A stretch of DNA of 10,192 bases from Planctomycetes bacterium UBA2386 (GTDB taxonomy: Bacteria; Planctomycetota; UBA1135; UBA2386). Where the stretch lies: positions 1-10,192 of the forward strand of contig DDSQ01000035.1 of the NCBI GenBank assembly GCA_002343845.1. The letters are read 5' to 3'. Shown here piece after piece: positions 1-10,192 of this stretch. The notes under the pieces are model-generated. The model was given only the letters and a program-made list of their open reading frames with translations. It made no database searches and was not told the DNA's origin. The first letter of the stretch is position 1. Each line of letters starts with the position of its first letter. The position numbers were made by a program, and so were the translations under genes.

Positions 1-1
1 G

Positions 2-217
2 GCCCGGGCGCTGGCGGTCGAGCCGCGCGTGCTGGTGCTCGACGAACCGACGGCGTCGCTCGACTCGGTGACGGCGCAGGCCGTGGTGTCGACACTGCTC
101 GCGCTGCGGGCGCGCACGGGCCTCGCCATGCTGCTGATCACCCACGACCTTGCCCTCGCGCGGGCGGTCGGTTCGCGCATCTACTCGCTGCAAGGAGGAC
201 GACTGTGCCCAGGTTGA
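2..217 (+). CDS. ABC transporter ATP-binding protein, 3' fragment (5' end outside window)
   Basis: This is the last 71 residues of an ABC-transporter ATPase, open from the left edge. The Walker B box LVLDEP is at bases 32-49, the D-loop SLD at 56-64, and the switch histidine (H-loop, ITHD) at 137-148. Their spacing is normal for the family. The protein ends about 24 residues after the H-loop, so it has only a short C-terminal tail and no extra substrate-binding domain. Walker A, the Q-loop and the ABC signature lie upstream of the window, so the transported substrate cannot be told. By family knowledge it would hydrolyse ATP on the cytoplasmic face to drive a membrane permease. Its last codons contain the Shine-Dalgarno sequence and start codon of the next gene, so the two are probably one transcript and translationally coupled. 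Confidence 0.93.
   Translation, partial: ARALAVEPRVLVLDEPTASLDSVTAQAVVSTLLALRARTGLAMLLITHDLALARAVGSRIYSLQGGRLCPG
192..198 (+). promoter_or_regulatory. Shine-Dalgarno site for the GTG-started gene at 205
   Basis: AAGGAGG lies six bases before a GTG codon, inside the end of the ABC ATPase reading frame. It is the best ribosome-binding site in the window. It decides the start of the downstream gene, because the frame then begins directly with a signal peptide. Confidence 0.85.
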
Positions 218-1470
218 TCGGAACGGTGTTCGTCGCCGCATCGCTGGCGTTGGCGGTGAGCGCCAGGGCCCAGGCAACGCCGTGGCATCCTCTGCCGGCA
301 TCGCCTGCGACCTCGGCGTTGGTGCTGTGGGACCACGGCGGCCAGGAACGCGCCGCCGAACTCGCGGCCATGGCGCCGGCGCTGCTGCAGTGCCGGTTGG
401 CGAGAGCCAAGGCCAAAGCCCCCGCGGTCGTGGCGATGCTCTACGTCGATGGTCGGCGCGGCGCCATCGTCGGCACGGTCCCCGCGGCCGCGGCCGCCGA
501 GCTGGTGCCGTTCGTGCAGGCTCTGCTCGACGACAGCGCGGACCTGCCGGCGGATGCGCAGGCGTTGGCGGTTGCCCATGCCGCGTTGCGCATCGACGAC
601 GAACAGTGCGTGCGGCCCGGTGGGGTGTTGCGGCACGCGGCACGAACGGCGCTGTGGCCGCACCGGGTTCCGGTGCCGGGGGACGCCAAGGGGATCGTCG
701 CGATGCCGCCCACGCGTCTGGGCGAACTGCTCCGCCTGCCGGTGCGGCGCGTCGTGGCCGCGGCAGGTGCGCCGTCGGCGGCGCTGCAGTCGATGCTGCA
801 GGCGATCGCCCCGGCGCCCGCAGCCGCTGCCCACGTAGCGTCGCCAGCGGCGGTGGCAGGCGATGGCGAACTGCGCGACGTCGTGCACACCTTCACCGAC
901 CAGCCCTTCGTGCTGGTCGGGTTCCCGGTTCCCGTCGACGCCGACCGCGGCGCGCTCGCCGTTGCCGTCGCCGCCGCCCATGCCCGTGCCGCGGAACGGT
1001 GGCCGTTGCGCGGCACCGAGCTGCGCTCGCATGCGTCGTTCGCGTCCTTCGACTGGTTGGCCGGCGACGACCTCGTCGCCTTCTGCCGACGCGGCGTGGA
1101 CGATGTCCAACTGCTGCCCGGCGAACGGGCGCCCGGGGTCGACGCGGAGCGGGCGGCGACGGCGGCGGAGGTGCGCGACTTCGTCGACGACCTGCGGACC
1201 CGGCCGTTGGCCGCCGCGGAGGTCGAGGCGGCGCGTCGGGCGCGTTGCCTCGAGATCGCCGTCGTTGCGCCCTCGCCCGGCGATCCGTCGTCGCTGGCGG
1301 CACGCCTGCTCGCCGCCACGCTGGCCGGCGAGTGCGGCATTACCCAGGATGCGATCGAGGCGGTGGCACCGGCGGCGGCCGGGCAGGCGCTGCAGGCCCT
1401 GCTCGCGGGCCGGGGCACCTGGCATGCCGTTTCGCCACCACCGGTGTCCCAGCGCGGCTTCCGGCGATGA
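205..1470 (+). CDS. secreted M16 (insulinase-like) peptidase homologue lacking the zinc motif
   Basis: 421 residues, GTG start chosen from the AAGGAGG site at 192-198. Residues 1-23 form a signal peptide (basic start, hydrophobic core, cleavage near ARA-Q), so the protein is probably exported. The rest resembles the two-lobed M16 fold. Residues 120-205 follow the usual order of an M16 N-lobe: a helix, then 'RTALWPH', a G-containing loop, 'MPPTRLGELL', then a 'VVAAAG' strand and a helix. Residues 228-300 resemble the second lobe ('PFVLVGFPVP', then 'HASFASFDWLAGDDLVAFCRRG'), and 335-410 contain the typical 'A.EVEAARR' helix and a final strand. The HxxEH zinc motif expected near residues 45-60 is absent, so it is probably a non-catalytic M16 subunit or a degenerate relative. 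The coding frame overlaps the ABC ATPase by 13 bases, suggesting one operon. The M16 assignment is by pattern only and could be wrong; the export signal is clear. Confidence 0.85.
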   Translation: MPRLIGTVFVAASLALAVSARAQATPWHPLPASPATSALVLWDHGGQERAAELAAMAPALLQCRLARAKAKAPAVVAMLYVDGRRGAIVGTVPAAAAAELVPFVQALLDDSADLPADAQALAVAHAALRIDDEQCVRPGGVLRHAARTALWPHRVPVPGDAKGIVAMPPTRLGELLRLPVRRVVAAAGAPSAALQSMLQAIAPAPAAAAHVASPAAVAGDGELRDVVHTFTDQPFVLVGFPVPVDADRGALAVAVAAAHARAAERWPLRGTELRSHASFASFDWLAGDDLVAFCRRGVDDVQLLPGERAPGVDAERAATAAEVRDFVDDLRTRPLAAAEVEAARRARCLEIAVVAPSPGDPSSLAARLLAATLAGECGITQDAIEAVAPAAAGQALQALLAGRGTWHAVSPPPVSQRGFRR

Positions 1471-1475
1471 AGGCC

Positions 1476-1495
1476 GCCGGCACCACCGGCCGATG
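1476..1495 (+). repeat. intergenic GCCGGC...CCGGCCGATG motif, copy 1
   Basis: Begins six bases after the stop codon of the M16-like gene. It contains a small perfect hairpin (GCCGG, five-base loop, CCGGC at 1476-1490). It shares the 13-mer CCACCGGCCGATG with bases 4232-4244, and the ten bases from 1491 (CGATGAACGC) with 3430-3439. It lies in the spacer between two genes. It may be a short dispersed palindromic element or may reflect the GC-rich composition. Confidence 0.45.
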
Positions 1496-1507
1496 AACGC
1501 TTCGGGT

Positions 1508-1534
1508 GTTGGCCGGCATCACGCCGGCGGCAAC
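1508..1534 (+). other. hairpin just upstream of the GTPase-kinase start
   Basis: GTTG followed by GCCGGC (1508-1517) can pair with GCCGGC (1523-1528) and CAAC (1531-1534), leaving a five-base loop and a two-base bulge. It ends 13 bases before the ATG at 1548, which has no evident Shine-Dalgarno site. It could terminate the upstream transcript or occlude initiation. No T-run follows it. Part of it (GGCCGG, 1511-1516) can instead pair with CCGGCC at 1486-1491, so two alternative folds exist. Confidence 0.4.
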
Positions 1535-1547
1535 CCGATATCCGCCG

Positions 1548-3401
1548 ATGGGTTTCATCAACGTCGCCGACCGCACGATCAACGCCAAGCTCGTCTACTA
1601 CGGCGTCGGTGTCGGCGGCAAGACGACGAGCCTGCAGCAGGTGCACGGCATCCTGTGCCCGCGCAACGAGGTCCAGCTCGTCTCGATCAACACGGAAGAG
1701 GACAGCACGCTGCTGTTCGACTTCCTGCCGATCAACCTCGGTCAGGTCGGCGGCTTCAAGATCCGCATCCAGGGCTTCACGGTGCCGGGCCAGCCGAAGT
1801 ACCGGCAGATGCGCAGGTACGTGCTGCAGGGCGCGGACGCGGTGGTGTTGGTCGTCGACAGCCAGCGCAGCCGGCTGCAGGAGAACCTCGAGTCGCTGCA
1901 GAGCATGCGCGAGAACCTGCGCACCAGCACCGGCACCAGCGAGGACATCCCGATCGTCGTGCAGTACAACAAGCGCGACCTCGACGACGTGTTGCCCGAA
2001 GCCGAGCTCGATCGGCACTTCCGCTTCCGCGACGACATCGCGACGTTCCCGTCGGTCGCAACCGAGGGGCAGGGCGTGTTCGAGGCGTTCGTCGAGGCTG
2101 CGTCGGCCCTGGTGCAGCGCAAGGTCGCGCAGTACGGGCTGGGCCGCGGCAAGGACGGCCCGCAGGAGGTCGCCGAGGGCGTGCGCGCGAAGTTGTGGTC
2201 GATCTGCGACGAGGTGCGCCGCGAGCGGGCGGTGGTTCCGGTCGCCGAGCTGCCGCAAACGCGCGTCGAACTGGCCGAGGAGGCGCCGTCGATCGCGTTG
2301 CCGCCGGTGGAGCGCGCGGCGGTGGTCGACCCGGACGGTGACGAGCCGTCGCTGGGATCGCTGGGCCTGCCCGGGCTGCCGAAGGCCGCGGCGCCAACGG
2401 ACGCAGACGAATTCGAACTGGCCTACCAACTTCGCGACTCGGCGGCCGGCGGACCGCCGCTCGCGAAGGCGAACGCGAACGAGGTGCTGCGCGACGACGA
2501 ACTGCAGTTCGACCTGGCGGCCGGCATGGCGGAACTCGGGCAGGGCTCGTCGCTGCCTGTTGGGGTCGATCACGATCCGACGTTGCTCGACAAGACCATG
2601 CAGTCGAACCTCGAGCTTGCGCGACGCTACGGCGAACTCGACGAGCAGCGGCTGCTGCTCGAGCGCAAGGTGCAGGAACTGGTCGACGTGGCGCAGCAGA
2701 CGGTGCACGACCTCAAGCGTCCGCTCAGTGCGCTGCGGCTGATGCTGTCGACGGTCGACAAGGGCTACCTCGGCGCCGTCAGCGATCCGGTTCGGCAGGC
2801 GGTACAGAACGGGCAGATGGCCGCGAGCCAGATGGAGCGTCTGGTGCGCGACCTGCTCGACAGTTCCCGCCTCGACCACGACGGCGTGCAGCTCGCGATC
2901 GCGGAGTGCGACCTGACGCTGGTGCTCGCCGACGTGATGCGCACCTTGCGCTACGAGATCGAGGAGAAGCGCGTGGACATCCAGGTGCTGCCGCTGCCGA
3001 AGGTGCGAGCCGATGCGTGGGCGCTGAGCAAGGTGTTCATGAACCTGCTCGGCAACGCGATCACGTACTCGCGCGCGGACATCGCGGCGACCATCAAGGT
3101 GTTCGCCGAGGACGACGGCGACCACTGGCGCGTCGGCGTACGCGACAACGGCATCGGCATCCCGGCGGGCGACCGTCCCCGGTTGTTCCGTCGCTTCGAA
3201 CGCGGCAGCAACACCGGCGGCATCAGCGGCACCGGGCTCGGCCTGCACATCGTCAAGGAGATCGCGCAGGGGCACGGGGGTGCCGTGACGTTCGAATCCG
3301 AGGTCGGCGTCGGTACCACGTTCTGGCTGTGCCTGCCGAAGAACCCTGTGCAGGCGCCGCACTCGACGGTCAGCTCGATCGCGCAACAGCACGATCTCTG
3401 A
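1548..3401 (+). CDS. MglA-like small GTPase fused to a histidine kinase
   Basis: 617 residues, soluble, with no signal peptide or membrane segment. I chose ATG 1548 over GTG 1506 because MglA-family proteins begin 'M.FIN.A.R.IN.K.VYYG', and this one reads MGFINVADRTINAKLVYYG. Residues 1-195 are the GTPase: P-loop GVGVGGKT (19-26), the MglA-type TVPGQ (78-82) in place of DxxG, and NKRD (141-144) for guanine. Residues 200-345 are a charged, proline-containing linker without recognisable domain. A helical segment (350-385) leads into a HisKA-type helix with HDLKRPL, phospho-acceptor His387, and a second helix to about 443. The ATPase domain has the N box NLLGNA (499-504), DNGIGIP (533-539), the F box near 547-550 and GTGLGL (561-566), so the kinase looks intact. 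Family knowledge predicts GTP/GDP switching and ATP-dependent autophosphorylation; GTP state controlling kinase output is inference. No MglB/roadblock GAP or canonical response regulator is next to it. Confidence 0.95.
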   Translation: MGFINVADRTINAKLVYYGVGVGGKTTSLQQVHGILCPRNEVQLVSINTEEDSTLLFDFLPINLGQVGGFKIRIQGFTVPGQPKYRQMRRYVLQGADAVVLVVDSQRSRLQENLESLQSMRENLRTSTGTSEDIPIVVQYNKRDLDDVLPEAELDRHFRFRDDIATFPSVATEGQGVFEAFVEAASALVQRKVAQYGLGRGKDGPQEVAEGVRAKLWSICDEVRRERAVVPVAELPQTRVELAEEAPSIALPPVERAAVVDPDGDEPSLGSLGLPGLPKAAAPTDADEFELAYQLRDSAAGGPPLAKANANEVLRDDELQFDLAAGMAELGQGSSLPVGVDHDPTLLDKTMQSNLELARRYGELDEQRLLLERKVQELVDVAQQTVHDLKRPLSALRLMLSTVDKGYLGAVSDPVRQAVQNGQMAASQMERLVRDLLDSSRLDHDGVQLAIAECDLTLVLADVMRTLRYEIEEKRVDIQVLPLPKVRADAWALSKVFMNLLGNAITYSRADIAATIKVFAEDDGDHWRVGVRDNGIGIPAGDRPRLFRRFERGSNTGGISGTGLGLHIVKEIAQGHGGAVTFESEVGVGTTFWLCLPKNPVQAPHSTVSSIAQQHDL

Positions 3402-3415
3402 TGCTGGCTGGAGAG

Positions 3416-3439
3416 GCCGGCGGCCGGAGCGATGAACGC
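3416..3439 (+). repeat. intergenic GCCGGC...CGATGAACGC motif, copy 2
   Basis: GCCGGC (3416-3421) followed by GGCCGG and CGATGAACGC (3430-3439). The last ten bases are identical to 1491-1500, so the motif flanks the GTPase-kinase gene on both sides. It overlaps the terminator-like hairpin described separately. Confidence 0.4.
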
Positions 3440-3448
3440 CCCGGCCGC
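3420..3448. terminator. bidirectional terminator-like hairpin between the kinase gene and tRNA-Lys
   Basis: GCGGCCGG (3420-3427) pairs perfectly with CCGGCCGC (3441-3448). Inside it, GCG (3429-3431) pairs with CGC (3437-3439) around a five-base loop, with one A/C mismatch. It starts 18 bases after the kinase stop codon and 7 bases beyond the 3' end of the convergent tRNA-Lys gene, the right place to stop both transcripts. It lacks a T-run on either strand. Confidence 0.55.
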
Positions 3449-3454
3449 GGCAGT

Positions 3455-3530
3455 TGGTACCTCCGGAAGGGATCGAACCTTCGACCCGCGGATTAAGAAT
3501 CCGCTGCTCTACCAGCTGAGCTACGGAGGC
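3455..3530 (-). tRNA. tRNA-Lys (anticodon CTT)
   Basis: A complete 76-base cloverleaf on the minus strand: seven-pair acceptor stem (GCCTCCG with CGGAGGT), D arm GCTC/GAGC with an eight-base loop, anticodon stem GCGGA/TCCGC, loop TTCTTAA with anticodon CTT (top-strand 3495-3497, reading the lysine codon AAG), five-base variable region, T arm GAAGG/CCTTC with loop TTCGATC, discriminator A and encoded CCA (3455-3457). An oddity is that the first acceptor pair is G1-U72 rather than a Watson-Crick pair. It is divergent from the tRNA-His gene. Confidence 0.96.
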
Positions 3531-3544
3531 GAGTTGGGGCGAGG

Positions 3545-3573
3545 ACGCTAGCGAGCACTGTCGTTGCGTGCAA
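3545..3573 (-). promoter_or_regulatory. possible sigma-70 promoter for tRNA-Lys
   Basis: On the minus strand, TTGCAC (3568-3573) and TAGCGT (3545-3550) are separated by 17 bases and sit 15 bases before the tRNA-Lys 5' end. Each box matches the sigma-70 consensus at only three of six positions. The position and spacing are the main support. Confidence 0.35.
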
Positions 3574-3604
3574 GCACGCGCGAGACGCGCTCGGGTGAGC
3601 GCGC

Positions 3605-3633
3605 TTGACCCGCGGTGGCAGCTTCGGCAGACT
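3605..3633 (+). promoter_or_regulatory. possible sigma-70 promoter for tRNA-His
   Basis: TTGACC (3605-3610) matches the -35 consensus at five of six positions. With a 17-base spacer it is followed by a weak -10 box, CAGACT (3628-3633). Transcription would start near 3640, about 14 bases before the tRNA, which fits a short 5' leader for RNase P to remove. Confidence 0.42.
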
Positions 3634-3653
3634 CTTCGCCCCGCAGCGCGCGC

Positions 3654-3732
3654 GGTGGCTGTAGCTCAGCTCGGTTAGAGCACCAGGTTGTGGTCCTGGG
3701 GGTCGCGGGTTCAAATCCCGTCAGCCACCCCA
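3654..3732 (+). tRNA. tRNA-His (anticodon GTG)
   Basis: Complete cloverleaf: acceptor stem GTGGCTG with CAGCCAC, D arm GCTC/GAGC with a ten-base loop, anticodon stem CCAGG/CCTGG, loop TTGTGGT with anticodon GTG (3690-3692), five-base variable region, T arm GCGGG/CCCGT with loop TTCAAAT, and encoded CCA (3730-3732). The histidine hallmark is present: G at position -1 (base 3654) faces discriminator C73 (base 3729), the pair recognised by bacterial histidyl-tRNA synthetase. Its 5' end is 123 bases from that of the divergent tRNA-Lys. Confidence 0.97.
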
Positions 3733-3797
3733 ACTCCTCGCTCGCCGTGCGACATGGTGCCGCGTCGGGGTCGGCGGCGGCGCGGTTCCGGCGCGGT

Positions 3798-4184
3798 TCA
3801 GCAGCGCAAGCGCAACTGCCGCAGGAACCGGAGCAGCGCGCCAGCGCCGGCGCGCGAACTCGGATGCAGGCTCGCCAGCACGGCGCGCCGCGCCGGGCGG
3901 TCCATCGCGTCGAGCCGCGGACCGAAGCTGGCCAATGCCAGATCCGGGTCGAGCGCGAGCAGCGCCTCCACGACATCCCGCGCGAGGCCGGGACGCACAT
4001 CGGGGCCGAGGACCATGCAGTCGTGGCCGCCAGCACCGAAGAACAGGCGGCGCGCCTCGGCGAGGTCGGTGGCGACGTCGACGGCGATGCCCTCCTGGTG
4101 CAGCCGATCGAGCAGGCCCTGCATCGGCCGGGTCGCCCCGAACAGGCAGAGCACGCCGGGGGTTCGCGGCAGCGGCGTGGTCAC
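3798..4184 (-). CDS. receiver-like small protein lacking the phosphorylation residues
   Basis: 128 residues. I chose GTG 4184 because AAGGA lies six bases upstream on the minus strand (top-strand 4191-4195). An earlier in-frame GTG at 4235 has no such site and would run through an intergenic repeat. The alternating pattern resembles a response-regulator receiver fold: a first strand VLCLFG (about 11-16), a helix, GIAVDVAT, a helix 'LAEARRLFF', the strand HDCMVLGPDV, a helix, and LALASFG. The acidic pair after strand 1 and the phospho-acceptor aspartate at the end of strand 3 are missing (a glycine follows MVL), so phosphorylation is unlikely. There is no output domain; the C-terminus is a basic, arginine- and leucine-rich helix. 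It runs away from the secreted-protein gene at 4256, towards tRNA-His. The function is unknown and the receiver assignment is by pattern only. Confidence 0.72.
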   Translation of the reverse strand: MTTPLPRTPGVLCLFGATRPMQGLLDRLHQEGIAVDVATDLAEARRLFFGAGGHDCMVLGPDVRPGLARDVVEALLALDPDLALASFGPRLDAMDRPARRAVLASLHPSSRAGAGALLRFLRQLRLRC

Positions 4185-4190
4185 GGGCGT

Positions 4191-4195
4191 TCCTT
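4191..4195 (-). promoter_or_regulatory. Shine-Dalgarno site deciding the GTG start at 4184
   Basis: The minus strand reads AAGGA, six bases before GTG 4184. This favours the 128-residue product over the 145-residue alternative. Confidence 0.65.
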
Positions 4196-4220
4196 CGGCA
4201 TCGGCGGCACGTGGGGTCAA

Positions 4221-4244
4221 GCCGGCAGCGGCCACCGGCCGATG
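4221..4244 (+). repeat. intergenic GCCGGC...CCGGCCGATG motif, copy 3
   Basis: Matches 1476-1495 as GCCGGCA, a four-base insertion, then the identical 13-mer CCACCGGCCGATG (4232-4244). It can form a GCCGG/CCGGC hairpin (4221-4225 with 4235-4239). It sits in the divergent spacer between the receiver-like gene and the secreted-protein gene, ending 11 bases before ATG 4256, where a Shine-Dalgarno site would be expected and none is seen. Confidence 0.45.
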
Positions 4245-4255
4245 CCAGCCATGCC

Positions 4256-5302
4256 ATGGTGATCCGGGGATTGTCCGCGGCGCTCGTCGCCGCCGCGTTC
4301 GCGTCGGCGCAGACCACGCTGCCGGTGCCTGCCTCGCACCTCTCGCAGGAGGGGACCGGCAGTACGAACGTGCCGTTCGGGCGCAGCACGCCGACGCGGG
4401 TGCAGTACGCGTACGACGGCGCCCTGTTCTCCGCGCCGGTCACCATCACTGCGGTGGCGTTCCGGCTCGACGGCGGCGCCACTGCCGCGTCGAAGACCGT
4501 CGACTGCGAACTGCGCCTGTCGACGTTGCCGGTGCCGCTGCTCGGCTTCGGCTCCGACTTCGCCAGCAACCGCGGCCCGAACGAGACCGTGGTGCTGCCG
4601 CGCCAGATGTTGACGCTGCCGGGTGGCGGCGCGACCGCGGTGCCGAACGGCTTCCTGCCGCCGATCGCGCTCGCGACGCCGTTCCCATACGACCCGGCCG
4701 CCGGACTGCTGGTGCTCGAGATCGTCGTGCACGGCCAGCCGCCCGGCGGCTACCTGCTCGACATGACCTACGTCTGCGACAGCCCCGATGTCGCCATCGG
4801 CCCGCCCTCGTGCAGCGGCACCAACGGGCTGCCGTTGGTGGTCGAGAGCGCGACGACGCAGGTGATGTGGGGCCGGCCGTGGGTCGCCCGCGTGCGGCAA
4901 GCCGCGCCCGGTGCCACGACGGTGTTGGCGCTCGGCACCATCGAGCAGGGACCATGGGGCGGCTTCGTGCTGCCGCAGGACCTGCAGGTGGTCGGGGCGC
5001 CGGGGTGCTGGCTGTCGATCGACATCGCTGGTTCGTGGCTCGCGGTCGCGGGGGGCGACGGCAGTTCGTTGTTCCCGTTCACGGTCCCGTCGGCGCCGAG
5101 CCTCGTCGGCGAGTGGCTGCGCTTCCAAGGTGCTTGCCTCGATCCTGCGGCGAACGCGCTCGGCGTGGTGACCAGTCGCGCGCAGAAGGTCCAGGTCTGC
5201 GGCTGGGAGCGGGTCGCGCGGCTGTGGTCGAACGGGATCGGCGTGGCGACCGGAACGCGCGAGATCGGGGCGGCCGCCGTCGTGCAGTTCACCGCGCAGT
5301 GA
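4256..5302 (+). CDS. secreted protein of a planctomycete-type family, function unknown
   Basis: 348 residues. ATG 4256 starts directly on a signal peptide (MVIRG, hydrophobic core, cleavage near ASA-Q at 17-19); the frame stays open upstream, but there the codons make no sense. No Shine-Dalgarno site is visible. Residues 25-200 are rich in Thr, Val, Pro and Gly with alternating strands, as in a beta-sandwich domain, with 'VTITAVAFRLDGG' (62-74) followed by two cysteines at 174 and 186 that may form a disulphide. Residues 215-316 form a second module (VGAPGCWLSID, then 'PSLVGEWLRFQ', then DPAANALG) that I recognise as a recurrent C-terminal pattern in secreted proteins of some Planctomycetota. 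No catalytic motif is seen. It is probably exported to the periplasm or cell surface and may have an adhesive or structural role. The gene ends in a hairpin and appears to be monocistronic. Confidence 0.88.
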   Translation: MVIRGLSAALVAAAFASAQTTLPVPASHLSQEGTGSTNVPFGRSTPTRVQYAYDGALFSAPVTITAVAFRLDGGATAASKTVDCELRLSTLPVPLLGFGSDFASNRGPNETVVLPRQMLTLPGGGATAVPNGFLPPIALATPFPYDPAAGLLVLEIVVHGQPPGGYLLDMTYVCDSPDVAIGPPSCSGTNGLPLVVESATTQVMWGRPWVARVRQAAPGATTVLALGTIEQGPWGGFVLPQDLQVVGAPGCWLSIDIAGSWLAVAGGDGSSLFPFTVPSAPSLVGEWLRFQGACLDPAANALGVVTSRAQKVQVCGWERVARLWSNGIGVATGTREIGAAAVVQFTAQ

Positions 5303-5304
5303 CG

Positions 5305-5344
5305 TTCGCCCGCGGCGGCGTGGGGCCGCGGTGGCATGGGCGAA
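5305..5344 (+). terminator. terminator-like hairpin after the secreted-protein gene
   Basis: It begins two bases after the stop codon. TTCGCC (5305-5310) pairs with GGCGAA (5339-5344), and CGCGGC (5311-5316) pairs with GCCGCG (5325-5330) around an eight-base loop, leaving an eight-base bulge on the 3' side. No T-run follows, as with the other hairpins in this window. Confidence 0.42.
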
Positions 5345-5610
5345 ACTGGTGCCGGGTCAAGTGGGCGCTCCGCCGCGCCGATGCCGGGGGCGCACGCTGC
5401 GTGGGGTCCGGGGGGACCTGACGCGCGGTGGCGCGCAGACTGTGCGGGATCAGGGGGTCTGCGCGGCGTGGTCGTGACCGGGTGGGGGCCTGGATGCGGC
5501 GACGAGCGAGCACTGGTGGTGGCCATGGGGGTGGTCGCCGCCGGTCGGGCGCCCGCGGTGCCTCGCAACACCGCGGGATGACCTTCCTGCCTTCGCGCGG
5601 CGCTTCGCGG
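5345..5610. other. intergenic region with no supportable gene
   Basis: GC-rich spacer between the hairpin after 5302 and the lipoprotein gene. Short frames exist (for example 5336-5581), but their translations are Gly/Arg/Ala-rich, lack a ribosome-binding site and resemble no family I know. I see no RNA gene, repeat array or mobile-element end here. A small structured RNA or a long 5' leader cannot be excluded. Confidence 0.55.
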
Positions 5611-5616
5611 TAGAAC
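5611..5616 (+). promoter_or_regulatory. possible -10 box placing a leaderless start at 5623
   Basis: TAGAAC matches the TATAAT consensus at four of six positions and ends six bases before ATG 5623, so transcription would begin at or next to the start codon. No Shine-Dalgarno site lies before the ATG, which fits a leaderless message. No convincing -35 box is seen. Confidence 0.3.
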
Positions 5617-5622
5617 GCACGC

Positions 5623-7878
5623 ATGCGGTCGGTCCTGCCGGTGGTCGTCCTGGTACTGCTGCCGCTGGCCTGCAGCACGAGTCGTGTGCTGCCTCCTGCG
5701 CGTGTGCGCGACCTGCCGTGGGGCGACGCCCCCGCCGAGCAGGTGGCCTTCGGGGCGCGCCAACGCGCCGAACGTGGGGACGTCGCGGGAGCGCTGCGCG
5801 AGCTCGCGGTCGTGCTCACGGCCGATCCGCGCTACGTCGACGCGCGGCGGCTGCGCCAGGATCTGCTGCGCGAACGAGGCCGCCGCGGCCTGTTGTGGGA
5901 CGAAGCGATGGGCGAGTTGGCGCGCCACCCCGACGATGCCCAGGCGCACTACCTCGCCGGCCGCATCGCGCGCGATCCCGAACGCAAGCTGGCGCTGTTC
6001 GAGCGCGGCGCCGAACTCGCACCGCAGTCGGTGTGGCCATGGCTCGGGCTCGCGCACACGTTGCGCGGATCGCAGTCGCAGCGAGCGCTCGAGATCTACG
6101 ACCGCCTGTTCCACGCCGCCGAGAGCCATCCGGTGGTCGGTCTCGCCTATGCCGGGGCCCTGCGCGACGAGGGGCGGCTCGCCGACGCGGCGGCGGTCTT
6201 CTCGGCCCTGCGGGACGATCCGCGGGCTCGTGCCCAGGCCCACCTCGGCCTCGCGCAGATCGCGTTCGCGCGCGACGACCAGCGCAGCGGCATGCAGTCG
6301 TTGCTCGCCGCGGTGCGAGGTCGGCCGTTCGACACCGCCGTGCAGGCGCTCGCGGCCGGCTGGCTCGACACGGCTCCGGCGCCCGACCAGGCGAACGAAC
6401 TGCTCGACGCGCTGCGCGAGAATCCGGAGCGCTGGGCGGCGTTCGACAGTCGGGGCGGTGCTACGACGCTGGTGACGCTGCTGCAGCGCAGTGGGCAGTT
6501 GCAGGCCCTGCGTACGCTGCTCGAACGGCTCGCACCCGACGGGCGGCGCCCGGCACTGCGCCGGCAGTACCGCCACCTGCTGCTCACGCTCGGCGACGTG
6601 CGCGCGTTCCTCGCTGCCGTGGTCGCCGACGTGCCGATGGACGTCGTCGACCGCGAGCCCAACCGCGTGCGCGGTCGCTGGCTGACGCTGCTGCGTGGCC
6701 CGTGGTACTCCGGCGAGCCGTTGGCGGATGCGTCGCGAGCCGAGTCGCTGCTGGCAGCGCTGCGCGACGTCGGCTGGCTGCAGGAAGTGGAACTGCTCGG
6801 CGAACTGGCGCTGCGCACGTTCCCCGACAGCACCACGGTCCGCGCGCTGCGCGACGAGGCGCGTGGCCAGCTGGCGTTCGAGAACGGCCTGCGCCGCCGC
6901 TTGTACGCCGGCTACCGGACGCGCGACGGCGCGTCGCTCCAGGAACTGCTGTCCGGGCTGCGCGAGTTGTCGCGCGAGGCGCTCGGACGCGATGTGATCG
7001 GCGAGCCCGTGGTGTTCTCGGCACCGTTGGTCGGCGAGATGCTCGATCCGTTCGCCGGCGGGCTTGCTGCGCACCTCGATCGGTACAACCGCCACCTGGT
7101 GCTCGGCCGCCGCGCGGGCGGTGTCGCCGAAGGCCTGCTGGTGACGCGCCTGTCGGTCGAGGAACTGGCGCCGAGCGACGACCTGCCGCTGCCGGCCCGT
7201 TGCCTCGAGGTCGTCGGCATCGATCGCGACGTGCGTTCGCTCGGCGGCGTGCTCGGCGGCGACCTCGCCGGCGTGGCGTTGCTGAACCACTTCCTGATCG
7301 ACCACGACGCCGTGCGCGAGTGGGCCGGGAGCATCGCCGACCGGCGCGCCATCGCCGAGGAGGACGGCCGGGCGCTGCTCGCCGATCCGTTGCCCGCCGA
7401 GCCCGGCGACGACCCGTTCGACGTGAGCTGGCGGCTCTCGGTGATGTCGCCCGTGCAGGACAAGGGCCTCGAAGCGGCCGTACTCGACACGATTCGCCAC
7501 CACGAACGGCAGCACCTGGTCGACTCGTTCTTCTACCTGCCGATCGAGCACAACCTCTGGCGCGGTCTCGGTCTGCTGTTCGAGTTCGGCTTCTCGCCGT
7601 CGGCGATCGAGGCGGAGATGGAGCGGCGGGCGGAGCTGGCGTCGCTGGCGGTCTCGCCGCACACCGAACTGGTGCTGGCGCACATCGCCGACTTCCACGC
7701 CGACGCCACGTTGGTCTCGCCGCACCACCAGGGTTTCAGCGCCCTCGCCCGCGAACTGACCGTCGAGTTGGTGCGGCAGGGCGCCCCGCCCGAGATCGCC
7801 GTGCCGAGCCGCTGGCATCTGCTGCCGATGGCGTCGGTGCGTCAGGCGGCCCGTTCCCTGCTGGGCCGGTTGCCGTGA
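5623..7878 (+). CDS. TPR-like lipoprotein with a C-terminal HExxH metallopeptidase-like domain
   Basis: 751 residues. ATG 5623 starts on a short hydrophobic signal ending LPLAC (Cys17), a near-lipobox with proline at -3, so it is probably a lipoprotein, though less certain than with a canonical box. Residues 35-330 are helical and Ala/Leu-rich with TPR-like pairs, for example 'GDVAGALRELAVVLTADPRY' (52-71), 'GLAYAGALRDEGRLADAAAVF' (start 173) and 'AHLGLAQIAFARDDQ' (start 206). Residues 330-450 continue as helical repeats. From about 465 the character changes. HERQH (627-631; bases 7501-7515) is an HExxH zinc-binding motif within a helix, and Glu671 in 'RRAELASLA', 40 residues later, is a plausible third ligand of gluzincin type. 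This suggests a zinc peptidase domain anchored to a membrane with a protein-binding TPR arm. Activity, substrate and the exact peptidase family are unknown. Confidence 0.93.
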   Translation: MRSVLPVVVLVLLPLACSTSRVLPPARVRDLPWGDAPAEQVAFGARQRAERGDVAGALRELAVVLTADPRYVDARRLRQDLLRERGRRGLLWDEAMGELARHPDDAQAHYLAGRIARDPERKLALFERGAELAPQSVWPWLGLAHTLRGSQSQRALEIYDRLFHAAESHPVVGLAYAGALRDEGRLADAAAVFSALRDDPRARAQAHLGLAQIAFARDDQRSGMQSLLAAVRGRPFDTAVQALAAGWLDTAPAPDQANELLDALRENPERWAAFDSRGGATTLVTLLQRSGQLQALRTLLERLAPDGRRPALRRQYRHLLLTLGDVRAFLAAVVADVPMDVVDREPNRVRGRWLTLLRGPWYSGEPLADASRAESLLAALRDVGWLQEVELLGELALRTFPDSTTVRALRDEARGQLAFENGLRRRLYAGYRTRDGASLQELLSGLRELSREALGRDVIGEPVVFSAPLVGEMLDPFAGGLAAHLDRYNRHLVLGRRAGGVAEGLLVTRLSVEELAPSDDLPLPARCLEVVGIDRDVRSLGGVLGGDLAGVALLNHFLIDHDAVREWAGSIADRRAIAEEDGRALLADPLPAEPGDDPFDVSWRLSVMSPVQDKGLEAAVLDTIRHHERQHLVDSFFYLPIEHNLWRGLGLLFEFGFSPSAIEAEMERRAELASLAVSPHTELVLAHIADFHADATLVSPHHQGFSALARELTVELVRQGAPPEIAVPSRWHLLPMASVRQAARSLLGRLP

Positions 7879-7887
7879 CCGGCGACC

Positions 7888-7912
7888 CGCGGCGGCCGGA
7901 ACGAGCGCCGCG
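7888..7912 (+). terminator. terminator-like hairpin after the lipoprotein gene
   Basis: CGCGGCG (7888-7894) pairs perfectly with CGCCGCG (7906-7912) around an 11-base loop, nine bases after the stop codon. No T-run follows. The loop region contains GGCCGGA, as in the hairpin at 3420-3448. Confidence 0.42.
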
Positions 7913-7980
7913 ACCCGGGGCACGGTATTTGTCTCCGTACCACCGACGCGGACCCGACCCCGGCGCCCGCGTCGACCCCA

Positions 7981-7987
7981 GTGGAGG
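7981..7987 (+). promoter_or_regulatory. Shine-Dalgarno site deciding the ATG start at 7995
   Basis: GTGGAGG lies seven bases before ATG 7995. It fixes the start of a frame that stays open far upstream through the antiparallel reading of the lipoprotein gene. Confidence 0.8.
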
Positions 7988-7994
7988 TTCTCCG

Positions 7995-8783
7995 ATGCTC
8001 ACCCGACATTTCGTGCCGACGTTCGCTGCGTGCTTTCCGTTGCTGCTCGGCGGCCTGCTGCTCGCGCAGGATCCCGCACCAGCGAAGGGGCCCGACAAGG
8101 AGGTCGCGGATCGCATCGCGGTGCTGAAGGAGGTCGTCGCCGACAAGAAGTTCGCGCGCGATGCCGAGGGCGTCGAGGCGATCGACAAGCTGCTGATCAA
8201 GTCGCGCGACGGGCTCGACCCGAAGGACCGGCTCGCGGTGTTGAAGGCGCTCGCGGGTGTGCTGAAGGACGGCAAGGACCGACCGCACACCAAGACCGAG
8301 CTCTACGTCGGCGCAGCGCAGGCGCTCGGCTACTTCGAAGCCGACGGCGCGAAGATCCTCAAGGAGACCTACCTCAACAAGCGCTTCCCCGCGAGAACCG
8401 AGTGGGTGCCGTTCCGCGAGCACGTGCTGAAGAACCTCGGCCGCACCAAGGACGAGTCGATGGTCAAGTTCCTGACCGATGAGGCGTTGCGCAGCCCGGA
8501 GGCCGCGCTGGCCGCCGCCGCTGGCGAAGCGCTCGGCAACTTCGAGGAGAGCAAGGAGGCGGTGCGCAAGGAGATCGTCACCGAGCTGCTGAAGAAGTAC
8601 GGCGAGCTCGCGGAGAAGGCCTCGCAGCTCGGCACCAACATCGACGCGCAGAACGCGCAGGACCGGCTCAACACGATCCAACACCGCTGGAACGGGGCGC
8701 TGGCGCGGCTGACGCGGCAGAACTTCACGACGTTCCGCGAGTGGCAGGCCTGGCACAACGACCACAAGGGCAAGCCCTGGTGA
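7995..8783 (+). CDS. secreted HEAT-repeat-like protein
   Basis: 262 residues. ATG 7995 is supported by GTGGAGG and begins a signal peptide (MLTRHF, a hydrophobic core to about residue 23, cleavage near LLA-Q), so the protein is exported. The mature part is Lys/Glu-rich and almost all helical. Helix pairs around 75-91, 100-125, 137-165 and 165-205 look like HEAT-type repeats, as in 'SPEAALAAAAGEALGNF' (167-183). The end, residues 234-262, carries 'LARLTRQNF', then W250, W253 and a terminal W262. I associate this tail with HEAT-like secreted proteins of Planctomycetota. It probably binds other proteins outside the cytoplasm; no enzyme motif is seen. It is less GC-extreme in amino-acid content (more lysine) than its neighbours. 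It lies 52 bases upstream of the next gene and may share its transcript. Confidence 0.92.
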   Translation: MLTRHFVPTFAACFPLLLGGLLLAQDPAPAKGPDKEVADRIAVLKEVVADKKFARDAEGVEAIDKLLIKSRDGLDPKDRLAVLKALAGVLKDGKDRPHTKTELYVGAAQALGYFEADGAKILKETYLNKRFPARTEWVPFREHVLKNLGRTKDESMVKFLTDEALRSPEAALAAAAGEALGNFEESKEAVRKEIVTELLKKYGELAEKASQLGTNIDAQNAQDRLNTIQHRWNGALARLTRQNFTTFREWQAWHNDHKGKPW

Positions 8784-8835
8784 GTTCGCCGGCGCGGGAA
8801 GCCGCGTCGATCGAGACCGTCACAAGCCAGCCTTC

Positions 8836-9912
8836 ATGCGTTCCTGGCATCTCGTCGCGTGGGTCGTGGCGTTGGCGACGATCGCGTTCCTGCTCCGCGA
8901 GACGTTCGTCTTGGCCGCGACGGCGGGAGAAGCGGAGATCGCCGCGCGCGAGGCCGCAGCCAAAGCACAGGCCGCCGCTGCCGTGCCGCCGCCGGCGAAT
9001 GCTGTGGCCCCGCCCGACGACGCCGGGGCCTACGCGCGCGTCGCGCTCGAACTCGCGGCGACCAAGGACCGCCTGATCGCGGTCGAAGCGCTGCTCGCGC
9101 AGCGCAACCAGGAAGCAGCCGAGCGCGCCGCCGCGGCGGCGTTGCCACCGACGATGCCGGAAGGCGTGCGCAGTTGCCTCGTCGCCTTGCAGTCGACCTT
9201 GCGTCGCCAGGGGTTCCACGGGCCGCGCTTCCTGCGCGCGGAACGTCTCGCCGGCGGCGTGCTCGAAGGCGTCGAAGTGCTCGACGGCGATCCCGAGGGC
9301 ATCGACGTCGCGTTCGTTCAGGCCGAGCGCATGACGGCGACCCTCGACCGCGGCAAGGACCGCTTCGAACTGCGGTTCTTCGAGGGCGTGCGCACGTTCG
9401 CGGCGGAACGCACGGTGCTGCCGAAGGACGGCTGGGCGCTCGTGTTCGATGGTGTCGACGGGCCAGCGATCGAGGCGGAGCTGCCGTTCCTCGTGCGTGC
9501 CGAAGGCGTCTATCCCGACGCGCCGCAGCGCGACACCCGGCCGACGACCGATGTCGATGCAGCGGTCCGTCGGCAGTGGCTCGAACGGCTCGACCGCGTT
9601 CTGGCGGACTCCGGCATGGACCCGCGTTTCCGCGTCAACCGCTTCCGCGGCATGCAGGATGGCTGGTTCCTGACGGCCGAACTCGTCGGCATCGACGACA
9701 AGGCGCGCGTCGTCGGCGGTGCGCACTGCGAACGGTTCGCCGTCGAGATCGACGAATCGAGCGGCGTGGTGTCGCTGCTGCTGCGATCCGGAGTCTTGCG
9801 CCGCGGCGCCCGCGAGTCGACCATCACCGCCGAAGGCTTGCGCATGCTGCTCCCGAACCTGACGCCGGCAACGGCACGCGAGGCCATGCTCGGCATGGTC
9901 GTGACCAAGTGA
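8836..9912 (+). CDS. membrane-anchored protein of unknown function, coupled to polyprenyl synthase gene
   Basis: 358 residues; I do not recognise the family. One N-terminal membrane segment (about 5-29, AWVVALATIAFLL) is followed by an Ala/Glu-rich helix (30-50), a proline-rich hinge (51-60) and a second helix (64-102) that could form a coiled coil. Residues 108-225 and 240-355 are a mixed alpha/beta region with charged strands, for example 'DRFELRFFEGVRTF' (175-188) and 'GWFLTAELVGIDDKARVVGG' (276-295). Topology is probably a short cytoplasmic N-terminus with the bulk in the periplasm. There is no Cys-based motif, HExxH or nucleotide-binding loop. ATG 8836 opens directly on the membrane segment but has no clear Shine-Dalgarno site. 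Its TGA overlaps the next gene's GTG, so the two are translationally coupled; whether the function is linked to isoprenoid metabolism is unknown. Confidence 0.88.
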   Translation: MRSWHLVAWVVALATIAFLLRETFVLAATAGEAEIAAREAAAKAQAAAAVPPPANAVAPPDDAGAYARVALELAATKDRLIAVEALLAQRNQEAAERAAAAALPPTMPEGVRSCLVALQSTLRRQGFHGPRFLRAERLAGGVLEGVEVLDGDPEGIDVAFVQAERMTATLDRGKDRFELRFFEGVRTFAAERTVLPKDGWALVFDGVDGPAIEAELPFLVRAEGVYPDAPQRDTRPTTDVDAAVRRQWLERLDRVLADSGMDPRFRVNRFRGMQDGWFLTAELVGIDDKARVVGGAHCERFAVEIDESSGVVSLLLRSGVLRRGARESTITAEGLRMLLPNLTPATAREAMLGMVVTK

Positions 9913-10192
9913 CGACAGCGCCCGCCGCGGCGACGTTCTCGGCGTTTGCCGCCGCGTGGGGGCCGCGTGTCGAGCAGGCCCTGCACGCCTTGCTGCCGCC
10001 CGCCGACACCCCGCCGGCGTCGCTGCACGCGGCGATGCGCTACGCGCTGTTTCCCGGTGGCAAGCGCCTGCGGCCGTTGCTGGTGCTGCTCGGCGCGCGC
10101 GCGGTCGGCGGCGATCCGTCGCAGGCGCTGGCCGCCGCAGCGGGCCTCGAGTGCCTGCACACCTACAGCCTCGTGCACGACGACCTGCCGTG
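9909..10192 (+). CDS. ispA: polyprenyl (farnesyl/geranylgeranyl) diphosphate synthase, 5' part
   Basis: First 94 residues, running off the right edge. GTG 9909 overlaps the preceding stop codon (GTGA). The sequence is a class I polyprenyl synthase: 'MRYALFPGGKRLRP' (43-56), whose Gly-Gly-Lys-Arg-Leu-Arg-Pro binds the diphosphate of isopentenyl diphosphate, and 'GLECLHTYSLVHDDLP' (79-94), the start of the first aspartate-rich, magnesium-binding motif. The family condenses isopentenyl diphosphate with allylic diphosphates to give C15 or C20 chains for quinones, carotenoids and undecaprenyl carriers; it acts in the cytoplasm. The LVHDDLP context resembles IspA-type enzymes, so I give the symbol ispA tentatively. 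Chain length cannot be judged, because the residues up to and after the motif are needed. An ordinary ORF caller would miss it, as there is no stop codon in the window. Confidence 0.92.
   Translation, partial: MTTAPAAATFSAFAAAWGPRVEQALHALLPPADTPPASLHAAMRYALFPGGKRLRPLLVLLGARAVGGDPSQALAAAAGLECLHTYSLVHDDLP

Follow-up and report, generated by a model that had tools for sequence, protein, structure and literature searches.

Here, we show that an MglA-type GTPase and a histidine kinase are joined in a single planctomycete polypeptide, and confirm that this fusion represents a real, conserved family rather than a chance or assembly join. This family forms one branch within a large clade of MglA-linked kinases, most of which have the layout MglA-GAF-histidine kinase. 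We propose tentatively, as something short of likely, that MglA-linked histidine kinases make up an overlooked class in which one protein combines small-GTPase and two-component signalling, and that different catalytic steps may have been lost in its different branches. The planctomycete branch would have dispensed with the arginine finger and the phosphatase residue while keeping phosphotransfer, and the branch retrieved with an acidobacterial query would have kept the arginine and mostly lost the phospho-acceptor histidine. In the branch represented in the window (the whole stretch of 10,192 nucleotides that was analysed), the GTPase might then be a long-lived GTP-state module directly driving a kinase-only enzyme.

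Bacterial small GTPases and histidine kinases share pathways as separate proteins, as in Frz-RomR-MglA and in the conservons. With the fusion present in many genomes, direct control of a histidine kinase by a GTPase becomes testable in one protein.

Layout of the fusion protein

The initial annotation had read a GTPase and a kinase from one polypeptide, and this reading stood: the gene is a single frame encoding 617 aa (Table 1), and its halves were matched separately, residues 1-193 to MglA structures (phmmer, best 3t12, E 2.4e-46) and residues 382-599 to HK853-type kinases (phmmer, 8e-26). Foldseek placed the GTPase half with MglA (TMt up to 0.90, ~40% identity) and the kinase half with HK853 (2e-17 to 6rh7). 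Pfam recognised Arf (66-180), HisKA (382-444) and HATPase_c (489-599), each above its curated cut-off, and no PAS, GAF or HAMP domain in the window's fusion protein. All motifs that had been named are present, namely the P-loop with K25, TVPGQ, NKRD, H387, the N box (N499/N503), DNGIGIP from 533 and GTGLGL from 561. The accompanying statement that both halves look catalytically intact holds for these motifs but not for two further positions, where Ser53 replaces the Arg53 of MglA and Arg391 occupies His+4.

The AlphaFold2 model of one chain (input alignment of 53 sequences; mean pLDDT 74, pTM 0.47) predicts a G domain to about residue 196 and a helix at 205-227, beyond which residues 236-334 are mostly disordered. 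A helix at 345-405 would then take the coiled coil into the DHp bundle; the other DHp helix (413-445) and then the ATP-binding domain follow. Inside the linker, which is ~110 aa long and mostly disordered, the family alignment revealed two conserved islands (residues 289-300 and 312-323). In the C-terminal tail, S606 is found in all of the best 120 of 4008 homologues, and the end is usually DL. No membrane-type hydrophobic stretch was detected in the fusion (top 19-residue mean hydropathy 1.42); the protein is probably soluble.

Table 1. Features of the fusion gene and its neighbours, with positions in the window
Feature	Position	Strand	Basis or remark
Gene upstream of the fusion, no assigned function	205..1470	+	Directly adjoins; conserved beside the fusion
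MglA-type GTPase / histidine kinase fusion gene	1548..3401	+	Single open frame, 617 aa + stop
MglA-type GTPase domain, residues 1-196	1548..2135	+	phmmer to 3t12, E 2.4e-46; Foldseek to 6h17, TMt 0.90
P-loop GVGVGGKTT, residues 19-27 (K25)	1602..1628	+	Residue comparison
Ser53 at the position of MglA's intrinsic arginine finger (Arg53)	1704..1706	+	Residue counts, homologues
Thr54, switch I, magnesium-binding	1707..1709	+	Kept in 120/120, best 120 of 4008 homologues
G3 motif TVPGQ, residues 78-82 (Gln82)	1779..1793	+	120/120, best 120 of 4008 homologues
G4 motif NKRD, residues 141-144	1968..1979	+	120/120, best 120 of 4008 homologues
Conserved helix past the GTPase, residues 205-227	2160..2228	+	AlphaFold model, conservation
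Linker, mostly disordered, residues 236-340	2253..2567	+	pLDDT <50 across most of 236-334
Coiled coil, residues 345-386	2580..2705	+	Model; contains block common to MglA-linked kinases
HisKA domain, residues 382-444	2691..2879	+	Pfam
Phospho-acceptor His387	2706..2708	+	120/120, best 120 of 4008 homologues
Arg391 at His+4 (Thr/Asn in HisKA phosphatases)	2718..2720	+	Residue counts, homologues
HATPase_c domain, residues 489-599	3012..3344	+	Pfam
Conserved C-terminal tail, residues 605-617	3360..3398	+	Conservation among homologues
tRNA-Lys(CTT), downstream neighbour	3455..3530	-	Same place in 10/11 loci scanned
tRNA-His(GTG), downstream neighbour	3655..3732	+	Same place in 10/11 loci scanned

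Distribution of the fusion family

The homologue search returned 4008 proteins at E<=0.001 (7994 scored). The best 120 of these, comprising the window's own protein and 119 others that are 59-93% identical, all match over the full length and carry the same three Pfam domains. Family relatives were also located at 13 loci in GTDB genomes (L001 to L013), one of which (L011) ends with its contig after the GTPase half. Kinase domains of loci were assigned by Pfam, a crude motif test having missed true kinases (L004 and L014 among them). A frameshift or assembly join between the halves, the artefact against which the initial annotation had cautioned, is ruled out by the 13 genomic loci and by the identical domain set in 120/120 listed homologues of the 4008.

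How many genomes share the fusion had also been left for later counting. Counted from the listing of matches at E<=1e-80, it is present in one planctomycete class, represented in the collection by a single order, in 39 of the 154 genomes. In four of these the gene is split or contig-cut: the halves lie on different contigs in G468 and G502, G494 has the GTPase half only and G508 the kinase half only. Another 71 genomes of the class match more weakly, at E<=1e-40, and among the matches listed these have the GTPase half only. A phylum-wide draw yielded matches at E<=1e-60 in 14 of 392 genomes, and the family itself in six (G001, G009, G010, G069, G233 and G373). A phylum-wide trait is ruled out by these proportions, 6/392 across the phylum versus 39/154 in the one class.

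A wider clade of MglA-linked kinases

Outside the family, Pfam revealed MglA-GAF-HisKA-HATPase proteins in Planctomycetota (L014, L127) and Acidobacteriota (L050, L077), an MglA-HisKA-HATPase protein without GAF (L030), and an MglA-PAS-receiver protein (L037) whose HATPase match is slightly below the cut-off. Some sources give MglA-GAF-histidine kinases the automatic name 'signal transduction histidine kinase/signal recognition particle receptor subunit beta'. With residues 1-300 as queries, L077 retrieved 6554 proteins (8000 scored) and L127 retrieved 2704 (7997 scored) at E<=1e-20; HATPase_c is present in 117 of the best 120 of the 6554 and in 106 of the best 120 of the 2704.

The G domain of the window family belongs to this clade. 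In a G-domain tree of 127 rows, the MglA-linked kinases and the window family stand apart from ordinary MglAs (SH-aLRT 90), and a 102-row tree, built without the columns around residue 53, had a branch that separates 94 rows from eight ordinary MglAs (SH-aLRT 99.5). Some clade members have no kinase in the same frame (L128 to L131, L133 and L134).

MglA-linked kinases of Planctomycetota and Acidobacteriota have in common a 37-residue coiled-coil block. In local alignments, none of 200 shuffles reached the score obtained for L014, L030, L031, L037, L077 or L127 (z 3.3-9.3). The same procedure detected no block in L050, L061, L073, L128, L129 and L134, and in L130 and L131 the tail offers too few residues for this alignment. 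The coiled-coil pattern occurs in 312 of 359 proteins, against a shuffled mean of 4.3 (range 1-10). Genome searches with the block, which are of limited sensitivity, gave one match, the fusion itself, in 8 of 13 genomes and none in the other five, though these have more distant MglA-linked kinases. The kinase domains of the family and of its GAF-type relatives are 27-31% identical, and at this level a closer relationship of the family kinase to these relatives than to generic kinases was not borne out.

These architectures qualify the view that the GTPase occupies the sensor position. It applies to the window's branch, which is devoid of GAF, but in most listed relatives outside the family GAF lies between GTPase and kinase, so that in such proteins MglA is added to a sensor and does not replace one. 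They also bear on the original model of nucleotide gating, by which the GTPase, like an ordinary N-terminal sensor, would control phosphotransfer according to its bound nucleotide, the signal passing along an unbroken helix into the DHp bundle. The domain order fits this model, as do the predicted helix joining coiled coil to DHp (345-405) and the conservation of the coiled-coil block in MglA-linked kinases. However, with residues 236-334 mostly disordered and a linker of 77-170 aa among the family, the GTPase would not be rigidly coupled to the kinase, and GAF separates the two in GAF-type relatives; we therefore consider gating through a continuous helix unlikely. Gating by docking is compatible with this layout: with rigid transmission improbable and the coiled coil conserved, docking according to nucleotide state is favoured, and the coiled coil, which occurs in relatives whether or not they have GAF, could plausibly serve as the docking site.

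No intrinsic arginine finger in the GTPase half

Arg53 of MglA, which precedes switch-I Thr54, is described in PMC6876712 as an intrinsic arginine finger that MglB moves towards the active site, and the same source gives Thr54 a role in magnesium binding. According to PMC4316618, Arg53 is kept in all Group 1 MglAs and is essential to GTPase activity. Among the best 120 of 4008 homologues of the fusion, residue 53 is Ser in 115, Gln in three, Ala in two and Arg in none. In a 127-row alignment, Arg is present in 77 of 78 ordinary MglAs (the exception, L055, has Gln) and in all but one of 13 further members of the larger clade (Thr in L030), but in none of the 36 family rows. These 36 rows were chosen by residue 53 itself, and the count is retained because the 127-row tree unites exactly these rows in a single clade (SH-aLRT 100). 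In 11/12 fusion genomes, the standalone MglA keeps Arg53, the contig-cut copy of G005 standing outside the count. By eye, the standalone MglAs inspected end in a hydrophobic helix, except L109, the second copy of G012. Further changes private to the family relative to ordinary MglAs in the 127-row alignment are P20V, F56L, V83P, T88M and A103V.

Lys25, Thr26, Thr54, TVPGQ with Gln82, and NKRD are invariant in the best 120 of 4008 homologues, which makes nucleotide binding by the GTPase half look selected. A degenerate G domain, acting as an adaptor or localisation tag for which nucleotide turnover is irrelevant, would be in keeping with the family-wide disappearance of the arginine finger, but a scaffold would not need the invariant residues, and we judge it highly improbable. 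Nor is Ser53 proof of lost hydrolysis, because CvnD9, a Group 2 member, hydrolyses: as reported in PMC4316618, MglAs of Groups 2-5 carry Thr at the Arg53 position, and CvnD9 has GTPase activity, though with GTPGQ in place of TVPGQ.

Arg39 is present in 120/120 of the best 120 of 4008 homologues versus 7/78 ordinary MglAs, and Arg224 and Arg225 are found in 120 and 119 of the same 120, respectively. Arginines of this kind could act in trans if the GTPase were the output of the protein, with the kinase dimer pairing the G domains and the state of the kinase setting hydrolysis. Loss of the cis arginine is the expected look of a switch to a trans arginine, and the MglA of conservons has been proposed as the system output (PMC4316618). 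Yet of 25 more distant members without Arg53 (P0352 left out), 11 have another residue in place of Arg39, and the kinase keeps every phosphotransfer motif, so that we regard an output role of the GTPase as quite improbable. Arg39 could be a substitute for Arg53 in part of the family.

The family resembles Group 1 MglAs, such as those of Myxococcus xanthus and Thermus thermophilus, in its G fold, Thr54 and G1-G4 motifs with TVPGQ and NKRD. Unlike these, it has Ser, Ala or Gln instead of the arginine beside the switch-I Thr, altered P-loop and switch residues, and an attached kinase, the GTPase being the first ~196 of 617 aa instead of a single domain of 150-240 aa. It also differs in the adjoining MglB-like gene that is usual, though not universal, for Group 1: no Robl_LC7 gene was found on the fusion's contig in 12/12 fusion genomes, some of these contigs being short. 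Robl_LC7 is encoded on other contigs in all 12, and in 11 of them the standalone MglA has a Robl_LC7 gene on both sides. A GTPase without cis arginine or GAP might simply track GTP versus GDP, with the kinase reporting the guanine-nucleotide or energy state. The invariance of the binding motifs despite arginine loss, the missing Robl_LC7 gene on the fusion contig and the absence of any other sensor domain by Pfam would agree with such a pool sensor, which we nevertheless think distinctly unlikely, considering that some GTPases of the MglA family hydrolyse without Arg53 (PMC4316618) and that an exchange or activating factor may exist.

Kinase motifs and catalytic losses by branch

H387, D388, N499, N503, D533, F550 and G561 to L566 each occur in 120/120 of the best 120 of 4008 homologues. 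The kinase half thus has the full set of HisKA kinase features, a phospho-acceptor His with adjacent acid and the N, G1, F and G2 boxes. His+4 (residue 391) is Arg in 116 and Lys in four of the same 120. Thr or Asn at this position is reported as required for HisKA phosphatase activity (PMC3510030), and the family does not have the residue that marks bifunctional kinase/phosphatases. We infer from Arg/Lys at His+4 that the phosphatase activity of the kinase is low.

The relationship between these changes was surveyed in 348 proteins, which are top search matches rather than random samples. They remained from 360 listed proteins (best 120 from each of three queries) after exclusion of one without the MglA motif by pattern and eleven shorter than 555 aa. 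Arg53 is missing from 145 of the 348; among these, His387 is kept in 144 and His+4 is Arg or Lys in 144. The other 203 have Arg53, with Thr or Asn at His+4 in 187. In the Arg53-containing set from the acidobacterial L077 query (n=117), 83 proteins have Leu and 17 have His at the His position, and Ala replaces the first Asn of the N box in 112. Arginine loss in one branch and phospho-acceptor loss in the other suggest which step each can spare.

A rule that loss of the arginine is always paired with loss of the phosphatase residue was rejected; it fits 332/348 proteins and is broken by L030, which has Thr53 and no GAF, yet Thr at His+4. Constraining L030 to group with the window family gave an AU p of 0.613, which is compatible with a shared as well as a separate arginine loss in L030. 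Arg53-less rows form essentially one clade (39/41, SH-aLRT 99), the others being L030 and P0352, a protein with Lys53 and without recognisable kinase motifs. As the Arg53-less state is mostly confined to one clade, its association with the other changes may be one historical event, and independent repeats are not claimed. Loss of Arg53, absence of GAF and the change at His+4, lying on mostly one branch, would correspond to about one event.

Proposed action of the fusion

We consider it a real possibility, though not quite a probable one, that a flexibly tethered, slow GTPase docks according to its nucleotide state and thereby sets a kinase poor in phosphatase activity, with its response regulator encoded at another locus. 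Judging from what is known of the kinase family, the kinase would dimerise via the coiled coil and the DHp helices, each protomer carrying a flexibly tethered MglA-type GTPase. The motifs of this GTPase suggest that it binds a guanine nucleotide. With the intrinsic arginine finger missing, hydrolysis is expected to be slow and would not be sped up by the known MglB mechanism, so that the GTP form might be long-lived unless another arginine is supplied. The docking site of this form may be the conserved coiled coil of the same protein, or else a partner at the pole or membrane; docking may place or activate the kinase. As the phospho-acceptor and the ATP site are kept and the HisKA phosphatase residue is lost, mainly phosphorylation is expected, presumably of a response regulator encoded elsewhere.

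Comparison with described systems

The closest described system is the conservon, in which the kinase and the MglA-like GTPase are separate proteins (PMC4316618, PMC13343842). Actinobacterial conservons comprise the histidine kinase CvnA, MglB-like CvnB, CvnC and MglA-like CvnD (PMC4316618). The fusion and the conservons both tie an MglA-family GTPase without Arg at the Arg53 position to a histidine kinase (PMC4316618). In contrast to the conservons, which consist of four separate genes in one locus with GTPGQ (Group 2) and a membrane-spanning kinase, the fusion is one polypeptide with TVPGQ, and its contig shows no Robl_LC7 hit.

MglA-GAF-HisKA-HATPase proteins of Acidobacteriota and Planctomycetota are in the same MglA clade as the fusion and have the same coiled-coil block, but keep Arg53 and GAF, and the acidobacterial-query set is mostly without the phospho-acceptor His (Leu in 83/117). 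HK853-type HisKA kinases resemble the fusion in DHp and ATP-binding fold and in all phosphotransfer motifs; unlike them, the fusion has Arg/Lys and not Thr/Asn at His+4.

In open-access PMC literature, covered mainly through titles and the starts of abstracts and with most subscription papers outside it, no description of an MglA-histidine kinase fusion was found, and the architecture seems undescribed in print. The 2014 survey of prokaryotic Ras-like GTPases left out sequences >240 aa (PMC4316618).

Genomic neighbourhood

No response regulator was found near the fusion among ten Pfam-scanned ORFs of the fusion and neighbouring loci, and a promoter and terminator scan returned zero sites. Four close unfused relatives (L163 to L166) and two longer ones (L167 and L168) have no adjacent kinase gene in a crude motif scan, so that a split-gene (Rosetta) test lends no support. 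Ten neighbours of unfused relatives examined by Pfam, none of them from L165, are glycosyltransferase, aminotransferase V, BshC and DnaA genes.

The gene upstream of the fusion has no Pfam or NCBIfam match, and homologues of it lie upstream of the fusion at 5 of 13 other loci. Ten of 13 loci have a conserved ORF ahead of this neighbour, matched in truncated form at the edge of the window; where tested, in four loci, it encodes a double-ABC ATPase.

Relatives and Neighbors of the Fusion

Among the listed matches (P0121-P0240) to residues 1 to 300 of an Acidobacteriota MglA-GAF-HK protein, the phospho-acceptor His is replaced by Leu in 83 of 117 MglA-GAF-HK proteins and Ala occupies the position of the first N-box Asn in 112 of them, while the same set retained the G1, F, and G2 boxes. 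The proteins of this set without the phospho-acceptor His are probably pseudokinases whose MglA switch is complete.

MglAs without a kinase, short or longer, belong to the same clade of MglA-linked histidine kinases as the fusion (L163-L168) and possess Arg53, the intrinsic arginine finger. Glycosyltransferase, aminotransferase, or DnaA genes lie near these loci in several Planctomycetota genomes.

Standalone planctomycete MglA genes are flanked on both sides by genes of the MglB-like family Robl_LC7 in 11 of 12 fusion genomes. Standalone MglAs (L114-L120 and others) carry an Ala/Pro-rich extension, at the end of which a hydrophobic helix was recognized by eye; this helix is probably membrane-anchoring.

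The C-terminal tail of the fusion is conserved and may be a short binding motif. Two genomes, G496 and G465, each have one in-frame TGA inside the kinase-half match; the open frames there measure 575 and 594 amino acids, respectively, and this TGA may simply be the end of the gene. G503 encodes the full fusion and, in addition, a kinase-half-only frame, a possible MglA-less paralogue.

Features of the fusion, its relatives, and its surroundings
Feature	Location	Remarks
MglA-GAF-HK example	L050:9950-12175	
Conserved C-terminal tail of fusion	window 3360-3398	S606 in 120/120 listed homologues; Asp-Leu usual end
In-frame TGA, kinase-half match	G496:C99:36190-37083	
In-frame TGA, kinase-half match	G465:C80:39809-40624	
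373-aa open frame matching kinase half only	G503:C123:2405-3154	57% identity, residues 361-607
Conserved gene upstream of fusion	window 205-1470	No match in Pfam or NCBIfam
Apparent gene start at right edge	window 9900-10192	

The upstream gene gave no match in Pfam or NCBIfam, and its translation reads as having a signal-peptide-like start. At the right edge of the window, a motif in the translation points to the start of a putative polyprenyl diphosphate synthase gene.
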